Of a stretch of 64,000 bases of DNA, positions 1 through 64,000 are shown piece by piece (the stretch's first letter is position 1; each line of letters begins with the position of its first letter). The stretch spans positions 1-64,000 of the forward strand of contig JAJDBF010000033.1 of NCBI GenBank assembly GCA_029261535.1. The letters are read 5' to 3'. The stretch is from Nitrospinaceae bacterium (GTDB taxonomy: Bacteria > Nitrospinota > Nitrospinia > Nitrospinales > Nitrospinaceae). Below the pieces are notes generated by a model. That model saw only the letters and a program-made list of their open reading frames with translations. It did not search any database and was not told where the DNA came from. The position numbers and the translations under genes were made by a program.

Positions 1-906
1 GTGGGATTCCAAGTTAAGAACAGAACCAAACTTTCAGAAAAAGAGGCGCGTGCCTACTTCCGAAAGCACCGGAAAGAATACAGTCTGGCCCCGAAGGTGA
101 AAGCACGTCATATTTTGTTTATCCTGGACGATGGATTAACGACAAAGCAAAAAAGTGTAAAGGAAAAAAAGGCCGTTGAGGTGAAGGCGTTGCTGGATAA
201 GGGAGAGAAATTTGAGACCCTGGCCAGGAAATATTCTGAAGATGTTTCCGCCGGAGATGGCGGTGATCTTGGATTCCTCGAACGTGGGAAAATGGTGATT
301 GATCTTGAGAATGTGATCTTTTCCCTTAAGGCGGGAGAAGTCAGTGGCCTTGTACGAACTCCCTACGGAATTCATATCGTCAAGGTGGATGAAGTGAAAC
401 CCGGTGGGACCAAACCCTTTGACGAAGTCCGGCCTGAAATTGAAAAAATATTAGGATCCAAAAAATTCCAGACAAATTATGAAAGCTATATGCGCGATCT
501 TAGGAAGTCTGCTTTCATTGAAAAGTTGTTGCACGGTAAAAAAAACCCGACCAAAAGAAAACGGTCGAGAATGGCGCGTAAGACTCCATTCAAGGAAAAA
601 TTACCTCCCCTGAAGAAACGAAAACGAATCCGCACCAAAGTTAGAAAAAGCTCGGGCGGCAAAATAAAAAAAATTGATCCCGATTCCATTTTTGCTCCCT
701 TAACTGTTCCCAATAAAAAAGCAGGTTCTGTCCAGCATCAGGTGGCTGAGAAGGTTCAGAAAAAGAGCCGAGCTGTTTCAAAAAATAATTCCCGTTTTGC
801 TAAAGTTCAAAGGGAATTAAAGCGTATAAAAAAAATGAGAGACGACAATATAATTTCAGAAACTGAATATCAGAAGAAGAAAAAATATCTCCTCAGCAAG
901 TTATAA
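1..906 (+). CDS. PpiC-type peptidyl-prolyl isomerase (parvulin), probably 5' truncated
   Basis: This is a parvulin rotamase, a cis-trans prolyl isomerase that usually assists folding of exported proteins. Residues about 30-130 carry the family signature: ARHILF near the front, GGDLGF in the middle, then the closing YGIHIVKV strand. The reading frame is open from base 1 and no signal peptide is visible, so the true start probably lies upstream of the window. The C-terminal half (about 180-265) is strongly basic and looks disordered. The last 35 residues resemble a SHOCT-type short helical domain (IKKMRDDNIISETEY). That tail is unusual for a parvulin. Confidence is high for the fold and low for the exact role. 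Confidence 0.85.
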   Translation: MGFQVKNRTKLSEKEARAYFRKHRKEYSLAPKVKARHILFILDDGLTTKQKSVKEKKAVEVKALLDKGEKFETLARKYSEDVSAGDGGDLGFLERGKMVIDLENVIFSLKAGEVSGLVRTPYGIHIVKVDEVKPGGTKPFDEVRPEIEKILGSKKFQTNYESYMRDLRKSAFIEKLLHGKKNPTKRKRSRMARKTPFKEKLPPLKKRKRIRTKVRKSSGGKIKKIDPDSIFAPLTVPNKKAGSVQHQVAEKVQKKSRAVSKNNSRFAKVQRELKRIKKMRDDNIISETEYQKKKKYLLSKL

Positions 907-1013
907 AACTGTTTTAGAAAACTTACCCGTGCGCAGGTTTTGCATATCGTTTTGAGCTGAAGTTCGTTTTTCTGTTTGATGTCGATGGCGCCGGATATCT
1001 TCCGTACAAACTC

Positions 1014-2429
1014 TTGAATGACCTCTTGCCATTTGAACAGGTGGTCCTTGGCACCTGTCAGCACCTTGGCCTCTTCCCTGAGGGTGCAAAGGTATTGCTG
1101 GCACTTTCTGGTGGACCGGATTCCACAGCTTTACTGCATGTCCTCAAACAGTTGGCACCCACTTTGAAAATTTCTCTCGGTATTGCCCATCTCAATCATC
1201 AAATGCGCGGTGAGGATTCTGCCCAGGATGCAAACTTCGTTCAATCTCAGGCAAAGGAAAACAGCCTTCCCTGTCACCTCAAAGATGTTGATATGAAGCA
1301 CTGGGTGGAAACGAATGGCTATTCGTTTCAGGAGGGCGCAAGAGTTTGCCGGAAATTATTTTTTAGCGAGGTCGCCGATGAATGGGGTTACCACCGCATC
1401 GCTCTGGGGCATCATCAGGATGACCAGGCTGAAACGGTTCTCATGAATATTTTGCGCGGCACCGGTCTTAAAGGACTGGGTGGGATATTGCCTGAAAGTG
1501 GCTTGTGGGTTCGCCCTCTGATTTATTGCCCGCGTCAGGAGATCATGGATTACCTTGATTCCCTTAACGCAGACTACCGGCGGGATGTTTCCAATGAGGA
1601 TATGACTTATCTCAGGAACAAGGTGCGTCTTGAATTGATTCCAGAGATCGAAAACCGTTTTGCTCCACGTTTTAAGTCTCAGTTAGGGAAAATGGCGCAA
1701 TTACTACAGGATGACGAAGCATATTTGTCAGGTCAGGCCGAGGAGCTGTTTCATAAGCTTCGGCAATGGAAGGAGCAGGTTCTGGTGCTTTCAGTTACAG
1801 ACTTGCAAAACCTTCATCCAGCACTATTAAACCGTGTCCTGCGTCTTGCAATTCAGGAAATCAAAGGTGACTTAAAACGAATCGAGTTTGACCATATCCA
1901 ACAGGTGTGCCTGTTACTTGAAGAGCCTGCCTCTGGAGCCTGTGTGTTACCGGGCGATATCAAAATTTCGAGAGTCGCGGACGATCTCATTTTGTCACAG
2001 CTTGATCGAAACCCAATTGCCGATTCCGCTCATAGAGATGCGAACCCATCTGTTTTACTCCAGATTCCAGGGGAGACCCGATTTGGTCCCGGGAATTTCA
2101 CTCTGCGGGCCAGAATTGAATCCGGCGGACTGGATTATAGTAACGCCCATTCCAACCAGGCTTTTCTGGATTTGGATGCCGTTGGGCACCGGGTCGAAGT
2201 GCGGTGCCATCGTGCCGGGGACAAATTCTGGCCGCTGGGTGCCTCCGGTGGGAAAAAGTTAAAGTCCTGGTTTATTGATCATAAAATCCCTAAAGCATTG
2301 CGTTCGAAAATGCCCGTCTTGACAGACGCTTCGGGAGATATTATCTGGGTGTATGGTCATCAAATATCAGAGAAAGCGAAAATCCGGCCTGAAACGCAGA
2401 ACATCCTTTGTTTGGAAGGGCTTGAATGA
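1014..2429 (+). CDS. tilS: tRNA(Ile)-lysidine synthase TilS
   Basis: TilS uses ATP and lysine to modify C34 of the CAU-anticodon isoleucine tRNA, which switches its decoding to AUA. The PP-loop SGGPDS is at residues 32-37, followed by the conserved HLNHQMRG and GHHQDDQAET motifs. The C-terminal third carries the TilS substrate-binding region ending in KIRPETQN. At 471 residues it has the usual full length. The start is a TTG, because no ATG lies in frame between the upstream stop at 915 and the PP-loop; a GTG at 1041 is the alternative. No clear ribosome-binding site precedes it. ftsH follows 78 bases downstream, the classic tilS-ftsH order. Confidence 0.95.
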   Translation: MNDLLPFEQVVLGTCQHLGLFPEGAKVLLALSGGPDSTALLHVLKQLAPTLKISLGIAHLNHQMRGEDSAQDANFVQSQAKENSLPCHLKDVDMKHWVETNGYSFQEGARVCRKLFFSEVADEWGYHRIALGHHQDDQAETVLMNILRGTGLKGLGGILPESGLWVRPLIYCPRQEIMDYLDSLNADYRRDVSNEDMTYLRNKVRLELIPEIENRFAPRFKSQLGKMAQLLQDDEAYLSGQAEELFHKLRQWKEQVLVLSVTDLQNLHPALLNRVLRLAIQEIKGDLKRIEFDHIQQVCLLLEEPASGACVLPGDIKISRVADDLILSQLDRNPIADSAHRDANPSVLLQIPGETRFGPGNFTLRARIESGGLDYSNAHSNQAFLDLDAVGHRVEVRCHRAGDKFWPLGASGGKKLKSWFIDHKIPKALRSKMPVLTDASGDIIWVYGHQISEKAKIRPETQNILCLEGLE

Positions 2430-2507
2430 ATTCGGTCTGCACGAGGAAAATCAACAATCCTGTGCTATCATAGATAGGATAGAATACTGAAATAGAAGGA
2501 GTCGGCT

Positions 2508-4430
2508 TTGAATCAAGTCTATAAAAATCTGGCACTGTGGTTGATCATCGCAATCATCCTGATCAGCTTCATAAATATAATGGGTCAAAGTACCAGTAGC
2601 CATCCGCAGGTAGTTTTCAGCGAGTTTATGAATCAGGTGGAAAATGGTGAAGTCACCGAAGTTGTGATGCAGGGCAACCAGATCGTTGGACAATATACCA
2701 GCGGTACCACCTTCCAGACCATTGCTCCCAATGAAGACCCGAACCTGATCCGGATCATGCGTGAAAACAGCATCCGTATCGAGGTCAAGCCACCGGAACA
2801 AACCAGTTGGTATCTGAGTGCCTTGATATCGTGGTTCCCGATGCTGTTACTGCTGGCGATCTGGATTTTCTTTATGCGGCAGATGCAGTCCGGCGGGGGC
2901 AAAGCACTTTCTTTTGGCAAGAGCAAAGCCCGCCTGTTGAATGAGTCCAAAAAGAAAATCACTTTCAAGGATGTGGCTGGCTGTGATGAGGCCAAGGAAG
3001 AAGTCCACGAGATCATCGAGTTTCTCAAAGAACCGCAAAAGTTCAGCAAGCTGGGCGGGAAAATCCCCAAAGGCGTGTTGATGATTGGTCCGCCCGGTAC
3101 CGGGAAAACCCTGTTAGCACGGGCGATAGCCGGTGAAGCCAGCGTTCCTTTTTTTAGTATCAGTGGCTCGGACTTTGTTGAGATGTTCGTCGGTGTCGGG
3201 GCTTCCCGTGTACGCGATCTGTTCGAGCAAGGCAAGAAGAACAGTCCCTGTATCATTTTTATCGACGAAATTGACGCGGTCGGACGGCATCGTGGAGCCG
3301 GGTTGGGTGGCGGTCACGATGAACGTGAGCAGACCCTCAACCAGTTGCTGGTTGAAATGGACGGTTTTGAAAACAACGATGGCGTTATCCTGATTGCCGC
3401 CACCAACAGGCCGGATGTGCTCGACCCGGCACTTCTGCGCCCCGGTCGTTTCGACAGACAGGTTGTGGTAGGTCAACCTGATATCAAGGGCCGCGCGGCG
3501 ATTCTTAAAATCCATACCGCCAATGTCCCCATCACTGATGATGTCGAATTGAAAACCATTGCCAGGGGAACCCCCGGTTTCACAGGTGCAGACCTTGCGA
3601 ACCTGGTCAACGAAGCGGCTTTGCTGGCGGCACGCAACGAGAAAAACTCGGTCACCATGGCTGACTTTGAAGAGGCCAAGGACAAGGTGATGATGGGTGT
3701 TGAACGTCGCAGTATGGTCATCACCGAAACAGAAAAACGAAACACTGCGTTTCATGAAGCAGGACACACTCTGGTCGCGTATAAACTGCCGGACACGGAC
3801 CCGCTTCATAAAGTTACCATCATTCCGAGAGGGCGGGCACTGGGTGTCACTATGCAATTGCCCAAAGAAGATCAGCACACCTACCTCAGGAGCTATTTGT
3901 ATAATCGGCTGGCTATCCTGATGGGTGGGCGTTTGGCCGAGGAAATCTGTCTCGGGCAAATGACGACCGGTGCTGGCAATGACATTGAGGTTGCCACCGA
4001 TCTTGCCCGGAAAATGGTCTGCGAATGGGGCATGAGTGACAAAATGGGTCCCATCACTTATGGCCAAAAAGAAGAGCAGGTGTTTCTTGGTAAGGACCTG
4101 GGGTCGAATAAAAATTTTAGCGATGAAACGGCAAAGCTCATCGACCTTGAAGTCAAGGGGCTTGTAATGAATGGCTACAACACAGCCAAGTCCATTCTGA
4201 CCGATCATCTGGATGCGCTGGAGCGCCTGGCGCAGGCTCTCTTGGATCGAGAGACACTTGACTTGAACGAAATCACAGAAATTATCGACGGTATATCTCC
4301 AAAATCTTCAGAAGACCCACCACCCTCCGCTCCGGCTCCGGCTAAAGATGACAAGGATAGCAAGGTCAAGGATATCCTTGATGGTGATGGGTTGATGGGT
4401 GGCGGTATGCCGGACCCTTCACCTGCGTGA
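2508..4430 (+). CDS. ftsH: ATP-dependent zinc metalloprotease FtsH
   Basis: FtsH is the inner-membrane AAA+ protease that degrades unassembled membrane proteins and regulatory factors. Two membrane segments (about residues 5-25 and 104-124) flank a small periplasmic domain. The AAA module has Walker A GPPGTGKT at 194-201, Walker [12 protein letters not shown] and the second region of homology around [20 protein letters not shown]. The zinc-protease motif HEAGH is at 416-420. The last 40 residues are proline- and charge-rich. The start is TTG, supported by AGAAGGAG at 2494-2501. The length of 640 residues is typical. An intrinsic terminator follows at 4466. Confidence 0.98.
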
Positions 4431-4465
4431 CCCTTAAGCAAACGGACCCACAAGATAAAGCTATC

Positions 4466-4498
4466 AGCTCCTTCCCCGTTGCGGGAGGGAGCTTTTTT
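4466..4498 (+). terminator. Intrinsic terminator after ftsH
   Basis: A GC-rich hairpin (left arm 4466-4478, right arm 4482-4493, loop of about 3 bases, one bulge) is followed by a run of six T at 4493-4498. It lies 35 bases after the ftsH stop. Its T-run ends only 11 bases before the folP start codon. Confidence 0.8.
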
Positions 4499-4509
4499 CG
4501 TGAATTGAC

Positions 4510-5349
4510 ATGCCCTTTCAATTGAAAATAAAACCGGGGACCCGGCCCCTCATCATGGCTATCCTCAATCTCACGCCTGATTCCTTTTACCGGCAATCGC
4601 GCAATCCGGGAGTGGGCATGGCGCTGAAAGCGACCGAACAGTTTGTCGAGGAGGGAGCCGATATCATTGATCTGGGAGCCGAGTCCACAAGACCCGGAGC
4701 CGTTCCCATCAGTGTTGAAGAAGAAGCCGGGCGATTGATTTCGGTAATTCAGGAAATCAAAAAGCGATTCTCAATTCCCATTTCGGTAGACACCTATAAA
4801 CCGGAAGTCGCAAGGCAGGCACTGGACTGTGGAGCCGATGTCATCAACGATATCACCGGGCTATCGCAGTTTCCGGAAATGGCGGAACAGGTGGCACAGT
4901 ACAACGCCGGTTTGATTTTGATGCACATGCGGGGAACTCCCCTTAAGATGCAGAGCAACCCGGTCTATGAAAACCTGTTTTCGGAATTAAAAAGTTTTCT
5001 CGCCGGGGCAATAGAGACAGCGGAACAGGCGGGAGTGACGGCGGATGCCATCGCCATTGATCCCGGAATCGGATTCGGAAAAACAGTGGAGCACAACCTG
5101 TCACTGATTGCCGGGTTAAAAAAATTCAAGGAACTGGGCAAGGCCGTGGTTCTTGGAGCGTCTCGAAAATCGTTTATTGGGAAGGTCCTGGAACTGCCGG
5201 TTGAACAACGGCTCGAAGGATCACTGGTGTCTGCTGTGTTTGGCATGTTGCAGGGGGCCGATATCATTCGCGTTCACGATGTCGCGCCCACCCGGCGTGC
5301 ACTTGCAATGGGACGGGCTCTACTGGACCAGCAGGAGACAGAGTTATGA
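4510..5349 (+). CDS. folP: Dihydropteroate synthase FolP
   Basis: FolP condenses p-aminobenzoate with the pterin pyrophosphate to make dihydropteroate in folate synthesis. The family signatures are present: MAILNLTPDSF near the N-terminus (pterin-binding loop), GADIIDLGAESTRPGA, PISVDTYKPEVA, DCGADVINDITG, DPGIGFGKT and LGASRKSFI. At 279 residues it has the usual TIM-barrel length. The ATG at 4510 has no obvious ribosome-binding site and sits just behind the ftsH terminator. The gene overlaps pdxJ by the sequence ATGA, which implies translational coupling. Confidence 0.96.
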   Translation: MPFQLKIKPGTRPLIMAILNLTPDSFYRQSRNPGVGMALKATEQFVEEGADIIDLGAESTRPGAVPISVEEEAGRLISVIQEIKKRFSIPISVDTYKPEVARQALDCGADVINDITGLSQFPEMAEQVAQYNAGLILMHMRGTPLKMQSNPVYENLFSELKSFLAGAIETAEQAGVTADAIAIDPGIGFGKTVEHNLSLIAGLKKFKELGKAVVLGASRKSFIGKVLELPVEQRLEGSLVSAVFGMLQGADIIRVHDVAPTRRALAMGRALLDQQETEL

Positions 5350-6101
5350 TTCGGTTATACGTAAACGTCGATCACGTGGCAACTCTCAGACAGGCGCGAA
5401 AGACTTACGAACCCGACCCGCTGGATGCCGCAATAGCGGCGGAGAGGGTGGGAGCTCACGGCATCACGGTCCATCTGCGTGAAGACCGGCGACATATTCA
5501 GGATCACGATCTGGAGCGCATACGAAACGCCATCAAGGGTCCGCTCAATTTAGAAATGGCGGCGGTGGATGAAATGGTCGGTATCGCTCAAAAACTCAGG
5601 CCTTATCAGGTTTCGCTGGTGCCGGAAAAACGTGAGGAAATCACAACTGAAGGTGGTTTGAATGTCCTGTCCCAGGAAAAACATTTAAATGAGGTTCGGT
5701 TGAAAATGGTTGATGCCGGTATTTTGTTCAGTTTATTTGTCGATCCGGATTTTGCGCAGATCGATTCAGCTTTTCGCGTTGGTGCGCGCAGTATAGAAAT
5801 AAATACCGGTCCCTATAGCGAGTGTACAAATATTGAAGAACGGGAGCGGGCTTTGCAAAAAATCGTGGAAGGTTGCCGCCATGCGCGGGATCAGGGTTTG
5901 CGGGTGTTTGCCGGGCATGGATTGAAAGTCGACAATGTCGAAGCCATCGCCGCGATTCCGGAAATTGAGGAATTGAATATTGGGCATCACCTGGTGTCGC
6001 GATCCATTCTGATCGGGATGGAACAGGCCGTTCAGGATGTGCAGAATGCCATTGAGCGAGGCGTGGCGCGTCGCCACCCGTCTTCACTTCGTACTTATTG
6101 A
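5346..6101 (+). CDS. pdxJ: Pyridoxine 5'-phosphate synthase PdxJ
   Basis: PdxJ joins 1-deoxyxylulose 5-phosphate and 3-amino-2-oxopropyl phosphate to form pyridoxine 5'-phosphate, the last ring-forming step of the DXP-dependent vitamin B6 pathway. The protein opens with RLYVNVDHVATLRQARKT and keeps GAHGITVHLREDRRHI, YQVSLVPEKREE and the C-terminal phosphate site GHGLKVDN. The length of 251 residues is normal. The ATG overlaps the folP stop, with GGAG just upstream inside folP. The gene behind it (gap) is 114 bases away and may be separately expressed. Confidence 0.97.
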   Translation: MIRLYVNVDHVATLRQARKTYEPDPLDAAIAAERVGAHGITVHLREDRRHIQDHDLERIRNAIKGPLNLEMAAVDEMVGIAQKLRPYQVSLVPEKREEITTEGGLNVLSQEKHLNEVRLKMVDAGILFSLFVDPDFAQIDSAFRVGARSIEINTGPYSECTNIEERERALQKIVEGCRHARDQGLRVFAGHGLKVDNVEAIAAIPEIEELNIGHHLVSRSILIGMEQAVQDVQNAIERGVARRHPSSLRTY

Positions 6102-6215
6102 CGGAGTGATGCATTACCTGCCATAATCGCCCTTGCTGTCGGCGGCGCATTGAACGATAGCAGGTTGGAAATTGATTAGCGTTGGATAATAATTCAGGAA
6201 TTTTTGGAGGAAGTG

Positions 6216-7235
6216 ATGCCAGTAAAAGTGGCCATCAATGGTTTTGGTCGTATCGGTCGTAATGTTTTAAAGCTGATTTTGAAAGACAAGGAATGTGAAG
6301 ACTTGGTAGAAGTTGCTGCTGTGAATGATCTCACCGATGCTGAAACTCTGGCTCATCTCTACAAGTACGACTCGGTACAGGGAGTCAATCCGGCAGAGAT
6401 ATCTGCCGAAGGCAATGAGCTGGTCATCGACGGACGCAGGATCAAAATCACCGCCGTCAGAGACCCCGCTCAATGTCCCTGGAAGGAACTCGGGGTCGAT
6501 GTGGTGATCGAATCCACTGGTTTGTTCACCAAAAGACCCGATGCCAGCAAGCATCTGACAGCCGGAGCCAGGCGTGTGATTATTTCCGCGCCCGCGACCG
6601 ACCCTGATGTCACGCTGGTACTGGGAGTCAATGACGCAGAATATCAATCGATGGAACACAAGATTGTTTCAAATGCTTCCTGCACCACCAACTGCCTGGC
6701 ACCGGTTGCCAAGGTCATCAATGACAAGCTTGGCATAAGAAAAGGCCTGATGACGACGATCCATTCCTACACCAACGATCAACGGATTCTGGATCTGCCC
6801 CACAAGGATTTAAGGCGTGCCCGCGCGGCCTCCCTTTCAATGATACCGACCACCACCGGAGCGGCCAAAGCTGTTTCTCTGGTGCTCCCGGAGCTCAAAG
6901 GCAAGCTGGATGGAATGGCCATAAGAGTGCCCACTCCCAATGTTTCTCTGATCGATCTGGTCGCGGAAATTGAAAAAGAGACGACGGCAGAAGAGGTCAA
7001 CGCTATTTTTCAGGATGCCGCTGAAAAAGAATTGAAAGGAATTCTCAGGCTGGAAACCAAGCCGCTGGTTTCAATCGATTTCAACGGTGCCGAAGACTCT
7101 TCTATTGTCGATGGTCCCTCAACCAAAGTTCTGGGAAAGAACATGATCAAGGTGCTGGCCTGGTATGACAACGAATGGGGCTATTCCACGCGGACCCGCG
7201 ACCTCCTGAAGTTTATTATCAAAAAAGGTATTTAG
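6216..7235 (+). CDS. gap: Glyceraldehyde-3-phosphate dehydrogenase
   Basis: This enzyme interconverts glyceraldehyde 3-phosphate and 1,3-bisphosphoglycerate with NAD(P). The Rossmann motif INGFGRIGR is at the N-terminus. The catalytic cysteine is C156 in SNASCTTNCLAP, and the C-terminal WYDNEWGYS motif is intact. The start is placed at ATG 6216 because GGAGG at 6206-6210 gives five-base spacing; a TTG at 6204 in the same frame would overlap that site. tpiA follows 22 bases downstream. Pgk, which often sits between these two genes, is not here; a divergent pgk lies at 30065-31636 on the other strand. Confidence 0.97.
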   Translation: MPVKVAINGFGRIGRNVLKLILKDKECEDLVEVAAVNDLTDAETLAHLYKYDSVQGVNPAEISAEGNELVIDGRRIKITAVRDPAQCPWKELGVDVVIESTGLFTKRPDASKHLTAGARRVIISAPATDPDVTLVLGVNDAEYQSMEHKIVSNASCTTNCLAPVAKVINDKLGIRKGLMTTIHSYTNDQRILDLPHKDLRRARAASLSMIPTTTGAAKAVSLVLPELKGKLDGMAIRVPTPNVSLIDLVAEIEKETTAEEVNAIFQDAAEKELKGILRLETKPLVSIDFNGAEDSSIVDGPSTKVLGKNMIKVLAWYDNEWGYSTRTRDLLKFIIKKGI

Positions 7236-7257
7236 TCATTTTTCGTAAGCGATAGCT

Positions 7258-8013
7258 ATGAGAAAAAAATTGATCGCCGGCAACTGGAAGATGCATCACA
7301 CGGTCGCAGGTTGCCTTGGATATCTGGATAAATTCCTCCCGGCAATTTCTTCCTCGACCGATGTCGATATTTTGCTGGCACCGTCCTACACCGCGCTTTA
7401 TCCTGTTGGCCAAAAGCTGGCGGGGCACCGTGTAAAGCTTTGTGCGCAAAATCTCTACTTTAAAGATAGCGGAGCTTTCACCGGAGAAATTTCGGTGGCC
7501 ATGCTGAAGGAGTGTGCCTGCGAGGCCGTGATCGTTGGGCATTCCGAAAGGCGACATGTCTTTGGCGAGACCGATGAGTTGATCCAGGAAAAGGTGAATG
7601 CAGGAGTGACCGGCGGGTTGCAGGTCATTTTTTGCATCGGAGAAACCGGGGCAGAACGTGAGGCAGGGCAGACCAGCGAAGTGATTCATCGCCAGTTGGA
7701 ACAGGGACTCAGCGGAATTTCAAATGATATGTGTGATCAATTGACGATCGCCTATGAACCGGTCTGGGCGATTGGAACAGGTGTCAACGCCACTCCTGAA
7801 CAGGCGGAGGAGGTTCATAGTGATATCAGACAATGGATGGGGTCGCGCTTTGGTGAACCGGTTGCCGGGGCCACTCGGATTATCTACGGAGGCAGTGTGA
7901 AACCGGGAAACTCAGCAGAACTGCTTTCCAAAGTCGAAATTGACGGTCTGCTTGTGGGCTCAGCCAGCTTGGACCCGGATTCGTTTTGTGCTATTATTCA
8001 AAACCTTCAATAA
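7258..8013 (+). CDS. tpiA: Triosephosphate isomerase
   Basis: TpiA interconverts dihydroxyacetone phosphate and glyceraldehyde 3-phosphate in glycolysis and the Calvin or gluconeogenic direction. The protein starts RKKLIAGNWKMH, carrying the substrate-binding N and K. The catalytic residues are H95 in GHSERR and E167 in AYEPVWAIGTG. The phosphate-gripping YGGSV motif is near the C-terminus. At 251 residues it is standard. It lies between gap and secG, an arrangement common in many bacteria (gap-pgk-tpiA-secG) but here without pgk. Confidence 0.97.
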   Translation: MRKKLIAGNWKMHHTVAGCLGYLDKFLPAISSSTDVDILLAPSYTALYPVGQKLAGHRVKLCAQNLYFKDSGAFTGEISVAMLKECACEAVIVGHSERRHVFGETDELIQEKVNAGVTGGLQVIFCIGETGAEREAGQTSEVIHRQLEQGLSGISNDMCDQLTIAYEPVWAIGTGVNATPEQAEEVHSDIRQWMGSRFGEPVAGATRIIYGGSVKPGNSAELLSKVEIDGLLVGSASLDPDSFCAIIQNLQ

Positions 8014-8025
8014 CCTTTTTTTTGA

Positions 8026-8343
8026 ATGGGTTCTATGATCACCCTGATCACCGTATTGCATATCATTGCCGCTTTATTTTTGATCCTTGTCGTGCTTCTT
8101 CAGCAGGGTAAGGGGGCTTCCATGGGTGCCGCCTTTGGAGCGGGTTCCAGCCAAACCATGTTTGGCAGTAGCGGCTCGAAAAGCTTCCTGACCAAATTGA
8201 CGGCCGGGGCCGCCGCATTGTTCATGATCACCTCCCTCACCCTGGCAACCTTGTCTCGAACCCAGGAAGCGGATTCTGTCATCAAGCAGGTTGAAGAAAC
8301 AGCGACTCCCGCTGATTCCACGGAATCCGAACCAGCCGAATAA
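8026..8343 (+). CDS. secG: Protein-export membrane protein SecG
   Basis: SecG is the small third subunit of the SecYEG translocon and aids preprotein movement. The protein has two membrane helices (about residues 4-24 and 57-77) joined by the conserved glycine-rich loop LLQQGKGASMGAAFGAGSSQTMFG. The C-terminal tail is short and rich in acidic residues, threonine and proline. The start may be ATG 8026 or the in-frame ATG 8035; neither has a strong ribosome-binding site. A tRNA gene begins only 11 bases after the stop, so the two may be cotranscribed. Confidence 0.93.
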   Translation: MGSMITLITVLHIIAALFLILVVLLQQGKGASMGAAFGAGSSQTMFGSSGSKSFLTKLTAGAAALFMITSLTLATLSRTQEADSVIKQVEETATPADSTESEPAE

Positions 8344-8353
8344 AATACCTATT

Positions 8354-8435
8354 GCCGACGTGGTGGAACTGGTAGACACGTGCGCTTGAGGGGCGTATGG
8401 GGCAACCCGTGGGAGTTCGACTCTCCCCGTCGGCA
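8354..8435 (+). tRNA. tRNA-Leu(GAG)
   Basis: The acceptor stem pairs GCCGACG (8354-8360) with CGTCGGC (8428-8434), with discriminator A at 8435. The anticodon stem closes a seven-base loop with anticodon GAG at 8388-8390. The long variable arm (class II) and the T-loop GTTCGACTC identify leucine. No CCA is encoded. It lies directly behind secG. Confidence 0.95.
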
Positions 8436-8437
8436 CT

Positions 8438-8495
8438 CTTAGCAGAGGGCAACGTACAACCTTCTGATCTATATCGTTTGGTTCTGAACACACTC
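8438..8495 (+). repeat. Direct repeat, copy 1 of about 55 bases
   Basis: This stretch begins CTTAGCAGAGGGCAAC and ends with ATCGTTTGGTTCTGAACACACTC. It matches 8997-9047 at both ends (CTTAGCAAAGAGCAAC and ATCGTTCGGGTCTGAACACACTC). The middle is less similar. It starts three bases after the end of tRNA-Leu. Confidence 0.65.
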
Positions 8496-8818
8496 CGTGA
8501 AGTTTTTAGTGATTGAGGCAGGCTGATCTGGCCAATCTCCTGCATCACTGGTATCAGGTTTAATCACCGCTTCCAGCTTCATCGTCTATCTGAAGGTCTA
8601 AAAAACCTGATTCACTTGCCACAGGCTACCTCCGGGGGTATATTGTGGGCATGGGTTCGGGAGTGGCTTCCCGAATGTCGGGCATTCGCCCAACCCTCAC
8701 AGAGTAGGGCCGCGTCCCAAAAACTCCGGTGAGCGACGTGACTGGCGCGGCAGGTCATAGTCGAAGCCATCACTTCCTCCCCCATACCAGCACACCCATA
8801 GCCGCGCTCTTAGAAAAT

Positions 8819-8995
8819 AGAGCTTTGCATAACCCAAAAAGCAAAGGCGAGATTCTTCACTCTGCGGAGTTTATCCTGAGCCTGTCGAGGGGCGTTGTTC
8901 AGAATGACAGTTCGTTGATTTTATTTGTCACCCTGAGCCTGTCGAAGGGGGGCTTCCACTGTTCAGTCCCTCAAAAAATACTTATGCAAAGTTCT
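8819..8995. repeat. MITE-like element with 14-base terminal inverted repeats, copy 1
   Basis: The left end AGAGCTTTGCATAA (8819-8832) and the right end TTATGCAAAGTTCT (8982-8995) are inverted copies with one mismatch. Inside are AAGGCGAGATTCTTC (from 8844), CAGAATGACA with TTCGTTGATTTTAT (8900-8923), and two CCTGAGCCTGTCGA motifs. The internal modules and the right end recur at 54876-55049. The element is 177 bases, has no open frame with recognisable function and no transposase, so it would be non-autonomous. Confidence 0.7.
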
Positions 8996-8996
8996 C

Positions 8997-9047
8997 CTTA
9001 GCAAAGAGCAACTTAACGGGCATTATCGTTCGGGTCTGAACACACTC
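8997..9047 (+). repeat. Direct repeat, copy 2
   Basis: This is the partner of 8438-8495 and starts one base after the right end of the MITE-like element. The two copies bracket that element and the unassigned sequence before it. Confidence 0.65.
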
Positions 9048-9050
9048 GAA

Positions 9051-9221
9051 ATGTTTCCAGTTGGCCGTGCGCCAGCACCACCTTGCGGTGGGGCTAAATG
9101 GCTGAAACTGTTTTAAGCAAAAATATTTTCTGGGCGCATCGCTGTATGTTCAAGAACCGCTGTTCGCGTTCTTGAATCACGTTGGCTGACCGCCAGGTCC
9201 GCCGTCTGCGGAGGACCCGCA
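9051..9221. repeat. Mosaic repeat block, copy 1
   Basis: Three modules are visible. Module A (9051-9105) begins ATGTTTCCAGTTGGC and ends ATGGCTGA, with a hairpin CACCTTGCGGTG inside. Module B (9106-9142) holds AACTGTTTT and TTTCTGGGCGCATCGC. Module C (about 9184-9221) holds GGCTGACC and a hairpin of the form GTCCGCCGTC/GCGGAGGAC. All three recur near 58400-58537 in a different order. Confidence 0.6.
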
Positions 9222-9334
9222 ATTTCCGATTTTTCTAAAGCTTGCCTGGTGATGTTTCGCTAATAACTAAAGGGTTTAAGTCTTTCGTGTGTTTGCAGGC
9301 TTCCCGGCTACTTATGAATTGTTGAAAGGGTGGA

Positions 9335-10462
9335 ATGAAGACCGCTCGAAAAGTATTGATTACAGGAGGCGCGGGATTTATCGGTTCGCACACTGTCGAT
9401 GCCCTGTTGGAAAAGGGTTATGAAGTGACGGTCTACGATAACCTGTGCCCGCAGGTGCATGGTCCGGACCCGAAAAAGCCTGAGCACCTCAGCCCGTCGG
9501 CTGAATTTATTCTGGGAGACGTTTGTGACCGGGATGCCTTGCAAAAGGTGCTTGCTGGCAAGGACATTGTCATTCATGACGCGGCGGAGGTCGGGGTTGG
9601 GCAGTCCATGTATGAAGTGGCGCGCTATGTCAAAACCAATGTTCTGGGAACTTCTATCCTGTGGGATATTCTGGTCAATACAAAGCATCAGGTGGAACGT
9701 GTCCTGATCGCAAGTTCCATGAGTCTTTATGGTGAAGGGCTTTACCTTTGCCCGGACCATGGACCGTTTGTTCCTTTTTCCCGATGGTCGGATCAGTTAG
9801 AGATGGGTCAATGGGCAATGGCCTGCACCCACTGTGGTCAAAAAGCTGTGTCGCTTCCCACCAATGAGAACAAGCCACTCAACTGCCAGTCGGTTTACGC
9901 TCAGAGCAAAAAAGATCAGGAAGAATATTCGCTTCTGCTCGGGGATGCGTATCAAATCCCGACGGTCGCCTGTCGTTATTTTAATTGTTACGGTCCCCGG
10001 CAAAGTTTGAACAATCCGTACACCGGGGCGGCGGCAATTTTTTCATCTTCAATTATCAATGACCAGTCTCCGATGATTTATGAAGACGGTCGGCAGAAAC
10101 GCGATTTTATTCACATCAAAGATCTGGTACGCGCCAAACTGCTTCTGCTCGAACATCAGGATGCTCCTTACCGGGTATTCAATATCGGCACCGGTCGACC
10201 CAATTCGATCGCCAAGTTGGCCCGCATCCTCATCCGGCTTTATGAAAAGGATTTGGAGCCCGAGACGATCAATAAATTCCGCGCAGGGGATATAAGAGAT
10301 TGCTACGCTGACATATCCAAAATTCAGGAATTGGGTTTCGAGCCCAGCATCAGTCTGGAAGAGGGGTTGCGTGACCTTGTGGAGTGGGGCAGGGAGCAGG
10401 AAGCCTCCAGCACTGTGGAGGAGGCGCACCAGGCCCTTCTGAAAAAAGGCCTGGTGGTTTGA
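9335..10462 (+). CDS. NAD-dependent sugar epimerase with internal zinc ribbon (dTDP-L-rhamnose 4-epimerase-like)
   Basis: This is a short-chain dehydrogenase-type nucleotide-sugar epimerase. The NAD motif GGAGFIG is at residues 11-17 and the catalytic pair is Y188-x3-K192. Between them is an insertion with C139, H142, C164 and C167 (CPDH and CTHC), a zinc-ribbon pattern I associate with the WbiB-type dTDP-L-rhamnose 4-epimerase family. The substrate assignment rests on that memory and is not proven here. The ATG at 9335 has a weak AAGGGTGG upstream. It stands alone behind the repeat island and faces a convergent gene. It probably supplies sugars for surface polysaccharide or glycosylation. 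Confidence 0.85.
   Translation: MKTARKVLITGGAGFIGSHTVDALLEKGYEVTVYDNLCPQVHGPDPKKPEHLSPSAEFILGDVCDRDALQKVLAGKDIVIHDAAEVGVGQSMYEVARYVKTNVLGTSILWDILVNTKHQVERVLIASSMSLYGEGLYLCPDHGPFVPFSRWSDQLEMGQWAMACTHCGQKAVSLPTNENKPLNCQSVYAQSKKDQEEYSLLLGDAYQIPTVACRYFNCYGPRQSLNNPYTGAAAIFSSSIINDQSPMIYEDGRQKRDFIHIKDLVRAKLLLLEHQDAPYRVFNIGTGRPNSIAKLARILIRLYEKDLEPETINKFRAGDIRDCYADISKIQELGFEPSISLEEGLRDLVEWGREQEASSTVEEAHQALLKKGLVV
10427..10460 (+). terminator. Hairpin overlapping the end of the epimerase gene
   Basis: A perfect nine-base stem CACCAGGCC (10427-10435) / GGCCTGGTG (10448-10456) is followed by GTTT, with the stop codon at 10460-10462. The short T-run makes it a weak terminator. The next gene is convergent. 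Confidence 0.45.
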
Positions 10463-10494
10463 CCTTCAAGCTAAAGTTGATTTTATTGCAGACT

Positions 10495-11541
10495 TTATTT
10501 TAGGCGGAGCAGATTTTTCAATATGCGTGCCTGGTAATGGTAGGAGTTGATCCCGGAGCCGTTGTATCTGCGGATGGCGTAAGGCCAGTCGCATTCAAAG
10601 TTTTTGCGGATCGGCACCCCGCTATAGTTGGCACTTCTATAATATTGTGTTGGTTTGAAAACATGCGTCGTCCCTCGGTGCAGTTTGGTGACCCCGTCCT
10701 CGATATCCCGACTTCCCACATCAACAGCACACTGATGGCAATCCCGCAGGTAACGCGGATCATCCGCGCTGTATTTGCAGAGTCTTAACGACTCACTGCC
10801 AAACTCCACTTGCCGGTCATCTGCCTGGGTGCTTCCTGTGTCGCCGTTGACAAAGTGATCGAACTTGAACCGCAGTTCCTTAATGGCGTGGCTGAGATTT
10901 TTCTTCCAGTCGACAATATAATCCTGATGTTCCTTGTGCGTGACGGGATGATGAAACAGAGTGTATTGTCCCGCGCCATAACCACGCGAAGTGATGATGT
11001 GTTTTTCCGAAGCGTTGGTATCGAGCCCCACCACCACGAAAGTATCCTCGTCATTTCTGCTCGGAACATTATAGTGTTGCAGGTTGGATTCCTGTTTCAG
11101 GATGGCCATGAGAAAGGGCACAGGCACCTTGTTGCTTTTCATCGCCGCCATTTTTTGTGTGATCTGCTGGTTCTCTTGCCTCGGGTCGTCAACGCTTGGA
11201 ACTTTGGGGAAATCCAGGCAAGCGAGAAGATCACCGATGCAACCGGCCATTTGGTTGTCGCATTCCCCATTGATGTCGGTCACCCGTCCATGATTAAAAT
11301 CACCAATAGAAATTGGCGCAGTGCCGTCATGGCGTGTGCTACTACCGTGATGGTTCAGCAGGTCGTATTGCAGGGCTTTCAAGGCGCGTTCGGTACCTCC
11401 GCCGAACTTGCCATCGATGCCTTTTCTTAGATAGCCGAGGGCACGCAGGTCTCGTTGCATGTCCTTGACGAGAGACTTTTTCCCCTGATTAGGACCTTTT
11501 TTCAGAACAAGACGGTGTTGTTGATAACTGGGTTTTGACAC
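10495..11541 (-). CDS. Peptidoglycan-binding, lysozyme-like (SLT-fold) protein
   Basis: Residues about 15-60 form a peptidoglycan-binding repeat (LVKDMQRDLRALGY, then GIDGKFGGGTERALKALQ). Residues about 135-345 resemble a lytic-transglycosylase or lysozyme-like domain: FLMAILKQESN with candidate catalytic E151, then RGYGAGQYTLF and a late IRRYNGSG, which recalls the AYNAG motif of SLT enzymes. No signal peptide is visible, which is odd for a cell-wall enzyme and suggests holin-type release or a non-classical route. The start is GTG 11541, with GGAG at 11548-11551. A 54-codon open frame ends 11 bases upstream. Enzymatic activity is inferred only. Confidence 0.7.
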   Translation of the reverse strand: MSKPSYQQHRLVLKKGPNQGKKSLVKDMQRDLRALGYLRKGIDGKFGGGTERALKALQYDLLNHHGSSTRHDGTAPISIGDFNHGRVTDINGECDNQMAGCIGDLLACLDFPKVPSVDDPRQENQQITQKMAAMKSNKVPVPFLMAILKQESNLQHYNVPSRNDEDTFVVVGLDTNASEKHIITSRGYGAGQYTLFHHPVTHKEHQDYIVDWKKNLSHAIKELRFKFDHFVNGDTGSTQADDRQVEFGSESLRLCKYSADDPRYLRDCHQCAVDVGSRDIEDGVTKLHRGTTHVFKPTQYYRSANYSGVPIRKNFECDWPYAIRRYNGSGINSYHYQARILKNLLRLK

Positions 11542-11552
11542 GGTGTTCTCCG

Positions 11553-11717
11553 TTACCGGGTTTTTCTGGCAAAAGGATTAGCGTGCCGCTGACCGGTGCG
11601 CGGTGCCAGTGTCCACTTTTTTTTGGAGGGTTTTTCGAGGACAGGTTTTTCCTCCGGTTCTTTCTTCTCCGGCTTTGCTGAGTCTCTGGATGGATGATTT
11701 TCTTCTTCGTTCGGCAT
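11553..11717 (-). CDS. Small charged hypothetical protein (54 residues)
   Basis: An ATG frame starts at 11717 (MPNEEENHPSRDSAKPEKK) and ends at 11553, just before the GTG of the lysozyme-like gene. The product is rich in Lys, Glu and Pro, with no membrane segment or known motif. Its close spacing would allow translational coupling with the downstream gene. A longer overlapping frame on the same strand has less protein-like composition. No clear ribosome-binding site precedes the ATG. It may be real or may be only leader sequence. Confidence 0.35.
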   Translation of the reverse strand: MPNEEENHPSRDSAKPEKKEPEEKPVLEKPSKKKWTLAPRTGQRHANPFARKTR

Positions 11718-11796
11718 AAGGTTTTATGATACATCACAAGGCAAAGAAGGTTCAAGTTAGAGTCGACAGTCAATGTTCAACTGATTGGGATACCGT

Positions 11797-12150
11797 ATGG
11801 AGCCACAAACGCTAGGCGAATTATTTGGTCAACCGGATTTCCTGATCCTGGTCCTAGCCATATTGCTGGTCATTGGTAACATCATGATCGGTGTCAGCAT
11901 GTTGCCGAGGGACAAGCGTAAGCGGTTGTACCGGGTACACCGTCTTGTCTACTTGCTGGTGATGCTGTCGTTTCTTGTTTTTTCAATTCTGTCTTACCAG
12001 AATGACAACCTGAGTTATTTTGCGTTGTTTGTCTTTGTTTATTTTTTAGTGGTGGTTCCGTTGACGCGGCGAGTCGATGAAACCTTGCACGCCATTTTAG
12101 CTTCCGTTGGTCTTGTACTTCTTGTTGGTGTCGCCGCGTTCAATATTTAG
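11797..12150 (+). CDS. Small four-helix membrane protein, unknown function
   Basis: I do not recognise a family. The 117-residue protein shows four hydrophobic segments (about residues 12-33, 48-66, 72-88 and 96-116). A basic loop PRDKRKRLYRVHR lies after the first, so that loop is probably cytoplasmic. The start is set at ATG 11797; a TTG at 11785 in the same frame is possible. It precedes the flavoprotein gene by 69 bases on the same strand and may be part of the electron-transport region. It could be a small membrane anchor or cytochrome-associated subunit, but nothing in the sequence shows cofactor binding. Confidence 0.65.
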   Translation: MEPQTLGELFGQPDFLILVLAILLVIGNIMIGVSMLPRDKRKRLYRVHRLVYLLVMLSFLVFSILSYQNDNLSYFALFVFVYFLVVVPLTRRVDETLHAILASVGLVLLVGVAAFNI

Positions 12151-12219
12151 ACCTGTCTCCGGATAAAATCAGGTACGATGAAATTCGTAATCAAGAGTCA
12201 GTCGAGGAATTAAAATTAA

Positions 12220-13563
12220 ATGAAACCATTCGAGATAATTATTTTAGGCGGCGGGATTGCTGGCTTGTCTGCCGCTCAATACGCCGGGTCCCAGGGGGCT
12301 CGTGTCCTGATTGTTGAGCCGGATCAGCCAGGAGGCCGCGGATTGTTCAAGAGTCCCGAGCTTCTTCTTGCTGAACTGAACAGCCTGATGCAAGGAGAAG
12401 ATATTCCTGCCTGGCGGGAATTGAAGAGACGCATCGAAGCACGGGCGCAAGAAAAGTCATCCCTTTGGCAGAAGGAGTTCGAGCGGTTGGGCATTGAATT
12501 GGTGAAAGGTGTTGGTCAGGCCATCACTCCACACCAGATGATGGTGACTGTGGAAGGTGATCAGACCACTCAATATGAATGCCAAAATATTTTGGTTGCG
12601 ACTGGATCTACGGCACGATCACTATCTTCTTTCCCCTTTGAATCGGGTTGCATATTCGAGAGCGAAGCTCTTTGGGGAATGGATGAACTACCCTCCAGTC
12701 TGCTCATTGCCGGAAGCAACCTTGAAAGCCTGGCTTGGGCCGGACTCCTCAGGCGGCTCGGTGTGAAAGTATTTTTAACCCATGAGGCCACGGAAGTACT
12801 GGATGAGTTTGATCCCGAGTTGATCGGTTTTATTGAAAAGGGATTGAAACAATCCAAAGTGAAACTGCTACTAAAAAAACAGATCAAATCTATTTTTAAA
12901 AATGCCGAGGGTCTGGCAATCACGCTGGATGGGGGCATCAAGTTCAGTGCTGAAAAACTGATAGTCTGCGGTGAGCGACAGGTGGGTCTGGCAAGTGTGC
13001 TTCACCCGGATGTCCTGCCGGACCTGGGTCCTGCCGGTGAAATTTTTGTCGATGAAAAAATGAAAACAACGGTGGCGGGTTTGTTTGCTGCGGGCAGTGT
13101 GACTGGTCATGCCCGCAACTCTTACCGCTCTCAGGAAGAAGGGCGGGTGGCGGCGGCCAATGCCCTGGGAAAAAAGAGGAGTTTCCATGCCGATTGGGTT
13201 CCGGAGGTTATTCGTTTATCTTGCACAGTAGCCAGCGTCGGTTGTTTTGAAGGGAACGCGCATCATTTTGGTCACCGGGGAGTTGAGGGACGCAGTATTC
13301 TTTGGAAAAAGGACGATGATTTTCCTCTTGATACAGGCGATTCCTTCTGTAAAATTGTGGCGGACCGTGATCGGCGTGAAATCATTGGTGGGCAGGCGGT
13401 CGGTGCCCATTCTGCTGAAATGATTTCGATGATCCAGATGGGGGTGAGAAAGGGCATGACTCCACGTGATTTCACCCAGTTACAGGCCTCCTGGGGAGGT
13501 CCCTTTGCGCCCCTGCATGAGGCCGCAATCGATTGCCTCAGTAAGCTGAATCAAGGACCATAA
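12220..13563 (+). CDS. FAD/NAD(P)-binding oxidoreductase of the dihydrolipoamide-dehydrogenase fold, lacking the redox disulfide
   Basis: The N-terminal FAD motif is GGGIAGLSAAQYA (from residue 10). A second Rossmann region (SSLLIAGSNLESLAWAGLLRRLG) should bind NAD(P), and the second FAD motif is TTVAGLFAAGSVTG. Family members of this fold carry GGTCLNxGCxPSK after the FAD motif. Here the corresponding stretch is GGRGLFKSPELL, with no cysteine. The C-terminal HxxxxE pair is also absent. The 447 residues are otherwise normal length. It probably passes electrons from NAD(P)H to a partner other than a disulfide substrate. Its position 146 bases before the Rieske gene suggests, but does not prove, a respiratory link. 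Confidence 0.8.
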   Translation: MKPFEIIILGGGIAGLSAAQYAGSQGARVLIVEPDQPGGRGLFKSPELLLAELNSLMQGEDIPAWRELKRRIEARAQEKSSLWQKEFERLGIELVKGVGQAITPHQMMVTVEGDQTTQYECQNILVATGSTARSLSSFPFESGCIFESEALWGMDELPSSLLIAGSNLESLAWAGLLRRLGVKVFLTHEATEVLDEFDPELIGFIEKGLKQSKVKLLLKKQIKSIFKNAEGLAITLDGGIKFSAEKLIVCGERQVGLASVLHPDVLPDLGPAGEIFVDEKMKTTVAGLFAAGSVTGHARNSYRSQEEGRVAAANALGKKRSFHADWVPEVIRLSCTVASVGCFEGNAHHFGHRGVEGRSILWKKDDDFPLDTGDSFCKIVADRDRREIIGGQAVGAHSAEMISMIQMGVRKGMTPRDFTQLQASWGGPFAPLHEAAIDCLSKLNQGP

Positions 13564-13593
13564 AACAAGGTTTTGCAGAGAATTATGTTGTCC

Positions 13594-13622
13594 TTGACTC
13601 GGGTTTTTAATTGTGATAAAAC
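13594..13622 (+). promoter_or_regulatory. Candidate sigma70-type promoter for the bc-type complex operon
   Basis: TTGACT at 13594-13599 is followed at 16-17 base spacing by ATAAAA/TAAAAC (13616-13622). It lies about 90 bases upstream of the Rieske start and just after the flavoprotein stop. The -10 match is only fair. Confidence 0.4.
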
Positions 13623-13709
13623 GCATCACTTACAAGCTTAAAGAGCTATTCTGTCTTCATTTTTCGGAGCCGGGATCACCTCTTTAACCTCTTTGGAAAT
13701 AAGGGTTTC

Positions 13710-14294
13710 ATGGCGGAAACTACAGAAGCGAAAAAGGCGGCTCCTGCAAAGCTGGTCAAACCTGCGGCTCCTGCTGCAAAAAAGCCAAAAGCAACCAAGG
13801 CCGCAGTCGATACTTTGTGGTCCCGTAGGGATTTCTTTTCTTACAGTGGTTGGGCCATGTGTACTGCCAGTCTGGGATTGTCCTCCCTTTATTTTCTGAG
13901 ACTGCTTTTTCCACGCGTCCTGTTTGAGCCTTCCCCAAAATTCAAGGCCGGAAAACCGGGTGATTACACCGTCGGGGAAGTGAGTTCCAAGTGGGTTAAA
14001 GATCAGCGTGTCTGGATTGTCCGTGAGGAGGCACAGTTGTACGCTATTTTTGCTCGTTGTACCCATCTTGGGTGTACGCCGCTCTGGCTTCGTTCGGAGC
14101 GAAAATACAAATGCCCGTGTCATGGTAGTGGTTTTACTATGGACGGTACAAATTTCGAAGGTCCGGCACCGCGTCCTCTGGAACGGCTGAAGATTGAAGT
14201 GGGTGCCGATGGACAAATCGTCGTTGATAAAAGCAAGAAGTTCCTCTTTGAAAAAGGGGAATGGGGAAAACCGGGTTCTTTTTTAATGTCATAA
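13710..14294 (+). CDS. Rieske [2Fe-2S] iron-sulfur subunit of a bc-type quinol oxidoreductase
   Basis: The Rieske protein takes one electron from quinol and passes it to the cytochrome c side. The cluster motifs CTHLGC (117-122) and CPCHGSGF (135-142) supply the Cys and His ligands and the disulfide. One membrane helix lies at about 45-68, after a 35-residue Ala/Lys/Pro-rich cytoplasmic lead. A twin-arginine pair is suggested by SRRDFF just before the helix, so Tat export of the folded domain is likely. A tatC gene is at 57506. The start ATG follows AAGGG. It is the first gene of the five-gene cluster to 18995. Confidence 0.95.
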   Translation: MAETTEAKKAAPAKLVKPAAPAAKKPKATKAAVDTLWSRRDFFSYSGWAMCTASLGLSSLYFLRLLFPRVLFEPSPKFKAGKPGDYTVGEVSSKWVKDQRVWIVREEAQLYAIFARCTHLGCTPLWLRSERKYKCPCHGSGFTMDGTNFEGPAPRPLERLKIEVGADGQIVVDKSKKFLFEKGEWGKPGSFLMS

Positions 14295-14353
14295 CTGGCT
14301 AGGGGCCATGTGTTGCAGGTTTTTATCTGGTCCCTATTTGGAGGGTAAATACA

Positions 14354-15184
14354 TTGGGTAATAAGCCGCCAATTCCCGATATGAAGGAATTGATGGAATC
14401 CATCAAGTCTGGAAAAATCGTTGATGAGGTTTCCAAAAAAGTTACGGAGTCCCAAGTATGGACATCCTCGTTTCGTCATGGCTACGCCGACACTCCACGC
14501 AACCGCGTTCTGCAGATTGCCAGTAACGTCTGGTTGCATCTGCATCCTGTAAAAATTCATCGGCACGCGCTGAGGGTCAAGTTTACCTGGTGTATGGGGG
14601 GCATTACCTTTTTGCTCTTCCTGTCCACGGTGGTCACTGGTGTTATTCTGATGTTCTACTACCGTCCGGTAGGTGAGTACGCTTATTTTGACATGAAGTA
14701 CCTGCAGTACGATGTGCCGTTTGGAATGGTCGTTCGTAATATGCATCGCTGGGCGGCGCACTCCATGGTCATCACTGTTTGGCTCCACATGTTCCGGGTG
14801 TTTTTGACCGGGTCGTACAAGCCTCCTCGAGAGTTCAACTGGGTGATCGGTGTGTTTCTGGTCACGTTCACCCTCTTGCTGAGTTTTACGGGTTATCTTT
14901 TGCCTTGGGATCAGCTTGCTATGTGGGCGGTAACCGTGGGGACCAATATGGCCCGCGCAACGCCGTTCCTCGGTTCGGAGGGCCCGTTCCAGGAGTATGT
15001 GTTCGGGGTCTCGCCAAGATACGATGCCAGGTCCGTGCTATTGGGCGGAAGTCTGGTTGGGCCGCCAGCGTTATTGCGATTTTACGTGCTCCATTGCATC
15101 TTTATACCCTTGGTCGCCGGGGCACTCATGATCGTGCATTTCTGGCGAATCCGTAAAGACGGCGGCATATCAGGTCCGCTTTAA
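14354..15184 (+). CDS. Cytochrome b6-type subunit (b N-terminal half)
   Basis: This subunit binds two b hemes within four helices. The heme ligands are visible as two His pairs: H-RWAAH...WLH on helix B and [16 protein letters not shown] on helix D. The D-helix pair has 14 intervening residues, as in b6f complexes rather than 13 as in mitochondrial bc1. RFYVLH and [14 protein letters not shown] end the protein as in b6. About 45 extra residues precede the usual b6 start. The TTG at 14354 is supported by GGAGGG at 14340-14345. The C-terminal half of cytochrome b is encoded separately downstream. Confidence 0.94.
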
Positions 15185-15228
15185 ACCAGGTTCATTGAGA
15201 CCCCTTGTCGGGTCCGGAGTTTATATAC

Positions 15229-15981
15229 ATGGCCGCACCACCCAAGAAAGCAACCGAGGCGGTACCGGAGAAAGTCCACGTCTGGCCCTATCTGGTTCGT
15301 CTTGAATTCCTCTGCGCAATCATTGTCACCGTGTTTCTCACGGTTTGGTCCATTGTCATTGATGCACCCCTTGAGGAAGCCGCCAATCCGACAAAAACTC
15401 CGAATCCGTCCAAGGCCCCCTGGTATTTTCTGGGACTTCAGGACATTCTGGTTTACTTCGATCCCTGGTTTGCAGGGGTTGTGGCTCCTGTCTTGATCAT
15501 TGTGGGTCTGATGCTGATTCCTTATCTGGACGTTAACCCTAAGGGGAATGGCTACTACACTTATACAGAACGAAAAGCGGCAATCTGGGTTTACTGTTTC
15601 GGCTTTCTCGTACTATGGATTGCGCTCATCATCATGGGCGTGTTCCTGCGCGGTCCGGGCTGGAATCTGTTCATGCCCTGGCAGTACTGGGATGCTCATA
15701 AAGTGGTGGCCCTGACAAACGTCGATTTGCCCTATGCGCTTGGGTTCCGGTCTTATAATTCCCAGACGATTGTCGGGGGGATTATCATCATCGGCTACTT
15801 TGTTGTAGGGACAGGAATATATATGTTCATGGAACGCAAGGCGATGCAAAGCGTTGGTTTCCTGCGCATGATAATCAAAATTGTACTGGTTCTGATCATG
15901 ATTGGTATTGTGATCAAAATCGTTCTACGCCTGGGTTTTAACATCAAGTACGTTTGGGTAACCCCCTGGTTTAATATCTGA
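15229..15981 (+). CDS. Cytochrome b C-terminal subunit (subunit IV/PetD-like)
   Basis: This is the second half of a split cytochrome b. It carries the quinol-site region as NPSKAPWYFLGLQDIL (the family PEWY motif is replaced by APWY) and several membrane helices. Canonical subunit IV has three helices; here about five hydrophobic segments reach to residue 245, so the C-terminus is extended. The start is placed at ATG 15229 with GGAG at 15216-15219; a TTG at 15205 is in frame but overlaps the spacer. The gene lies 44 bases after cytochrome b6 and 13 bases before the multiheme cytochrome. Confidence 0.9.
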   Translation: MAAPPKKATEAVPEKVHVWPYLVRLEFLCAIIVTVFLTVWSIVIDAPLEEAANPTKTPNPSKAPWYFLGLQDILVYFDPWFAGVVAPVLIIVGLMLIPYLDVNPKGNGYYTYTERKAAIWVYCFGFLVLWIALIIMGVFLRGPGWNLFMPWQYWDAHKVVALTNVDLPYALGFRSYNSQTIVGGIIIIGYFVVGTGIYMFMERKAMQSVGFLRMIIKIVLVLIMIGIVIKIVLRLGFNIKYVWVTPWFNI

Positions 15982-15994
15982 CCCACTGGAATAC

Positions 15995-18706
15995 ATGTCC
16001 TCACCTGAAAAAACACCAGAAGAACCAACGCCTCCTCCTTATAAGGATGGAGAATTTGACGAGCATACTTCGTATAGCTTTTTCTTTTTCCTGTGCTCCG
16101 GTGCCATGCTGTTCGTTACTCTGTGGGCATTCTGGGATGACGAATATTCCCGGCGAGGGTTCAAGGATTTCCAGGAAATGTTCTTCACGGAACAACATGC
16201 TCGCGCTGTTGAGGATTATAAAAAGGTCAATGATGAAATTGCAGGTGAAGAGGCCAGGCTGAATCAGGAAATTGAAGCGGAGGAAGAAAAGCTTGGTAGC
16301 TCATCTGAGTATCAGGATCTGGTCGATACGGCCTTCGATGCCCAGGCGGCTTATGATGATGCTTTGGTGGGGCTGAAATTTGAGAAGAGTCGACTGGACG
16401 AATACTATTATTATTATAAAAAGGCCGAGCACGAGGGCAAAAACTTTGAAGTGGCTTTGGCTAAAGTCCATGATACAGAAAAAAAGATCGTAGAGTGGGA
16501 TCCGATAATTAAAGAAAAAGAAGGGCTTCGAAATAAGGCGGAAGCCGCCTTGATAAATTTCAAGGGGAAAAAAGAAGACCTGAAGAAAGCGCTGGGTAAA
16601 CTCACGAACAACAAAGATATTATTGAAGGGAAGATGGATTATTACAGGCCTTTCAATCTCCTCTATCGTCCCGCTGAGATACTCCAGACCGTAATTCCGG
16701 GAGCCTTGAAAAACAGTTTTGCTGAAATCACTTATAAAGTCGATCGTTGCCAGACTTGTCATATCTCGTATGATGACCCGCACTATGCGGATAGGAAAAA
16801 TCCTCTCAAGACTCATCCTAACCGCGCAATATTAATTGGTAAGCATGACCCGACTGTCACGGGGTGTACCTGGTGTCATAAGGGACAGGGGACGGCCACG
16901 GCTCCGGCTGAGGATGCCCATGGCTCTCACCATGAGACGGATCAGTCTTTGGGGATCAACGAGCCGATTATGCGCGGTTCATTGATGCAGGCCAATTGTC
17001 AGAATTGCCACGCCAGTGTTGTCGATCTTGAAGGAGCGCCGCTCCTTTCCAAAGGCAAGCACATCTTTATCAAATTAGGGTGTCATGGTTGTCATCTGGC
17101 GGAAGGTTTTGAAAATTTTAAAAAGGTCGGGCCCAGCCTGTTCAAAATACAGTCCAAGGTTGATCCGAGCTGGCTCTATCGCTGGGTCAAGAACCCGAGG
17201 GATTATCTACCAAAAACCCGCATGCCCGATTTTAATTTGAGCGATGACGACACGCTGAAAATCTCCGCTTATTTGTGGAGCCAGTCCGAAAAAGACTTCA
17301 AGAACGGGGAAAGTTACAAGGGGGGCAATGCGGCCAAGGGCGAGAAGTTATTCAAGTCAGTCGGTTGCCAGGCCTGCCATGAAGTCAATGGTGAAGGCGA
17401 GCATCACGCGCCGGACCTGACTCGTGTTGGCAATAAAGTCGACCCTGACTGGCTGGTGAGCTGGATATCGAATCCGCATGATTACAATATAAAAAGTAAA
17501 ATGCCGGATCTCAGCATCGCTCCGGCTGAAGCTCAGCACATAGCGGCTTTCCTGCTCCAGGGAGCCAAGCCGAAACCGATTCCCGGACTCGTTGCCAAGT
17601 TGAGCAACCCCGATGCCATTGCGGAGGGCAAGGTGCTTGTCCGGCGGCGTGGCTGTTTTGCCTGTCATGATATCCATGGCATGGAAAGCGAGGGCCGCAT
17701 CGCTCCAGAACTGTCTTCCTTTGGAATCAAGCAGACTCGAGGACTTGAGTTTGGGGACACACATATTCCGCATAATTGGGTTTCCTGGACGCATACCAAG
17801 TTGTCGAATCCTTCGGCCTTCAGGACCGACAGGGTTCTCGACAAAATGCCAGATTTCCGTTTATCGGAAGAAGAAATTGAAGCCCTGATGGTGATGCTTA
17901 AAGGGTTCAATGGTGCCAATATTCCGAAAGCTTACCAAAAGAACTACTCCCAGAATGAGTTGACTATCGAGCGGGGCCGACAACTGATCGAACGGTTCAA
18001 TTGTCGCGGGTGCCACGTTGTCGAAGGGGAGGGCGGTGCCATCCAGAAATACATTAAAGCGAAGGCGCAGTATCCGCCGCCACTTATCACAGATACCTAT
18101 CAGGTAGGTGAACGAATCAAGGGCTCCTGGATTTATTCATTCCTGAAAAAACCGATCCCGGTTCGCACATGGATCAAGGTGAAGATGCCCAAATTTGCCA
18201 TGACCGATGACGAGGCACGCGATTTAACGGCCTACTTTGACTTGATGGCACCTTCTACCGCTACCTATGAAAAAGGCGTGCATTTAGCCAAGAATAAAGA
18301 GTCCATCGACATGGGTGTGAAAATTGTTAACTACATGGATTGCGGACGTTGCCATGATGATGGCGACAAGGGCATCGAATTCTCCATCGCGGCACAGCGT
18401 TTGCGGCATGACTGGATTGGCGGTTGGTTGAAAAACACGCGCAAAATGATCCCATGGACCCCAATGCCAAGCCATTGGCCTAAAGAAGGCGAAGGCTACA
18501 AGATTCTGACTAAATATAAAGAGTTGAATACCGTAGATGGCGGGAACGTCGACACTGCTGTGAAACATATCGGTGATTTCATTGTCTCTTACAACAACCC
18601 GGAAATTGACTTCGAACAAAACCTTGTCGCTGAAGAAGGTGAAGATGAAGAAGGTGGTGACGAAGAAGGTGATGGGGACGAAGAGGAAGATGAGGATGAG
18701 GAGTAG
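15995..18706 (+). CDS. Octaheme c-type cytochrome subunit of the bc-type complex
   Basis: The 903-residue protein has an N-terminal membrane helix (about 27-46), then a coiled-coil stretch (about 70-210). Eight CxxCH heme-binding motifs follow at residues 252, 291, 335, 363, 458, 554, 670 and 783. Spacing suggests an N-terminal multiheme part (hemes 1-3) followed by several monoheme cytochrome-c domains, each ending in a KMPDF-like sequence that offers the distal methionine. The last 30 residues are almost all Glu, Asp and Gly. It probably replaces cytochrome c1 and also serves as a wire to downstream acceptors. The gene starts 13 bases after subunit IV, so it belongs to the same operon. Confidence 0.93.
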   Translation: MSSPEKTPEEPTPPPYKDGEFDEHTSYSFFFFLCSGAMLFVTLWAFWDDEYSRRGFKDFQEMFFTEQHARAVEDYKKVNDEIAGEEARLNQEIEAEEEKLGSSSEYQDLVDTAFDAQAAYDDALVGLKFEKSRLDEYYYYYKKAEHEGKNFEVALAKVHDTEKKIVEWDPIIKEKEGLRNKAEAALINFKGKKEDLKKALGKLTNNKDIIEGKMDYYRPFNLLYRPAEILQTVIPGALKNSFAEITYKVDRCQTCHISYDDPHYADRKNPLKTHPNRAILIGKHDPTVTGCTWCHKGQGTATAPAEDAHGSHHETDQSLGINEPIMRGSLMQANCQNCHASVVDLEGAPLLSKGKHIFIKLGCHGCHLAEGFENFKKVGPSLFKIQSKVDPSWLYRWVKNPRDYLPKTRMPDFNLSDDDTLKISAYLWSQSEKDFKNGESYKGGNAAKGEKLFKSVGCQACHEVNGEGEHHAPDLTRVGNKVDPDWLVSWISNPHDYNIKSKMPDLSIAPAEAQHIAAFLLQGAKPKPIPGLVAKLSNPDAIAEGKVLVRRRGCFACHDIHGMESEGRIAPELSSFGIKQTRGLEFGDTHIPHNWVSWTHTKLSNPSAFRTDRVLDKMPDFRLSEEEIEALMVMLKGFNGANIPKAYQKNYSQNELTIERGRQLIERFNCRGCHVVEGEGGAIQKYIKAKAQYPPPLITDTYQVGERIKGSWIYSFLKKPIPVRTWIKVKMPKFAMTDDEARDLTAYFDLMAPSTATYEKGVHLAKNKESIDMGVKIVNYMDCGRCHDDGDKGIEFSIAAQRLRHDWIGGWLKNTRKMIPWTPMPSHWPKEGEGYKILTKYKELNTVDGGNVDTAVKHIGDFIVSYNNPEIDFEQNLVAEEGEDEEGGDEEGDGDEEEDEDEE

Positions 18707-18812
18707 TAATTAACATTCGCGTGGTTTAGAACCAAGCGTTCCCGATGACCATTAAATCGGTTAGCGACTTTTCATAAAAAAATAATCAGCCCTTTCATAA
18801 AGGTCCAGGACC

Positions 18813-18995
18813 ATGGAAAATTCAGGACTCGAAAATTTTATTCTCATTGCGATGAAACCCGACAACATGCCCATTGGTGCCATGTTATTCGTTGTGGCTT
18901 TCTTCATGTGGATTGCCGTCCGACAAATGGTCAAACACGACAAACTCATCAACGAGGGTAAAAAAGACAAGGTTTATGATGAGATGATCAAGTAG
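18813..18995 (+). CDS. Small single-helix membrane protein (60 residues)
   Basis: I do not recognise a family. The protein has one membrane helix (about residues 21-40, PIGAMLFVVAFFMWIAV) and a charged C-terminal tail (KHDKLINEGKKDKVYDEMIK). It lies 106 bases after the octaheme cytochrome and its stop codon TAG shares its last base with the GTG start of the next gene. This tight coupling argues that it is translated. By position and size it could be a small accessory subunit of the quinol oxidoreductase, like the small Pet subunits of b6f. That role is inference. Confidence 0.7.
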   Translation: MENSGLENFILIAMKPDNMPIGAMLFVVAFFMWIAVRQMVKHDKLINEGKKDKVYDEMIK

Positions 18996-19492
18996 TGGAA
19001 ATTTTCCTCATCCCAATTGGAGCCATCTTTTTGGGACTGGTCTTTATCTTTCTCCTGAAAAATTATTCCCCGCCTCCACCGCAAGAACAGGTTGTCTGGA
19101 ACAATCCAGAAGACAAGCCAGTTTACCTGCTTGATCGATCTGAGTTTCGCGATAAATGTCTCGATTTCCTCGCTAAATTTAATCTGGAATACCGTCACTC
19201 GATCTGGGCCAACGACCGTGAACTTGAAATTGATATGTTTGATGAGACCCCGGTGGTCGGCGGCAAATACCTCGCGCTCTGCATATTTGAACCGATCAAC
19301 CGCACCGTCGACATGATGACCGTCAAGGGTTTCCTGGACACAGTTAAGGGCGAGGGGGCGCATCGCGGGATCATCATCACCACGGGCTATTTCACTGAAG
19401 AGGCTATCCAGATAGCTTCGGAGGAGGATCAGGTGGAACTGGTCAATGTGGTGTCTTTTCTGGATTATCTCAAACGTTTCGATATATATTGA
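18995..19492 (+). CDS. Membrane-anchored protein with an Mrr-like restriction-endonuclease fold
   Basis: An N-terminal membrane helix (about residues 2-20) is followed by a proline-rich linker (YSPPPPQEQ) and a domain of about 120 residues. Its end, RGIIITTGYFTEEAIQIASEEDQVELV, matches the strand-helix pattern typical of Mrr-like type IV restriction nucleases and their relatives. The usual catalytic D and (Q/E)xK are not clear: the strand reads LEIDMF and later YLALCIFEP. It is therefore probably inactive as a nuclease. The GTG start overlaps the stop of the 60-residue gene. Anchoring such a domain beside a respiratory complex is unexpected; a scaffold or sensor role is possible. Confidence 0.65.
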   Translation: MEIFLIPIGAIFLGLVFIFLLKNYSPPPPQEQVVWNNPEDKPVYLLDRSEFRDKCLDFLAKFNLEYRHSIWANDRELEIDMFDETPVVGGKYLALCIFEPINRTVDMMTVKGFLDTVKGEGAHRGIIITTGYFTEEAIQIASEEDQVELVNVVSFLDYLKRFDIY

Positions 19493-19547
19493 ATCAGCCC
19501 TTTGCCACATCACCCACAAGTTATTGATTTAGAACGACTCCCCACTG

Positions 19548-19556
19548 TGATATACT
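19548..19556 (+). promoter_or_regulatory. Extended -10 promoter directly before metF
   Basis: TGATATACT (TGn plus TATACT) ends seven bases before the metF ATG. No ribosome-binding site lies between. A transcript starting at the usual distance would begin at or next to the start codon, which implies a leaderless mRNA. Confidence 0.55.
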
Positions 19557-19563
19557 GGCTCCC

Positions 19564-20448
19564 ATGAAAATCAGTGATGTATTAAAAAAGGTTCAGCCAG
19601 CTTTTTCCTTTGAATTTTTTCCTCCCAAAGACGAAGCCGGGTTCGACCAATTGTTCGATACCATTCGCGAGCTCAAGGCGCATCATCCGGCCTATGTTTC
19701 TGTGACCTATGGTGCCGGCGGGAGCACCCGCGCCAAAACACTTGAACTGGTCTCCCGTATTAAAAGCGAAATTGGCCTTGAAAGTATGGCCCATCTCACC
19801 TGCGTTGGTAGCACCCAGGATGGAATTCGGGACATTCTGAATTCATTAAAGCAAAGTGGTGTTGAAAATGTTCTGGCTCTTCGCGGAGATCCGCCCAAGG
19901 GTGAAGAACAATTTGTCAAAACTGAAGACGGTTTTGGATATGCCAACGAGTTGGTGGACTTCATCCGGGAAAATTTTGACTTTAGCATTGGCGTCGCGGG
20001 CTATCCGGAAAAACATGTGGAGTGTGCGGACATGTCGACCGACCTCGACAATCTCCAGCGTAAAGTCGATGCGGGTGCGGAGTTCATTGTGACCCAGTTG
20101 TTTTTCGACAATCGGTTCTACTTTGAGTTTGTTGATAATCTTAAAGCCAGAGGCATTGATGTTCCAGTGATCGCCGGGATCATGCCCATCCAAAGTTTCA
20201 AACAGATTTTGCGGTTTACAAAAATGTGTGGAGCCACTATTCCAAAAGAACTGTTGGGTCGGCTGGAAAAAGAGCAGGACAACCCGGAGGCGATCAAGGC
20301 CATCGGGGTCGCTCATGCCCTGGAACAATGTGAAGAACTATTGGCGGGTGGGGCTCCCGGAATACATTTCTATACCCTCAACCGATCCAACGCCACCCGG
20401 CAGATTCTTGAAGGCTTGAACCGCACCACCCATCCCTCTGCAGATTGA
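19564..20448 (+). CDS. metF: 5,10-methylenetetrahydrofolate reductase
   Basis: MetF is a flavoprotein that reduces 5,10-methylene-THF to 5-methyl-THF for methionine synthesis or the C1 pathway. The protein opens with PAFSFEFFPPKDEAG, which holds the catalytic Glu, and keeps VSVTYGAGGSTR, HLTCVG, NVLALRGDPP and ITQLFFDN-type sequence (VTQLFFDNRFYF). The 294 residues are standard for the bacterial enzyme. There is no visible ribosome-binding site, and a -10 element ends seven bases upstream. It is followed eight bases later by the SUMF1-like gene, which may be cotranscribed though unrelated in function. Confidence 0.96.
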   Translation: MKISDVLKKVQPAFSFEFFPPKDEAGFDQLFDTIRELKAHHPAYVSVTYGAGGSTRAKTLELVSRIKSEIGLESMAHLTCVGSTQDGIRDILNSLKQSGVENVLALRGDPPKGEEQFVKTEDGFGYANELVDFIRENFDFSIGVAGYPEKHVECADMSTDLDNLQRKVDAGAEFIVTQLFFDNRFYFEFVDNLKARGIDVPVIAGIMPIQSFKQILRFTKMCGATIPKELLGRLEKEQDNPEAIKAIGVAHALEQCEELLAGGAPGIHFYTLNRSNATRQILEGLNRTTHPSAD

Positions 20449-20455
20449 TTTCGTT

Positions 20456-21244
20456 TTGACTCATAAAGTGATTTTGCACTTTGGCCTTCTGCTCGTCCTT
20501 ATTTTTGTGAGCGGAAAATTTGTGCAGGCGCAGGAAGACGCGCACTACCCCAATCCTTACCGGGAAATGACCCACGACATGGTTCTTATTCCTGCTGGAA
20601 ATTTTGAAAGGGGATGCGACCTGCTTGGGCCGGAGCACGGGGCACCACAGCATACTGTTTATCTTGATCGATTTTTAATCGATAAGTTTGAAATCACCAA
20701 CCAGCGTTTTGAAGAGGTGATGCCCGATCACAAACTGCGGCGCAGTAAATTATCACGCTGTGATCGTTGTCCGGTTTCTAAAGTGACCTGGTATGAAGCG
20801 GCGGATTATTGTCATTTGGTGGGCAAGGCTCTACCCAGTGAAGCACAATGGGAAAAAGCGGCGGGTGGTAACACCGGGTGCGAATATCCATGGGGGCTCG
20901 AGTTCGATCCAGAAAAGGAGTTGGCCCACGGAAAGAAAAAGTTGAAAGTGGGAGCGACCAAGGTCGGGAGCTATCCTCCAAATAAATACGGCGTGTTTGA
21001 CATGGCAGGCAACCTTTGGGAGTGGGTGGCAGACTGGTATTCTCCCCAGTATTATTTTAGAGAAGTGATGTACAATCCACGAGGTCCCAGAAGTGGGGTC
21101 ATGAAAACGCGTCGCGGTGGGGCCTGGTCGGATCATACGAATGGCATGAAAGTCGGCTACCGCGACTGGAGTTATCCGTTTTCGAGGAGTTACAGTGATA
21201 TCGGATTCCGCTGTGCTATCAGCTTGGGGCCAAAATTAAAATGA
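20456..21244 (+). CDS. Exported SUMF1/formylglycine-enzyme-like protein, without the catalytic cysteines
   Basis: A signal peptide or anchor (about residues 4-24, ending FVQAQ) precedes a complete SUMF1-type domain. Visible motifs are DMVLIPAGNFERG, FLIDKFEITNQRF, VTWYEAADYC, LPSEAQWEKAA, GVFDMAGNLWEWVADWY, RRGGAW and GFRCA. Authentic formylglycine-generating enzymes have Cys residues in the RGGSW...CR region; here that region reads RDWSYPFSRSY, without Cys. It is therefore unlikely to activate sulfatases and may be a binding or structural member of the fold. The start is TTG 20456 or GTG 20468. The stop overlaps the ATG of the LRR gene (ATGA). Confidence 0.85.
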   Translation: MTHKVILHFGLLLVLIFVSGKFVQAQEDAHYPNPYREMTHDMVLIPAGNFERGCDLLGPEHGAPQHTVYLDRFLIDKFEITNQRFEEVMPDHKLRRSKLSRCDRCPVSKVTWYEAADYCHLVGKALPSEAQWEKAAGGNTGCEYPWGLEFDPEKELAHGKKKLKVGATKVGSYPPNKYGVFDMAGNLWEWVADWYSPQYYFREVMYNPRGPRSGVMKTRRGGAWSDHTNGMKVGYRDWSYPFSRSYSDIGFRCAISLGPKLK

Positions 21245-21972
21245 CTGAAAAATCAAAACTTGAATACATTTCCCGGCTGGTAACAGATCAGCTGAATGAG
21301 TCGGGTGATTCGCTCGAGATGAAAAATAAATTTATTGGCGATGAAGGACTGGAGGCTCTGGTTCAGGTGGGCCGGTTGGAAGAGGTGGAAAACCTGGACC
21401 TGTCGCGCAATCATCTGACGCACCGGTCGATCCCGGTGCTTGCGAACTGTACCCGTTTTACTTCATTGAAGCGATTGTATATTGGAGAAAATAACCTTGG
21501 GGATCGCGGAGCCCTGGCACTCGCCAATGCGGTTTTTCTGCCGCAGTTGGTTCACTTTGATGCGCGCTTCAACCACATAGGGGAGGCGGGCGGTGTGGCT
21601 TTGGGAAAGGCACCGTTTAAAAAAGTTCAGGTGTTCATTCTTCAGGATAATCAAACAGGCGACGATTGTGTTAAGGCCCTGGCTCTTAATCCCGGATTTA
21701 TGCATGTGCGGAAACTGAACCTGTATCGGACAGAGTTGTCGGACAGCAGTATAAAAACCCTGGCTAAATCAAAAGTGCTTAAAAAACTGAAGCACCTGAA
21801 TCTGGCCCGGAATATTTTAAGGTTGGATTCTGCGGTGGCCCTTGCCAAAACTAAAACCTTGATCAACATAGAAACCCTGATGATGTTTGATACATTCATC
21901 GGCGATAAGGGAGCCGAGGCTTTGACAAAATCGTCTACACTCTCTAATTTAAAAACGCTGAGAATGACCTGA
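21241..21972 (+). CDS. Leucine-rich-repeat protein (RNI-like)
   Basis: The 243 residues contain successive repeats of about 26-28 residues of the ribonuclease-inhibitor type, with units such as LKRLYIGENNLGDRGALALA, VRKLNLYRTELSDSSI and LKHLNLARNILRLDSAVALA. No signal peptide or membrane helix is seen, so it is probably cytoplasmic. It overlaps the preceding SUMF1-like gene by four bases and should be co-translated. A second, longer protein of the same type is at 50414. These repeats form curved protein-binding surfaces; the partner is unknown. Confidence 0.85.
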   Translation: MTEKSKLEYISRLVTDQLNESGDSLEMKNKFIGDEGLEALVQVGRLEEVENLDLSRNHLTHRSIPVLANCTRFTSLKRLYIGENNLGDRGALALANAVFLPQLVHFDARFNHIGEAGGVALGKAPFKKVQVFILQDNQTGDDCVKALALNPGFMHVRKLNLYRTELSDSSIKTLAKSKVLKKLKHLNLARNILRLDSAVALAKTKTLINIETLMMFDTFIGDKGAEALTKSSTLSNLKTLRMT

Positions 21973-22005
21973 TGCGAAAGCTCCGGACTTTTAAGTTGCC
22001 ACCAA

Positions 22006-22158
22006 TTAAAGGCAAGGTGCCAGAGTTTCGATCCCGAAAAGTTGCAGGAAGGACACTGCCGCCCAAATACCGATGCTGGCAAAAAAGCCAAGCATGACGG
22101 CGGCCATCACAAATACCCCGCCCAACATAATCATCCCCTGAAAACTTTTTGTTTGCAT
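22006..22158 (-). CDS. Small membrane peptide (50 residues) downstream of the molybdopterin oxidoreductase
   Basis: An ATG at 22158 is preceded by AGGTGAG (22162-22168), a good ribosome-binding site. The product starts MQTKSFQGMIMLGG and has one long hydrophobic stretch (about residues 9-40: VFVMAAVMLGFFASIGIWAA) before ending in LAPCL. It lies 51 bases downstream of the oxidoreductase gene on the same strand, so the two probably form an operon. It may serve as a membrane tether or electron-transfer partner; there is no heme or metal motif beyond a single Cys near the end. Confidence 0.6.
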   Translation of the reverse strand: MQTKSFQGMIMLGGVFVMAAVMLGFFASIGIWAAVSFLQLFGIETLAPCL

Positions 22159-22209
22159 AAGCTCACCTGTTTCTAAAAAGTTAATTAAATAATGTTGAGG
22201 AATTCCTCC

Positions 22210-22905
22210 TCAAGAGTAACGGTCGTTCAACCAGGGTTCCGCCGAGTTTGAATAGCCTCTTTGCTCCCAGAACCCAAGCTCATCGTTTTCGCGAAATACA
22301 ATTTCTCCGATCCATTTTGCGCCCTTCCAGGCATAAAGCTGTGGAGTGATCATTCTTACTGGCGCACCATGTTCTCTCGTCAGAGGTTCCCCTTCCCAGG
22401 TGTGAACCAGTAGAACGTCATATTTCATGGCCTCCTCAAGCGGCAAATTGGTTGAGTAGCCATCGTATGCCTTGAAGTAAACAAATTGCGCTTGCGGTTT
22501 GACGCCGCACAAGTTTGCAATGTCTGAAAACTTCACTCCCTCCCAATGATTGTCAAGCTTGCTCCAGGTGGTGACGCAGTGAAAATCCGAGATGTCTTTA
22601 GTTTGTGGCAATTGGTTGAATTGTTCCCAAGTGAAGGCCTGCGGATTTTCGACCGACCCTGAAACAGTCAGCGTCCAGAAATCGAGCGGCACTTCGGGTT
22701 GAACACCGATGTCGAGTACCGGCCATTTTTCAGTGGTGTTTTGTCCAGGAGGCACTTTTGGCATGCCATCACGGTTCAACGGACCTTCCCCCATCGGTGC
22801 AGGACCGTCCCATTTCTGATTTTTAATCAAAGTGCGCCGGTATTGAATCATCTGCTCCCGGCTCTTTATTTTTTTTGATTTCAGGTCCGGTTCCAGAAAC
22901 TCCAT
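22210..22905 (-). CDS. Sulfite-oxidase-family molybdopterin oxidoreductase
   Basis: The protein belongs to the sulfite oxidase/MsrP (YedY) fold that holds a molybdenum-pterin cofactor. The cofactor-binding cysteine is C110 in DFHCVTTWSKLDNHWEGV. Other family sequence includes LTVSGSVENPQAFTW, AYDGYSTNLPLEEA and REHGAPVRMITPQLYAWKGAKWI. At 231 residues it is the short catalytic-domain form with no heme or dimerisation domain. No signal peptide is seen, so it may be cytoplasmic, unlike MsrP. The start has GGAG seven bases upstream. The substrate cannot be assigned from sequence alone. Confidence 0.85.
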   Translation of the reverse strand: MEFLEPDLKSKKIKSREQMIQYRRTLIKNQKWDGPAPMGEGPLNRDGMPKVPPGQNTTEKWPVLDIGVQPEVPLDFWTLTVSGSVENPQAFTWEQFNQLPQTKDISDFHCVTTWSKLDNHWEGVKFSDIANLCGVKPQAQFVYFKAYDGYSTNLPLEEAMKYDVLLVHTWEGEPLTREHGAPVRMITPQLYAWKGAKWIGEIVFRENDELGFWEQRGYSNSAEPWLNDRYS

Positions 22906-23187
22906 CCTGTCTCCTGCCTTGGCGTTAGGGCCGTTAGCTCACAGCGTGCCACTTTTTCTTATTCTGCTTCAATTTAATTCAACACTATTTACCATATTCC
23001 AGTTGTTTAAGATCAAAAAAACCTCGGAAAACCCGCAAGAGCGACCTTAAGAGGGCCTATTCTACCATGAGGTCTTGAGAAAAGTCAGAAGCCTATGGAA
23101 AAAACCCTTATTTTTTAAAAGGTTATACCATTAAAGGTCTATTCGCAGATTTCCGTTAAGAATAGGGACTACCGGGGAGGAAAGTGA

Positions 23188-26100
23188 ATGAATTTGAAAA
23201 TCCTGACTTTTAACTGGCACGAACCTTATATTTGTAACCTGTCGGGGCTGAACCACGCCTTTTATGTGGTCGCGCCTGAGATTGCTCCTGGAAGGTTCCG
23301 GGAGTGGGACACCCGGATGCGTCCGATCCCTTCCAATTGCCAACTGATTTCAATCGAGCAGGCAAAAGAAAAATTGCAGGAAGGTGATTTCGATCTGGCT
23401 CTGGCCCACAATGTTAAAGACCTGTTGTGGCTGAAGGAATATGATGTTCCCAAGATATGTGTCTTCCATTGCCGCCTGACGACTGAACTTGCCCTTAGCC
23501 AATCCCCAATTAATAAATCCGACTACTTGAATACGGTCAAGGGTTTGCTTGTAGATGTTCACTCTATATTTATTTCAGAAAACAAAAAAGCGGATTGGAA
23601 CCTTCCTGGCGCAGTGATTTCTCATGGAATTGATGTCGACCAGTTTCCGGAATATTCAGGAGAACAAGTTTGCATTCTGCGAGTGGGAAATCTTTTGAAA
23701 GAGATGGATATTGCTCGGGGTTTCTCCAAGAGTGAAAAAATTCTTTCAGGACTTCCTAGTGCGACACTTGGATTGAACCCGACATTGCCAGGGGCACGTT
23801 TATCGGAAAGTTATGAAGATTTGCTGGAGCATTATCGACAGTGTCGAGTGTATCTAAATACCTTGCCACCTGCCTACGAAGATGGACACAATCTGTCTTT
23901 GCTGGAAGCGATGGCAACGGGTATGCCGGTTATTTCTACAGCCCATCCGGAATCCCCTGTAAAAGATGGCATAAACGGATTTATCTCGGATGACCTGGAT
24001 TATTTGAGAGCAAAGTGTGAGGAACTATTGAAGGATGAAGGGCAGGCGGTAAAGCTTGGAAAAAATGCGAGGCAAACTGTGCGGGATCAATTTCCCATGG
24101 AGGGATTTCTCTCTGGCTGGAATCGTGAAATTGAAATTTGTATCAAGGAATATTTGAAAAGTCGGGGTTACCATCGAGCGAATTTTAAAATTCCATTTTC
24201 CGAGTTGAAGCGGAAAAATATTCTGATGGACTTTGTTTCCCACCCTGCGACCACCGCGTACTATCTGGAACGAGCTTTCCGCCAGCATCACAATGTTATC
24301 ACCTGCGGGGCAATGATTAACCTGGACGTCATTCATAAATGGGATCTGGGAGAATTGAAATGGCCTGTCGAGCCTCAGGATATTTTTCGAGGAACGGGTG
24401 AAGGTGTAGATTCTGTCCTCAAGCAATTGCCTGCCGGATGGTCTCCGGACTTTTACCTTTATGTCGAAACGGGATTGTCTGATATTCCGGTGGACCTCGA
24501 AGAGCTCACCATTCCCAAAGTGTGCTATCTCATTGACACGCATTTGCATCTCGAAAAACATATCGAAATAGCGGCGAGGTTTGACGTTGTTTTCCTGGCG
24601 CAAAAAGAATACGTCGATACCGTAAAATCGAAAACGAACAGTGAGGTGTTTTGGCTTCCTCTCGGATGCGACCCGGAAATCCACCGGAAAGTGGATGTTG
24701 AAAAGCTATGGGATGTAGGTTTTGTTGGGAGCGTGACACCGGCAAACCCACGGCGCAAGCAGTTGCTGGACCTTATCCAAACCCGGTTCGACTTAAAAGT
24801 AGACCGGAAATTTATGGATGAAATGGCACGGTTGTTTTGCCAATCCAGAATTGTTTTCAACAACGCCATTCGCGATGATCTCAACATGCGTGTGTTTGAG
24901 GTGCTTTGTACTGGCAGTTTGCTGGTGACGGATGATGCGGTTGGGTTGACCGAGCTGTTTGTGGAGGGAAAACATTTTGTTAAATATGAGGACGATAATC
25001 TATTAGAAACTGTCCGGTATTATCTTGATCATCCTGACGAGCGGGAAATAGTTGCGAAGGCGGGCCGTGAGAAAGTGCTTGCCAGTCACACCTACGGCCA
25101 TCGCATAAAACAAATAATCGAGACCTTGAATAGCCTGTACTCATCTCCAGAAAATAAACCCAAAAAATCTTCTGTAGTCAAAGAGGCTGACTCCACTTAC
25201 TATCAACACATCCGGCATGACATGTTGCCCTTGATTCCTCAAGAGGCACGCTCGATTCTTGAAATTGGATGTGGTGCTGGAAGAACCGGCCAATACCTGA
25301 AGGAACGAAACGGGGCATTTGTTGCTGGGGTTGAGTTAAATGAGACAGTCGCTCTTGAAGCTAAAGAAGGTTTGAATGAAGTGACCGTTGGCGATATCGA
25401 AAAACTTGAGCTTGCTTACGAGCCTGCAAGCTTTGATTGTGTTTTATGTTTAGATGTTTTGGAGCATCTGGTGAATCCTTTGGATGTACTGAAAAAACTA
25501 AAAACTTTTTTAACACCTGGAGGCGTTCTGGTTGCCAGCATTCCCAATGTTCAATTTTTCGGAATTATCAATCATCTGGCTGAAGGCAATTGGACCTATC
25601 AAGATGAGGGAATTCTGGACAGGACCCATCTCAGGTTTTTTACTTTCAAGGAAATTGAAACCCTGTTCAAGGATGCCGGTTTTGAAATGGGAGTGGTAGA
25701 GGAAACCCTTGATCCTCAATATGAAGAGTATTTGAAATCTGGGCAGACCAGTTTGAAAGTGGGACGAGTGACCATTCATGATTTGACCCCGGAGGAACTG
25801 CGACGATTCTTTGTATTCCAATATCGATTCACGGTTAGCCTTCCTGAAAATAATCAGACCGCTGCAACTGAGAGTTCAAGCTTTCAATCCAATATCGAGC
25901 AACAATTGAGCGATGCCAAATTATTCGAGCAGGATGAGCAATGGTCGAAGGCACTCAATATTTATAATGGAATATTGGAGAGCCATCCAAAAGAACTGAA
26001 AGGCTGGGAGGGTAAAGGAAATTGCCACCTGAGGCTTCAGGAGTTCAAACAATCGCAATCAGCATTTGCAAAAGGACATGACATCAATCCAGATTCACCC

Positions 26101-26565
26101 GAAATAATATTAGGACTTGCTGTGTTGGCTTTTCAGATTAAGGACTTTATTCAGGCGGAAAACTGGTTTGAAACAGTATTGAATATCGACTCGCACAAGG
26201 ACCGGGGTTTGTGCGGACTGGGGATGTTGAAGCAGACGATGGATGATAACAGCACTGCGATGGAATTTTACGCGGAAGCTCTCAGGATTAATCCAGAAAA
26301 TAATACGGCTATGGCATCAATATTAAAGCTTGCTTATTCCACTGGTGAATTCGGGTTGGCTGAAACGGTACTAAAAAACTACCTTGATGTTCATCCGGCA
26401 AATTTGAATATGTTATTTGGTCTGGCTGGGATTTACTTTGAACAGGCTCAATTTGAAGAGGCGCGCGAGGTCATCGAGCGAATTTTTATATTTGATGATA
26501 ATCACTCAGATGCCAATCAATTATTAGAGAAAATTCAAAGCCAGCCTACATATTCTAAAGGATAG
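23188..26565 (+). CDS. Four-module glycosylation protein: GT family 1-like, CgeB-like GT, methyltransferase, TPR
   Basis: The 1125-residue protein contains four units. Residues about 1-335 are a group-1 glycosyltransferase (GHNLSLLEAMATGMPVI and DGINGFI near its end). Residues 335-650 resemble CgeB-type glycosyltransferases (DVGFVGSVTP, NMRVFEVLCTGSLLV). Residues 665-880 are a class I SAM-dependent methyltransferase (ILEIGCGAGRTG, FDCVLCLDVLEHL, LTPGGVL). Residues about 890-1120 are TPR repeats. The ATG follows GGGGAGG at 23174-23180. It opens a three-gene operon of sugar transferases. Flagellin or surface-glycan modification is a reasonable inference because the next protein has a Maf-like N-terminus. 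Confidence 0.88.
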   Translation: MNLKILTFNWHEPYICNLSGLNHAFYVVAPEIAPGRFREWDTRMRPIPSNCQLISIEQAKEKLQEGDFDLALAHNVKDLLWLKEYDVPKICVFHCRLTTELALSQSPINKSDYLNTVKGLLVDVHSIFISENKKADWNLPGAVISHGIDVDQFPEYSGEQVCILRVGNLLKEMDIARGFSKSEKILSGLPSATLGLNPTLPGARLSESYEDLLEHYRQCRVYLNTLPPAYEDGHNLSLLEAMATGMPVISTAHPESPVKDGINGFISDDLDYLRAKCEELLKDEGQAVKLGKNARQTVRDQFPMEGFLSGWNREIEICIKEYLKSRGYHRANFKIPFSELKRKNILMDFVSHPATTAYYLERAFRQHHNVITCGAMINLDVIHKWDLGELKWPVEPQDIFRGTGEGVDSVLKQLPAGWSPDFYLYVETGLSDIPVDLEELTIPKVCYLIDTHLHLEKHIEIAARFDVVFLAQKEYVDTVKSKTNSEVFWLPLGCDPEIHRKVDVEKLWDVGFVGSVTPANPRRKQLLDLIQTRFDLKVDRKFMDEMARLFCQSRIVFNNAIRDDLNMRVFEVLCTGSLLVTDDAVGLTELFVEGKHFVKYEDDNLLETVRYYLDHPDEREIVAKAGREKVLASHTYGHRIKQIIETLNSLYSSPENKPKKSSVVKEADSTYYQHIRHDMLPLIPQEARSILEIGCGAGRTGQYLKERNGAFVAGVELNETVALEAKEGLNEVTVGDIEKLELAYEPASFDCVLCLDVLEHLVNPLDVLKKLKTFLTPGGVLVASIPNVQFFGIINHLAEGNWTYQDEGILDRTHLRFFTFKEIETLFKDAGFEMGVVEETLDPQYEEYLKSGQTSLKVGRVTIHDLTPEELRRFFVFQYRFTVSLPENNQTAATESSSFQSNIEQQLSDAKLFEQDEQWSKALNIYNGILESHPKELKGWEGKGNCHLRLQEFKQSQSAFAKGHDINPDSPEIILGLAVLAFQIKDFIQAENWFETVLNIDSHKDRGLCGLGMLKQTMDDNSTAMEFYAEALRINPENNTAMASILKLAYSTGEFGLAETVLKNYLDVHPANLNMLFGLAGIYFEQAQFEEAREVIERIFIFDDNHSDANQLLEKIQSQPTYSKG

Positions 26566-26568
26566 GTC

Positions 26569-28365
26569 ATGCCCGCAGACAATCTGTATAAAAAAAACAT
26601 TTCACTTCTCAGGAAATCTAATCCTGTTCTTGCTCAGCGGGTTGAAAGGTTTACTTCAAACTCGAATATAGAAATATTGCTTTCAAAGAGCCGGCAACCT
26701 GTTCCTGTAATTGACTCGGTAACTTTGCATAGTCGGTATGATCCTGTCAATGAAGCCCATAAATTTGTCCAAAAAATAGACATTCTGAAAAAAGGGCCTG
26801 GTATGGTTTTTGGCCTTGGTTTTGGCTATCACATAAAGGAATTGCTGAAAAAACGATCTGGAAGACTATTAGTGATTGAACCGTCCATGGATTTGTTTAA
26901 ACGATTTCTTGAACAAATTGAGCTTGATGATTTCGGCGGACAGCTGGAATTCTACATTGATGAAAGCCCTGCTCACGTCGCTTCAATAATACCTTCCAAA
27001 AATTTCATAATCGTAGAGCATCCCCCCTCCATTCGTTTAAATGAGGTTTATTTTTCCAGACTGAAAAAGGGACTTGAAGGTTCAAACTGTATTGAAAATA
27101 ATTCCCTTCGCATATTAGTGATACCTCCCATATACGGCGGTTCTCTTCCAACTGCAAAATTTTGTTTTGAAGCGTTGGAGAGCATGGGGCATCAAGCATT
27201 TTGGGTCGATTGTGAAAAATACGCTGACGGATTTGCTCATATGCAGGAATGCACGGGCAATAAAGAGCATGCTGAAATATTGTCTCGAAAATTTCTTGAG
27301 TATTTAAGTGAAATGATTGTTGCCAAAGCCGCCGATGCGCGGCCCGATATTATTCTGGCACTTGCGCAGGCTCCATTGGATATAGAAACCGTCACACGAT
27401 TGAAGGCTCTTGGTGCACCTGTTGTCTTCTGGTTTGTGGAGGATTTCAGGACGCTGACTTATTGGCCGGAAATGGCGCCAGCGTATGATTCTATTTTTAC
27501 TATCCAAAAAAGAGAGTTTTTTTCAAAACTTGAATCGATTGGGTGTTCTTCTTTTCATTATCTTCCGCAAGCCTGTCAGCCTGAAACTCATCGGCCCTTG
27601 CAATTGAATGAAAGTGAAAAAAATAAATACGGGTCCCCGTTGTCTTTCATGGGTGCGGCTTATTACAACCGGGTCCAGTTTTTTACTCAGTTATTAAATT
27701 ACGAATTAAAAATCTGGGGGACGGGATGGGACGCAGGCTCGGTCTATGGAAGTTGTCTTCAAAATGATGGTAGGAGGGTGGAAACACAGGACATTGTTAA
27801 AGTTTATAGTGCCTCTTCAATTAACCTGAATCTGCATTCCTCCACTTTTCATGAGGGGGTCAATCCTCAGGGTGATTTTGTGAATCCGCGGACTTTTGAA
27901 ATTGGTTCCTGCGGTGGTTTTCAATTGGTTGATGAGAGAAGTGAATTATTTGGCCTGTTTGATGTTGAGAAGGAATTGATCACATTTAAAGATAGCAAAG
28001 ATTTAATGGGTAAAATTGATCACTATCTTAAATTTCCAAAAGAAAGAAAAAATATTGCGGCGGCATCTCGGGCGAGGGTTTTAAAGGAACATACATTTTC
28101 CCACAGGATGAAAGAATTATTGATTCAGATTTATATAGACCATGAAGAAAAGGTGACTCGTAATCTAAATCGTAATCAGTCGCAGTGGGAATGTCTGTTG
28201 GATGAGGCGGGAAGAGATACACCCTTGCATACATTTTTGCAAAAGTATGACGGGGTTCCAGAACTCGATCTTCAAAAAATCCGAGACAATATTCAGGAGG
28301 GGGAGGGAGACCTCTCTGACACGGAGTTATTGGTGTTGATGGTGGATCAGGTGGTGAAAAAATGA
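26569..28365 (+). CDS. CgeB-like glycosyltransferase with a Maf/DUF115-like N-terminal region
   Basis: Residues about 1-180 resemble the N-terminus of flagellin-glycosylation Maf proteins (MVFGLGFGYHIKELLKK, then LLVIEPSMDLFKRFL). Residues about 180-540 are a CgeB-type glycosyltransferase: APVVFWFVEDFR, FHYLPQACQPETH, LSFMGAAYYNR, NLHSSTFHEGVNPQGDFVNPRTFEIGSCGGFQLVDE split over short motifs, and AASRARVLKEHTFSHRM. It starts three bases after the upstream stop and overlaps the next gene by ATGA. Target and sugar are unknown. The Maf resemblance points to flagellin, although no flagellar gene lies in this window. Confidence 0.85.
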   Translation: MPADNLYKKNISLLRKSNPVLAQRVERFTSNSNIEILLSKSRQPVPVIDSVTLHSRYDPVNEAHKFVQKIDILKKGPGMVFGLGFGYHIKELLKKRSGRLLVIEPSMDLFKRFLEQIELDDFGGQLEFYIDESPAHVASIIPSKNFIIVEHPPSIRLNEVYFSRLKKGLEGSNCIENNSLRILVIPPIYGGSLPTAKFCFEALESMGHQAFWVDCEKYADGFAHMQECTGNKEHAEILSRKFLEYLSEMIVAKAADARPDIILALAQAPLDIETVTRLKALGAPVVFWFVEDFRTLTYWPEMAPAYDSIFTIQKREFFSKLESIGCSSFHYLPQACQPETHRPLQLNESEKNKYGSPLSFMGAAYYNRVQFFTQLLNYELKIWGTGWDAGSVYGSCLQNDGRRVETQDIVKVYSASSINLNLHSSTFHEGVNPQGDFVNPRTFEIGSCGGFQLVDERSELFGLFDVEKELITFKDSKDLMGKIDHYLKFPKERKNIAAASRARVLKEHTFSHRMKELLIQIYIDHEEKVTRNLNRNQSQWECLLDEAGRDTPLHTFLQKYDGVPELDLQKIRDNIQEGEGDLSDTELLVLMVDQVVKK

Positions 28366-30125
28366 AGGGCTCTGATCCTGAAAATATTTTAATGCTGAAC
28401 TTGACACGGATGGGTGATCTGATCCAGTCAACCCCGCTACTCAAAGGACTTCGGGCCATGTACCCAAAGGCCAAAATCACCTTGCTGGTGGGAAGCGATT
28501 TTTATGAATTTTCAAAAAGACTTCCAGTGGTTGATGAATGGATTGTTTTCGATATCAGGCAATTTAAAGAGAAGGCGCAAGACAGTGGTGTGAGTTGGAT
28601 TGATATTTATAAATATTTTGAAAAAACCTTGAATCAAATCCGGGATAAAAAATTCGACATGGTGTTTAACCTCAGCCATTCAAAGCTGAGTGCATTTATT
28701 ATTTCTTATTTAAAAATCCAGAATGTTCGAGGGTTTAAATGCAATAGTGAAGGGGACCGAATGACCGAGCATCCCTGGCTCCAGTATTTTTTTACCGAGC
28801 CCTTTAACCGGCCCTACAACACGTTCAATCTGGTCGATTTGTTTTCCAAGGCGGGCGATATTGCTGTGGACGCACCCTCCGTGGAAATCCAAAATTATCC
28901 GGATGATTTGGTTCGGGCAGAGCGGGTCCTTGGTAAACATTTCGTAGGCAAGTCTGAACTGTTGATTGGCGTTCAAGCGGGTTCCAGCCTTGAAGGAAGA
29001 CGTTGGTCGGCATCCCATTTTGCCCGGCTTGGTGATCGTCTTGTTAACGATCTCAACGCTCGTATCTTGCTGTTTGGAGTTAAATCAGAACTGGTCATTG
29101 GCGAATCGATAATGGGTGCCATGAAAAATGCAGATCGTGTGATCAATTTGATTGGCGAAACAGATATCACCGAACTCACCGGGCTTGTGGGGCGGTGTAA
29201 CTATCTTGTCACCAACGATACGGGGACCATGCATATTGCCGCCGCACTCGACGTCCCTATCGTCGGATTATTTTTTGCGCATGCCCATCCCGAAGAAACC
29301 GGGCCCTATTCAGAAGGGCAACTTTTGTTTCAGGCCGATATCCCCTGCGCTCCTTGCAGTTATGGAGTGGATTGCAATCAAGTTGTTTGTGTCGAAAAAT
29401 TATCGCCTGATCTTGTCGCCGAAATGATGGGGACGCACCAGAAAACAAATCGATGGACTCTGCCCGCTGACCAGGAAAAACCACACGAACTGAAAGTCCT
29501 GGTGACAGACCGTGGGCCAGACTCTTGTCTTAGAATGCATCGGTTGAATTCTATTGAGTTGACGCAAACGGATCTTTTCTCCTGGATGTACCGGCGGTTG
29601 TGGCTCGATACGCTAGGTCAAAATAAAGTGGTTAAAAATATTGAACATTGTCAGGAGTTGATTGGATTTGTTCGATCCAGTTTTATTATTTCAGGGGATT
29701 CCAATGTGTGGAAGGAGTTGGATTCAAGCTTGATAGAAATTAAAAAGCTGGAAAGTCTGGCGGGGGAGGGGGCCAAAAAATCTTTGGCCGTGTTGAAAAA
29801 TATTTCGAGCAGAAAACCCCAGCACCAGGTCCTGATTTATGCGGCGGCCGAAATCACCAGACTGGACCAAGCCATCAACCTTGTGGGACTCACGCATCCT
29901 GAAATAAAACCTGTGACTGACATGTTCAACAAGCGTAAAGAAAATATTGATGGCGACGATGTGAGATCAATGGCGCAAACAACGCTCGAGTGTTACGAAA
30001 ATATGATGATGGAGTGCCGCCATTTGATCTGGCTCGCCGGGGAATTCACAGTCGGCTTGAAAAATCAGGCGGCTTGGGAAGATTCCGGAGTGGGCTCCAT
30101 CAGGATGGAAGTCCCCGGGAGGTAG
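28362..30125 (+). CDS. Glycosyltransferase family 9 (heptosyltransferase-like) with extended C-terminus
   Basis: The first 350 residues have the GT9/ADP-heptose transferase pattern: ILMLNLTRMGDLIQSTPLLKGL at the N-terminus, GVQAGSSLEGRRW, NLIGETDITELTGLV and YLVTNDTGTMHIAAALDVPIVGLF. The following CAPCSYGVDC resembles the Cys-rich segment of LPS heptosyltransferases. The last 220 residues (KELDSSLIEIKKLESLA onward) are helical and have no recognised domain. The gene overlaps the preceding one (ATGA) and its 3' end overlaps the convergent pgk by 61 bases. It completes the glycosylation operon. Confidence 0.88.
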   Translation: MKGSDPENILMLNLTRMGDLIQSTPLLKGLRAMYPKAKITLLVGSDFYEFSKRLPVVDEWIVFDIRQFKEKAQDSGVSWIDIYKYFEKTLNQIRDKKFDMVFNLSHSKLSAFIISYLKIQNVRGFKCNSEGDRMTEHPWLQYFFTEPFNRPYNTFNLVDLFSKAGDIAVDAPSVEIQNYPDDLVRAERVLGKHFVGKSELLIGVQAGSSLEGRRWSASHFARLGDRLVNDLNARILLFGVKSELVIGESIMGAMKNADRVINLIGETDITELTGLVGRCNYLVTNDTGTMHIAAALDVPIVGLFFAHAHPEETGPYSEGQLLFQADIPCAPCSYGVDCNQVVCVEKLSPDLVAEMMGTHQKTNRWTLPADQEKPHELKVLVTDRGPDSCLRMHRLNSIELTQTDLFSWMYRRLWLDTLGQNKVVKNIEHCQELIGFVRSSFIISGDSNVWKELDSSLIEIKKLESLAGEGAKKSLAVLKNISSRKPQHQVLIYAAAEITRLDQAINLVGLTHPEIKPVTDMFNKRKENIDGDDVRSMAQTTLECYENMMMECRHLIWLAGEFTVGLKNQAAWEDSGVGSIRMEVPGR

Positions 30126-31636
30126 CTTGCTATATCTGAATTGCCCTGGTCTTCCAGAAATTTCTGGAGGAATTCCAGCGAAGCCCCGCCGCCGGTTGAG
30201 ACAAAAAAGTTGGAAGTGAAATCGTTGAAAATAGAATGCGTATCACCTGAAATAAAATTTATGGTTAGTTTTTCTGTATTGATCTGGTAATTCAACTGAT
30301 TGAGTAATTGTTTGCGGATCAAACCTTCAAGTTCCGTGGAATCCAGTTGGCTGAGGATAGCCGCTGAATCCCCACCGCCCACCACCACACTAAGTTTTTT
30401 ATCAGAAATGGCTGCAGCGAACAGGATTTGCGCCAGTTGTTTGGAACCTTCTGCATAATGTTTGCATTTGGGATGATCGTAGGCTCCAAGAGGGCCATTC
30501 CAAAAAACATTTTCGATGGCTCCTTCCTGTAAAATATTCCGGTAATAATTTTCGATTGTTTCTGGCCCGAGGTCTAATTGAAAATCTTCATTGAAATCGG
30601 GTTCATTTTTCAGAGTGAATTCAGTTTCCATAAAATCTTTAGTGATTTTGTAATCATCCGGGTAAATCAGGCTGACCTTGTTCTTTTTAGCCAAACTGAT
30701 GATTTCACCTGCAAACTGAACTTCCCGAATTAAATCGTCGCGGTCGCTTGCATCTTTGGATTCCCACATTTTGCGTGGCAGGTGGTCTATTGCCAAGTCT
30801 CCCAGTTTATCTTTCAAAGTGCTGGCAAGCAGAAAGGCATTGACCATTCTGCCGCCGATGAAAATAAGTTTCACTTTGGCCTGCACGAATGTTTTTAAAA
30901 TCCTGATTTTGTCGGCAATTTTCGTGCCGCCGGCAATGATCGCTGTGGCCTCCGGTTTTTCCAGGATACGTCGTCCGAATTCGCCCAAGTGGCTGATTTC
31001 CTCTTTCAGTAGAGAACCCGCCACCGCAATTTTTCCCTGTTGCCTCATTATTTGAGGAAGTCGTTTGATACTTTTGGAAACCCGGTGACTGCAACCAAAT
31101 GCACAGTTGATAAAAACATCGGATGTCTCAGCCACATCCTGGATAAATTTTTCGCGGAAATTGTCCGAGTTTTCCGGGTCCAGCAGATAACGCAGATTTG
31201 GCAGAAATTTGATTCCTCCCACCGGCAACTGGTTTTTATGGATGATGCCAAGAGAGTCTGACATGTGGGCATCTGTTACTTCCGGAGGAAACAACGCGTA
31301 GGTGTCCTGGTAGATCCCGCGCAGAAGTGTGTCGAAATGATTGCACACGTATTGGATATTAAAAATGCCATCCCAGCCCTGATGGTCTTTTCTTTTGTGG
31401 GGACGGCCCAAGTGTGAGCCTATAATGATCCGGCAATCCCCTTGGGTCAGTTGATGGATACGACGAAAAGTAGTGTCCAGAAAACGGCGTATTCGTGTAT
31501 CATCCAACACCCGGTACCCCTTTGCCGAGGCCACCATTGGGACGTTGAAATCGACACGGATAAAGATGGTTTTTCCGAGTAAATCTTCGGAGCTTAGAGT
31601 ATCCAGACTAGGAATTTGGATTGGGGGGGTATTCAT
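30065..31636 (-). CDS. pgk: Phosphoglycerate kinase, divergent and enlarged
   Basis: Pgk transfers phosphate between 1,3-bisphosphoglycerate and ADP. Signature motifs are present: FIRVDFNVPM (25-34), DDTRIRRFLDT, GSHLGRP, FWNGPLGAYD, VVVGGGDSAA and FVSTGGGASLEFL. At 523 residues it is over 100 longer than the usual 390-400, with extra sequence spread through the N-terminal domain and the middle. The N-terminal lead SLDTLSSEDLLGKTI is normal for the family. It is not in a gap-pgk-tpiA operon but alone, divergent from the RNase E/G gene. A promoter abuts its start codon (31643-31671). Its 3' end runs into the GT9 gene. Confidence 0.85.
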   Translation of the reverse strand: MNTPPIQIPSLDTLSSEDLLGKTIFIRVDFNVPMVASAKGYRVLDDTRIRRFLDTTFRRIHQLTQGDCRIIIGSHLGRPHKRKDHQGWDGIFNIQYVCNHFDTLLRGIYQDTYALFPPEVTDAHMSDSLGIIHKNQLPVGGIKFLPNLRYLLDPENSDNFREKFIQDVAETSDVFINCAFGCSHRVSKSIKRLPQIMRQQGKIAVAGSLLKEEISHLGEFGRRILEKPEATAIIAGGTKIADKIRILKTFVQAKVKLIFIGGRMVNAFLLASTLKDKLGDLAIDHLPRKMWESKDASDRDDLIREVQFAGEIISLAKKNKVSLIYPDDYKITKDFMETEFTLKNEPDFNEDFQLDLGPETIENYYRNILQEGAIENVFWNGPLGAYDHPKCKHYAEGSKQLAQILFAAAISDKKLSVVVGGGDSAAILSQLDSTELEGLIRKQLLNQLNYQINTEKLTINFISGDTHSIFNDFTSNFFVSTGGGASLEFLQKFLEDQGNSDIASYLPGTSILMEPTPESSQAA

Positions 31637-31642
31637 ACTTTC

Positions 31643-31671
31643 AATTTAACCAATAAATCTATATAATTCAA
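31643..31671 (-). promoter_or_regulatory. Promoter of pgk, with a start codon at the expected transcription start
   Basis: On the minus strand, TTGAAT (31666-31671), a 17-base spacer and TAAATT (31643-31648) precede the pgk ATG by six bases. There is no ribosome-binding site in that gap, so the transcript may be leaderless. Confidence 0.5.
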
Positions 31672-31762
31672 CTAGTTACTTTCGTCTTTCCGAAAAAACC
31701 CAGGATTGGTGAAAATAAAGCGTTTGACCCTCTGGAAATAAAATAGCATGACTTCTTGTATT

Positions 31763-31791
31763 TTGAAATATATTAAGTTTTAGTCTATGAT
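31763..31791 (+). promoter_or_regulatory. Sigma70-type promoter of the RNase E/G gene
   Basis: TTGAAA (31763-31768) and TATGAT (31786-31791) are separated by exactly 17 bases. The predicted start near 31798 leaves a leader of about 30 bases containing AAAGGAG at 31815-31821. Confidence 0.65.
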
Positions 31792-31829
31792 ACTCCAAAT
31801 ATCTCTTTTCTCTTAAAGGAGAAGCACAC

Positions 31830-34124
31830 TTGCCCCCTCGAAAATCCACTCCGAAAATATCCTCCACCAAAAAATTGCTCATCAACGCAGATCACCCTGA
31901 AGAATGCCGAGCTGTCGTCCTGGAGGATGGAAAACTTGACGAAATAATTATTGAGCATTCTTCCCGCGAACTGATCAAAGGCAATATATATCTCGGTGTT
32001 ATCACCCGGGTCGAACCTGCCATTGAAGCCGCCTTTGTTGACATAGGCGGAAAAAAATTCGGGTTTCTACCTTTTAAGGATGTGCTCAGGGAATCCTATC
32101 TACAAACTCGGGAAAAGAAAGCCAAGGTCCGCATTCAGGATGTGTTGGTCCGTGGTCAAAAAATTCTTGTTCAGGTGGTGAAGGAAAGTCGGGATGCCAA
32201 AGGCCCTTCCCTCAATAATGGGATCACCATTCCCGGACGTTTCCTGGTTCTGATGTATGGCAGTCCATCGACTGGTGTATCTCGAAAAATTGAAGACGAG
32301 GTTGAACGCCGGAAATTGAAAGAAATATTGGCTGACCTTGAACTCCCTGAAAATATGGGAGTCATCATTCGTACAGCGGGTGTAGGCAGGACCAAGACCG
32401 AATTACAGAAGGATCTGCAGATGCTCCTGAAAATCTGGGAGACCATTCAAGAGAAGCTGGAGGAGAAGGCCCCAAAGGACCCCGTATTGCTGTATGAAGG
32501 GCCTAATATGGTCGTGCGGACGGTACGAGACCATTTTACTGCCGACACCTCTGAAATTCTCGTTGATAGCAAAGAATCCTACAAGGCTCTAAAAGATTTC
32601 ACAAAAATGGTCATGCCGCGCATGGGGAGCCGCATCAAGTTGTATCAGGAAACCCAGCCACTTTTTTCCGCCTACAAGGTTGAAGAGCAAATAGAAAATA
32701 TTTACCAGCGGAAAGTGAATTTACCCTCTGGCGGTTCTATTGTGTTCGATATGGGTGAAGCCATGGTGTGTGTCGATGTGAACTCCGGCAAAACCACTAA
32801 CGCCAGTGAGCTGGAAGACACCGCTTCAAGAACCAACCTGGAAGCCGCCGACGAAATTGCCCGCCAATTGCGATTGAGAGACCTCGGGGGGTTGGTCGTG
32901 ATTGATTTTATCGACATGTTTCAAAAGAAAAACAAATCGCTGGTTGAAAAACAGATGAAGCTGGCCTGTAAAAATGACAAGGCCCGAATCAACCTTTCGC
33001 GGATTTCCCGTTTCGGTCTGCTGGAAATGTCCCGGCAAAGAATGTCACCTCCCCTGAAAGAGGGAGTTTACGATACCTGCCACACCTGTGATGGCTCCGG
33101 CATGGTTCGTACGGCGAGCAACCAGGCACTTCAATTAATCCGGAAAATGCAGGAAGCGTTATCGGCGGATAATGTAAAAGTTCTCAGTATCACATTGTCT
33201 AACAGTGTGGCCTCTTATTTGCTGAATAATAAAATGAGTTATCTCGTTTCCTTGCAGGAGAGCCAGGGATTCAAATTGCAGTTCAATACCAAAGCAGGCC
33301 TGGAGCAGAGGGATTTTTCTTTTGATGTGCTGGAGAGGAAAAAAGACGGAACTCAGGATGAAAAATCCGGTGAAGTGACTAAAGAGAAACCTCGCCGGGC
33401 CCCTCGCACCCGTCGTTCTTCCAGCAAAGATGAAAAAACAGAAGACGGTCAATCGCAGGAAGAACAGCCGCGCGAAAGAACAAGGAGAAGGCGACCTTCC
33501 AGTCAGGATACAAAGTCAGAGGCCAGTTCAGACGAAAAGCAAACTCAAGAGGAAAAGCCTCGAAGAGGTTCCAGACCACGACGCTCTTCCAGCCGGGATA
33601 CCCGACCAGCCGAAAAATCGGCTCCAGTAGAGGAAGGCGAAATCACTGTTTCGGCAGAAGAAACTCCCGCTGAGACCCCGGAAAGCGTTGAGGAAAAGCC
33701 CCAGCGAGGGCGTCGACGGGTTACCAGCGCGGGACAAAGCCGGCGAACTCCAAGAAAGGCCACCAGCTCTTCTGCCAAAAGAACGAGTTCTTCCAGAGGA
33801 CGGCGTTGGCGCAGTCAGCGGGCTGTCAAAGGTGCTGCGGATCCGGAAACAGGCGCGACGGATCAGCCCTTGGAGACCAACCCCGGTGACCCAGGTATTG
33901 GTGGCCCCGCTCCTGATATGGCCACACCTTCGTTACCCTTGGCTGGTGATATCGACGGGAATGTGAAAAGTCAGCCCGATTCCAATACCCGCTCATTTAC
34001 TCCCCCCACTCCGGATTTCCCGGACGGGAACACCATTCAAGAGAGACCGGCTCCAGCACCTGCTCCCTCACCCAGGGAAGATGATCCTCCGCAAATGAAT
34101 GAGGAATCTCCCCCCGGAATTTGA
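31830..34124 (+). CDS. Ribonuclease E/G family endoribonuclease
   Basis: RNase E/G cuts single-stranded RNA in mRNA decay and rRNA/tRNA processing. The S1-type RNA-binding domain is near residues 45-125 (GNIYLGVITRVEPAIEAAFVDIG). The catalytic DNase I-like part holds VCVDVNSGKTT and VVIDFIDM with metal-binding Asp residues. The zinc-link region reads CHTCDGSG. From about residue 510 the C-terminal 250 residues are low-complexity: blocks of Arg/Ser/Glu, then Pro-rich sequence, like the degradosome scaffold of RNase E. A short basic lead (PPRKSTPKISSTKK) precedes the S1 domain. The start is TTG with AAAGGAG eight bases upstream. Confidence 0.93.
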   Translation: MPPRKSTPKISSTKKLLINADHPEECRAVVLEDGKLDEIIIEHSSRELIKGNIYLGVITRVEPAIEAAFVDIGGKKFGFLPFKDVLRESYLQTREKKAKVRIQDVLVRGQKILVQVVKESRDAKGPSLNNGITIPGRFLVLMYGSPSTGVSRKIEDEVERRKLKEILADLELPENMGVIIRTAGVGRTKTELQKDLQMLLKIWETIQEKLEEKAPKDPVLLYEGPNMVVRTVRDHFTADTSEILVDSKESYKALKDFTKMVMPRMGSRIKLYQETQPLFSAYKVEEQIENIYQRKVNLPSGGSIVFDMGEAMVCVDVNSGKTTNASELEDTASRTNLEAADEIARQLRLRDLGGLVVIDFIDMFQKKNKSLVEKQMKLACKNDKARINLSRISRFGLLEMSRQRMSPPLKEGVYDTCHTCDGSGMVRTASNQALQLIRKMQEALSADNVKVLSITLSNSVASYLLNNKMSYLVSLQESQGFKLQFNTKAGLEQRDFSFDVLERKKDGTQDEKSGEVTKEKPRRAPRTRRSSSKDEKTEDGQSQEEQPRERTRRRRPSSQDTKSEASSDEKQTQEEKPRRGSRPRRSSSRDTRPAEKSAPVEEGEITVSAEETPAETPESVEEKPQRGRRRVTSAGQSRRTPRKATSSSAKRTSSSRGRRWRSQRAVKGAADPETGATDQPLETNPGDPGIGGPAPDMATPSLPLAGDIDGNVKSQPDSNTRSFTPPTPDFPDGNTIQERPAPAPAPSPREDDPPQMNEESPPGI

Positions 34125-34210
34125 TTGAGTGGGGGTGCCTGGAGTCAGCAGTTTTTTGGTGGGATAATGCTTTTTGCGCGAGGAGGAAGCGTTAGTGGGT
34201 AAATAAACGC

Positions 34211-34969
34211 TCAATCCCTTGCCGATAGAGCACAGCGGAATCCTGTGTCCCACGACCGCATGCCAGGGGGCGCGGGGTTGCGGAAAGCCAGAGTGGCAAA
34301 CACCTCCAAAAAACCGTGTTCCCGTTTATTGTAAGCCCCGCCCCGGATTACCCGGAGTTTCTTCTTATAATTTGGGTCCTTGTAAGTCGCCCCCGGATAA
34401 CCGGTGTAAGCACTTGATGTCCACTCCGAAACATTGCCATTCATATCAAAAAGACCGAACACGCTTTTATCTTGAGGAAAACTTCCGATCGGTTTTACCA
34501 ATTTCCCAAAGTTACCTTTCTCTCTGCTAAATTCATTTCCCCAGACGAACGCCAAGCCATCAGGACCCCGCGCCGCTTTTTCCCATTCAAATTCTGTCGG
34601 AAGTCGTTTGTTCAACCAGAAGCAGTAAGCCTCGGCCTCAAACCAGGAAACTCCTCGCACCGGATGATCGGCCCGGCCCTCGGCATATTTTGCCTTGGGT
34701 TTGAAATGGATAAAATCGCCATAAGTCACTTCATATTTATCTATGTAAAAAGAAGGGGACGTACCGGTTTGGCTGGGGTAGGCGTTCTGGCTTGAGGTGG
34801 AGTCGGACATAAACGAAGACAGGTTGGATGAAGGATCGGACCCAAAAATAAAATCTCCCGCAGGGACCAGAACCATGCCCGTTGGGGACTTGGCGTTATC
34901 GCCAGAGAAGGCCAGGGCCGGGATGCCGAGAGACAGAAGCAGGCAGAGCGACAGGAGAGTGTGTTTCAA
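34211..34969 (-). CDS. Exported SUMF1-like protein, without catalytic cysteines
   Basis: A clear signal peptide (MKHTLLSLCLLLSLGIPALAF) leads into a SUMF1 domain: GMVLVPAGDFIFGSD, FYIDKYEVTYGDF, PVRGVSWFEAEAYC, LPTEFEWEKAARG, GLFDMNGNVSEWTSSAY, VIRGGAYN and GFRCALS. The segment between RGGAYN and GFRCA has no Cys, so enzymatic formylglycine formation is unlikely. The start overlaps the stop of the HmuY-like gene by four bases, so the two are translationally coupled. Together they are probably exported; the SUMF1-like member may bind the HmuY-like one or a common ligand. It is related to the protein at 20456. Confidence 0.85.
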   Translation of the reverse strand: MKHTLLSLCLLLSLGIPALAFSGDNAKSPTGMVLVPAGDFIFGSDPSSNLSSFMSDSTSSQNAYPSQTGTSPSFYIDKYEVTYGDFIHFKPKAKYAEGRADHPVRGVSWFEAEAYCFWLNKRLPTEFEWEKAARGPDGLAFVWGNEFSREKGNFGKLVKPIGSFPQDKSVFGLFDMNGNVSEWTSSAYTGYPGATYKDPNYKKKLRVIRGGAYNKREHGFLEVFATLAFRNPAPPGMRSWDTGFRCALSARD

Positions 34970-35697
34970 TTGACAGCGACTGTTGTCATCTTGTCAGCGG
35001 TGTCTGTCTCCGCAGATTTCTTTTTGGGAGGCGGAAAGTCGGTCTCGCCGGGGGGGATATAAACATATTCCAGAGTCAGGCAGGCAGCCTCATCGCGGGT
35101 GCACATTCCAGTGAGGCAATCGGATTCCTTTTGGTGGCAGTAATAATTCAGAATCCGCATTTTCATGTGGCCCTGCTCAGCCGTTCGTACCATATAGACC
35201 GATTTTTTGGACTCGATATTATGGGTCCGTGTTCTGTAGTTGTACCAGCCTGAAATAGCATCATTGCGGAGGCTACCCCACTTTCGGGTGTCCTCGATAA
35301 AGGGGCCGGGAGTCACCTTTTGAATGCCGTTAATTTTTACCGGCCCGAGGTCCATCACTCCCACCCCGCCCCCTCCGTGGGTGGCACCACTGTTGGTGAT
35401 CACCTTGGTCCGCTGAAACCCGATGTCCCAATCCATATGGACCAGTTTATTCAGGTTATTTTCCAGATCCTCCACCTGATGGGTCTTTTTTGAGGAGAAA
35501 TCGACCAGAGTCCAGGCATCGCGGGACGTGGCATCGACTTTGATAAGGGGATTGTGGGTAGAAATTTTTTTTAGTTTCTTCGGCGGTAGAGGACGGTTTT
35601 CAAACTCCTCAATATTATCTCCCATGTAATTCATGGCAACATTGAAAAACAGGGAAGCCCCCATAAGAATGGCGATAACGGTCATATTGCTGTTCAT
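34966..35697 (-). CDS. HmuY-like (putative heme-binding) membrane-anchored protein
   Basis: An N-terminal hydrophobic segment (MTVIAILMGASLFFNVAMNY) acts as signal or anchor. The rest matches the HmuY pattern as I remember it: DAWTLVDFSSKK, WDIGFQRTKVITNSGATHGGGGVGVMDLG, a later WYNYRT and VYMVRTAEQGHMKMRILNYY. HmuY proteins bind heme outside the cell and are best known in Bacteroidetes. The C-terminal region adds a Cys-rich part (YCHQKESDCLTGMCTRDEAAC) that could form disulfides or bind metal. Heme ligands cannot be assigned from sequence alone. It is the first gene of the pair with the SUMF1-like protein. Confidence 0.65.
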   Translation of the reverse strand: MNSNMTVIAILMGASLFFNVAMNYMGDNIEEFENRPLPPKKLKKISTHNPLIKVDATSRDAWTLVDFSSKKTHQVEDLENNLNKLVHMDWDIGFQRTKVITNSGATHGGGGVGVMDLGPVKINGIQKVTPGPFIEDTRKWGSLRNDAISGWYNYRTRTHNIESKKSVYMVRTAEQGHMKMRILNYYCHQKESDCLTGMCTRDEAACLTLEYVYIPPGETDFPPPKKKSAETDTADKMTTVAVN

Positions 35698-35703
35698 AAA
35701 ACC

Positions 35704-35712
35704 ATTGTACCA
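35704..35712 (-). promoter_or_regulatory. Extended -10 promoter abutting the HmuY-like gene
   Basis: On the minus strand TGGTACAAT (TGn plus TACAAT) ends six bases before the ATG at 35697. No ribosome-binding site fits in between, which suggests a leaderless transcript. Confidence 0.5.
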
Positions 35713-35794
35713 AAGCCTGCCATTCTGAATCGAAAAAAATTCCGGGTCGGGCAGGTTAACGATTGATGAAAAAAGAGGTTATGGATTTTCGGGC

Positions 35795-35823
35795 TTGGGC
35801 TTGTGACCAGGTTGAAGTATACT
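35795..35823 (+). promoter_or_regulatory. Candidate promoter for the gene at 35862
   Basis: TTGGGC (35795-35800), 17 bases, then TATACT (35818-35823). The -10 is strong and the -35 is weak. The leader would be about 30 bases. Confidence 0.4.
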
Positions 35824-35861
35824 TATGAGGTTAATCTTAAGAGTCACCCGCCCCAAATACC

Positions 35862-36491
35862 ATGCCTGAAAAACGTCATTTCAAATTTGAAAAGGTCCAG
35901 ATTGAAAATTTCCTCAAGAAGGAGTTTGAAAAAACCTTCAAGGGAACCGGGCGAATTTCCATTCGCAAACGGCAAAAATTCATGAGTCGGATCAACAAAA
36001 AAGTAGGAAAACAATTCGGCAAGGATGTGTTGTGTCTGGTCGATTTTACCCGGCAGGGTTTTGTCACCCTCGTATCGCCGACGCATCAGGAATCGACTCA
36101 AAAAGGAAAGTTGTATTTTTCCTTCGTCCATCCCCAGGTGGCTTACACCGGACATTGCATTGACCGTTTCAGCGAGCGCACGGGTGCCCGCGATAATTGT
36201 GTTTTTCTTCTTGATGAATTCCTTGAGGAGGCCATGCTGACGTTTGGATTGCATGACGGTTACCTCGTCTGCCGCTCCGGCGTGTTTGCCTACATCGTTG
36301 AGCAGGATCGCCTGATTATTAAAACCTTCATCAATTCCGAATTGTTGTCCGATGATCAAATCCGTGAATTTTACGGATGGGATGTCGTGGCCAACTTCAG
36401 TCCCGATTGCATCACCAAGGAAATGGACAATTCCGACTTCAGGGTTCAGGACGAGCCCTCGCCTCAATTTTTACCAACCGGGGATCGGTAG
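35862..36491 (+). CDS. Hypothetical protein (209 residues)
   Basis: I do not recognise a family. The protein begins with a basic, helical region (FKFEKVQIENFLKKEFEKTF, RISIRKRQKFMSRINKK). A mixed alpha/beta core holds HCIDRFSERTG and DGYLVCRSGVFAYIVEQDRLIIKTFI. There is no signal peptide or membrane helix. The core sequence recalls phage- or plasmid-type hypothetical proteins whose HxxxRFxER motif is nuclease- or nucleotide-related, but that is a weak impression. It stands alone between divergent and downstream operons, with a possible promoter at 35795. Confidence 0.7.
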   Translation: MPEKRHFKFEKVQIENFLKKEFEKTFKGTGRISIRKRQKFMSRINKKVGKQFGKDVLCLVDFTRQGFVTLVSPTHQESTQKGKLYFSFVHPQVAYTGHCIDRFSERTGARDNCVFLLDEFLEEAMLTFGLHDGYLVCRSGVFAYIVEQDRLIIKTFINSELLSDDQIREFYGWDVVANFSPDCITKEMDNSDFRVQDEPSPQFLPTGDR

Positions 36492-36519
36492 TCGCTGAAC
36501 CCCGAGTAATCTTTTTAGG

Positions 36520-36552
36520 GCACCTCTGAAAATTACTTTTGCCGCGAGGTGC
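36520..36552. other. Inverted repeat in the gap before ftsE
   Basis: GCACCTC (36520-36526) pairs with GAGGTGC (36546-36552) around a 19-base loop. A second possible pairing, AGTAAT with ATTACT, overlaps it, so two alternative folds exist. No T-run follows. The remaining gap to 36651 shows no gene. Confidence 0.35.
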
Positions 36553-36651
36553 TGGCACACGGCTAACGAAGGCTCTCTTGATTTTAGAGGTCTGCGAGTT
36601 GCCGGAATAGAAAAGTTGAATTAATAAAAGTCCCCCTTTAGCCCCTCCCAC

Positions 36652-37332
36652 GTGCCGGACAACATGATCCAGCTATATAACGTCTACAAAGCCTACCAAA
36701 GCAGTCACCCTGTCCTGATCGATATTTCGATGGTCATCCGGGAAGGAGCGTTTGTTTTTATCACAGGGCCGAGTGGTGCCGGTAAAAGCACACTGCTTAA
36801 AATTTTGTTCCGGTGGGAAAAGTTTGATCGCGGTCAGGTGCTGGTCAATCGCATGAACATCGGCAAGATACCCGAAGATCGGCTCTATTTACTCAGGCGA
36901 AAAATTGGTGTGGTCTTTCAGGACTACAAATTACTTCCCAATAAAACCATTTTTGAGAATGTCGCCTTTGCTCTCGAAATCATGGGGGCGGATCGCAAGG
37001 CCATCCGCTACCAAACCTGGGAGGCCTTGAAAAACGTCGGCCTCACTCACAAGAAAGATGCCTACCCCCTGCAACTCTCCGGCGGTGAACAGCAACGCAC
37101 GGCTATCGCCAGAGCCCTGGTCAACCGGCCTAAAATTCTGTTGGCGGATGAGCCTACGGGCAATCTGGACCCCGACATCGCCTCCGAAATTTTAAGTTTG
37201 TTCGAGGCCGCCAACAAGGCAGGCACTACCATTGTTCTAGCAACGCACAGCCAGGATTTACTCAGGCAAAGCGATCACCCTATTGTCACGCTGAATCAGG
37301 GAAGAATCCTCGAAACACAATTCACCGGCTGA
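36652..37332 (+). CDS. ftsE: Cell division ATP-binding protein FtsE
   Basis: FtsE is the ATPase of the FtsEX complex, which controls cell-wall hydrolases at the division site. Walker [10 protein letters not shown] is near residue 39, the ABC signature reads [15 protein letters not shown] and Walker [12 protein letters not shown]. The D-loop and switch His (LATHSQ) are present. The length of 226 residues is normal. The start is GTG 36652 or, more like other FtsE proteins, ATG 36664 ([12 protein letters not shown]); neither has a clear ribosome-binding site. ftsX begins two bases after the stop. Confidence 0.95.
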
Positions 37333-37334
37333 CC

Positions 37335-38231
37335 ATGTTCCGAAACGCACTCCATTACGCCATCGCCAATATCCGATCCAACCGGCAAGTGTGTCTGGCT
37401 TCCATCGGTTCTATTGCCGTGGCACTTTCTTTTCCAGGATTATTCCTGTTCATTTTTGTTAATTTGAACTCTTTCCTTTCCAACTGGAACCGTGAAGTTC
37501 AGTTGATGGTCTACCTCAAGGACGATATCACCCAACAACAGCAGGTGGATATTGAAGCTTTGTTACAGCAGAGTCCAAACGCAGAGATGGTCACTTTTAT
37601 TTCGCGGGAAGATGCCTGGACAGATTTTCAAACCTTGTTTGCTGATAAATCCGGTCTGTTGGAGGAACTGGATTTCAATCCGCTCCCCGCATCATTCCGG
37701 GTTCATTTTAAGGAAGGGCCGGACCGGGTGGACACGATTCGGGGCGCGGCTGATAGCACGAAAGGTGTTCCCGGAATTGAATCCATTGACTACGGAGAGC
37801 AATGGATTGCAAGCTTTGAAACATTTTTGATTTTTTTGAAAATATTTTTAGTGGCCCTGGGTGGGATTCTGGCTATGGGAGTGCTTCTGATCATATCCAA
37901 CACCATCAAGTTGTCAGTCTATTCCCGGCGCGAAGAAATAGAACTGATGCTCCTGATCGGGGCCAATCCGCGCTTCATCAAAACCCCTTTTTTTCTTGAA
38001 GGCATTTTCCACGGTACGGTCGGTGCCATCATTTCCATTGGATTGTTGAAACTCCTGCATCTTTATTTTCAGTTTAATTTTGAGGGGACCTTTGGTTCGA
38101 TGACCCAGGGGATAGAATTTCAGTTCATAGGCATTTTCTATATCGCCATGATCATTGGTGCCAGTATGCTCGTGGGTTGGCTTGGCAGTTCTCTTTCGGT
38201 CAATCAATTTTTAAAGTCCTACCAGAAATGA
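37335..38231 (+). CDS. ftsX: Cell division protein FtsX
   Basis: FtsX is the membrane partner of FtsE. Helix 1 lies near residues 22-45, followed by a periplasmic domain of about 115 residues (EVQLMVYLKDDITQQQQVDIE onward in parts), then three more helices after residue 160. That gives the standard four-helix permease-like arrangement. The conserved SRREEIELMLLIGA segment lies in the cytoplasmic loop. The stop overlaps the ATG of the EnvC-like gene (ATGA), linking synthesis of the ABC transporter to its periplasmic partner. Confidence 0.95.
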   Translation: MFRNALHYAIANIRSNRQVCLASIGSIAVALSFPGLFLFIFVNLNSFLSNWNREVQLMVYLKDDITQQQQVDIEALLQQSPNAEMVTFISREDAWTDFQTLFADKSGLLEELDFNPLPASFRVHFKEGPDRVDTIRGAADSTKGVPGIESIDYGEQWIASFETFLIFLKIFLVALGGILAMGVLLIISNTIKLSVYSRREEIELMLLIGANPRFIKTPFFLEGIFHGTVGAIISIGLLKLLHLYFQFNFEGTFGSMTQGIEFQFIGIFYIAMIIGASMLVGWLGSSLSVNQFLKSYQK

Positions 38232-39421
38232 AGAGCCACTTCCGAAATAAGAATATTTTTCTTTTAAGCATGATCGTTCTGTTGCTCGTTCCCTGTTCAG
38301 CGTTGTTCGCTAAACCCAACTCGGTAAAGGAAATAAACAACCTCCTTAAGGATGAGCAGGTTCAGCTTGAAAAGCTCAAGAAGAAAATCTCGAAGAGGGA
38401 ACAACAGTTAAAGGCTATCGGGAAAAAAGAAACCTCAGTATTAAAAACACTGGGACAGTTGGAAGACCGGTTAAAGCTAAGAGAGCGGGAGCTTCGCATC
38501 TATCACTGGAATATAAAAATCAACAAAAAGCAAATGGGTGGCTTGGAAACCAAAATTAATAAAATGGAGGAACAGTTACGACGCCAGCAATATGTTCTCG
38601 GTATGAGGCTAAGGGCTTTGTACAAGGAGGGCGGGATGGTCCCCGTAAAAATTTTGTTTTCAGCCGAGGGCATGGCGGAACTGTTACAACGTTTCAAATA
38701 TATGGATTCCATCATGGCCTATGATACGGCAGTCTTTCGCACTTATGAGACCCGGCTGAAACAATTACAGGGGGAGAGACAGACGCTACTCAAAGTGAAG
38801 GCTAATTTGTTGACTCTCGAAAAGGCCGCTCTATTTAAAAAGGATGACCTGAATACAGAGAAAAAAGGGAAATCCAGTTTCCTTAAAAAAATCTCCGGAC
38901 AAAAAAACTATGCGCTTAAAGCCAGGAAAGAGTTGGTCGTATCCAGCGGAGAATTAAACAAGCTGATTGCCCGCTTGCAGGAAAAACTGGTTCTCGGCAA
39001 AGGACTCAGCATTGCTGACAAGAAAGGCAAGCTGAGATATCCGGTTCGTGGAAAGCTACTGAATAAATTTGGCAGGCATCGTGACCGCAAGTACGGCACG
39101 TATATCGTCAACAACGGGATTGATCTGAAAGTCCCGGCAGGAACGCCGGTGCGTGCTGTATTCGATGGCAAGGTGCTCTTCACGGGCAAGCTCGAAGGCT
39201 ATGGCAATCTGGTGATCCTAGGGCATGGAGAAAAATATCACTCCCTCTACGGTCACATGCAAAAAATCCGTGTGAAGACCGGCGAAATCGTGGGGGAGGG
39301 CAGTATTCTTGGCACATCCGGGGATACCGGGTCGCTTATCGGGGCCACCCTCTACCTTGAAATGCGGCATCAGGGTAAACCCATCGAACCCACCCGCTGG
39401 TTCAAAGTGGCCAAACGCTAA
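38228..39421 (+). CDS. EnvC-like murein hydrolase activator (degenerate LytM/M23 protein)
   Basis: A signal peptide (FLLSMIVLLLVPCSALFA) precedes a long coiled coil (about residues 40-250), the part that contacts FtsX in EnvC. The C-terminal LytM domain runs from about 270. Active M23 peptidases use HxGxD and HxH zinc ligands. Here these read NNGIDL and TLYLEM, so key histidines are missing, as in EnvC, which activates amidases rather than cutting peptides. The start is ATG 38228, overlapping the ftsX stop; a more distal in-frame start at 38177 lies inside ftsX. The ftsE-ftsX-envC order supports the assignment. Confidence 0.88.
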   Translation: MKSHFRNKNIFLLSMIVLLLVPCSALFAKPNSVKEINNLLKDEQVQLEKLKKKISKREQQLKAIGKKETSVLKTLGQLEDRLKLRERELRIYHWNIKINKKQMGGLETKINKMEEQLRRQQYVLGMRLRALYKEGGMVPVKILFSAEGMAELLQRFKYMDSIMAYDTAVFRTYETRLKQLQGERQTLLKVKANLLTLEKAALFKKDDLNTEKKGKSSFLKKISGQKNYALKARKELVVSSGELNKLIARLQEKLVLGKGLSIADKKGKLRYPVRGKLLNKFGRHRDRKYGTYIVNNGIDLKVPAGTPVRAVFDGKVLFTGKLEGYGNLVILGHGEKYHSLYGHMQKIRVKTGEIVGEGSILGTSGDTGSLIGATLYLEMRHQGKPIEPTRWFKVAKR

Positions 39422-39489
39422 GTTCCCGGTAGGAGGGGGGTGCCAATTGGGTTATAATTTAACGTGATCAAAATTAAAATAAAAAAAAT

Positions 39490-40944
39490 ATGAACCATTT
39501 GCGGAGTAGAAAGTTGAACCTTCTCGACGTTTCCCCATCCAATAAACTAGGGATTGTGTCCCCGTGTGCGAGGATTTTCCTTACCCTGTGTTTAGTCTTT
39601 AGCCTCCAGACGCCGCTTTGGGCCAAATCGGATACGTCAGAGGAAAAACCTCCGGTCAATACCTACGACAAACTGCGCGTATTTTCCGAAATTTTGTCTC
39701 TGCTTGAAGCTAATTACGTTGAAGATCTGGATAACAACGAGTTGATTGACGGCGCGATCCGCGGACTTCTCAAAGTTCTGGATCCTCACACCTCGTATCT
39801 TCCGCCGGAATCTTTCAAGCAAATGCAGGTCGAAACGTCCGGCAAGTTTGGCGGACTCGGCATTGAAATTTCCATGCGGAGTGGCATCCTGACTGTGGTG
39901 TCACCCATCGAAGACACCCCGGCGGATAAGGCCGGAATGCAGGCCAAAGATAAAATTATCAAGATCGAGGATGAATCGACCCTGGACATGACTCTCACCG
40001 AGGCGGTAAACCTTTTACGAGGTGAGCGCGGCACAGCAGTCACCATCACGGTTTTTCGCGAAGGGGTGGACAAACCGTTTGAGGTTTCCATTGTCCGCGA
40101 TGTCATTAAAGTAAAAAGCGTCAAATTCAAAAGTTACGAAGGCAATATTGGCTACGTTAGAATCCGGAGCTTCAGTAAATCCACCAGCCGCGATCTGGAC
40201 AATGCCATTCTGGAATTGGAAAAAGGCAACATGGAAAAATTGATTCTGGATTTGCGCAATAATCCTGGCGGGCTCCTCAATCAGGCCGTCGAAGTGTCTG
40301 ATCGATTTTTACCGCAGGAAAACCTGATTGTTTATACGCAGGGAAAAACGGAAGATCAGAACATGCGCTTCACCACGCAAAGCCGCGGTCAACATGTGGA
40401 TTACCCGATGATCATTCTGGTCAACGGAGGCAGTGCCAGTGCCTCGGAAATCGTGGCGGGTGCTTTGCAGGACCTCAATCGGGCAGTTATCGTCGGAACC
40501 CAGACTTTTGGTAAAGGTTCTGTGCAGACGATCATTCCCTTAAGTGACGGCTCTGCCTTGCGACTGACCACCGCCCGGTATTACACACCGAGTGGGCGGG
40601 TGATTCAGTCCAATGGCATCACGCCAGACATCATTGTGGAAATGCCGTTGAAAAAACCTCAGGAAGAAAAGGAACTGACCAAGGCAGAAAAAGAAAAAGA
40701 GCGTGTGCGCAAATTTCTTCGCGAGAAAGATTTGAAAAAACATCTTAAGGGCAAAAGTTCCGGTGGTGAGGTGATGGAACCTGGAGATGACAAAGAGGTT
40801 AGTGAAAAAGAAACTGAACGTCTCGCCGAAATCGCTGAAGAGATGGAAAAAGATCCTCAACTTCGTGAGGCCATTGCCCTGCTCTCTGGTTGGTCCGTGA
40901 TGAATAAGGTTTTCAAGACGAGTGCTGTCGAAGAAGCCAAATAA
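39490..40944 (+). CDS. ctpA: C-terminal processing protease (S41, CtpA family)
   Basis: CtpA-type proteases remove C-terminal tails and degrade proteins in the periplasm, often wall hydrolases. An N-terminal hydrophobic segment (about residues 24-38) gives export. A PDZ domain (about 110-190, LGIEISMRSGILTVVSPIED) is followed by the S41 domain with a Ser/Lys dyad: S317 in SASEIVAGAL and K342 in FGKGSVQ, the 25-residue spacing typical of the family. The C-terminal 90 residues are strongly charged. It follows the EnvC-like gene by 68 bases and may be in the same transcript, a common pairing. Confidence 0.95.
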   Translation: MNHLRSRKLNLLDVSPSNKLGIVSPCARIFLTLCLVFSLQTPLWAKSDTSEEKPPVNTYDKLRVFSEILSLLEANYVEDLDNNELIDGAIRGLLKVLDPHTSYLPPESFKQMQVETSGKFGGLGIEISMRSGILTVVSPIEDTPADKAGMQAKDKIIKIEDESTLDMTLTEAVNLLRGERGTAVTITVFREGVDKPFEVSIVRDVIKVKSVKFKSYEGNIGYVRIRSFSKSTSRDLDNAILELEKGNMEKLILDLRNNPGGLLNQAVEVSDRFLPQENLIVYTQGKTEDQNMRFTTQSRGQHVDYPMIILVNGGSASASEIVAGALQDLNRAVIVGTQTFGKGSVQTIIPLSDGSALRLTTARYYTPSGRVIQSNGITPDIIVEMPLKKPQEEKELTKAEKEKERVRKFLREKDLKKHLKGKSSGGEVMEPGDDKEVSEKETERLAEIAEEMEKDPQLREAIALLSGWSVMNKVFKTSAVEEAK

Positions 40945-40972
40945 AGCCCATATTAATTTTCACCCTTTTTTT

Positions 40973-41010
40973 GACCGGAGGCGTTTTGCGCTCTCCGGTC
41001 TTCTTTTTTT
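40973..41010 (+). terminator. Intrinsic terminator between ctpA and tsaD
   Basis: The perfect eight-base stem GACCGGAG (40973-40980) / CTCCGGTC (40993-41000) is followed by TTCTTTTTTT. The T-run ends on the base before the tsaD ATG. Confidence 0.9.
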
Positions 41011-42018
41011 ATGCTGGTACTTGGCATTGAAACTTCATGCGATGAAACTGCGGTCGCTGTCCTGCGGGATGGCGAAACTCTGCTGTCGAATGTTATTTTT
41101 TCCCAAGTCGACATCCACAATAAATATGGGGGGATCGTTCCTGAGATCGCGGGACGTTGTCATATTGAATCCATTCACCATGTTGTCAGGCAGGCGTTAG
41201 AGGAAGCGGGAGTGCGCCTCGCCGACATCGATTTGATTGGTGTGACCGAAGGGCCGGGACTGGTGGTCTCTCTTATCGTTGGTATCAATGCGGCAAAAGC
41301 AATCGGCTATGCTTCCAGTATTCCGGTCCTCGGGATCAATCATCTGGAAGGTCACCTTCTAGCCATTTTTTTACAGGAGAAAGTAGCTTTTCCATTTCTT
41401 GCCCTGATTGTCTCCGGCGGGCATACTGATCTTGTGCGTGCTGATGCGGTGGGCCAATATCGGGTGATTGGACGCACGCGTGACGATGCCGCGGGGGAGT
41501 CGTTTGACAAGGTCGCCAAAATGCTAGGGCTTGGCTATCCCGGTGGCCCGCTCATTGAAAAATTGGGGCAGGGCGGAAACCCCACAGCCCATGCTTTTCC
41601 ACGGAGTATGCTGGTCAATGGCAATTTTGATTTCAGTTTCAGCGGGATCAAATCGGCGGTGCGACGTCACCTCGAGAAAAACAGCGATTGGAATACTTGC
41701 GAAAAATTACAGGCGGATATCGCCGCATCTTTTCAAGAAGCAGTGGTGGATGTCCTGATAAAAAAATGTTTGCACGCGGCGGAGAGAGAAGGACTGGAAC
41801 GACTCGTTTTAACCGGTGGTGTCGCCGCCAATGGTTGTTTGCGGGACAGAATGTTTTCCGAAGCGCAAAAGCAGGGGTTCACAGCTTTCGCACCCGACCC
41901 AGTTTTTTGTACCGACAACGCCGCCATGATCGCGTCGGCGGCTTACCTGCGACACTCGGCGCAGTTGAATGGAACTCCCCTGATGCAACTGGATGCAAAA
42001 TCCAACTTATCTTTTTAG
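41011..42018 (+). CDS. tsaD: tRNA N6-threonylcarbamoyladenosine transferase TsaD
   Basis: TsaD transfers the threonylcarbamoyl group to A37 of ANN-decoding tRNAs. The protein starts MLVLGIETSCDETAVAV, the invariant family opening, so the ATG at 41011 is secure. The metal ligands H111 and H115 sit in NHLEGH. VSGGHTDLV, RTRDDAAGESFDK and TGGVAANGCLRD are all intact. There is no ribosome-binding site, since the preceding bases are the T-run of a terminator. The epimerase gene follows nine bases later. Confidence 0.97.
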   Translation: MLVLGIETSCDETAVAVLRDGETLLSNVIFSQVDIHNKYGGIVPEIAGRCHIESIHHVVRQALEEAGVRLADIDLIGVTEGPGLVVSLIVGINAAKAIGYASSIPVLGINHLEGHLLAIFLQEKVAFPFLALIVSGGHTDLVRADAVGQYRVIGRTRDDAAGESFDKVAKMLGLGYPGGPLIEKLGQGGNPTAHAFPRSMLVNGNFDFSFSGIKSAVRRHLEKNSDWNTCEKLQADIAASFQEAVVDVLIKKCLHAAEREGLERLVLTGGVAANGCLRDRMFSEAQKQGFTAFAPDPVFCTDNAAMIASAAYLRHSAQLNGTPLMQLDAKSNLSF

Positions 42019-42027
42019 AGAGTTGAT

Positions 42028-43026
42028 ATGCGCATAATGGTCACAGGCGGCGGCGGATTTCTTGGAGGTCATATTGCTTGTCGGCTGATTGCACTGGGGC
42101 ATGAGGTCACGGTTTTCGGACGAAGGCATTACCTACACCTGCCGGAATCGATCAGGCAGATTCAGGGAGACTTGAGTGACGCGGGGCAGGTGGCCCTTGC
42201 CTGTAAAGGACAGGAAGCCATTTTCCATTCCGGCGCACTCACGGGTATCTGGGGTTCCAAAGAAACTTTTGAGAAAACCAATATCCTTGGAACGCAGAAT
42301 GTAATAGATGCCTGCCAGGAATCCGGAGTCAAAAAACTCATTTTTACCAGCTCGCCCAGTGTGATTTCAGGTACGTCCCATCTTGAGAATGTCGATGAGA
42401 GCACAGCCTACCCCAAAAAATACTTATCGTATTACCCGCAAACCAAAGCGGAAGCCGAGCGGCGCGTCATGGCCGCTAATGGGAGTTCGGATTTGCTGAC
42501 GATTTCCCTGCGGCCTCATTTAATATGGGGACCGGAAGACCCGCATCTGATTCCAAGAATTTTAAAGCGTGCCAGTAACAATCAACTGGTGCGGGTGGGA
42601 GATGGTAATAACAAGGTGGATATTATCTATATCGACAACGCGGTGGAGGGACATATCCGGGCGTTGGAATCGCTTGCACCGGGGGCTGATTGCGCGGGTA
42701 ACGTTTATTTTTTGAGCGATGATGAACCGGTTTTATTGTGGGACTGGATTGCCCGCCTGCTGGAGGCTATGAATCTTCCGCCGGTGAAGCGTTCTATTTC
42801 ATTCGCGATGGCAAAAAATATTGGCTATGTGATGGAGGTTGTTTACCGGGGGCTTGGAATAAAAACGGAGCCGCGCATGACGCGTTTCATTGCTGGTCAA
42901 TTGGCCAAATCGCACTACTTCGATATTTCAGCCGCAAAAAGAGATTTGAATTACCGACCCATTGTTTCTCCCGAAGCAGGCTGGCAAAAAATGATCAACT
43001 GGTTTAAGACTCACCCAGTAGATTGA
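42028..43026 (+). CDS. NAD-dependent epimerase/dehydratase (3-beta-HSD-like SDR)
   Basis: This is an extended SDR with the nucleotide motif GGGGFLGG at the N-terminus and a catalytic Y-x3-K as YYPQTKAEAER. TSSPSV gives the Ser of the triad. HLIWGPEDPHLIPRIL and VDIIYIDNAVEGH match the 3-beta-hydroxysteroid dehydrogenase/isomerase branch, which includes bacterial enzymes acting on sterol-like or olefin-synthesis intermediates. The substrate is unknown. It lies nine bases after tsaD and its end overlaps the convergent larB by 23 bases. Confidence 0.85.
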   Translation: MRIMVTGGGGFLGGHIACRLIALGHEVTVFGRRHYLHLPESIRQIQGDLSDAGQVALACKGQEAIFHSGALTGIWGSKETFEKTNILGTQNVIDACQESGVKKLIFTSSPSVISGTSHLENVDESTAYPKKYLSYYPQTKAEAERRVMAANGSSDLLTISLRPHLIWGPEDPHLIPRILKRASNNQLVRVGDGNNKVDIIYIDNAVEGHIRALESLAPGADCAGNVYFLSDDEPVLLWDWIARLLEAMNLPPVKRSISFAMAKNIGYVMEVVYRGLGIKTEPRMTRFIAGQLAKSHYFDISAAKRDLNYRPIVSPEAGWQKMINWFKTHPVD

Positions 43027-43759
43027 TCTTGTGGGCGAGGCAGGCCGCGCCAAATCCGTTGTCGATATTCACCACACCAATTCCGGGGGAGCAACTGTTG
43101 AGCATGGCGAGCAAGGGTGTCACACCCTCAAAGGACGCGCCGTAGCCCACACTGGTCGGAACACCGATCACCGGTTGGTCGACCAGTCCGCCGATCACGC
43201 TGACCAGCGCACCTTCCATTCCGGCAACGGCGATGATGACTCTTGAGGACCTCAACGTTTCGAGTTTGTCCAGCAGTCGATGCAGACCGGCGACCCCGAC
43301 ATCAAAAATTTGTTCAACACCGCTCCCCAGAGTCTCGAGAGTCACCGTCGCCTCTAAAGCCACCGGGATGTCGGATGTGCCTGCCGTGACCACCGCGACT
43401 TTTCCCCGGCAGGTGGGGGGCTTTTTCTGAAAGACCAGCATGTGCGCCTGTTGGTGATAGCGAACTTTGCCCGGAAGCGACGATTTGAGTTTTTTGAAAA
43501 CGTCTTCGCTCATCCGCGTGGCAAGCACATCCTGCCCTGTGGAGCAGAGCTTTTTTAAAATTGATTTTAATTGAGGCAGGGATTTTCCCGGACAAAAAAC
43601 CACTTCCGGGATTCCTGACCGAAGCTGGCGGTGGTGGTCCAGTCTGGCGAACTCCAAATCTTCATAAGGAAGCTGTTTGAGTTTTTGCAATGCCTGTTCG
43701 GGCGATAGTTTATTTTTGGAGACCTGGTTCAGTAATTTTTTTATGTTGTCAGGATTCAT
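43004..43759 (-). CDS. larB: Nickel pincer cofactor biosynthesis protein LarB
   Basis: LarB carboxylates and hydrolyses nicotinate adenine dinucleotide in the first step to the nickel-pincer nucleotide of lactate racemase-type enzymes. The PurE-like core is visible: VAVVTAGTSDIPVALEA, DVGVAGLHRL, VAGMEGALVSVIGGLV, VIGVPTSVGYG. The 60-residue N-terminal region with helical repeats and an HHRQLRSGIPEVVFCPGK segment is also typical. The start is ATG 43759 with AGAGG upstream; TTG 43762 is the in-frame alternative. The gene overlaps gpsA by 11 bases. A larC gene is at 55090. Confidence 0.92.
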   Translation of the reverse strand: MNPDNIKKLLNQVSKNKLSPEQALQKLKQLPYEDLEFARLDHHRQLRSGIPEVVFCPGKSLPQLKSILKKLCSTGQDVLATRMSEDVFKKLKSSLPGKVRYHQQAHMLVFQKKPPTCRGKVAVVTAGTSDIPVALEATVTLETLGSGVEQIFDVGVAGLHRLLDKLETLRSSRVIIAVAGMEGALVSVIGGLVDQPVIGVPTSVGYGASFEGVTPLLAMLNSCSPGIGVVNIDNGFGAACLAHKINLLGES

Positions 43760-44774
43760 CAAGGCCTCTCACACCGGAAAATTCACTGCTGATCTCAACT
43801 TTCATCAAGTCAGCCAGGGCTTGCCGGGGTTCCTTGTTTTCGTAGAGGACGCGGTAGGTTTGTTCAATGATCGATGCCTGGATACCAAATTTTTCTTTCA
43901 AGGCGAAAGCTGATTTCACTGTTTTGATTCCCTCCGCCACCATCTGCATATTTTTGATGATGTCTTCTAGTTTGTCTCCCTGGCCGAGTTTGATCCCCAC
44001 GCTTCGATTGCGGCTGAGGTCTCCGGTGCAGGTCAGGACAAGATCGCCCAGCCCGGATAATCCGTAAAAAGTTTCCGGGCGTGCACCCATGGCGGTGCCA
44101 ATACGGCTGATTTCAACCAGCCCGCGGGTGATGAGTCCGGCTCGGGTATTGTGCCCGAGGCCAAGACCGTCGCAAATTCCAGCGGCGATCGCGATTACAT
44201 TTTTCAAGGCTCCGCCGACCTCGACACCGATCACATCATCGCTGGTAAACACTCTAAGGGTTTCTGTTGCAAATAAATCCTGTGCCTGCTGTGCCGCTTT
44301 TGAGTTTTCGGAGGCAACCACAATGGTCGACGGTACTTGTCGGGCGACCTCTTTGGCGAAGGTGGGTCCTGAGAGGGTCGCCAGTATGGCCTTATCGCCC
44401 AGTTCCCTTTTGATGACCTGTGATGGGGGTAGAAGGATTTCTTCTTCCAGACCCTTGCTCGCATTCACGATGAGTGTGTTGGCATCGAGGTGAGGGCTCA
44501 ACTGACGCGCAAGAGAGCCCAGAATATGGGAAGGTGTGACTAGCACCAACACCCGTTTTCCCTTGACGGCAGATTTCAAATCATCAACCGGGGCTACCGT
44601 ATCCGGCAGAATGAAGCCGGGTAAAAACTGTGTGTTCTCACGAGAGGTCTGCATGGATTCCGCAAGATCCTTCTCGTAGACCCACAGGTCCAGCGGCAGG
44701 CCTTTATTTCCAAGGTGGATGGAAAGGGCCGTGCCCCAACTTCCCGCACCAATAATGGCAATTTCGGATTTCAT
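43749..44774 (-). CDS. gpsA: Glycerol-3-phosphate dehydrogenase [NAD(P)+]
   Basis: GpsA reduces dihydroxyacetone phosphate to glycerol 3-phosphate for phospholipid synthesis. The N-terminal motif is AIIGAGSWGTALS. VNASKGLE, LSGPTFAKEVA and the catalytic region GGALKNVIAIAAGI are present, as are NTRAGLITRGLVEI and GLSGLGDLVLTC. The 341 residues are standard. The coding sequence overlaps larB at its 3' end, implying one transcript. No strong ribosome-binding site precedes the ATG at 44774. The 222-base gap to the divergent TPR gene holds no other feature I can support. Confidence 0.96.
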   Translation of the reverse strand: MKSEIAIIGAGSWGTALSIHLGNKGLPLDLWVYEKDLAESMQTSRENTQFLPGFILPDTVAPVDDLKSAVKGKRVLVLVTPSHILGSLARQLSPHLDANTLIVNASKGLEEEILLPPSQVIKRELGDKAILATLSGPTFAKEVARQVPSTIVVASENSKAAQQAQDLFATETLRVFTSDDVIGVEVGGALKNVIAIAAGICDGLGLGHNTRAGLITRGLVEISRIGTAMGARPETFYGLSGLGDLVLTCTGDLSRNRSVGIKLGQGDKLEDIIKNMQMVAEGIKTVKSAFALKEKFGIQASIIEQTYRVLYENKEPRQALADLMKVEISSEFSGVRGLDES

Positions 44775-44996
44775 AAACTGGCAACAGTGTGAAATTTATG
44801 GTTGGTCCCTCAACAGGAGACCGGCAGTTACTATAGTATCCCCTGGTGCAAAAGAAAAGGGCAGGAAATCTCTGATAAAAAGAGGCTTGTGCGGGGTTGT
44901 GCTTTATGCTTAAATTGTTTCTTCCAAACAGGCCGACAGTTGCCGATTGATCTCTTCTGATCCTGTTATCCCTCCAACCTGAAACCCGTACAGTCC

Positions 44997-45680
44997 ATGG
45001 CTACAGAGCCCCATGTCACAAGAAAACAATTGTTAAAAGATGTCGACCCGGTATATCAGGCTGGTAATAAGCTGATGGAGCGGCTGGTGGTTAATAAGAC
45101 CCCCTTGTTAACTCTTCTGGCTATGATCGTATTGACGGCGGCAGGGCTCGGAGTTTATCAAAACCAACAGGCTAAAGATGTGCTTAAAATGGAAGGTCTG
45201 CTGTTTGAGATGGAAACAATCCGGACAGACACCAAGGATAAATCGGGTGATGCCGTCCTTGGGGAATTGAAATCCAAATTTGAATCGATCTCAGAGGGAA
45301 AACAAAAAAGCCGGGCAAACCTTTTGCTCGCTGACTCCTATTTCCAGTACGAAAAATATGATGATGCAGAAAAGATTTACTCTGAGTTGAAAAGCACTGC
45401 CGGGTCGGATGTGCTGATCTCAGACCTGGCACGGCGAGGTTTGGCCCATGTTTTTGAAGGAAAAAAGAATTATTCCAAGGCCATCGAGGTCTATAAATCG
45501 ATTATAGACAATCCGGGGCCCTTGCCGGTATTCTATATCTATCTAGGTCTTTCCAGAGCCCACGAATTGAATGGGGATATGGAAAATGCGAAATTGGTAT
45601 TGCGGGACATGGAAGCTAAATTTCCTGAGCATGCTGATCTCCAAAAGGCCAAACTTCTATTAAAGAAACTGGAGGGATGA
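44997..45680 (+). CDS. Membrane-anchored TPR protein (YfgM-like)
   Basis: The protein has a short cytoplasmic lead (about 40 residues), one membrane helix (about 38-58: TPLLTLLAMIVLTAAGLGVY) and a periplasmic region of TPR-like helical repeats (NLLLADSYFQYEKYDDAEKIY, ARRGLAHVFEGKKNYSKAIEVY, YLGLSRAHELNGDMENA). This layout resembles YfgM, a SecYEG-associated protein that hands secreted proteins to periplasmic chaperones. The start has no strong ribosome-binding site. The M48 protease gene follows 32 bases later. YfgM-like assignment is by layout, not sequence identity. Confidence 0.8.
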   Translation: MATEPHVTRKQLLKDVDPVYQAGNKLMERLVVNKTPLLTLLAMIVLTAAGLGVYQNQQAKDVLKMEGLLFEMETIRTDTKDKSGDAVLGELKSKFESISEGKQKSRANLLLADSYFQYEKYDDAEKIYSELKSTAGSDVLISDLARRGLAHVFEGKKNYSKAIEVYKSIIDNPGPLPVFYIYLGLSRAHELNGDMENAKLVLRDMEAKFPEHADLQKAKLLLKKLEG

Positions 45681-45712
45681 ACCTCCGGTCACTTTAAGAA
45701 AGGGTATACCGG

Positions 45713-46834
45713 GTGAATCGCATCCCTCATGGCAGAAAAAATTTAGCACCCGGCCTGTTACTTGCCCTCATCCTCCTTATATTTCCGACAGCCGTCGGGG
45801 CCGTTCCTTTTATCAGCAAACAAACCGAACTTGAAATGGGGCAGAATGCTGACCCCCAGGTCATCGCCCAATTCGGGTTGTATCCCGATAAAGATCTCCA
45901 GTTATATGTGAACCAGATCGGTCAGGATCTGGTGTCTTCCCTGAACAATCCAGAATTCAGCGACTACTTTTTCAAGGTGGTCGACAGCCCTCAGATCAAC
46001 GCTTTCGCGCTTCCCGGCGGGTACATTTATGTCACTCGCGGTATTCTTGCGGTGATGAATAATGAAGCCGAATTGGCCGGAGTTCTGGGGCATGAAATAG
46101 GACATGTGGTCAACCATCACGGGGCCGAGCAGATGGTGCGCATGATTGGAGCGCAGATTCTGGCCATTGGCGGAGCTATCGCCAGTCCAAAAAACGCGGG
46201 CCCCTGGCTTGCGATCAGCACGCAGTTATTCACCACTATCAATATGGGTTACGGTCGGGAGGCTGAACTGGAATCCGATGCTCATGGCCTGATGAATTCC
46301 TATGAAGCCGGGTACGATCCCAAGAGCGCGATTAATTTTTTTCGGACCCTGCGCCAGCAGGAAATCATGTCGGGTCAGTCTTACCATAGTTTTCAGGCGA
46401 CGCATCCTGACACCAAAATCAGGATCGTCAAAGGCGATTCTCTTGCCGACACCATCGTCAACCGTGGCAATAAAGTAACGAGAAAAAATCGGGAACAATT
46501 TCTAAGAACTATTGATGGCCTTAACTATGGGGGAAAACGTCACGCCAGGGATCGCAAACAATACAAACCACAATATATCGATATCTATGAAGTCAAGGCG
46601 GGTGATACCTTTAACAGCATCGCCATTAGCGAGCTTGACGATGCGCAGATGGACCTCGATATTGCCATTCTGAATGGCATGCGCATCCAGAACAAACTGG
46701 AGCCGGGTACCCTGTTGAAACTAATCCGGGATGGCAAGCCGGAGCATCATCAAATCCTCGATCTCAAACCTGACTTGGCGAGGAACCATATAAAAAAAAG
46801 AAAACGAGAACTTCGTTTCAATTCTTCAAAGTAA
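45713..46834 (+). CDS. Periplasmic M48 metalloprotease (BepA-like)
   Basis: A signal peptide (LLLALILLIFPTAVGAV) precedes an M48 zinc protease domain. HEIGH is at 127-131 and the third zinc ligand E185 lies in ELESDA. BepA-type enzymes watch over outer-membrane protein assembly. In place of BepA's TPR domain, this protein has a C-terminal segment reading YEVKAGDTFNSIAI and LNGMRIQNKLEPGTLLKLI, which looks LysM-like and could bind peptidoglycan. The start is GTG with AAAGGG upstream. It is downstream of the TPR gene, so the pair may supply the two functions in separate proteins. Confidence 0.88.
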   Translation: MNRIPHGRKNLAPGLLLALILLIFPTAVGAVPFISKQTELEMGQNADPQVIAQFGLYPDKDLQLYVNQIGQDLVSSLNNPEFSDYFFKVVDSPQINAFALPGGYIYVTRGILAVMNNEAELAGVLGHEIGHVVNHHGAEQMVRMIGAQILAIGGAIASPKNAGPWLAISTQLFTTINMGYGREAELESDAHGLMNSYEAGYDPKSAINFFRTLRQQEIMSGQSYHSFQATHPDTKIRIVKGDSLADTIVNRGNKVTRKNREQFLRTIDGLNYGGKRHARDRKQYKPQYIDIYEVKAGDTFNSIAISELDDAQMDLDIAILNGMRIQNKLEPGTLLKLIRDGKPEHHQILDLKPDLARNHIKKRKRELRFNSSK

Positions 46835-46858
46835 ATCCTCTCTCTTGATTCCTGCCTG

Positions 46859-47056
46859 ATGGGCAACTCCACCAACACACTTATTCTTGAAAAAGCCTGC
46901 ACCGTTCACCTCAAGCCTGAAGGTGAAAGATGCAACCGTCTTCAGCAGGGCCGACAGGTCCATTTAATTCAGCGGAAAGAAAACTGGGGAAAAATCACCT
47001 GGCGTAACGGAAAGAAAAAGGGCTGGATCAATCTCAGTCTGCAAAATATAGAATAA
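46859..47056 (+). CDS. Small SH3-like domain protein (65 residues)
   Basis: The 65 residues look like one bacterial SH3-like unit: ACTVHLKPEGERCNRLQQG, then GRQVHLIQRKENWGKITW and KGWINLSLQNIE. No signal peptide is visible. It follows the M48 gene by 24 bases and ends just before a terminator, so it is probably the last gene of that operon. No ribosome-binding site is evident at the ATG. The role may be cell-wall or protein binding. Confidence 0.6.
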   Translation: MGNSTNTLILEKACTVHLKPEGERCNRLQQGRQVHLIQRKENWGKITWRNGKKKGWINLSLQNIE

Positions 47057-47060
47057 AAAA

Positions 47061-47086
47061 AACCCGGAAGGCGAACCTCCCGGGTT
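47061..47086. terminator. Bidirectional terminator between the SH3-like gene and aconitase
   Basis: AACCCGGAAGG (47061-47071) pairs with CCTCCCGGGTT (47076-47086), one mismatch, four-base loop. Five T follow on the plus strand and eight A precede it, so it can serve both convergent genes. Confidence 0.85.
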
Positions 47087-47110
47087 TTTAAATTGAACGC
47101 TTAAGCTCGA

Positions 47111-49372
47111 TCAGGCGTTTTGACTGCCAACAAAGTTCAAGGCAGACCCCGCAGTGAACCACTGAATCTCTTTCACATTCATGGTGTGATTTACCGTGAG
47201 TTCCTCGGTAGAACCGCCTTCGTGAGTTACCACCATAGTGACAGGTTGTCCTTCGGATAACTTGTCGAGGTTCTTAAACGAAATTTTGTCCGTCTGCTGG
47301 ATTTTATCGTAGTCACCCTTGTCTGAAAACGTAAAGGGAAGTACACCCTGCTTTTTCAGGTTGGCTTCAAAAATCCGGGCATAGGAATTAGCCACCATGG
47401 CGAGACAGCCCATGTGACGTGGTTCCATTGCCGCGTGCTCCCGGCTCGAGCCTTCCCCAATATTTTCATCGGCAAACGAGACCCAGCCTTTTCCGTTGTC
47501 TTTGTAGTGGCGTGCAATCTTGTTCAGTTCAACGTCATCTTCCCCGGTCATCAGGTTCTTGCCGGTTCCGGTGCCGCCGCCATAAGCGTTGGTGGCACCA
47601 AGAAACATGTTGTTACTGATGTTGTCGAGATGTCCGCGAAATTTAAGCCAGGGACCAGCTTGGGAAATATGGTCGGTAGTACATTTTCCGTCGGCTTTAA
47701 ACAACACGAACAGATCCTGATAATCACTGACCGGGTCCTGTTTTGGAAAAGCATCCAGAAACGACAGGCGCTCACTGGCAGGATCAATCACCACTTCGCC
47801 GGTTTTTGTGGGTTGCATGTAGCCGCTATCCTTTGAAGCGTAGCCTTGTTCCGGATAAACCTCACCGGCGGGAGCTTCGAATTTGAAATCCTTACCGTCT
47901 TCCGTTTTAAGACTGTCGGTCAGCGGGTTGAATTTAAGAGTGCCGGCAAAGGCGTAGGCGACAACTACTTCCGGAGAACTGATGAAACTGAGTGTTTCCG
48001 GATTGCCATCATTTCTTTTGGCAAAGTTGCGGTTGTAAGAGCTGATGATGCTGTTCTTGTCCCCTTTTTGAATGTCATCGCGTTTCCATTGCCCAATGCA
48101 GGGACCGCAGGCATTGGCCAGAACGGTTGCTCCGACATCCTGGAAATCTTGCATGATCCCGTCACGGGTGATGGTTTCAAAAATGCGTTCCGAGCCCGGC
48201 GTGACCAGCAGATTGGACTTGGCTTTCAAACCAGCCGCTTTGGCCTGACGTACCAGACTTGCGGCACGGGTGAGATCCTCATAGCTGGAGTTGGTGCAGG
48301 AACCGATGAGGGCCGCTGTGATTTTTTCCGGATAACCTTTTTCATCCGCTTCGGCACCGATTTCAGCTACCGTGCGACCGAGGTCCGGTGTGTGCGGCCC
48401 AACGATGTGCGGGATCAAAGTAGACAGGTCGATTTCGTGAACCTCGTCGTAATATTTCTCCGGGTTTTTTTCCACTTCAGGATCGGACACCAGATGCTCC
48501 GCGTACTTTTTCGAAAGATCGGCAATAGCATCGCGTTCCGTTTTGCGCAGGTACTCATCCATGCTTTCATCGTAGCCAAAAGTTGAAGTGGTTGCGCCGA
48601 TTTCTGCACCCATGTTGGTGACGGTGCCTTTACCTGTTGCACTGAGGGAGCGTGCTCCTTCGCCAAAATACTCAACAACACATCCGGTTCCGCCTTTGGC
48701 GGTCAGCATGGTGGCGACTTTCAGGATGATGTCCTTGGCGGCAGTCCAGCCACTGAGCTTGCCTTTCAAACGAATGCCGATCATCTTGGGCATACGTGTC
48801 ATGAAGGGTTGACCGGTCATCACGTCCACCGCGTCCGCGCCACCGACACCAATGGCGATACAGCCCATGCCACCTGCGTTTGGCGTGTGGGAATCGGTTC
48901 CGATGATGACGGTCCCAGGGCAGGCGTAGTTTTCGAATACCACTTGATGAATAATGCCGGAGCCTGGTTTCCAAAAACCCATGTTGTATTTCATCGCCGC
49001 AGATTCAAGAAAATCGTAAACTTCCTTATTAACCTTGATCGCATTTACCAGGTCTTCGGCAGAGCCGGAGTAGGCCTGAATAAGGTGGTCACAGTGAACA
49101 GTTGAGGGGACTTGCACTTCGGAAATATTGGCCGACATGAATTGGAGAATGGCCATTTGCGCGGTGGCATCCTGCATGGCCACACGGTCCGCGTTTAAAT
49201 AAATGTTGGAAACGCCTCGTTCCAGTTTTGAAAAATCGGTGTCTGTGTCCATGTGACTGAAAAGGATTTTTTCAACCACGGTCAATCCGCGTCCCATATT
49301 TTTTCGAGCCGCCTCAATTCGCTGGCCCATGGACTTGTAAAGCTGTTCGATAGGTGCCGACTCCAGTAACAT
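47111..49372 (-). CDS. acn: Aconitate hydratase (mitochondrial-type AcnA)
   Basis: Aconitase interconverts citrate and isocitrate in the TCA cycle or its reductive form. The 4Fe-4S cysteines are visible in GSCTNSSYEDL and NACGPCIGQW, and HCDHLIQAYSG and GTDSHTPNAGGMG are near the N-terminus. ENIGEGSSREHAA carries the swivel-domain motif. The 753-residue length and sequence style resemble the mitochondrial/Bacteroidetes branch rather than the longer AcnA or AcnB of E. coli. The ATG is preceded by AAAGGAG. In a carbon-fixing relative it could work in the reductive TCA cycle, but the window does not show that. Confidence 0.96.
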   Translation of the reverse strand: MLLESAPIEQLYKSMGQRIEAARKNMGRGLTVVEKILFSHMDTDTDFSKLERGVSNIYLNADRVAMQDATAQMAILQFMSANISEVQVPSTVHCDHLIQAYSGSAEDLVNAIKVNKEVYDFLESAAMKYNMGFWKPGSGIIHQVVFENYACPGTVIIGTDSHTPNAGGMGCIAIGVGGADAVDVMTGQPFMTRMPKMIGIRLKGKLSGWTAAKDIILKVATMLTAKGGTGCVVEYFGEGARSLSATGKGTVTNMGAEIGATTSTFGYDESMDEYLRKTERDAIADLSKKYAEHLVSDPEVEKNPEKYYDEVHEIDLSTLIPHIVGPHTPDLGRTVAEIGAEADEKGYPEKITAALIGSCTNSSYEDLTRAASLVRQAKAAGLKAKSNLLVTPGSERIFETITRDGIMQDFQDVGATVLANACGPCIGQWKRDDIQKGDKNSIISSYNRNFAKRNDGNPETLSFISSPEVVVAYAFAGTLKFNPLTDSLKTEDGKDFKFEAPAGEVYPEQGYASKDSGYMQPTKTGEVVIDPASERLSFLDAFPKQDPVSDYQDLFVLFKADGKCTTDHISQAGPWLKFRGHLDNISNNMFLGATNAYGGGTGTGKNLMTGEDDVELNKIARHYKDNGKGWVSFADENIGEGSSREHAAMEPRHMGCLAMVANSYARIFEANLKKQGVLPFTFSDKGDYDKIQQTDKISFKNLDKLSEGQPVTMVVTHEGGSTEELTVNHTMNVKEIQWFTAGSALNFVGSQNA

Positions 49373-49555
49373 TGACCTCTCCTTTAAACTTTAAAAGATG
49401 TTATAGTGCCCTCTTGCCAAAGTTGCTCGACAAAAGGTCAAATAATAAGTTATGGGGGATGTTGCTCCCTTCAGAAGCAACGGTTGAGGATTTTGCCACG
49501 AAAGACGCTAAAACTCAAACTTTTTGAGTCGCCCTGTGAATCCCCAATTTGGCTT

Positions 49556-49564
49556 TGGTATAAT
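49556..49564 (+). promoter_or_regulatory. Extended -10 promoter for the hydrolase-LRR pair
   Basis: TGGTATAAT (TGn plus consensus TATAAT) lies 54 bases before the hydrolase ATG. The -35 is poor, as usual for extended -10 promoters. Confidence 0.6.
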
Positions 49565-49618
49565 TAAAACAAAGACCTGACTCCTATTCCGGGGGAAATA
49601 ATTCTTGCAAATAATTTT

Positions 49619-50389
49619 ATGACGGATTCAATTTTTGATTCTGCGGTGTTCAACCAGAATTTATTTTTCCCAAGGCCGGATTTCCGACCCGCATCCGGGT
49701 CCGCCGAAGATATTTTTGTGCCAGTGGAAGATGCGGTGACGGTTCACGTTCGCAAGCACCCCACAGCCGAAGCTTCTTTCAGTCTTCTTTACTTCCACGG
49801 CAATGGTGAAGTGGTGTCGGACTATGACGATCTTGCTCCAGCATTTTGGGATATGGGTTGCGATTTTTTAGTTTGCGAATATCGAGGCTATGGAAAGAGC
49901 GGGGGGTTCCCGACGTTGCGTTCCGCTATGGAGGATTCACGGAAAATATACGAACATTTGCTTAAGGAGAATTGCCTGAAGCAAAAGGTAGCAGTGATGG
50001 GGCGGTCTTTAGGAAGTGCCTCGGTTATCGAATTGTGTTCGCGTTATCCTGAAATCAATTCCTGTGTTGTTGAAAGTGGATACGCCGATCCCATTCCGTT
50101 GGTGCAAAGGCGCGGCTTGACCATCGACTCGACCACGCCGGAAGAAGACAGTCTGTTCAATAATTCCCAAAAAATTAAAAAGGTAGAGTGTCCGCTTTTA
50201 ATCATGCACGGAGCGGAGGATTTTTTGATTCAACCACAGGAGGCCGAATTGAATTTCAAGAATGCGGGATCGGCAATCAAGCAGTTGGAAATTTTGCGAG
50301 GAGTAGGGCATAACGACATCATGTTTGCTCAGGGGAACCATTACTTTCGCACACTTAAAGAATTTCTAGGTAGTGTTTACGATAACTGA
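49619..50389 (+). CDS. Alpha/beta hydrolase
   Basis: The fold is shown by the oxyanion motif YFHGNGE, the nucleophile elbow GRSLGSAS (Ser in the middle), an acid in LLIMHGAEDFLI and a His in GVGHNDI. No signal peptide is present, so it is cytoplasmic. It resembles the FSH/BAAT-like esterases of unknown substrate common in this fold. A promoter with an extended -10 lies 54 bases upstream. The downstream LRR gene begins 24 bases later and may share the transcript. Confidence 0.85.
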   Translation: MTDSIFDSAVFNQNLFFPRPDFRPASGSAEDIFVPVEDAVTVHVRKHPTAEASFSLLYFHGNGEVVSDYDDLAPAFWDMGCDFLVCEYRGYGKSGGFPTLRSAMEDSRKIYEHLLKENCLKQKVAVMGRSLGSASVIELCSRYPEINSCVVESGYADPIPLVQRRGLTIDSTTPEEDSLFNNSQKIKKVECPLLIMHGAEDFLIQPQEAELNFKNAGSAIKQLEILRGVGHNDIMFAQGNHYFRTLKEFLGSVYDN

Positions 50390-50413
50390 GTACCAGACTA
50401 AGGAATTGGCACC

Positions 50414-51613
50414 ATGGCGGCTACAAAGTTTTACAATATTGAGGGGATCATCAGGAACGGTTTCAAGCTCAGCCGGGATTATGAAATTCTTGATTTCACC
50501 TTCACCAAACTGGGAGACCCAGGGGTTGCGGCCCTTGCCGGGTCCAAGTCGGTGCGTCAACTCCGCCGATTGATTTTAACGGGTCAGAAGTTGACGGAAG
50601 TATCCGCCGAATTTCTGGCCAACTCACCCACTCTGGGCAATTTGCATTACCTGAAGCTCTATCGCAACAAACTTGGGGATAAGGGTGTGGGTCATATTTC
50701 CAACTCGACCATTCTGACGCAGCTTAAATCCCTGCGACTGGGAATGAATGGAATCGGCCCCGAAGGTGCACGCCATATCGCACAGTCCGAGAACCTGACT
50801 GAATTGACCAGCCTGATATTGTCTGACAATAAAATTGGCGATGAAGGGTTGCGTTATCTTGGTGAGGCGCACCGGCTATCGAACCTTGAGAGTCTTGAAA
50901 TTAAAAAAGCCGGAATCACTGATGCCGGAATCATTGATTTCGCAAAATCCAGGCACTTTCCCAAATTGCAAAGTTTGATCTTGTCGGACAATCAATTAAC
51001 AGAAAAGGGTAAGCAAGCTATCCAGGAGTTTCTTATCCTCAATCGGGTGCTCAACCGGGTTACCGATGAAGGCAGGGAGCTTGACCTCAGCAAACTCGAC
51101 CTGAATGATTTTGAAATTATTACCATCGCTAACCGGGAAGAATTAAAAGATATTCAAAAATTGTATCTGGAGCTTAACGACGTCACCGCCAAAGGAATCG
51201 AGGCACTGGCAAAGTCTGACCAGTTAAAGAATGTGACCTTACTTTCTCTTGACCGCAATTCTATTGGAGATGAAGGCATCGCTTATATAGTTAATTCTGA
51301 AAATTTCAAGAACCTGGAAATCCTGATGGTCGAGAATAATGGGCTCAGCAACGAATCCCTCAAATTGATTGCCGAGTCTGAAAATATGTCAAATCTGACA
51401 CGACTGTATCTTGAGGGTAATGATTATGACGATGAGGGGCTGGAGCTGTTAGCCGAGTCGGAGCATCTGGAAAAGCTGGAATACCCGGTGCTTGAACGCG
51501 AGGAAGAGGAAGAGGATATCGAGGAAGAGGAAGAAGAGGAATTTGAAGATATTGAAGAAGAGGATGAAGAGGATGAAGAGGAAGTCATCGACGACAAGGA
51601 TGATTTTGCCTGA
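50414..51613 (+). CDS. Leucine-rich-repeat protein with polyacidic tail
   Basis: About twelve RNI-type leucine-rich repeats run from residue 25 to 355 (LHYLKLYRNKLGDKGVGHIS, LTSLILSDNKIGDEGLRYL, VTLLSLDRNSIGDEGIAYI). The last 40 residues are almost entirely Glu and Asp (EEEEEDIEEEEEEEF and similar). No signal peptide is seen. ATG 50414 is supported by AAGGA nine bases upstream. It is related to the shorter protein at 21241. The tail may bind cations or basic proteins; it resembles the acidic tail of the octaheme cytochrome in composition only. Confidence 0.85.
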   Translation: MAATKFYNIEGIIRNGFKLSRDYEILDFTFTKLGDPGVAALAGSKSVRQLRRLILTGQKLTEVSAEFLANSPTLGNLHYLKLYRNKLGDKGVGHISNSTILTQLKSLRLGMNGIGPEGARHIAQSENLTELTSLILSDNKIGDEGLRYLGEAHRLSNLESLEIKKAGITDAGIIDFAKSRHFPKLQSLILSDNQLTEKGKQAIQEFLILNRVLNRVTDEGRELDLSKLDLNDFEIITIANREELKDIQKLYLELNDVTAKGIEALAKSDQLKNVTLLSLDRNSIGDEGIAYIVNSENFKNLEILMVENNGLSNESLKLIAESENMSNLTRLYLEGNDYDDEGLELLAESEHLEKLEYPVLEREEEEEDIEEEEEEEFEDIEEEDEEDEEEVIDDKDDFA

Positions 51614-51625
51614 GGTGTGGGACTC

Positions 51626-52207
51626 TTACCAGGAGGTGGTCCACAATTCTTTTGAACTTTTCATCTTGAAAATTTCCTGAACCCGACCGGAAAACTCTTC
51701 TGCACCGAATGATTTATTATAGTCGTTGGATTCATGGCGGAACGGATTCCACGACATCACCATCCGCTCAATAAATAATTCATCCAAAGGGACATGGCTG
51801 ATTTTTTTTATCACGTTGGTATCCGAATCAACAAGAATGGCCACCATGGTCGCTTCCTCCCTGGAAAACAGGGCTTCGCAGAATCCCGGTGCTTCTTTTT
51901 CCAGAGCGGAGGGATTGCAAGGTGCTTCCAGAATCCATTCTTCACCTCCCACAGCAAAAATTGGAATTGAAGGGAACTCCGACTCGTCTACCAGTTTGGC
52001 GCGCCATTTTCCACCCCATGATTCGATCTGCGCCTGGGATGGGCTGGGGACAGCACCGAGCAGTAACATGTCGCCTGCCGGGGAAAAGGAAAGTCCTCCG
52101 CCGGAGCCTTCGACTTTTATGGGGCAGGGCTGGCCTTCTTCAAAACGGGCTGTGGTCGAATCCATGTAGTATTTCCAAGTGAGGTTTAATGATCCCGGTA
52201 TTTTCAT
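51626..52207 (-). CDS. Hypothetical protein (193 residues)
   Basis: I do not recognise a family. The protein begins MKIPGSLNLTWKYYMDST and has no signal peptide, membrane helix or cofactor motif. The composition is globular, mixed alpha/beta, with FAVGGEEWILEAP in the middle and a basic end KSSKELWTTSW. The ATG at 52207 with AGG upstream is preferred to TTG 52234. It converges on the LRR gene with a 12-base gap and no terminator. Confidence 0.6.
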   Translation of the reverse strand: MKIPGSLNLTWKYYMDSTTARFEEGQPCPIKVEGSGGGLSFSPAGDMLLLGAVPSPSQAQIESWGGKWRAKLVDESEFPSIPIFAVGGEEWILEAPCNPSALEKEAPGFCEALFSREEATMVAILVDSDTNVIKKISHVPLDELFIERMVMSWNPFRHESNDYNKSFGAEEFSGRVQEIFKMKSSKELWTTSW

Positions 52208-52324
52208 CAAGCCTGCGAGGAATGTCAACTTCAATAAGCATGGCTAAAAAGCAAATGTTGAGAGGATGTGTTCTTTAATGTATCCTGCGCACTTTCAAAA
52301 CTCAAACATCCGGAACCTGTTTAT

Positions 52325-53716
52325 ATGAATGTGACCCTCGTTGCCCACGCCTGTATTTTATTTGAATCCAAAACCACCAAAGTCATTACCGATCCGATCC
52401 TGTTTGGTTACCTGTGGGAGGAGATCAATGTCCATTGCCCGTCAATCGACCTGAATATCGAAGGGATCCCCAAGGTTGATGTGCTCAACATTTCGCATCG
52501 GCATCAGGATCATTTCGATATCCGGTCGCTGGCTTATCTTGCCACCTACAAGGCTTTTTGCACACCGGACACGCTGGTGCTGGCACCTCAGGATGAAATT
52601 CTTCTCGAAATCCTGGAGGAGGTCGGGCTGAAAAATATCAGGCCGGTTCAGGATTTTGAACCGATCACGGTGGGAGACTTAACCCTAACGCCGACTCCAT
52701 CTTTGAACAAGCAGGATTATTTTCCTGAACACGGCTTGCTGGTTCACGATGGTGAGGTGACCGTCTGGAATCAGGTCGATACCATCGTCACTCCGGATAT
52801 TGTGGACTACATTAAGAAGTTGTATCCACGGATTGATTTTGCGCACAATCGGTTTTTGCCGTTACTGGAAGGAAACTTTTCATTTCACCAGTCACTCAGT
52901 CTGCCCTTTGAGGAGTACAGTTCATTTTTGAGAGTGGTGAAGGCGGTGCAACCGCTGTGGAGCGTCCCCGGTTCCGCTGGTTTTCGTTATCGGGATGAAT
53001 ACGACTTTCTGAATCAATATTCTTTTCCGACGACGCAGGGTCAGTTCGTCAACGATATGTCAGCCTATGCACCGGAGATCAAAGCCAGTACCTTTTTCCC
53101 AGGGGATATGGCGGAAGTGACTTCCAGCGGTGTGAAAATTCATCGCCAGCACGCATCCTTTGTGAAGATGAAAGAGAACGACGAGTACCGGGTCGAGTTC
53201 AAGCCGGTAGCGGAAGTTCCTCGCATCAAAACACTCACCGAGGACCCGGCTGAGCAAGAGGAGGAATGGACGGCCATTCGGAATTTTGTCGAGGACGAGT
53301 TGATCGGAGCTCTTGAGAATTGCAAGTTATTCTCCATTTTTCGGGAGTGGCAGATTGTCTATCAACTTGAAGTCTTCGGGGCAATGGAGTCGGTTATCTG
53401 GAGTCTGGATTTTCGAGAGGAATCTCCTGAAATGATAGAAGGACGAGTGGGCCAGATAAATTTGTACGAAGGCATAGGCTGTTCGGAGCTCCAAGGATTA
53501 CTGACGGAAAAAGCGAATTGGGATTTCATTGGCATCTCGGCCCAGTACCGGTATTTTCACAATATTTACCGGCTGGCGGACGGTCAGTTTGAATGCTTCC
53601 CGGCGGAAAAGAAATTCCCTGCGCCGCTCATGCAGATTTTTCCTGCCGGGGCGGAAATGGATCGGCGAAAATTCATGCAGGATGCCGCCCGCTGGAAAAG
53701 TCATTACCAGCAGTAA
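52325..53716 (+). CDS. Metallo-beta-lactamase-fold hydrolase
   Basis: The N-terminus reads VTLVAHACILFESKTTKVITDP, the opening strand and loop of the MBL fold, and the metal motif is SHRHQDHFD. Later His and Asp ligands are less easily placed, so the enzyme is a divergent member. The C-terminal 200 residues have no recognised domain and are large for a simple MBL protein. The start is set at ATG 52325; a GTG at 52268 adds 19 residues without family support. tRNA(CAT) follows after 110 bases. The substrate is unknown; UlaG-like lactonase or N-acyl-hydrolase roles are possible. Confidence 0.75.
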   Translation: MNVTLVAHACILFESKTTKVITDPILFGYLWEEINVHCPSIDLNIEGIPKVDVLNISHRHQDHFDIRSLAYLATYKAFCTPDTLVLAPQDEILLEILEEVGLKNIRPVQDFEPITVGDLTLTPTPSLNKQDYFPEHGLLVHDGEVTVWNQVDTIVTPDIVDYIKKLYPRIDFAHNRFLPLLEGNFSFHQSLSLPFEEYSSFLRVVKAVQPLWSVPGSAGFRYRDEYDFLNQYSFPTTQGQFVNDMSAYAPEIKASTFFPGDMAEVTSSGVKIHRQHASFVKMKENDEYRVEFKPVAEVPRIKTLTEDPAEQEEEWTAIRNFVEDELIGALENCKLFSIFREWQIVYQLEVFGAMESVIWSLDFREESPEMIEGRVGQINLYEGIGCSELQGLLTEKANWDFIGISAQYRYFHNIYRLADGQFECFPAEKKFPAPLMQIFPAGAEMDRRKFMQDAARWKSHYQQ

Positions 53717-53826
53717 CTGTTTGATAGAATTCGGTATTGCACTGGAATCCGGTTTAGGTTAAATTAATGGATTCAAGGTCTGATCTAACCCATTGCCAAT
53801 TGCCTGTTTTAAAATCTACAAAGTAG

Positions 53827-53901
53827 GGCGGTGTAGCTCAGCTGGTTTAGAGCACACGGTTCATATCCGTGTTGTCCGGGGTTCAAGTCCCTGCACCGCC
53901 A
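53827..53901 (+). tRNA. tRNA with CAT anticodon (elongator Met or Ile2)
   Basis: Acceptor stem GGCGGTG (53827-53833) pairs with CACCGCC (53894-53900), with discriminator A at 53901. The anticodon CAT is at 53862-53864 in loop TTCATAT. The first pair is G-C, so it is not initiator Met. Elongator Met is likelier, but a TilS-modified Ile2 tRNA cannot be excluded by eye. No CCA is encoded. Confidence 0.93.
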
Positions 53902-53921
53902 CTCCTTTCCTCTTCTTGCAA

Positions 53922-53951
53922 TTGACAATCAGGCAATCCCGCTTTCATAAT
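53922..53951 (+). promoter_or_regulatory. Promoter of the BFD-like gene
   Basis: TTGACA (53922-53927), 18 bases, then CATAAT (53946-53951). The start codon at 53964 leaves a leader of only about six bases. Confidence 0.6.
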
Positions 53952-53963
53952 AATTAAATAAAA

Positions 53964-54257
53964 ATGGCAGAAACGAAACCGCCTGAGAAAAATAACGAAG
54001 ACCCGGTAGACGGAGATTATATCTGCCAGTGTTTTCAGGTGACAGACACGACCATCAAGCAACACATCCGTGCAAAAAACTTGGACAACATCGAGGGAAT
54101 AACCGAAGCCTGTGGCGCAGGCGGCGGCTGTCAGTCCTGCCATATGCTGTTGGAATTATTTCTGGATGAGCATCATAAGCGAGGCGTTTTCGCCGCTGTG
54201 AAACCAAAGGTAGAAAAGAAAAAGGGTTTTTTCAGTAAACTCTTTTCCCGCGCCTGA
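53964..54257 (+). CDS. Bacterioferritin-associated-ferredoxin-like [2Fe-2S] protein
   Basis: The 97 residues carry the BFD/NifU-type [2Fe-2S] pattern: C21 and C23 in ICQCF, and C56 and C59 in GCQSC, with an extra C50. The connecting VTDTTIKQHI and DNIEGITEACGAGGGC are typical. BFD proteins either accept electrons for iron release or are small domains in larger enzymes; here it is free-standing with a basic C-terminal tail (KVEKKKGFFSKLF). No bacterioferritin gene is nearby. The next gene begins 14 bases later with a strong ribosome-binding site. Confidence 0.85.
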   Translation: MAETKPPEKNNEDPVDGDYICQCFQVTDTTIKQHIRAKNLDNIEGITEACGAGGGCQSCHMLLELFLDEHHKRGVFAAVKPKVEKKKGFFSKLFSRA

Positions 54258-54270
54258 TCGAGGAGGAGCC

Positions 54271-54846
54271 ATGCCCTATGCCCGTAAAAACTGGACCTTC
54301 CAGGAAATTCATCGCGCATTGCAAAATCCGGTAAGCTCCGAATCCGGTCCCGATGCTCATTCCAAAAAACACGCCACCGAAGGCGAGCTGGCCTCCAACC
54401 CCATGTTTCAGCAAGCACGGGTCAATGCGCTAATTCATGATGACAAGCACAAGGAATCAAATATCGCCTACGCTGGCGCGAGTAAGGGTCAGCAGAAAAA
54501 ACACCCCATGCCTGCGCCGGAGGTTTCCATGCATTCAACACTCGACTCTGCTCTGGTCGCATCCGGCCTCGAGACGGCACTCAACACGTTTTCCATGCAG
54601 TCTCATCTGAGTCAACTCGACTCCGGCGAGGACATGAAGGTGTTTGTCAATTTTTCGGTGTCGCTGGGCAAAGGCATGGTGTATCGGACGGGTTATAGTC
54701 CCGGCCAGCAGGATATCATCTGCCTGTTTGTGTATTTAAAACCCAATCTGCATAACAAGGACATTCCGATCTTTCAGACCGTGGTGCCGCAAACGGCGCA
54801 TAAAACACAGGCCAGCCCCAAAGCCACTCCGGTGATTTCTGTTTAG
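54271..54846 (+). CDS. Hypothetical protein (191 residues)
   Basis: I do not recognise a family. The ATG follows GGAGGAG. The N-terminal 90 residues are polar and histidine-containing (DAHSKKHATEGEL, HDDKHKESN). A later part has mixed hydrophobic strands (MKVFVNFSVSLGKGMVYRTG, DIICLFVYLKPN). No signal peptide or cysteine motif is seen. It probably shares a transcript with the BFD-like gene. Confidence 0.6.
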   Translation: MPYARKNWTFQEIHRALQNPVSSESGPDAHSKKHATEGELASNPMFQQARVNALIHDDKHKESNIAYAGASKGQQKKHPMPAPEVSMHSTLDSALVASGLETALNTFSMQSHLSQLDSGEDMKVFVNFSVSLGKGMVYRTGYSPGQQDIICLFVYLKPNLHNKDIPIFQTVVPQTAHKTQASPKATPVISV

Positions 54847-54875
54847 ATTTTTTTCCTCGCATCCCCTGTTATAAT

Positions 54876-55049
54876 AGATCTTTTTGCACAACTCAAAAAT
54901 TGAAATCCAAGGCGAGATTCTTCGCTTCGCTCAGAATGACATTCGTTGATTTTATATGTCACATTCAAGAGCGCGAGTAGCGGTTCTTGAACTCTGTCGA
55001 AGTGCGACCTCCCTGTTTTGGAATTATAAAAGCACTTATGCAAAGTTCT
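54876..55049. repeat. MITE-like element, copy 2 (decayed left end)
   Basis: The right end TTATGCAAAGTTCT (55036-55049) is identical to that of 8982-8995. Inside are AAGGCGAGATTCTTCGC, CAGAATGACA and TTCGTTGATTTTATATGTCAC. The left end AGATCTTTTTGCACAA is only loosely like the copy-1 left end. It occupies most of the 243-base gap before larC; no gene is seen in the rest. Confidence 0.6.
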
Positions 55050-55089
55050 CGTTACAATACCCCCCAACTTTAATTGATCCTTTCCCTTT

Positions 55090-56259
55090 ATGAAACTGGC
55101 TTACTTTGATTGTCATTCGGGCATTAGTGGCGACATGATTCTTGGTGCACTGGTGGATTTGGGTGTGCCTCTTACCACTATTCAGAAAGAGTTGAAGAAG
55201 CTCAAACTGAAGGGCTACGAAATTTCCTCGAAAAAAGTCAAGCGGGGAGGCTTCGGTGCAACGCAGGTGATCGTTGATCAAAAGGAAAATCACAAGCACC
55301 TGCATCGTACGTTTGTCGATATAAAAAAGATGATCGAGGATTCTGCTCTGGCACCTGTAGTTAAAAAGAATGCCATCGGTATTTTCGGAATTCTTGGGAA
55401 GGCCGAGGCCAAAGTCCATCGGACCCGTCTTGATAAAATTCATTTTCACGAAGTGGGAGCGGTCGATTCGATCGTCGATATTGTCGGCAGTGTGATTGCG
55501 ATGGAGTCCTTGCAATTCGACCGCGTGGCGACTTCCCCTCTGAACACGGGGGAAGGGACGGTGCACTGCGAGCATGGAATCTTGCCCGTACCGGCACCGG
55601 CGACTCTTGAAATTTTGCGAGGGGTTCCCTGCTTCAGTAGTGGGGTGAAGACGGAACTGGTCACGCCGACCGGTTCGGCAATATTGAAATTTTATGCAAC
55701 ATCGTTTGGTCCGATACCCGCCATGACTCTCGGAGCAAACGGTTACGGTGCCGGTTCAAAAGTCCTCGAAGAGATTCCAAACTTTCTTCGCATCCTGACT
55801 GGAGAAAATAACGAAGATGAAACGGAGACCTTGTGCGTTGTCGAAACCAACATCGACGATATGAATCCTGAACTCTATGAACAGGTGATGCAGTTATTGC
55901 TGAGGCAGGGTGCGCGTGATGTTTATTTCACGCCGGTCATTATGAAGAAGGGGCGACCCGGAATTAAATTGACCGTCCTGTGTGATCCTGAAAAAAGAAA
56001 AGTGCTGGTGAAGATTGTCCTGACGGAGACCACCAGTTTTGGGCTTCGATGGTGGGAGGTTGCAAGGGAAACTCTTGACCGCCATTGGATCACTGTGAAA
56101 ATCAAGAACTGCTCAATTAAAATAAAGATGGGATCTTTGGAAGGGCAGGTGGTGCAAGTTTCGCCGGAGTATGAAGACTGCAAAAAAGCGGCGGTGAAAC
56201 TTAAGATTCCGCTGAAGGAGGTTTACCGAAGGGCGCAGGAACTGGCAAGAGGACAGTAG
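55090..56259 (+). CDS. larC: Nickel pincer cofactor biosynthesis protein LarC (single reading frame)
   Basis: LarC inserts nickel into the pincer nucleotide made by LarB and LarE. It opens with KLAYFDCHSGISGDMILGALVDLG and holds DKIHFHEVGAVDSIVDIVG, the Asp/His-rich site. ETNIDDMNPELYEQVM marks the C-terminal half. The 389 residues are complete in one frame; in some lactobacilli larC is split by a programmed frameshift. No clear ribosome-binding site precedes the ATG. LarE is not in the window, and larB is 11 kb away. Confidence 0.94.
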   Translation: MKLAYFDCHSGISGDMILGALVDLGVPLTTIQKELKKLKLKGYEISSKKVKRGGFGATQVIVDQKENHKHLHRTFVDIKKMIEDSALAPVVKKNAIGIFGILGKAEAKVHRTRLDKIHFHEVGAVDSIVDIVGSVIAMESLQFDRVATSPLNTGEGTVHCEHGILPVPAPATLEILRGVPCFSSGVKTELVTPTGSAILKFYATSFGPIPAMTLGANGYGAGSKVLEEIPNFLRILTGENNEDETETLCVVETNIDDMNPELYEQVMQLLLRQGARDVYFTPVIMKKGRPGIKLTVLCDPEKRKVLVKIVLTETTSFGLRWWEVARETLDRHWITVKIKNCSIKIKMGSLEGQVVQVSPEYEDCKKAAVKLKIPLKEVYRRAQELARGQ

Positions 56260-56272
56260 AGCTAGTTGCTTT

Positions 56273-56548
56273 TTACATTCCGTGTTTGGTGAGCTGTTCT
56301 TCGTAATGCTTGTGGTAGAGAACGTCCCATTCAGGAGATCCCTCGCGCGGACTGTTGGCGTAGGAACTGACGGTCTTCCTCGCTTCCTGATCGCACAGCT
56401 CATCCATTTTTAATTCTTCCAGCATGACGCGGGCGATTTCCAACCGAACGCGATTGAGTTCAATTTTGTAATCGAATTCTTCGCGACTGGCGAGTTCTTT
56501 GACCACCAGACTACTGATATGATTTACTTTTTCCCGGCTGATTTTCAT
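56273..56548 (-). CDS. DUF507-family protein, second of a tandem pair
   Basis: The 91 residues start MKISREKVNHISSLVVKELAS, the DUF507 opening, and are helical throughout with many charged residues. The upstream paralogue at 56552 starts MRLTNEMIEQMSRKATKAL. The two genes are separated by three bases. DUF507 proteins are small and of unknown function, usually found in deltaproteobacteria and related phyla. The pair lies between larC and tRNA-Gly on the opposite strand to larC. Confidence 0.8.
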   Translation of the reverse strand: MKISREKVNHISSLVVKELASREEFDYKIELNRVRLEIARVMLEELKMDELCDQEARKTVSSYANSPREGSPEWDVLYHKHYEEQLTKHGM

Positions 56549-56551
56549 GGC

Positions 56552-56833
56552 TTATAAAATAAGACCCCTTTCGCGCACCAGTTTTTTCTTCACCATCTGG
56601 AAAACCCGGCTGAAATCCATCATGTCGCGCTCATAATCTTTGGTGCGGGATTCCAGTAATGTTTTCACCTCATCATTTAACTGGTCTTCGACCATTAAAT
56701 CCTGGGTGATGACATGGTTGATGATGCTTTCAAGTTTCTCCGGTGTATCTTCCCAGATTATCTGACCACTGTCGAGCAGAGCCTTGGTGGCTTTACGAGA
56801 CATCTGCTCAATCATTTCATTTGTTAGACGCAT
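56552..56833 (-). CDS. DUF507-family protein, first of a tandem pair
   Basis: The 93 residues have the same length and helical pattern as the next gene: TNEMIEQMSRKATKALLDSG at the start, then KLESIINHVITQDLMVEDQLNDEV and RDMMDFSRVFQMVKKKLV. The tandem arrangement is conserved in style with other DUF507 loci, and they probably form a heterodimer. That is inference. The start is ATG 56833, with no obvious ribosome-binding site. Confidence 0.8.
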   Translation of the reverse strand: MRLTNEMIEQMSRKATKALLDSGQIIWEDTPEKLESIINHVITQDLMVEDQLNDEVKTLLESRTKDYERDMMDFSRVFQMVKKKLVRERGLIL

Positions 56834-56854
56834 GGTTTCAATTCTTTTAAGTTT

Positions 56855-56930
56855 TGGAGCGGAGGACGGGATTCGAACCCGCGACCTTCAGCTTGGGAAG
56901 CTGACACTCTACCAGCTGAGTTACCCCCGC
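56855..56930 (-). tRNA. tRNA-Gly(CCC)
   Basis: On the minus strand the acceptor GCGGGGG (56924-56930) pairs with CCTCCGC (56859-56865), with discriminator T (56858) and an encoded CCA (56855-56857). The anticodon CCC is at 56895-56897 in loop TTCCCAA. The T-arm GTTCGAATC is standard. A short frame across it on the plus strand is an artefact. Confidence 0.95.
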
Positions 56931-57033
56931 CTGTTTTTTAAAGGACCTCTAGTAATTGTAAATTTCTGTTCCGGCAACTCACTCCCTTTTGTCTAAAGGA
57001 AGCTCGCGGTCAGAGGAAATTTTAGAGATGCTT

Positions 57034-57219
57034 TTAAGTGTGCTTTTTCCCAAAAATAAGAAAAATATTGTCTTCTGTCGTTTGAATATCAACCAGAATC
57101 AGGTTTTGCTCCTTGATCTCTTGAATCGCCTGGTTGACCATTGATTCGATGGCCTGAGCATTTTCCTCAATAATGTTGACTACTTTGACACCGGTTATTT
57201 CGACACCATTCAGGTCCAT
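57034..57219 (-). CDS. Small hypothetical protein (61 residues)
   Basis: The frame reads MDLNGVEITGVKVVNIIEE then an amphipathic helix and ILVDIQTTEDNIFLIFGKK, a beta-alpha-beta pattern of a small soluble domain. I do not recognise a family with confidence. No ribosome-binding site is evident. It lies alone between tRNA-Gly and tatC. The gap 57220-57505 shows no other gene or clear promoter. Confidence 0.5.
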   Translation of the reverse strand: MDLNGVEITGVKVVNIIEENAQAIESMVNQAIQEIKEQNLILVDIQTTEDNIFLIFGKKHT

Positions 57220-57505
57220 TGAGAAGGTACTGGTCTATGAGCCATTGTTAAATAAGGATTTGATGGGTTTCGCTGGACTGAAACCTAGTCTGATTCAAGT
57301 ACCACTGAGTCGCATTATCTAACATTTAATGGCTGGAATCAATAAGGAGCCGGGTATTGCAGAGAAAACCAGCGTCAAGCCCAGGAAATGGGATTGTTTT
57401 TGACCTGTCCATTGAGTAAGATAAAACACATTATAAAACTGGTAACGGATTTAAAGTCAATTCTTTTGGCGGATTGAGCCGGAGTGTCTGGCTATGGGGA
57501 TTTGA

Positions 57506-58399
57506 ATGGGATACGGAATCAAGGATTTGAATTTTACTGAAAAGATCGGGATTTCCTCGCATTTGAGGGAAGCCAAGGATCGAATGATCCAGGTGACCAT
57601 CGTGGTCCTGATCTTTTTTGGTGTCAGCTTTTATTTCATTGATATACCTCTGGCCTGGCTGGAAGACCCGCTCCCAGAAAAATTTGGCAAATTATCTTTC
57701 ATTACTCCAACGGAACCATTTTTTACCAACATGAAGGTTTCCTTCATGTGCTCGTTGTTTATTTCCATGCCTTTTATCCTGTATCACCTGTGGCAGTTTG
57801 TTGCTCCTGGGTTGAAGGTTAAGGAAAAGAAAATCACGATGATGTTCGTGACCTTCGGCACCTTGTTTTTCGTGTTCGGCGGTACCTTTTGTTATTTCCT
57901 GGTCATGCCGATTGCTCTCAAATTCCTGATGAATTACGGGACCCAGTTTTGGGAGTATCAGGTTACGATTGGTTTTTACTTTTCGTTTGCGACCAAGTTG
58001 ATTCTTTCGTTTGCCTTCGCTTTTCAGACACCGCTCATCATGGTGCTTCTGACCAAATTTGGCGTTATCAATACCGTTAAAATGAGGTTCTATCGCAAGT
58101 GGGCATTTTTGGGCTCCTTTGTCTTAGCCTCAGTTCTCACGCCGCCGGATATCGTCACCCAGGTGATGCTCGGTTTCCCTCTTTACGGGCTCTATGAATT
58201 TGGTGTTGTCGCCTCTGCATTTTTTGAAGACCCGAAACAGCGGGACTTGGCTATCAAACAGCTTCAGCTTCACCGCGACATGAGAAAAGCCAAAAAGGAT
58301 GCCAAGCAGGCCGCTAAAACCAAGGCCAAAGCAGGCAAAGCCAGGATCAAGAAAATAATAAAGAAGAATAAAGATAAAGAAAATAAAAAGGCAGGCTGA
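57506..58399 (+). CDS. tatC: Sec-independent protein translocase TatC
   Basis: TatC is the receptor of the twin-arginine translocase that exports folded proteins. The N-terminus has the signal-binding region ISSHLREAKDRMI (family SHLxELRxR), with LSFITPTEPFFTNMKVSF and the conserved Glu/Pro. Six membrane helices run from about residue 28 to 245. After the last helix, the C-terminal 55 residues are very basic (KKAKAGKAKARIKKIIKK and similar), longer than usual. No tatA lies beside it. The Rieske protein is a likely Tat client. Confidence 0.95.
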   Translation: MGYGIKDLNFTEKIGISSHLREAKDRMIQVTIVVLIFFGVSFYFIDIPLAWLEDPLPEKFGKLSFITPTEPFFTNMKVSFMCSLFISMPFILYHLWQFVAPGLKVKEKKITMMFVTFGTLFFVFGGTFCYFLVMPIALKFLMNYGTQFWEYQVTIGFYFSFATKLILSFAFAFQTPLIMVLLTKFGVINTVKMRFYRKWAFLGSFVLASVLTPPDIVTQVMLGFPLYGLYEFGVVASAFFEDPKQRDLAIKQLQLHRDMRKAKKDAKQAAKTKAKAGKARIKKIIKKNKDKENKKAG

Positions 58400-58537
58400 C
58401 CACCACCTGGCGGTCCTCCGCGGACGGCGGACGGGCTGACCATTGGGATGAGCAGAACTGTTTCCTGGGCGCATCGCAGAATGTTTCCAGTTGGCAGTGC
58501 GCCGAGCATCCACCTGGCGGTGAGGCCAGATGGCTGA
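58400..58537. repeat. Mosaic repeat block, copy 2
   Basis: This gap after tatC holds module C (GGCGGTCCTCCGCGGACGGCGGAC near 58415-58437 as a hairpin), module B (AACTGTTTCCTGGGCGCATCGCA at 58456-58478 in part) and module A (58481-58537). The modules match 9051-9221 but in the order C-B-A. Between two convergent genes the hairpins could also act in termination. Confidence 0.6.
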
Positions 58538-58551
58538 CCCTTCTTGCTTTT

Positions 58552-59244
58552 TTAAAGTAAGATCCCAAACAGGGTAAGAGTCCTCGGAACGACGTAGACC
58601 GTAAGACACCCTCCAAGCCCACACAAGGCATGGAATCCGAGTCCCGCATACAGGGTTCCTGTTAGACAAAACATCCCGGCAGAGACGGCTCCAACCAAGG
58701 CAGACCCTAGACTGAACTCCCAGAAAAAAACAGGAAACAGGCAGGCGGTCATGAGGATAAAACTCATTTGACTCACGCGCCCCGCAAGGGTCTGCATGCA
58801 TACACCGATCAATAAAATTTGCCCGAGCAAAGGTCTAAGTACCAGCAGTTCGAGAAAAGTAAGCCAGGTGAGCGGCGGTTGCTCCAAAGACCGGGTCTCT
58901 GCCCCGATGAACAAGGGTTCCTTCGCCAGGGACGATTTTTCAATCAGGTAATCCAGAAAGAGGGGAGACAGAACCACCAGACAGCCGACTGATAGTCCCA
59001 GCAGAATATGCGGACCCAGGTGGCTACGCTTGAGCGCACTCCCCAGTGCAATCTTTTTTTTCCAGATAAAAATGCCTGACAAGCAAAGAGCCACTGCACT
59101 TGCTAACACCAACATGGCTCCGGGCCGTAAGTCCGGCCAGAAAAAAAAAAGTGTTGGGCGCAGAAAGAAACTGTAAGCGGCAATTAAAATCAGGCCCCAC
59201 AAAGACGTGCCTACAGGTTGAGTTGGAATTCGAGGAAACAGCAT
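58552..59244 (-). CDS. Multi-pass membrane protein, unknown (possibly degenerate CPBP-like)
   Basis: Six or seven hydrophobic helices cover nearly the whole 230 residues. The shape recalls CPBP-type intramembrane proteases, but the family EExxxR motif is not visible: the likely position reads LELLVLRPLLGQ. It is therefore perhaps an inactive relative or another family. The start is placed at ATG 59244 (MLFPRIPTQ), because the 42 residues before it, from ATG 59370, look unlike protein. The 235-base gap to the next gene shows no clear feature. Confidence 0.6.
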   Translation of the reverse strand: MLFPRIPTQPVGTSLWGLILIAAYSFFLRPTLFFFWPDLRPGAMLVLASAVALCLSGIFIWKKKIALGSALKRSHLGPHILLGLSVGCLVVLSPLFLDYLIEKSSLAKEPLFIGAETRSLEQPPLTWLTFLELLVLRPLLGQILLIGVCMQTLAGRVSQMSFILMTACLFPVFFWEFSLGSALVGAVSAGMFCLTGTLYAGLGFHALCGLGGCLTVYVVPRTLTLFGILL

Positions 59245-59479
59245 AGCTCTTTGACTCACGTTAGGGCAGGGGTTGTTTAGGGAACTTCTGATAATCCAAT
59301 ATACGCTCTGTATATCTAATTCGCATTTAACCGCGCAACCAGTTACCCCCACCGGATGGTGTGGGTTCATGCTAGAATAACCGCCTCCTGAGTTAAGCAG
59401 ATTATAACAAAGGCTATTGAGTCCGCATTAACGGACACCCCAATCAAGACATTTGCTGGATTTTTTGAAAGGTTTTTAA

Positions 59480-60370
59480 ATGAGGGATTCCATACCCGAT
59501 CTCAGAAAACAGAAGCTTCCGAGTAAGGAACTTTGCAAGCGTATAGAAAACTTAAAGCACGACCTGGTGGGCGAAGACCTGGCGCGGCTCGAACTGGACG
59601 AGATAAAACTCGATGATGGCAACCTGATGCGTGCCGATTTTACCGAGTCCAGCCTGAAAAAAGCCAACTTTCAGGGGGCCGACCTGATGGGAGCTCAATT
59701 GACGGCTACTAAACTGACTGGGGCCATGTTTCGCGGTGCGGTCTTAAGTCAGGTGACCTTGAGGGAGGCGAAAGCCAGTCAGGCCGATTTCAGTGGTGCC
59801 AGGCTAATTGAGTCCAACTTGTCCGGAGCTGATTTCACTGGAGCCCAGTTGAATAAATGTCAAATAACCAAAGCCCGGCTTGATAGTATTACCCTTGAAA
59901 AGGCCAGTTGCGTGAGTGCCAATCTGATGCATAGCTCGCTACGGGTTGCCGCCTTGAGCGGTGCAAATTTTTCCAACGCCCGGCTGGTTCAGGTCGATCT
60001 CGGAGAAGCGGAATTGATCGGGACCAATTTGTCCGGAGCTAATTTGAATCAGTCCAACCTGGGAGTCGCTGAATTGACGGATGCCAACCTCAGCAATGCA
60101 CTAATGGAGCGTGTGGTTTTGGTCAGTGCCGATCTGGTGCGGGTCAATTTCAAAGGGGCCCAGCTTGAGAAAGCAGATTTTGAAGACAGCGATTGTGAAG
60201 GCGCGATTTTTACTGGAGCAAATTTAAAAGGAGCTAAAATGGAGGGAGCGCACAACCTCACGGTGGAACAATTGCAGGGTGCGAAGATTGATCAGAAAAC
60301 GACTCTTCCAAAGAACTTTGAAGTCATTTGGAAATCAAAAAAGGAATTTGAAATAAAGGAGAAAGCCTGA
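59480..60370 (+). CDS. Pentapeptide-repeat protein
   Basis: From about residue 45 to 265 the sequence follows the A(D/N)LxX five-residue rhythm (ADFTESSLKKANFQGADLMGA, ANLSNALMERVVLVSADL and so on), which makes a right-handed square beta-helix. A short charged N-terminal region precedes it. No signal peptide or membrane segment is present. Some such proteins mimic DNA and inhibit gyrase, but most have unknown partners. The ATG is preceded by AAAGG. It converges on a small membrane protein gene with a seven-base gap. Confidence 0.88.
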   Translation: MRDSIPDLRKQKLPSKELCKRIENLKHDLVGEDLARLELDEIKLDDGNLMRADFTESSLKKANFQGADLMGAQLTATKLTGAMFRGAVLSQVTLREAKASQADFSGARLIESNLSGADFTGAQLNKCQITKARLDSITLEKASCVSANLMHSSLRVAALSGANFSNARLVQVDLGEAELIGTNLSGANLNQSNLGVAELTDANLSNALMERVVLVSADLVRVNFKGAQLEKADFEDSDCEGAIFTGANLKGAKMEGAHNLTVEQLQGAKIDQKTTLPKNFEVIWKSKKEFEIKEKA

Positions 60371-60377
60371 AGCCGGG

Positions 60378-60659
60378 TCAGCGATTGTCCGGACTGCCGA
60401 TGCCGATCGGCTGTTTGCGGGAAGTCGGCGGCAGGGTAGGTGTCCGGGAGCCACTGATGTGAGGCACCTTGTCTCGGGTCAACGGAATCTCATATCCTGT
60501 ACCACTAAGATGAATCCGGGGCTGGCTTTCATCAGCCTGCTTGCGGATGCGTTCTCCGGATTCGGTGATCTTTGCCTTCAGGAAATTGGCGTTGATGTAA
60601 AATCCGCCAAATACCAGAAGAGACAAAATGCAGGATTCTATAAAAATGTTTCTCCACAT
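60378..60659 (-). CDS. Small membrane-anchored hypothetical protein
   Basis: The 93-residue frame has one N-terminal helix (about residues 5-22: IFIESCILSLLVFGGFYI) and a polar, proline-rich tail (SGSRTPTLPPTSRKQPIG). No family is recognised. The start is ATG 60659 with GGAGG at 60671-60675; a GTG at 60677 would overlap that site. The gap to rpiB holds a promoter at 60762. Confidence 0.55.
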   Translation of the reverse strand: MWRNIFIESCILSLLVFGGFYINANFLKAKITESGERIRKQADESQPRIHLSGTGYEIPLTRDKVPHISGSRTPTLPPTSRKQPIGIGSPDNR

Positions 60660-60761
60660 AGACGAGCTTTCCTCCACAATAAAGTATTATTGTATGTTCT
60701 TTAGAACTGCAATTCAACAAGGTCGGCTTGAATCTAATTCCCGGAAACCACCCTGTTGCTG

Positions 60762-60790
60762 TTGACAAGGTTGAGGGATTTTCTTACTAT
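60762..60790 (+). promoter_or_regulatory. Strong sigma70-type promoter for rpiB-glyA-nrdR
   Basis: Consensus TTGACA (60762-60767) and TACTAT (60785-60790) are 17 bases apart. The leader of about 125 bases contains a small hairpin TTCCCA/TGGGAA (60874-60888). Confidence 0.7.
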
Positions 60791-60922
60791 CGCATGGCGG
60801 TCCTTCCATCCCGGTTTTGCTGTCAGGAATTGGAAAACACTATTCAGCTCAGCAGATTTGATTGGGTCATTTGTTCCCATCCTGGGAATGGAACCACCTT
60901 CTGATTGTACCCCCGAGAGCCA

Positions 60923-61402
60923 ATGAATATTCAATTTAGTTCAAAAAAAATTTTTATATCATCGGACCATGCCGGGTATGAGTTAAAGGAATACCTGAGG
61001 TTGTTTCTGGAGGCGAAAGGGGCTCCGATTGAGGATCTGGGTCCTGCGGATACCCAGTCTGTGGACTATCCGGACTATGGAATCAAGCTGGCCTTGAAGC
61101 TCACGGATCATCCTGAAAGTGCCGGGATTCTCGTGTGCGGTACTGGAGTTGGCATGTCCATGGTGGTCAACCGGTTCCCGCGTATCCGGGGGGCTTTGTG
61201 TCACGATCTGTACACGGCTCAAATGAGTCGGGCGCATAACGATGCCAACGTGCTTATTCTGGGAGGTCGGGTCATTGGCAAGGGATTGGCTGAAGAAATT
61301 GTCAATACTTGGCTCAGCACCGCATTTGAAGGCGGTCGGCACCAACGCCGGGTCGATAAAATTGATGTGAGTGAAATCTCGTTAAAAAAAGGAGAAGGTT
61401 AA
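60923..61402 (+). CDS. rpiB: Ribose-5-phosphate isomerase B
   Basis: RpiB interconverts ribose 5-phosphate and ribulose 5-phosphate. The protein holds [27 protein letters not shown] with the catalytic Cys, and [10 protein letters not shown]-type sequence ([18 protein letters not shown]). The start is ATG 60923; an in-frame TTG at 60905 adds six residues. At 159 residues it is standard. glyA starts one base after the stop, so the two are coupled, a common pairing in many bacteria. Confidence 0.94.
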
Positions 61403-61403
61403 A

Positions 61404-62663
61404 TTGTCCCTCTTATCGGAATTTGACCCGGAAATAGCCGGGGCTATTGAAAAGGAACTGGATCGGGAAAATAACACGCTTGAAATGATCGCATCCGAGA
61501 ATTTTGTCAGTCCGGCGGTAATGGAAGCTCAGGGTTCCGTGATGACCAACAAGTATGCCGAGGGGTATCCCAAGAAACGCTATTACGGCGGTTGCGAATT
61601 TGTCGATATAGCAGAACAATTGGCCATCGATCGCGCTAAACAAATTTTTGGTGCGGAGCATGTCAACGTCCAGCCTCATTCCGGTTCGCAAGCCAATATG
61701 GCGGTTTTTCACAGCGTACTGGAGCCTGGCGATACCATTCTGGGCATGAACCTGTCGCATGGCGGGCACCTCACCCACGGTTCTCCGGTAAATTTTTCTG
61801 GATACACCTATAAGGTTTTTCCGTATGGCGTGTCGCGGGATACCGGGTTGATCGACTACGAAGAAGTTGAAAAACTGGCGAAAGAGCATCGACCCAAAAT
61901 GATCGTTGTGGGTGCGAGTGCTTATTCCAGAGTGATTGATGCCAAACGGTTCCGCGCCATTGCAGATGAAGTTGGCGCAAAAATTATGACCGACATCGCC
62001 CATCCGGCAGGATTGGTAGCCGCCGGGATTTATCCTTCGCCGGTGCCGTACTCCGAATTTGTAACAAGTACCACCCACAAAACCCTGAGAGGCCCACGCG
62101 GCGGGTTAATCTTGTGTAAGGAAGAATTCGCAAAAATAGTCAACAAGCGTATTTTTCCCGGTATCCAGGGCGGTCCGCTGATGCATGTGATCGCGGCAAA
62201 AGCGGTGGCTTTTAAGGAAGCACTGAGCGAGGATTTTGTCGAGTATCAAAAACAGGTGGTCAAAAATGCCCAGTGTCTGGCTCAATGTCTTATGGACGGT
62301 GGGCTGAGCATTGTCAGTAATGGCACCGACACTCACGTATTTTTAGTGGACCTCACTGAAAAAGGTCTCACCGGCAAGGAAACCGAAGAAGCTCTGGAGC
62401 ACGCCGGCATTACGGTCAATAAAAATACCGTTCCTTTTGAAACACGCAGTCCATTTGTCACTTCCGGCATTCGCTTTGGGTCCGCCGCTCTGACGACTCG
62501 TGGCATGAAAGAGACGGAGATGAAGCAGATCGGAGAAATGATTCTAAGCGTGGTGGAGCGCAAAGACGATACTGCTCATCTTGATTCCCTGCGTACCAGG
62601 GTGCGCGACCTGTGTGATCAGTTTCCCTTATATCAAGAGACCTTAAGCCCTCAGAAAGCCTGA
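61404..62663 (+). CDS. glyA: Serine hydroxymethyltransferase
   Basis: GlyA converts serine and THF to glycine and 5,10-methylene-THF. The protein holds [33 protein letters not shown] and the PLP lysine in [12 protein letters not shown]. The 419 residues are standard. The start is TTG 61404 with GGAGAAGG at 61391-61398. The product methylene-THF is the substrate of MetF (19564). nrdR begins directly after the stop. Confidence 0.97.
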
Positions 62664-63125
62664 ATGCGTTGTCCAAAATGCGCTAACGTCGAAAACAAAG
62701 TCATCGACTCCCGTATGAACACCAATGGCGAAGTCATAAGGCGAAGGCGCGAATGTTTGTCCTGCACCGAGCGTTTCACTACGTACGAACGGTTGGAGCG
62801 GACACAGATTTTTGTGGTCAAAAAAGATGGCAGGCGGGAGGAGTTCGACCGCAATAAAATCCTTGACGGTATTCGAAAAGCCTGCCAGAAACGCCCGGTC
62901 AGCCTGGAAGCGATTGAAGAGCTGGTCGACCGTATCGAAAAAAACCTACAGGATTCCGGCAATAAAGAGATATCTGCGATGAATGTTGGCGAAAGTGTTG
63001 TCCGGGAACTGGCTCAACTTGATGGTGTCGCCTATGTCCGGTTTGCTTCCGTGTACCGCGAATTCAAAGATGTTAATGAGTTCATGTCCGAGCTTAAGGA
63101 TATTCTGAAAAACAAGGATTCCTGA
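62664..63125 (+). CDS. nrdR: Transcriptional repressor NrdR
   Basis: NrdR represses ribonucleotide reductase genes according to the ATP/dATP ratio. The N-terminal zinc ribbon has C3, C6, C31 and C34, followed by an ATP-cone domain (VVKKDGRREEFDRNKILDGI). The 153 residues are complete. It starts on the base after the glyA stop. No nrd genes or NrdR boxes were recognised in this window. Confidence 0.96.
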   Translation: MRCPKCANVENKVIDSRMNTNGEVIRRRRECLSCTERFTTYERLERTQIFVVKKDGRREEFDRNKILDGIRKACQKRPVSLEAIEELVDRIEKNLQDSGNKEISAMNVGESVVRELAQLDGVAYVRFASVYREFKDVNEFMSELKDILKNKDS

Positions 63126-63174
63126 CCCTTCTCTCCGATCGTCCCCCGGGTTAGACTAAATAACTCTAAGCCAT

Positions 63175-63203
63175 TGAAGGGTTTAGGGTAAAATGATACG
63201 ATA
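63175..63203 (+). promoter_or_regulatory. Promoter of the CcsA/HemX-like gene
   Basis: TTGAAG (63175-63180), 17 bases, then TACGAT (63198-63203) with TGA directly before it (extended -10). The leader to ATG 63247 is about 40 bases. Confidence 0.55.
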
Positions 63204-63246
63204 CAAAATTGATCCTGCTCACATACAGCCCTGAACCGATTTCACC

Positions 63247-64000
63247 ATGATCGTATTTTTTAATATCTCCCTGGTCGGGTACCTGCTGGCCTCGATTATT
63301 TACTTCGTGCAGTTGGTCTACCGTCGCCAGGTGATTTCAAATATAGCGGTGGCTACCGTCATTGCCGGATTTGTCTCCCATACGCTGGTGCTTGGGCTAC
63401 GGTCGCAGGCCACCGGGCATGGGCCGTACACAACATCTTTTGAGGTGGCGGTATTTTTTGCCTGGGTGCTGGCGGGGATTTTTCTGTTCGCCAACTGGAA
63501 ATACCAGATCAAGGATCTTGGGGCTTTCGTCCTGCCAGTGGTGTTTCTGGTGTTTTTGTATGCGACCTTTTTGTCGCGCGAAGTGGTGGCGTTTCCGGAC
63601 ACTGAGTTTCAGGCCCTGCTGACTCTCCACCGAACCTTGTCAATACTGGGTTATGCGGCCCTGGCGATGGCGTTTGCCGTCGGGTGCATGTATCTGATTC
63701 AGGAGAGGCAGGTCAAATCCAAAAAACTGGGGATGATGTTTTTCCGCATGCCGTCGCTGGAGACTCTGGACAACCTCAATTCACGGGTGATTTCTATCGG
63801 ATTCCCGCTGTTCACTTTGGGATTCATCACCGGCACTATCTGGAATATGGAAATGACCCAGCATTCCCTTTTCAGTTGGAACATGATAAAAGTATGGCCT
63901 TTAATAGCAGGATGGCTGATTTACGGTCTGGTCTTTTTTGGCAGACTATTTGTCGGGTTGCGCGGTAAACGGGCGGCCCAATTTTCCATGGCGGGTTTTG
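63247..64000 (+). CDS. CcsA/HemX-like membrane protein, 3' end cut by the window
   Basis: An open frame runs from ATG 63247 to the window edge (251 residues so far). It has about seven membrane helices. Features of the cytochrome-c assembly CcsA/CcmC superfamily are visible: GPYTTSFEVAVFFAW, LTLHRTLSILGYAALAMAF with a candidate heme-ligand His, and GFPLFTLGFITGTIWN. The WWxD motif itself is not seen. HemX, found next to hemA in many genomes, has the same look, so either cytochrome-c maturation or tetrapyrrole synthesis is possible. The next gene beyond the edge would decide. Confidence 0.8.
   Translation, partial: MIVFFNISLVGYLLASIIYFVQLVYRRQVISNIAVATVIAGFVSHTLVLGLRSQATGHGPYTTSFEVAVFFAWVLAGIFLFANWKYQIKDLGAFVLPVVFLVFLYATFLSREVVAFPDTEFQALLTLHRTLSILGYAALAMAFAVGCMYLIQERQVKSKKLGMMFFRMPSLETLDNLNSRVISIGFPLFTLGFITGTIWNMEMTQHSLFSWNMIKVWPLIAGWLIYGLVFFGRLFVGLRGKRAAQFSMAGF

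What the first reader, a model, noticed from the sequence alone, without database searches (positions are those of the whole stretch)
34211..35712. Overlapping pair: HmuY-like heme-binding protein plus exported SUMF1-like protein
The two genes overlap by four bases and both products are exported or membrane-anchored. HmuY proteins are known from Bacteroidetes heme uptake. Pairing with a cysteine-less SUMF1 fold is new to me. The HmuY-like protein also has a Cys-rich tail. Together they could be a heme or metal capture device on the surface.
Basis: partly seen in the sequence, partly recalled or inferred. Interest (0 to 1): 0.6.

Follow-up and report, generated by a model that had tools for sequence, protein, structure and literature searches.

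The report
Conserved HmuY plus SUMF1-fold periplasmic pair
In marine nitrite-oxidising bacteria of the Nitrospina group, a relative of a haem-grabbing protein is always encoded together with an enzyme-like protein that has lost its active site; gene neighbours of its relatives suggest the two help supply or build respiratory haem or copper proteins inside the cell envelope rather than capture haem at the surface.

Summary
Gene 34966-35697(-) is a true HmuY-family protein (Pfam E=1.5e-11; the twelve significant structural matches of its model are all HmuY-family structures). Gene 34211-34969(-) is a SUMF1/FGE-fold protein without the two catalytic cysteines. They overlap by TTGA. The pair is fixed in the Nitrospina order: 48 of 64 genomes have this HmuY and all 48 have this FGE directly downstream; neither orthologue was found in the 13 other genomes of the phylum. 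His159 and Cys187/194/199/206 are invariant in all 48.

"Surface haem capture" is weak. The HmuY has an inner-membrane anchor and no lipobox, no TonB receptor lies near, and only one invariant haem-ligand candidate exists. Relatives point to respiration: the paralogue sits with DUF420/CtaM (oxidase assembly); outgroup copies sit in a COX2-COX1-CtaB-SCO1 run, beside a c554-type cytochrome, near a cupredoxin and dihaem cytochrome, and beside an FGE with a haem-c motif.

Best explanation (about 0.4): an inner-membrane-tethered periplasmic HmuY domain and a SUMF1-fold partner that handle haem or copper for respiratory protein assembly. Haem binding and complex formation are untested. New variant of known families.

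The parts
34966..35697 (-). HmuY-family gene, 243 aa, inner-membrane anchored, domain in the periplasm
   Evidence: PF14064 E=1.5e-11; Foldseek hits all HmuY family; 48 orthologues in the order
35599..35691 (-). N-terminal hydrophobic helix and conserved stem start (residues 3-33)
   Evidence: helix 3-33 in the model; hydropathy and charge pattern; stem conserved in the alignment
35125..35523 (-). HmuY domain (residues 59-191)
   Evidence: Pfam match
35221..35223 (-). Invariant His159, eight residues after invariant Trp151; only invariant haem-ligand candidate of His/Met type
   Evidence: 48/48 orthologues and 30/30 paralogues, and all nine outgroup HmuY sequences
35080..35139 (-). Four-cysteine segment C187-C194-C199-C206
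   Evidence: invariant 48/48; outer pair shared with the paralogue and lost as a pair in L102
34966..34969 (-). TTGA stop/start overlap of the two genes
   Evidence: 27 of 42 parsed loci overlap by 4 nt; TTG start in 38 of 42
34211..34969 (-). SUMF1/FGE-fold partner gene, 252 aa, exported
   Evidence: PF03781 E=1.2e-48; directly downstream of HmuY in 48/48 genomes
34907..34969 (-). Signal peptide of the partner (about residues 1-21); lipobox in most orthologues
   Evidence: sequence MKHTLLSLCLLLSLGIPALA; orthologue comparison
34292..34336 (-). Degenerate active-site segment (residues 212-226, AYNKREHGFLEVFAT), no catalytic Cys, invariant H218 and F224
   Evidence: alignment with FGE structures and orthologues
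35698..35861 (.). Divergent intergenic region between the pair and orf209-ftsE-ftsX; presumed promoter region
   Evidence: gene order conserved in most loci of the order; no promoter signal beyond chance

Best explanation
The two genes form a translationally coupled operon of the Nitrospina order. The first product is a HmuY-fold domain hung from the inner membrane into the periplasm. The second is a SUMF1-fold protein without FGE chemistry, usually a lipoprotein and here a soluble periplasmic protein, that acts as its partner. Most likely the HmuY domain briefly holds haem (His159 as one axial ligand) or copper and passes it to a respiratory protein, while the SUMF1-fold partner docks the client or the HmuY stem. 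It would thus work like a periplasmic assembly factor for cytochromes or oxidases, not like a surface haemophore. Shown: fold families, overlap, conservation of the pair, loss of the FGE active site. Supported by sequence: the membrane anchor and export. Inferred: complex formation, ligand, and role in respiratory assembly.
For: HmuY family by profile, by orthologue profile against solved structures and by fold. Pair in 48/48 genomes with a conserved start/stop overlap and matching distribution of the two orthologues. Inner-membrane anchor without lipobox. Invariant His159 in the hairpin that carries the second haem ligand in HmuY/Tfo (ligands in PMC8911585). Paralogue in an operon with DUF420/CtaM (function in PMC4958251 and PMC13344008). 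Outgroup HmuY genes beside COX2-COX1-UbiA(CtaB)-SCO1 (L100), a c554-type cytochrome (L101), a cupredoxin and dihaem cytochrome plus FGE (L098), and an FGE with a CXXCH motif (L096).
Against: The window pair itself has no respiratory gene next to it; its neighbours are RNase E/G, orf209, ftsE and ftsX. Only one haem-ligand candidate is invariant. Three of the f9 outgroup loci and L097 show no respiratory neighbour. The respiratory link is through paralogues and could have changed in this diverged copy (longer branch). No binding or interaction data.
Confidence: 0.4

Rival explanations
1. A structural or regulatory envelope module tied to cell division: the SUMF1-fold lipoprotein and the inner-membrane HmuY bridge the envelope and act with the divergent orf209-ftsE-ftsX and M23-peptidase genes, much as SUMF1-fold GldK/PorK is a scaffold in another secretion machine. 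No cofactor is carried.
For: Neighbourhood RNase E/G - pair - orf209 - ftsE - ftsX conserved across the order; M23 peptidase downstream; SUMF1-fold PorK is a solved lipoprotein relative by sequence.
Against: RNase E/G and phosphoglycerate kinase are also syntenic, so the block may simply be inherited vertically; the pair is divergent from ftsEX, not in its operon; HmuY relatives elsewhere are not near division genes.
Confidence: 0.2
2. A thiol or metal device: the four invariant cysteines of the HmuY tail bind a metal (copper or zinc) or act as a redox relay, with the SUMF1-fold partner as a holder; haem is not involved.
For: Four Cys invariant in 48/48; a second Cys pair inserted relative to the paralogue; no second conserved His/Met haem ligand; relatives near SCO1 and cupredoxin genes.
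Against: C187 and C206 behave like a structural disulfide, lost together in L102; in the periplasm the C194/C199 pair is most simply a second structural disulfide.
Confidence: 0.15
3. One reading: a surface device that captures haem or metal from outside and hands it to an uptake receptor.
For: HmuY fold; both products exported; TonB-dependent receptors exist in the genome (3 matches).
Against: Inner-membrane anchor and no lipobox in HmuY; no receptor or transporter gene beside the pair; genomes with very few or no detected TonB receptors still keep the pair (G010 with 0, G004 with 1).
Confidence: 0.12

Closest known systems
HmuY family (PF14064): P. gingivalis HmuY, T. forsythia Tfo, B. vulgatus Bvu, P. 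intermedia PinO/PinA
   Same: Same domain by profile and fold; a candidate ligand His in the same hairpin as the second axial ligand
   Different: Inner-membrane anchored instead of a surface lipoprotein; no adjacent TonB receptor; extra four-Cys segment; only one of the two axial ligands recognisable; partnered with a SUMF1-fold protein
Formylglycine-generating enzyme / SUMF1 (PF03781), and the inactive paralogue SUMF2
   Same: Same domain by profile; SUMF2 (1y4j) is among the best matches
   Different: No catalytic Cys pair in any orthologue; obligate neighbour of HmuY; invariant H218 and F224 in the degenerate active-site segment
GldK/PorK (SUMF1-fold lipoprotein of the T9SS ring)
   Same: Exported SUMF1-fold protein, lipoprotein in most orthologues, non-enzymatic
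   Different: Far below the GldK model's cut-off (70 against 350 bits); no T9SS genes beside it
Oxidase assembly factors CtaM (DUF420) and SCO1
   Same: Genomic company of HmuY relatives in this phylum; membrane-tethered cofactor handling, as an analogy of working
   Different: No sequence relation; the function of the HmuY proteins here is untested

Membership tests
HmuY family (PF14064) | Profile match over the curated cut-off | tested here: met
   45.1 bits against 27
HmuY family (PF14064) | HmuY fold | tested here: met
   All 12 Foldseek matches at E<=0.001 are HmuY-family chains, probability 1.00
HmuY-type haemophore | Surface lipoprotein | tested here: not met
   No lipobox; N-terminal membrane helix in orthologues and paralogues
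HmuY-type haemophore | Gene linked to a TonB-dependent haem receptor | tested here: not met
   Neighbours are FGE, RNase E/G, orf209, ftsE, ftsX
HmuY-type haemophore | Two axial haem ligands (His/His or Met/Met) | tested here: inconclusive
   Only H159 is an invariant His/Met in the domain; ligands vary widely in the family (PMC8911585, PMC6200708)
HmuY-type haemophore | Haem binding | not testable with these tools
   Needs purified protein
Formylglycine-generating enzyme | FGE-sulfatase domain | tested here: met
   166 bits against 23.3
Formylglycine-generating enzyme | Two active-site cysteines | tested here: not met
   Absent in all orthologues examined
GldK/PorK | Match to the GldK equivalog model | tested here: not met
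   70 bits against a cut-off of 350
Respiratory oxidase or cytochrome assembly factor (analogy) | Genetic linkage to oxidase or cytochrome genes | tested here: inconclusive
   Seen for the paralogue (DUF420) and for outgroup loci L096, L098, L100, L101; not seen for the window pair itself

The most novel reading that the evidence does not exclude
HmuY-fold proteins of this phylum are a separate functional class: inner-membrane-tethered periplasmic haem (or copper) chaperones for respiratory complexes. In the Nitrospina order one of them has recruited an inactive SUMF1-fold protein as an obligate partner, so that two folds known from haem piracy and sulfatase maturation form a new respiratory assembly factor.
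Probability: 0.3. Interest if true: 0.65.

Novelty: new variant of a known kind. Interest (0 to 1): 0.5.

Why it matters
HmuY has been characterised chiefly as a haemophore of Bacteroidota (my reading of the papers found). A conserved, inner-membrane-anchored HmuY class in major marine nitrite oxidisers, with relatives linked to oxidase assembly genes and with an inactive SUMF1-fold partner, would widen what the fold does. It would also give a concrete candidate for how these organisms load haem or copper into their periplasmic respiratory chain. The literature searches found no paper that joins HmuY with Nitrospina, and none of the papers listed for HmuY/SUMF1 held both; only openly licensed papers were searched.

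Tried and rejected
Chance ORFs or a misread overlap: rejected; both are family members and the overlap is conserved. A c-type cytochrome: rejected for the window proteins, no CXXCH motif in either sequence. Active FGE: rejected, catalytic Cys absent. T9SS GldK/PorK: rejected on score. Weak Pfam hits of the HmuY protein to a picornavirus capsid domain and to DddA are below cut-off and ignored. The idea that the HmuY-FGE neighbours in L096 and L098 are the same orthologous pair: rejected by the FGE tree, where the L096 FGE groups with own-genome L119 (100/100) and the L098 FGE falls in another branch. The FGE structure model was too poor to use (mean pLDDT 58), so the partner's fold rests on sequence only. 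Promoter and terminator scans gave nothing beyond chance.

Full report
WHAT IS THERE. The window comes from a genome of the Nitrospina order: the two named relatives found with the HmuY protein are Nitrospina MAGs, and the genome tool sets out order, family and genus around it. On the minus strand lie two overlapping genes. The first, 34966-35697, encodes 243 aa; the second, 34211-34969, encodes 252 aa and starts at a TTG that shares TTGA with the stop of the first. The first product matches Pfam HmuY (E=1.5e-11) and the second the FGE-sulfatase/SUMF1 domain (E=1.2e-48).

IS THE HMUY CALL REAL? Yes. A profile of 21 orthologues matches the solved HmuY-family chains 3u22, 3h8t (P. gingivalis HmuY), 8b6a and 8b61 by sequence. 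The AlphaFold model (mean pLDDT 79) gives 12 Foldseek matches at E<=0.001, all of them HmuY-family chains with probability 1.00. The genome has a second HmuY gene (E=2.9e-26), and two HmuY genes are the rule in the order (60 of 61 relatives have at least one match). In a tree the window type and the second type are sister groups against the HmuY proteins of other families of the class (support 98/97, midpoint root), so they look like a duplication at the base of the order, with the window type the more diverged copy.

IS THE PAIR REAL? Of 77 genomes of the phylum searched, 48 carry the window-type HmuY, all in the order (64 genomes). All 48 have the orthologous SUMF1-fold gene directly downstream on the same strand. 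The SUMF1-fold orthologue was likewise found only in the order; one incomplete genome (G064) has only a fragment of it and no window-type HmuY hit. The junction is conserved: in 42 loci where the start could be parsed, 27 overlap by 4 nt and 7 have the stop followed directly by TTG; 38 of 42 use TTG. The usual arrangement is RNase E/G - [FGE <- HmuY] - orf209 -> ftsE -> ftsX.

ANATOMY. The HmuY protein has one N-terminal hydrophobic helix and no lipobox. The charge pattern (slightly positive before, negative after) favours an N-in anchor with the domain in the periplasm, and the stem after it (NYMxDNIxDFE...LPPK) is conserved. His159, eight residues after Trp151, is invariant in 48/48 orthologues and 30/30 paralogues and stands at the same place in all nine outgroup HmuY sequences. 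In PgHmuY and Tfo the second axial ligand lies in the corresponding hairpin, a few residues earlier (with ligand positions from PMC8911585; the numbering offset is my inference). No other His or Met in the domain is invariant. Four tail cysteines are invariant. C187/C206 correspond to the single pair of the paralogue, which is lost as a pair in outgroup L102, as expected of a disulfide; C194/C199 are extra. The SUMF1-fold protein lacks the catalytic Cys pair in every orthologue examined and has an invariant H218 and F224 there instead. It keeps C116 and C246. Most orthologues carry a lipobox, while the three genomes of the window's genus have a plain signal peptide.

CONTEXT OF RELATIVES. The second HmuY of the order is followed by p194 and then a DUF420 protein wherever the DNA held reaches that far (Pfam). 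DUF420 is the CtaM family, required for haem-copper oxidase assembly and proposed to act in haem insertion (PMC4958251) or copper export (PMC13344008). In other families of the class HmuY genes lie: at the end of a COX2-COX1-UbiA/CtaB-SCO1-112aa run (L100); next to a cytochrome c554-type protein (L101); upstream of an FGE, with a divergent cupredoxin and a nearby dihaem cytochrome c (L098); and directly before an FGE whose N-terminus has a CXXCH motif (L096). L097 and L102-L104 show no such neighbour. The FGE neighbours in L096 and L098 fall in other FGE branches than the window partner, so HmuY-FGE adjacency seems to have arisen more than once. Because this genome has 26 FGE-fold genes, and such genes are common in the phylum, I treat that as moderate evidence only.

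INTERPRETATION. Surface haem capture is not favoured: an inner-membrane anchor, no receptor nearby, respiratory company of the relatives, and genomes with hardly any detected TonB receptor that still keep the pair. The best reading is a periplasmic, membrane-tethered HmuY domain with an inactive SUMF1-fold partner that handles haem or copper for respiratory protein assembly (about 0.4). Ligand binding and complex formation are untested here.

STANDING. Both proteins belong to known domain families. The HmuY protein fails the lipoprotein and receptor-linkage features of the Bacteroidota haemophores, and the SUMF1 protein fails the FGE active-site test, so neither is filed as a haemophore or as an FGE. 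I found no openly licensed paper joining HmuY with Nitrospina, and none of the papers listed in the HmuY/SUMF1 search held both. Verdict: real, strongly conserved, a new variant of known families with an unexpected pairing; interest 0.5.

Noticed in passing
window 20456-21972: A second FGE-fold gene (20456-21244) follows a MTHFR gene and overlaps by 4 nt with a leucine-rich-repeat protein gene (21241-21972).
   Followed up: no
whole genome G000: 26 FGE/SUMF1-fold genes in one 3.45 Mb genome; those examined mostly lack the catalytic Cys pair, with L119 an exception that has a Cys pair in that region. An unexplained expansion.
   Followed up: partly
L100:4614-9774: In outgroup genome G063 a HmuY gene is the last of a run COX2, COX1, UbiA/CtaB, SCO1, 112-aa membrane protein, HmuY, all on one strand.
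   Followed up: partly
L096:2217-3152: FGE-fold protein with an N-terminal CXXCH motif (CTQCH) and an atypical CX3CH motif (CGFTCH), directly downstream of a HmuY gene.
   Followed up: partly
window 35862-36491: 209-aa conserved protein without a Pfam or NCBIfam match, between the pair and ftsEX in nearly all loci of the order.
   Followed up: no
L054:4839-8435: Operon-like run p319 - HmuY paralogue - p194 - DUF420 conserved through the order; p319 and p194 have no Pfam match.
   Followed up: partly
window 23188-26565: 1125-aa protein combining glycosyltransferase, methyltransferase and TPR domains, followed by two further glycosyltransferase genes.
   Followed up: no
L032 and L034 (same contig), ftsE: The tblastn match to FtsE is split with about 33 residues unmatched in that genome, perhaps a divergent stretch or an assembly error.
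   Followed up: no
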